Assembly: GCA_017395725.1 (NCBI GenBank)
Contig: JAFQOB010000303.1
Span: forward strand, 1-8,352
From: Clostridia bacterium
Lineage (GTDB): Bacteria; Bacillota_A; Clostridia; Oscillospirales; CAG-272
Length of the DNA: 8,352 nucleotides
Reading direction: 5' to 3'
Below are positions 1 to 8,352 of the stretch, in pieces. The translations under genes were made by a program, and so were the position numbers. Numbering within the stretch: the stretch's first letter is position 1; each line of letters opens with the position of its first letter. The notes beneath the pieces are model-generated. The model searched no databases. It saw only the letters and a program-made list of their open reading frames with translations, and was not told where the DNA came from.

Positions 1-69
1 CAGCAACGGCGGAAAATTTTATAAATAAATACGGCCAATAAAAATTTTATAATATGGAGGGTATATCTT

Positions 70-3000
70 ATGAAAAAGTTTTCAAAACTTTTTTGGGTCG
101 CTTTAGTTGTAGTGGCAGTACTTGCTTGTACAGCTATCGGCGTATTTGCTGCAGAGACAACGTCTACTGCTGTTGTATATGCTGAGTCAGTTAAAGTGGC
201 TGACAATTTTAGTGTTGATTTCAGTTTCAAGAATAACAACACTAAAGTTGAATGTGGTAAGATCACATTAACATGGGATTCGAACAAGATGACTGCAGAG
301 TCCATCGTTGCGGCTGACGCATTAAATGGCGCACAGTTCGGTTCGAAAATTGAAAACGGTAAAGCTGTTATAGCTTGGGCAGGTTCTTCTATTTCCGATG
401 GAACAGCTACAGGCACACTCTTTACTGTAAACTTTGCAAACAAAGGCATAGCTAATGATGGCTTCGCTGTTATTGAAACTGAAGTTGATAACTTCGGTTA
501 CACAGAAGGCTTTGTTGCAAAAGAATTGAAGAGCACGGTAACAGCTTGCAGTGCATACGCAATGGGTACAGAGCTCAATGACTTTAACTACACTTCCGAT
601 ACAGCAGAATCTCCTGCTCAGTTCTTGGAAGCTGCTCTTGCACAGGCTGCTACTACAAAAGAAGATGTAACAGTACTTATTTCTTCTGAAATGGAATTCA
701 CAGAAGATGTAAGAATTGGTGAAGGCTCATACGTAGAAGATGCCGGAACAGTTTACGTTTCCGCAGCCCTTGATGCTGAAGGAATGCCTACAACCGGTAT
801 TAAGGTATATGCTGACGTTATCGTTAACATTTACGGTAAAGTAAACTTCAACAATGTTTTGATCGGTAACACACAGTATGTGTACGGAGCAACACTTCCC
901 ACTACTGTTGAAGAATTCAATAATGGTTCATCTTTGAAAAATACATACAGCTCCGGTGGTTGTATTGAATTTGCTGCAGGCTTGGGAACTTTCGGTCTTG
1001 CTGAAAATCAGGCAGAAGAAGGCGAAACTCCCGATTTTGGATACATTGGTATGTATCCGGATACTAATGCTTTCAAGGTAGTAACTGCTGAAGATACAAC
1101 AAAGACACTTGAACAGTATACAGAATACTATATGCCTCACGTTGCAGGTTATGTAAAGGTATATACAGGTACATATTGGAGTGTATCCGGTAACTATTAT
1201 AAATCCGGTGTGACTATTGACAATCCTACCGTTTATGTTGGAGGAAATTCCAGAGTGTACTACCTTTTCGGTGGTGCTCACAACGGAACTAATAAGGCTG
1301 ATAGCAACCCCATAACAGGTACAATTACTCTTGAAATTGGTGGTTATGCTAATGTAACTGATGCATCTGTAGGTTCTTGGTACTCTGCAACCAACCAGAT
1401 AGGTGGAAGCGGTACAGTGACCGACAATGCTAAGGTTTCTATTATGACTGCCGGCTTTGCAGGAAGCGGTACAATTGAAGAAAATGCTAAGTACACATTT
1501 ACAATTACTTCAGATAATGTAGAGATTGGTACGCTTGCTGCTCATAGATTTAATGGTGAGGGTCAGGCTAGTACCAATGTTCAAATGACACTTTCACAAG
1601 GTAAGATTGGGTACATTTACGGCGGATTTATTTCTGAGTGGAACTATAATTCAAGTAAAGAAACTGCTCACAATGAACTTTACGGTTTTGTTGACATTGA
1701 CATTACTAATACGATTCTTCACCCCGACAATGAAGATGGAGCCGATCCTTATCAAGTAGAGGTTTGGGGCGGTTCTGTTATGCGCCACAAAGGTGACATA
1801 CACGATGCAGAACTTACACTTGATGTAAGTAACGTAACCGGAACTGCCGGAAAACAAAGTATGAACTTCTATTTGGGTTCAAAGATGGTTGTAAATGCCA
1901 ATAGTAACAGCGGCCGTTTGGCTGATTCTACAGGTTCAGACCACTCCGGTAAGTCTGTGGCTACATTTACTGATGTAAGCTTGACAACATCCGGTTCATC
2001 TTGGGCATTGCTCAGCGGTGGTTCTTCAATTGACACTGTAAGTACTCACAGTGGTGACGTTGAAATTACTCTTACAAACTTTGATTGTGAAAAGAGAGTT
2101 ATTGGTGGTTCATACCTCAATAAATCCGGTGCAGAACACGCCGGTGATACAACGATCCATTTTGACGGTGTTTCAAGTGGTTTGACTTCAATAGTAAACG
2201 GTGGTTCTGTATGTTACAGAGCTGACACAATTCACTCCGGTAACACTAAGGTTATTCTTGAAGGTGTTGACAATACCGCAGCCAATGGTTTTGATTGTAC
2301 AGTTTACGGTGGTTCGGCACTTAACAATTCCGGTACAAAACATACCGGTACAAGTGAAGTAGAGATTTTGGGCGGAAGACCTAAGAAAGTAATATACGGC
2401 GGTTCTGAATTGAAGAATCCTCGTACTTCACAGACAAATACCTCTAAGGTAACGATAAATGGCACTACTATTACTTTAGTGAATACTGTTTACGGTGGCT
2501 CAAATGCAGCAGCATTTACAACAACAGATGCTAACGCAATTACCGAGTCCGATGTAAAGGGTGCTTATGGACACAACGCAAGCTCTTCAGTTGAGTTTAT
2601 CAAGGGATATTCCGACAATATTCACATTTACGGCGGTTCCAATCTTAACTATAGCACCGAATGGATTAAGCAGGGATATGTAGTTCAGGGTGTTAAGGAC
2701 GGAGATTGTACAACGGCGATTAACGTTGCAATAGAAAATGCCGGTCGTTCAAATGCTATGTATAGATCACAGTTGTTTGGTTCTGCAAGACTTACACAGG
2801 GCGGATTCCAGTACGGTGATTCTAAGGTTGATATTTCCGATACCAACTCATCATACAGCGGCGGATTTATTTGTGTTCAAAGAATAGCAGCAGCTTATCT
2901 CGGTGCAGGTGCCGAATTGGTAGGCGACTGTTCTGTAAACATTAATAATGATAAAGCATACGTAAGATTTAACGGCAGTACTGCGAATAACATTTATTCA

Positions 3001-5346
3001 ATCATAGGTGGTGCTTACGGTTCAGGTAAGCTTACAGGTAACTCATCTCTTACGTTTAAGGGTACGGGTGCGAAGGCTGACTTCTACAGTACCACGCTTA
3101 AAGCAAATGCAGCTTCTGTAGAATTTGTAGGTGGATGTTTCTTCACATCTGCAGACAGCGTAATGACAGGTAATTCTACACTTGAATTTGATGGTGTACA
3201 AATTACAGCAAAGGTTCAGACTACCAATGCCGGCGATACATACCTTCCCAGAAGAGTTATCGGCGGATGCTACGGTCCCGGAACAATGGTTGGTAATTCA
3301 ACATTGAAGCTTTTGTCTGATACAACTCTTAGTTATATCTCAAATAGCAATAATACAATTACAGTATTGGCAGGTTGCTATGGTACAAATGATATTACAA
3401 CAGAAAAAGACCCAACAACAGGCATATTCGGTGGAATTAGACAGACCGGTGATGTTGAATTTATAGTTGACGGCAATGTTATGGTTGACTCTTTCTGTAA
3501 TGTAGCAGGTGAAAAGAGCAACGTAGACGGTAACGTTACAATCAGAATAAGCGGCACACCTACATTCGGTCAGGTATTTAGTGCACTTGGATACAGAGAA
3601 TATTATTCATCTATTACAGGTGATTTGAAAGCTTATGTAAGCGGCGGTACATTTAACAATCACTTCTTGGCAGGCGGTAGAATTACAAACTCCGCAAATG
3701 CAACATACGGCGTAGCTCCTAACGGTGCTAACGGATTTGACTTTACCGCTGGAAATACATACGTTGAAATATCCGGCGGTACATTTAAAGGACAAATTGC
3801 TTCAGCCGGTGAAGGCGGCGCAGTTGGCGATACATACCTCAAGTTTGTAGGAGATGCATTTGATATTCAGTCGGCATCCGGTCTTTATTCAGCATCTTGG
3901 GGTGTAGGAAACAAGGTTGTAGCTAAGGAAGGTCAGAGAGATATTCTCGATTTGTCTCTTGTAACAGATCTCGCTTTGGATTACACAAACTTCACACGCG
4001 TTGCAACAGAGGGCGATACACTTCCTACGATGGGTAACACTTCTGAACGTGGATTTGATGTTGTATATCCTTCTCTCTACGATGCAAGCGCAATTACAGT
4101 ATCACTTGCTGACAAAAATATTTATCCCGGAGCAGTTTTGGAAGATGCTGATACGTTAGCAATTACCTATGCAAACGGTGTTACAGCACACACCGGTACA
4201 AGTGCCGGTAATGTAACTACAAGCAGCTTCAGCGGTACAGTTGCTGAACTTTGCGAATATGATGCTTTGGCGTCAAGTGAAGCAGCAAAGACAATTAATG
4301 CATTTAAGTATATCGATGCTGATACACAGGCAGAAATTGCTGAAGTACCTGCAAGCGCAGCCGGATTTACAACAAAGAACTTAATAGTTAAAGCAGGAAA
4401 CGCAAGTTCTGCTTCAGTTGCTGTAAGACACGGTCTCAGAATGACCGGTGCTACAATTACTCTTGAAAGTGACCTTTCCATTAAGGTTAGATTTGACAAG
4501 CCTGTTGAAAACTACTACAAAAACATTCAGCTTGTTGCAATAGATGAAGAAGGAACTGAAACAGTTCTCGAAGAATTCTCTTGGAACGGATCTAAGAATG
4601 AATTTGCTTTCTCAGGTATTTCGCCTCAGAGAATTGGTGACTTGTTTGACTTCAAACTTAGAGCTACATCTATAGCTGGTGAAGAAGTTGGTGAAACAGC
4701 GCCCACATCGTACGGTGCAATTACCTACTGTAACAGTAAGTTGAGTGACGAAAAGACAGAGCTTACAACATTGATTGTAGACTTGCTCAACTACGGTGCA
4801 GCAGCTCAGATTTATTGGGATTACAAGGCAGATTCACTCTGTAATGCTAATTTGACTGAAACCCAGAAGGCATTTGCAACTCCTGTTGATCAGATTCCTG
4901 CTTATGAAGACTACTTGAGCACTAAGTACGAAGAAATAGACAATCCTACAGTTTCATGGAAGGGTGCTACATTGTCTCCTAACGACAGAATTGACCTCAG
5001 ATTTACAATTGAAATCCCTGCAGAATCAGACGTTAATACTCTTAAGATGAAGGTTAAGGTAGGAGATAAAGAAGCGGTTTACGTAGATTGTACCGATAAA
5101 GAACCTGTTGCTAACAAAGAAAATCGTTACTATCAGAGATTTACACAGCTCTTGCCTCAGGAATTGCGTGAACCTGTTTATGTAACAATTTGTGATGCAG
5201 AAGGCAATGCATTGAGCAACACTGCACGCTACAGCGTAAGCTCTTATGCATACTCCAATACCGGTGATGGTAAGGAACAAACTCTTGTAGATTTCCTTAA
5301 CACTATGATGGCATACGGAGATGCTACAAAGGCGTATTTTGGTTAA
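70..5346 (+). CDS. Giant secreted surface protein: cohesin-like domain, beta-strand repeats, duplicated C-terminal domain
   Basis: A 1758-residue exported protein, unnamed. Residues 1-28 are a signal peptide: Lys-rich start, hydrophobic core, probable cleavage after VFA or VFAA. Residues about 33-160 look like a cohesin-type beta-sandwich (LTWDSNKM followed by GTLFTVNF). Residues about 160-390 are a beta-rich lead-in, and about 390-1300 form short beta-strand repeats rich in YGGS and GGCY turns, suggesting a beta-helix or elongated stalk. A linker of about 150 residues leads to two diverged copies of one domain at 1453-1600 and 1628-1758. No LPXTG, SLH or dockerin motif is visible, so how it stays on the cell is unknown. 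The start follows GGAGGG at 56-61 with an 8-nt spacer. It ends in three in-frame TAA codons. Adhesin or scaffold roles are inference; no catalytic motif was seen. The short peptide gene follows after 47 nt. Confidence 0.93.
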   Translation: MKKFSKLFWVALVVVAVLACTAIGVFAAETTSTAVVYAESVKVADNFSVDFSFKNNNTKVECGKITLTWDSNKMTAESIVAADALNGAQFGSKIENGKAVIAWAGSSISDGTATGTLFTVNFANKGIANDGFAVIETEVDNFGYTEGFVAKELKSTVTACSAYAMGTELNDFNYTSDTAESPAQFLEAALAQAATTKEDVTVLISSEMEFTEDVRIGEGSYVEDAGTVYVSAALDAEGMPTTGIKVYADVIVNIYGKVNFNNVLIGNTQYVYGATLPTTVEEFNNGSSLKNTYSSGGCIEFAAGLGTFGLAENQAEEGETPDFGYIGMYPDTNAFKVVTAEDTTKTLEQYTEYYMPHVAGYVKVYTGTYWSVSGNYYKSGVTIDNPTVYVGGNSRVYYLFGGAHNGTNKADSNPITGTITLEIGGYANVTDASVGSWYSATNQIGGSGTVTDNAKVSIMTAGFAGSGTIEENAKYTFTITSDNVEIGTLAAHRFNGEGQASTNVQMTLSQGKIGYIYGGFISEWNYNSSKETAHNELYGFVDIDITNTILHPDNEDGADPYQVEVWGGSVMRHKGDIHDAELTLDVSNVTGTAGKQSMNFYLGSKMVVNANSNSGRLADSTGSDHSGKSVATFTDVSLTTSGSSWALLSGGSSIDTVSTHSGDVEITLTNFDCEKRVIGGSYLNKSGAEHAGDTTIHFDGVSSGLTSIVNGGSVCYRADTIHSGNTKVILEGVDNTAANGFDCTVYGGSALNNSGTKHTGTSEVEILGGRPKKVIYGGSELKNPRTSQTNTSKVTINGTTITLVNTVYGGSNAAAFTTTDANAITESDVKGAYGHNASSSVEFIKGYSDNIHIYGGSNLNYSTEWIKQGYVVQGVKDGDCTTAINVAIENAGRSNAMYRSQLFGSARLTQGGFQYGDSKVDISDTNSSYSGGFICVQRIAAAYLGAGAELVGDCSVNINNDKAYVRFNGSTANNIYSIIGGAYGSGKLTGNSSLTFKGTGAKADFYSTTLKANAASVEFVGGCFFTSADSVMTGNSTLEFDGVQITAKVQTTNAGDTYLPRRVIGGCYGPGTMVGNSTLKLLSDTTLSYISNSNNTITVLAGCYGTNDITTEKDPTTGIFGGIRQTGDVEFIVDGNVMVDSFCNVAGEKSNVDGNVTIRISGTPTFGQVFSALGYREYYSSITGDLKAYVSGGTFNNHFLAGGRITNSANATYGVAPNGANGFDFTAGNTYVEISGGTFKGQIASAGEGGAVGDTYLKFVGDAFDIQSASGLYSASWGVGNKVVAKEGQRDILDLSLVTDLALDYTNFTRVATEGDTLPTMGNTSERGFDVVYPSLYDASAITVSLADKNIYPGAVLEDADTLAITYANGVTAHTGTSAGNVTTSSFSGTVAELCEYDALASSEAAKTINAFKYIDADTQAEIAEVPASAAGFTTKNLIVKAGNASSASVAVRHGLRMTGATITLESDLSIKVRFDKPVENYYKNIQLVAIDEEGTETVLEEFSWNGSKNEFAFSGISPQRIGDLFDFKLRATSIAGEEVGETAPTSYGAITYCNSKLSDEKTELTTLIVDLLNYGAAAQIYWDYKADSLCNANLTETQKAFATPVDQIPAYEDYLSTKYEEIDNPTVSWKGATLSPNDRIDLRFTIEIPAESDVNTLKMKVKVGDKEAVYVDCTDKEPVANKENRYYQRFTQLLPQELREPVYVTICDAEGNALSNTARYSVSSYAYSNTGDGKEQTLVDFLNTMMAYGDATKAYFG
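166..549 (+). other. Cohesin-like beta-sandwich domain of the surface protein
   Basis: Residues about 33-160. The order of elements matches cohesin-type domains: an early SVDFSFKN strand, a strand with LTWDSNKM in the place of the usual YDPSKL turn, a central IAWAG strand, then GTLFTVNF where cohesins have GxLATITF, and a final strand with NFGYTEG. Cohesins bind dockerins, but isolated cohesin-like domains also occur in non-cellulosomal surface proteins. No dockerin lies in this window, so a binding partner cannot be proposed. Confidence 0.65.
2017..2502 (+). repeat. Tandem GGS/HxG protein repeats (class 1)
   Basis: Six GGS motifs mark five consecutive units of 29, 32, 36, 30 and 32 residues (residues 650-811). 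Each unit runs: hydrophobic strand ending in (V/I)(Y/I/N), GGS turn, a short variable stretch, then usually HxG followed by a Thr/Val-rich strand (THSGD, EHAGD, IHSGN, KHTGT). The fifth unit has lost the His (SQTNT). A further DHSGK occurs just before the block. The DNA has diverged between units, so this is an old protein-level repeat, not a recent DNA duplication. Confidence 0.8.
3007..3384 (+). repeat. GG(A/C)(Y/F) protein repeats (class 2)
   Basis: Residues 980-1105 show a second repeat type. GGAYG, GGCFF, GGCYG and AGCYG begin at residues 980, 1021, 1065 and 1101, a spacing of 36 to 44 residues. The first three are followed by a conserved GNSSL or GNSTL strand. Here a Cys replaces the Ser of the class 1 GGS turn. 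Further downstream, SGGTF turns at about residues 1197 and 1236 look like a third variant. All suggest a stacked beta-strand fold. Confidence 0.7.
4426..5343 (+). repeat. Diverged tandem duplication of the C-terminal domain
   Basis: Residues 1453-1600 and 1628-1758 share the same order of elements. Each has a GATITL or GATLSP opening, a strand with IKVRF or IDLRF, a middle beta region, and a closing helix. The closing helix is LIVDLLNYGAAAQIYW in copy 1 (Tyr1575) and LVDFLNTMMAYGDATKAYF in copy 2 (Tyr1749). Copy 2 ends the protein one residue later. The paired YGxAxxxY(W/F) signature is the strongest evidence. The domain may serve attachment or assembly; that is inference. Confidence 0.7.
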
Positions 5347-5377
5347 TAATAAAACGCATATAACTTTGTGTTGTATG

Positions 5378-5384
5378 AAAGGAG
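5378..5384 (+). promoter_or_regulatory. Ribosome binding site of the short peptide gene
   Basis: AAAGGAG lies 9 nt before the ATG at 5394, a near-consensus Shine-Dalgarno at normal spacing. It is the main reason to accept such a short reading frame as a gene. Confidence 0.75.
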
Positions 5385-5393
5385 CATAGATAG

Positions 5394-5510
5394 ATGAAGA
5401 AAGAATTTTTTGAACAGCCTAAAATCGAGATAATCTCATTAGGGGAAGTAGATGCCATTCTTACAAAAAGCGGTGGTAACAATGACCTTCCCGAAGATGA
5501 ATGGGATTAA
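5394..5510 (+). CDS. Short acidic 38-residue peptide, candidate RiPP-like precursor
   Basis: A 38-residue peptide with a strong Shine-Dalgarno and no Cys, signal peptide or membrane segment. The first half is KKEFFEQPKIEIISLGEVDA, a pattern (Pro, then alternating Ile/Glu, then a Leu and an Asp-x-Ile) that I recall from many tiny Clostridia ORFs, often beside large secreted proteins and of unknown role. Then comes ILTKSGG and an acidic ten-residue tail, NNDLPEDEWD. The Gly-Gly at 27-28 could be a leader/core border, although Lys at position -4 is not typical of double-glycine leaders. There are ten acidic residues against four Lys. It sits 47 nt after the surface gene without a terminator, and before a B12/radical SAM gene. 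A precursor role is inference; it could instead be a small unmodified protein. No function can be assigned from family membership. Confidence 0.75.
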   Translation: MKKEFFEQPKIEIISLGEVDAILTKSGGNNDLPEDEWD

Positions 5511-5530
5511 TCGATCGTAGGTAATACCTC

Positions 5531-5566
5531 AATACTCCCGAGAGAGTAATCTCTTGGGAGTATTTT
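5531..5566 (+). terminator. Hairpin terminator or attenuator after the peptide gene
   Basis: AATACTCCCGAGAG (5531-5544) pairs with CTCTTGGGAGTATT (5551-5564) through 14 pairs, one of them G-U, around the six-base loop AGTAAT. The T-run is short: four T's at 5563-5566, two of them inside the stem, followed by GG. Termination of the surface-protein/peptide transcript is likely, but possibly incomplete, leaving some read-through into the radical SAM gene. Confidence 0.75.
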
Positions 5567-5594
5567 GGTAATATTATATTAAATGTAATATAGT
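5565..5594 (+). promoter_or_regulatory. Possible promoter for the radical SAM gene
   Basis: TTGGTA (5565-5570) and TATAGT (5589-5594) are spaced 18 bases apart and lie upstream of the GGAG at 5611-5614. The match to sigma-70 boxes is moderate, in a very A/T-rich stretch where such matches arise by chance. If real, the enzyme is transcribed separately from the peptide. Confidence 0.3.
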
Positions 5595-5621
5595 ATTCAA
5601 AAAAAATTCCGGAGTAAAAAA

Positions 5622-7013
5622 ATGAAAAAATGTGACGTATTGTATATTCATTCCACGAGAAATCCTATTGGCGAAGACAATATGAAATTTGCCGTAATGC
5701 CTATGGGAATTATCGGTATTTTGAATAATCTGAAATCCAAAGATATTGATATTCTTGGACTAAATTATGCAATTGAAAAGACACTTGATTCTTCATTTGA
5801 GCTTTTAGATGCATTGAATAATATTGAGTATAAGATTCTGATGACTGACCTACATTGGTATGAACACTCATTTGGAGCAATGTACGTTGCAGAGCAGTCA
5901 AAAAAAGCAAAGCCTAATACACCTGTAATTATCGGTGGGTATACAAGTACAATTTATTCGGAAGAGATAATGCGTAATTTTGACTGTGTAGACTATATTG
6001 TTACCGGAGACAGTGATTTGCCTACAGAAATGCTTGTTGAAAGACTGCTTGGAAGAACAAGTACAGATTTTCGAAAAATACCGAATATATGGTACAGAGA
6101 TGATGGAATAAAATGTTCTGGAGAGACGTGGGTGCAGACTGATTTAGATTCAATTGATTTTATAAATACCGATTTTTTTGAACACGAGAAACTTGTCCCA
6201 TATCTTTCAACCGGCGGGGCAAAAAGAGTAAAGAGCGAACGTTGGATATGCATTGCAAGGGGCTGTAAGTATAACTGTGCATATTGTTGCGGCGCAAATA
6301 AAAATATGGAAGCATTATTCAAAAGATGCAACGTATTGACACGTTCTCCTGAAAAAGTGGCACAGGACTTTTTTGAATTAGATTCAAAAGGAATATGGCA
6401 TATTGCTCCAAGTCACGACTTTCAAATGTTTGGTAAAGCATATTACAAGAGTGTTTTTTCAGAGATAAGAAAAAGAAATATAAAGCCCGGATTATACCTG
6501 GAATGTTTTCAGTTGCCGACAAAAGATTTTATAGATGAAATAGAACAAACATTTGATAAAAAGAGAACAATTTTAGTTATCTCTCCAATAAGCGGAAACG
6601 AAAAAATAAGGTTTGAAAACGGGAAAAAATTCTCCAATAATGATTTTTATGAAGCGGTAAATTATATTATATCAAAAGGAATTCCCATACAAATATATTA
6701 TACTCAAAATCCTATTGGTGAAACAAACGAACAATATGAAGATACTGTTTTCCAAATGACTTATCTAAGGCAATTGTACGGTCTTACAAAAAATAATGTG
6801 TTTTATCAAAGAGTAGTAATTGACCCACTTGCAGGTATGAGAGATTGGAATAATGTTGAGGTTAAATATAATACGTTTATGGATTATTATAACTACTGCA
6901 AAAATACGACCTCAGATCGTGCTCCTACCGGATACAATGACGGAGGAGAAGTTCCTCTTGAGACTAAAAAGAAAATGTATAATACTTTATTTGGAATATC
7001 GAATGAAAAATAA
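5622..7013 (+). CDS. B12-binding-domain radical SAM protein
   Basis: A 463-residue cytoplasmic protein. Residues 1 to about 190 resemble a cobalamin-binding Rossmann domain: an opening DVLYIHS strand, MPMGIIGILNNLK, D76-L-H78-W with H82 and G85, then VIIGGYTS (G105-G106) and YIVTGDSDLP. This matches from memory the DLHW/GGxxA/GDSTE style of the B12-binding/radical SAM group that includes archaeal Ta0216-like proteins, rather than the classic DxHxxG form. Residues about 205-420 form the radical SAM core, with C215, C219 and C222 (GCKYNCAYC) as the 4Fe-4S ligands and an extra adjacent C223. Radical SAM enzymes cleave S-adenosylmethionine to start radical chemistry; B12-containing members often methylate unreactive carbons. 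The substrate here is unknown; the neighbouring peptide is the obvious candidate. No SPASM or RRE domain was recognised. The start follows GGAG with a 7-nt spacer. The gene looks more A/T-rich than its neighbours. Confidence 0.9.
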   Translation: MKKCDVLYIHSTRNPIGEDNMKFAVMPMGIIGILNNLKSKDIDILGLNYAIEKTLDSSFELLDALNNIEYKILMTDLHWYEHSFGAMYVAEQSKKAKPNTPVIIGGYTSTIYSEEIMRNFDCVDYIVTGDSDLPTEMLVERLLGRTSTDFRKIPNIWYRDDGIKCSGETWVQTDLDSIDFINTDFFEHEKLVPYLSTGGAKRVKSERWICIARGCKYNCAYCCGANKNMEALFKRCNVLTRSPEKVAQDFFELDSKGIWHIAPSHDFQMFGKAYYKSVFSEIRKRNIKPGLYLECFQLPTKDFIDEIEQTFDKKRTILVISPISGNEKIRFENGKKFSNNDFYEAVNYIISKGIPIQIYYTQNPIGETNEQYEDTVFQMTYLRQLYGLTKNNVFYQRVVIDPLAGMRDWNNVEVKYNTFMDYYNYCKNTTSDRAPTGYNDGGEVPLETKKKMYNTLFGISNEK

Positions 7014-7024
7014 GCAAAGAAAAA

Positions 7025-7048
7025 GGAACAGCGTTTTTTAGCTGTTCC
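7025..7048 (-). terminator. Second hairpin terminator for the minus-strand gene
   Basis: GGAACAGC (7025-7032) and GCTGTTCC (7041-7048) form a perfect 8-bp stem with an eight-base loop. Read on the minus strand, the stem is followed at once by TTTTTCTTT, a canonical rho-independent tail. On the plus strand no T-run follows, so it acts mainly for the minus-strand transcript, as a backup to the larger hairpin nearer that gene. Confidence 0.7.
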
Positions 7049-7056
7049 CATAACAA

Positions 7057-7128
7057 AAGCAGAAATTTTGTGTAATGTCTTTTTTAATATAAAGACAAAA
7101 CAAAATTTCTGCTTATATTTTTATTTAA
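7057..7128. terminator. Long two-part hairpin between convergent genes, probably bidirectional
   Basis: AAGCAGAAATTTTGT (7057-7071) pairs perfectly with 7100-7114 (15 bp). After a small internal loop, TGTCTTT (7076-7082) pairs with AAAGACA (7091-7097) around an eight-base loop. On the plus strand it is followed by TATATTTTTATTT, which ends the radical SAM transcript and overlaps the stop codon of the minus-strand gene. On the minus strand it is followed by TTGTTAT, a weaker tail. Confidence 0.75.
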
Positions 7129-8341
7129 TTACAAATCCTGCGGGGAGGAACCACGAAGCATTAGTGTAGTAGAACGTAACGCTTGTCATAAGATATTCGC
7201 CGTCATAATACATACAGGAAGAAGAGCCGCCGTCCAGGTTTGCTGCATTAACCGCGCCGAAGTCTTGCATAACTTTTATAAGGTCCGAAGCCGAGGCGCC
7301 GAGGTGTCCGTTCTTTCCGCGTCCGTCGGTTACGAACATCAAAACTGCACCGTCTTCTCTTTGACCGATAGCGGTTCTGGGATTAAGTCCGCTTCCCATA
7401 CCGTTCATTTCACGGACTTCTCCGTTAATAATAAGCTGAACAAAGTGGTTGTTTGCATCAGAAGCTTCGTCTTGGAAAGTAACAGCATCACGTATCTTCT
7501 TTTCTTTTACAAGCTTTTCAACCTGTTTTGCGTTCATCTTTGAAATGTCGATAATCTGAAGAACGTTATTTTCAGTAAATCCAATAAGCACAAGACCTGC
7601 GAAGCTTTGGGGCTGATTGTACTGAATCTCTCCGTTTGACACGATTACTCCGTAGGGAGAACCGCCTGTGTTTTTGTGGGAGTTATAAAGCCCGCCGTTT
7701 ATACCGCCTATAGCATTATTGTCCTTTACGAGCTGGTCAAGAGTTACGCCGATCTCTCTCCAAGGGTATATTGTAGCAAGGCTTATACGGGAGGGGTCTT
7801 TAACTATCATCATAGTACCGTAGTAGGTTGCATCGGAAACCTCGTGTATTTCTATGGGAGCGTCGTTTTCTGTGGAGGTATCGTTTTGTTCGCTGTCTGT
7901 AGCTGTAATATCGATGTCAAGCTTGCCGGTAATTTTTGTTCCGTCAAGGTTTATTAAACCCTCGTCAACGTTGGCGTCCATATCCTTCATCTTATTCTTA
8001 TCTACAATAGCTTGAATTGAATCTGACGAAAGATAGAGCGAGGGAATAAACTTAAAAGCTCCTGTTTCAAGAAACGTCGGTACGGTGATATATAATATTT
8101 CCGATATTTTTCCCTCAGCCTTTTCCTGTTTTGAGACACGGTTTGCACAGAGCATACCTAATGCACAATACAGGGTAAGTACTACCGCAAAAACAAACGT
8201 AAATATAAATGCAAGGGTTCTTAATATTATCTTTCCTATACTTGTTTGTTTTTTAGGTTTGTGTGGGCGGCGGGGCTTAAGCTTTGAAACGTCTATTTCG
8301 TTTTCGTCCTTGTTTTCAGGTGGATTAATCTTAGTTTTCAT
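7121..8341 (-). CDS. Membrane-anchored phosphodiester glycosidase (NAGPA-like) family protein
   Basis: A 406-residue protein from the ATG at 8341. Residues 1-37 are a hydrophilic, basic cytoplasmic tail (KPRRPHKPKK). Residues 38-64 are one transmembrane segment, and the rest should lie outside the cell. Residues about 170-406 are the phosphodiester glycosidase domain (PF09992 type): INGGLYN at 214-220, NPRTAIG at 320-326, VTDGR at 337-341 and NLDGGSSS at 368-375. The human relative removes GlcNAc from phosphodiester-linked sugars. Bacterial members are linked to exopolysaccharide or cell-wall glycan processing, but this protein's substrate is unknown. In-frame codons continue to a TTG at 8350, and no Shine-Dalgarno is visible in the 11 bases left before the window ends, so a start further upstream is possible. 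It converges on the radical SAM gene and probably belongs to a separate transcript. Confidence 0.9.
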   Translation of the reverse strand: MKTKINPPENKDENEIDVSKLKPRRPHKPKKQTSIGKIILRTLAFIFTFVFAVVLTLYCALGMLCANRVSKQEKAEGKISEILYITVPTFLETGAFKFIPSLYLSSDSIQAIVDKNKMKDMDANVDEGLINLDGTKITGKLDIDITATDSEQNDTSTENDAPIEIHEVSDATYYGTMMIVKDPSRISLATIYPWREIGVTLDQLVKDNNAIGGINGGLYNSHKNTGGSPYGVIVSNGEIQYNQPQSFAGLVLIGFTENNVLQIIDISKMNAKQVEKLVKEKKIRDAVTFQDEASDANNHFVQLIINGEVREMNGMGSGLNPRTAIGQREDGAVLMFVTDGRGKNGHLGASASDLIKVMQDFGAVNAANLDGGSSSCMYYDGEYLMTSVTFYYTNASWFLPAGFVIK

Positions 8342-8352
8342 TATTAACAATC

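Follow-up and report, generated by a model that had tools for sequence, protein, structure and literature searches.

A leader peptide resembling LPP precursors and its B12/radical SAM neighbour in a Clostridia genome

In an 8,352-nucleotide stretch of Clostridia bacterium DNA, referred to here as the window, a gene for a 38-residue peptide lies directly before a gene whose product resembles B12-dependent radical SAM enzymes, which raises the question whether the two form a ribosomal peptide precursor and its modifying enzyme. An earlier note, made from the sequence alone, had read them as a candidate minimal pair. The analysis presented here leads us to a different arrangement, held tentatively and at slightly less than an even chance, where the 38-aa gene would encode an LPP-like RiPP precursor (LPP, linear polyphosphorylated peptides) and the adjoining gene an accessory tailoring enzyme.

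The peptide gene and its leader class

Translation of the peptide ORF (MKKEFFEQPKIEIISLGEVDAILTKSGGNNDLPEDEWD) agrees with the earlier note in position and length, in the Gly-Gly pair at residues 27-28, in the Trp-Asp C-terminal end and in the absence of cysteine, which, as had been argued there, rules out thioether chemistry on this peptide (Table 1). The 111 nt from the end of the peptide gene to the start of the enzyme gene hold a hairpin (-31.8 kcal/mol, z = -7.6) with a counterpart in the related locus L001 (z = -6.3), in agreement with the terminator previously placed between the genes; the hairpin is absent from the output of a consensus terminator scan. Since it is very stable in both loci, the peptide gene probably closes the transcript of the upstream secreted protein, with transcription of the enzyme gene starting anew. 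L001 encodes, in the same position, a 36-aa peptide with 49% identity to that of the window, adjoined by an enzyme with 82% identity, and the differences between the two peptide genes number 12, 8 and 15 at codon positions 1, 2 and 3 (32 codons), in themselves only weak evidence of coding constraint. Searches of the window with Rfam returned nothing at the gathering threshold, and a promoter scan found sites no more numerous than in shuffles.

Table 1. Coordinates of features in the window and of secreted proteins that share a peptide tail in other loci
Feature	Locus	Positions	Strand	Basis or paired terminal residues
Secreted protein, 1758 aa, last ~250 residues = domain X	Window	70-5346	+	ORF; no Pfam match at cut-off
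Domain X, ~250 aa, end of secreted protein facing the peptide	Window	4585-5343	+	Profile, structure model
Shine-Dalgarno-like AAGGAG for the peptide	Window	5379-5384	+	Sequence; 9 nt 5' of ATG
Peptide ORF, 38 aa	Window	5394-5510 (stop included)	+	ORF translation, homology to leader class
Leader part, residues 1-26: FxxPxI, D20, then DAILTKS	Window	5394-5471	+	Alignment; putative leader/tail border
Tail, residues 27-38, GGNNDLPEDEWD, bearing LPxDxW	Window	5472-5507	+	Alignment, tail comparison
15-bp hairpin between peptide and enzyme genes, probable terminator of the secreted-protein/peptide transcript	Window	5531-5564	+	Folding
B12-binding/radical SAM enzyme, 463 aa	Window	5622-7013	+	ORF, sub-threshold Pfam, NCBIfam, AlphaFold2 model
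CxxxCxxC cluster motif, residues 215-222	Window	6264-6287	+	Three Cys invariant across 44-sequence alignment
NAGPA-family phosphodiester glycosidase gene, converging on the enzyme gene	Window	7121-8350	-	Pfam
Tail-sharing secreted protein	L227	6801-7399		DDNVDWGDWQS/DDNVDWDAWQT
Tail-sharing secreted protein	L140	8157-9131		WETPDL/WETPDL
Tail-sharing secreted protein	L217	6381-7550		MPENMTCIS/MPENMTPIS
Tail-sharing secreted protein	L095	908-6135		GGGWT/GSGWT
Tail-sharing secreted protein	L077	798-2306		NQLPLG/NQLPLG
Tail-sharing secreted protein	L137	346-1363		LEEF/LEEF

The window peptide belongs to a large class of leader peptides with the pattern [YF]xxPx[IV]...DxIxTS followed by a variable acidic tail; neither the peptide nor the class has a match in Pfam or NCBIfam, and we found no paper on DVITTS or TIGR04190, the family model nearest to the enzyme. 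A five-sequence profile yields 141 matches in 71 of 295 genomes at E ≤ 0.1, where up to about 30 chance matches are expected, and 48 at E < 1e-3, where about 0.3 are expected over the 295 genomes; one candidate of genome G001 (C11) was dropped because it lies within a 286-aa frame. Two genomes have eight such matches each, and in another the count reaches 12 with a broader profile (E ≤ 0.1). At one alignment column Ser occupies at least 90% of 45 class members and the window has Lys; by alignment its DAILTKS has one residue more than the common form DVITTS, which places the serine at S26, and a serine one residue later (DxILTxS) is likewise present in L001, L044 and L055. The first position of the leader motif is Phe in the window and L001 (FxxPxI) and Tyr in many class members. 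In two genomes, a tandem pair of class peptides (L050, 5998-6308; L054, 5787-6096) precedes a gene for a protein of ~1030 aa whose N-terminus is signal-like.

The statistics on gene context given below cover 66 peptides, near-identical paralogues of one genome included, from 60 regions chosen in descending order from the table of 141 matches, a few rows being skipped, plus the window and L001; those on tails cover 104 unique peptides after merging by the last 30 residues.

Kinase loci and secreted neighbours

Genomes that encode a class peptide are enriched in an HprK-like kinase (E ≤ 1e-50), which is present in 65 of 71 peptide-positive and 35 of 80 peptide-negative genomes (Fisher test, 1.7e-10), and four of the six peptide-positive genomes without it have weak peptide matches (E 0.006-0.094). 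A second test with the broader, 45-sequence profile, covering 78 of the 80 peptide-negative genomes, recovers a peptide in 24 of 34 kinase-positive and 2 of 44 kinase-negative genomes (3.6e-10), both of the latter matches being frames of more than 500 aa. Among 41 distinct kinases in the loci examined, many of which were chosen for a peptide or radical SAM match and some of which stop at contig edges, 25 are accompanied by PqqD, 27 by a protease, 14 by an NTP transferase and 10 by all three, and a class peptide lies within 4 kb of 18. Genome G002 has the set of kinase, RRE, protease and NTP transferase complete (L165). G001, the closest relative, has one divergent stand-alone kinase, beside which RRE, protease and NTP transferase were not seen, and a weaker kinase match in an exopolysaccharide-like locus. 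The ABC_tran domain occurs in 2 of 65 scanned cassette-neighbour ORFs, one of which is probably the 573-aa gene 3' of the protease in L167.

Among side observations on these genes, the signal-peptidase-like protease and the NTP_transf_5 protein are fused into one protein in L072 (11004-12515) and L165 (1143-2687). An apparent exopolysaccharide locus of G001 (L181, 6295-9452) holds an HprK-like kinase, a CxxxCxxC radical SAM-like gene and PqqD, and no class peptide was seen there.

These data bear on the earlier claim of a RiPP precursor pair in two ways. The precursor part is supported for the leader class as a whole, since this tracks a kinase whose gene is often found in an RRE/protease/NTP transferase operon; the self-sufficiency of the pair is not supported, as the main maturation set appears to be encoded elsewhere and the enzyme is nearby only in the window and L001. 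In keeping with what had been noted before, none of the window's four long ORFs matches an RRE, a SPASM domain, an exporter or a protease in Pfam or NCBIfam.

Most class members adjoin genes for secreted proteins rather than radical SAM genes. With secreted proteins called by a crude hydrophobic-stretch rule and the domain X profile trained on these same loci, a same-strand secreted or domain X neighbour lies within 100 nt of 44 of the 66 peptides and 44 of 378 control genes, and domain X alone accounts for 32 of 66 and 9 of 378, respectively. The domain tends to occupy the peptide-facing end of its protein, C-terminal where the protein is upstream and near the N-terminus where it is downstream. 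Its structure model is confident, and the best solved match is a CBM21 domain at 1.6e-3, with none at E ≤ 1e-3.

In several loci the same-strand secreted neighbour ends in the peptide's own tail (Table 1), and by eye these neighbours are lipoprotein-, SLH- or stalk-like, with the SLH assignment backed by Pfam in L137 and L146. Over 90 loci, overlapping ones included (L089/L135), the mean best tail score is 12.4, compared to 10.3 +/- 0.35 in 500 between-locus shuffles, run across genomes and with composition uncontrolled, none of which reach 12.4. A tail match is absent in most of the 90 loci, and genes were called by longest ORF, sometimes in antisense frames, which, like the crude rule for secreted proteins, weakens single rows of the comparison; four to ten matching terminal residues in an adjoining gene are nonetheless hard to explain by composition. 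A limited search of G001 and G002 with an LPxDxW DNA pattern, which misses G002's own LPPDW form, returned the L001 peptide and two matches in ~50-residue frames, and thus no tail-sharing partner for the window peptide. In L179 (4678-6982) and L182 (5859-8187), a divergent HprK-like kinase without PqqD adjoins a domain X protein whose own C-terminus resembles peptide tails (PELPEIP, PEMPDM).

Radical SAM enzymes and peptide tails

The description of the downstream gene as B12-binding and radical SAM is borne out by Pfam matches slightly under the cut-offs (B12-binding, E 1.7e-6; Radical_SAM, E 7.3e-6), by a CxxxCxxC motif in the radical SAM domain fused to the cobalamin-binding one, and by a confident AlphaFold2 model (mean pLDDT 95.4). 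The first solved structures matched by the model are TsrM, MgmA, CysS, TokK and OxsB, with AprD4 also present, and matches down to rank 14 share 10-16% identity; the closest, TsrM, was solved with a Trp substrate. The nearest NCBIfam model is TIGR04190 (2e-60, yet far below that model's cut-off), with ApyD and rSAM_ocin_1 among the weak matches. The SPASM models of Pfam and NCBIfam do not match the protein, and no added substrate-recognition domain was found in it.

At E ≤ 1e-3 the enzyme has 227 relatives; among the best 120, the first 76 are at least 48% identical, after which identity falls to 44%. In overlapping genome samples it is rare, with 1 of 295 genomes in the family of G001, 1 of 16 in that of G002, 3 of 391 in the class (G001, G002 and one at 26% identity) and 1 of 394 in the order (G001 again), and viral contigs, plasmids and phages gave no relatives at the limits used. 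The G002 enzyme (60% identity) stands alone, with the G002 peptides on another contig. Distant relatives (26-34%) lie in contexts judged by eye to be unrelated and partly lipid-like, beside genes that look like FAD oxidoreductases and RND-type exporters. The earlier note would have given up the pairing if homologues of the peptide almost never had a radical SAM gene nearby, and for the B12 enzyme this is the situation found, because only the window and L001 of the 66 peptides read in context have it as a neighbour.

A second type of radical SAM gene follows the class peptide of L052, and the nearest NCBIfam models of its product are radical SAM/SPASM RiPP maturases, below cut-off, with no match to the Pfam SPASM model. 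Around several genes of this type a PqqD-type RRE, an HprK-like P-loop kinase, a signal-peptidase-like protease and an NTP_transf_5 protein recur. Relatives of the L052 protein (E < 1e-40) occur in 16 of 295 genomes, 11 of which are peptide-positive, compared to 60 of the remaining 279 (p 1.2e-4). When the peptides of L144 and L145, found by eye or pattern, are left out, the tail contains Cys in 10 of 11 peptides within 1.6 kb of an L052-type gene and in 6 of 93 others, which is the covariation expected of an enzyme and its substrate.

For the B12 enzyme, LPxD(x)W is found near the C-terminus of all four peptides from genomes that encode it and of 1 of 100 others, a statistic that rests on three genomes, two of them related; the carriers, 5 of 104 unique peptides, are those of the window, L001 and L060 and both G002 peptides. 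By analogy with the Cys-tailed peptides, and as a suggestion only, the Cys-free tail may be the target of the B12 enzyme. With radical SAM genes beside Cys-tailed members and LPxD(x)W in all four peptides, an enzyme-substrate link is plausible, whether in cis or in trans.

Competing readings and known systems

From the leader class, the kinase co-occurrence, the kinase's usual gene partners and the predicted fold of the enzyme, all observed here, we infer how recognition, phosphorylation, cleavage and methylation might proceed and what role the window enzyme might have. The precursor gene would come last on the mRNA of a large secreted protein, as in many class members, and the genes for kinase, RRE and protease would lie elsewhere in genomes of this kind. 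The leader, taken as the first ~26 residues, would be bound through FxxPxI by a PqqD-type RRE; the serine at the leader/tail border would be phosphorylated by an HprK-like kinase, and the peptide cut near that border by a signal-peptidase-like protease. The B12/radical SAM enzyme, most likely a C-methyltransferase, would act on the LPxD(x)W tail, an add-on role to which we assign about even odds. Against the reading as precursor plus accessory enzyme stand the adjacency of the two genes in two related loci only, the separate G002 contigs, the intergenic hairpin, Phe instead of Tyr or Trp at the RRE position, Lys in the serine column with Ser one residue later, the divergent and weaker kinase matches that alone were found in G001, and the unrelated contexts of distant enzyme relatives.

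Several of these points would also fit an LPP-like precursor beside a B12/radical SAM gene that is unrelated to it, is driven from a separate promoter and encodes an enzyme for some other substrate, be it a lipid, a glycan or another small molecule, a reading that we consider a serious possibility, with a probability appreciably below one half. It accommodates the hairpin, the unlinked G002 enzyme, the contrast between an enzyme in 1 and a class peptide in 71 of the family's 295 genomes, the FAD oxidoreductase- and RND-type exporter-like genes seen by eye beside distant relatives, and a nearest model, TIGR04190, that is not named as a RiPP family; it leaves unexplained the conserved position of both genes in the window and L001 at 82% enzyme identity, the LPxD(x)W motif common to all four peptides, and the other radical SAM type beside other class members. 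The frequent secreted and domain X neighbours (44/66 and 32/66) could alternatively mean that the peptide is no RiPP precursor but works as a small partner to the large protein, helping for instance with its secretion or assembly, from a gene next to domain X. We regard this as quite unlikely in view of class members in kinase/RRE/protease/NTP transferase operons and beside radical SAM genes, the strong kinase co-occurrence, and tail cysteines that go with a nearby radical SAM gene. That the peptide ORF is spurious, as its shortness and lack of Pfam or NCBIfam matches might suggest, is very improbable given a homologue in the same place in L001, a ribosome site and class-wide conserved residues.

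If the preferred reading of an LPP-like precursor is extended to the tail-sharing proteins, gut Clostridia might possess an LPP-like system whose genes are dispersed: a single kinase/RRE/protease/NTP transferase set, optionally joined by a local B12 or other radical SAM enzyme, would mature many leader peptides in trans. A surface stalk protein encoded next door, either a lipoprotein or an SLH protein, would repeat the peptide's tail at its C-terminus, and the unmodified tail on display and the modified peptide after release would then compete for, or report on, one surface partner, possibly domain X. We consider this model rather unlikely as a whole.

Among known systems, paeninodin-like phosphorylated lasso peptides share the HprK-like kinase, NTP transferase, PqqD-type RRE and [YW]xxP leader as described (PMC7533575, PMC13381572). 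A lasso peptide was rejected, as the window's four long ORFs encode no macrolactam synthetase or B2 protease; around 12 kinase loci, where 65 of the 94 ORFs matched 43 families, neither is among the first 25 of these families. A sactipeptide or ranthipeptide was likewise rejected, the window peptide having no Cys and the enzyme no SPASM model match. Radical SAM/SPASM RiPP maturases (TIGR04463-like) have relatives beside Cys-tailed class members in sister genomes, below NCBIfam cut-offs, and are another enzyme type than that of the window. The latter shares the B12-binding and radical SAM fold of the methyltransferases TsrM, MgmA, ApyD and rSAM_ocin_1, yet structural-match identities are low and NCBIfam cut-offs are missed by far.

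The closest likeness is to LPP (Popov et al. 2026, PMC13381572), in which, according to the main text, the RRE binds YxxP, the kinase phosphorylates core Ser (in LppA) and an SpI-like protease cuts the leader. Like LPP, the class has short precursors of variable C-terminus and an HprK-like kinase that is often accompanied by members of the set known there, a discrete PqqD-type RRE, a signal-peptidase-I-like protease and an NTP transferase; the leader motif of LPP is [Y/W]xxPx[L/V/I/F/A] with a conserved Ser downstream. LPP precursors have FETxxS after YxxPx[IV], whereas the class has DVITTS and the window DAILTKS; the window and L001 have Phe for Tyr/Trp at the RRE-binding position, and the candidates for the MsbA-like exporter of LPP clusters are the sparse ABC_tran matches noted above. 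With the YxxPx[IV] spacing and the near-invariant Ser kept and the window Ser shifted, we therefore read the class as LPP-like, not as proven LPP. In a term search of that paper's main text, "radical SAM", "B12", "lipoprotein" and "Clostridi" all go unmatched. Unlike LPP as described there, the class resides in gut Clostridia MAGs, with up to 12 profile matches per genome (E ≤ 0.1), often beside large secreted proteins, and has radical SAM neighbours. The present analysis thus connects a large group of Clostridia peptides with the LPP gene set and adds radical SAM neighbours of two types. The biological role of LPP is given in that source as unknown, and the coupling of many peptides to surface proteins, some ending in the same tail, provides a functional clue through which the role of LPP-like peptides becomes testable.
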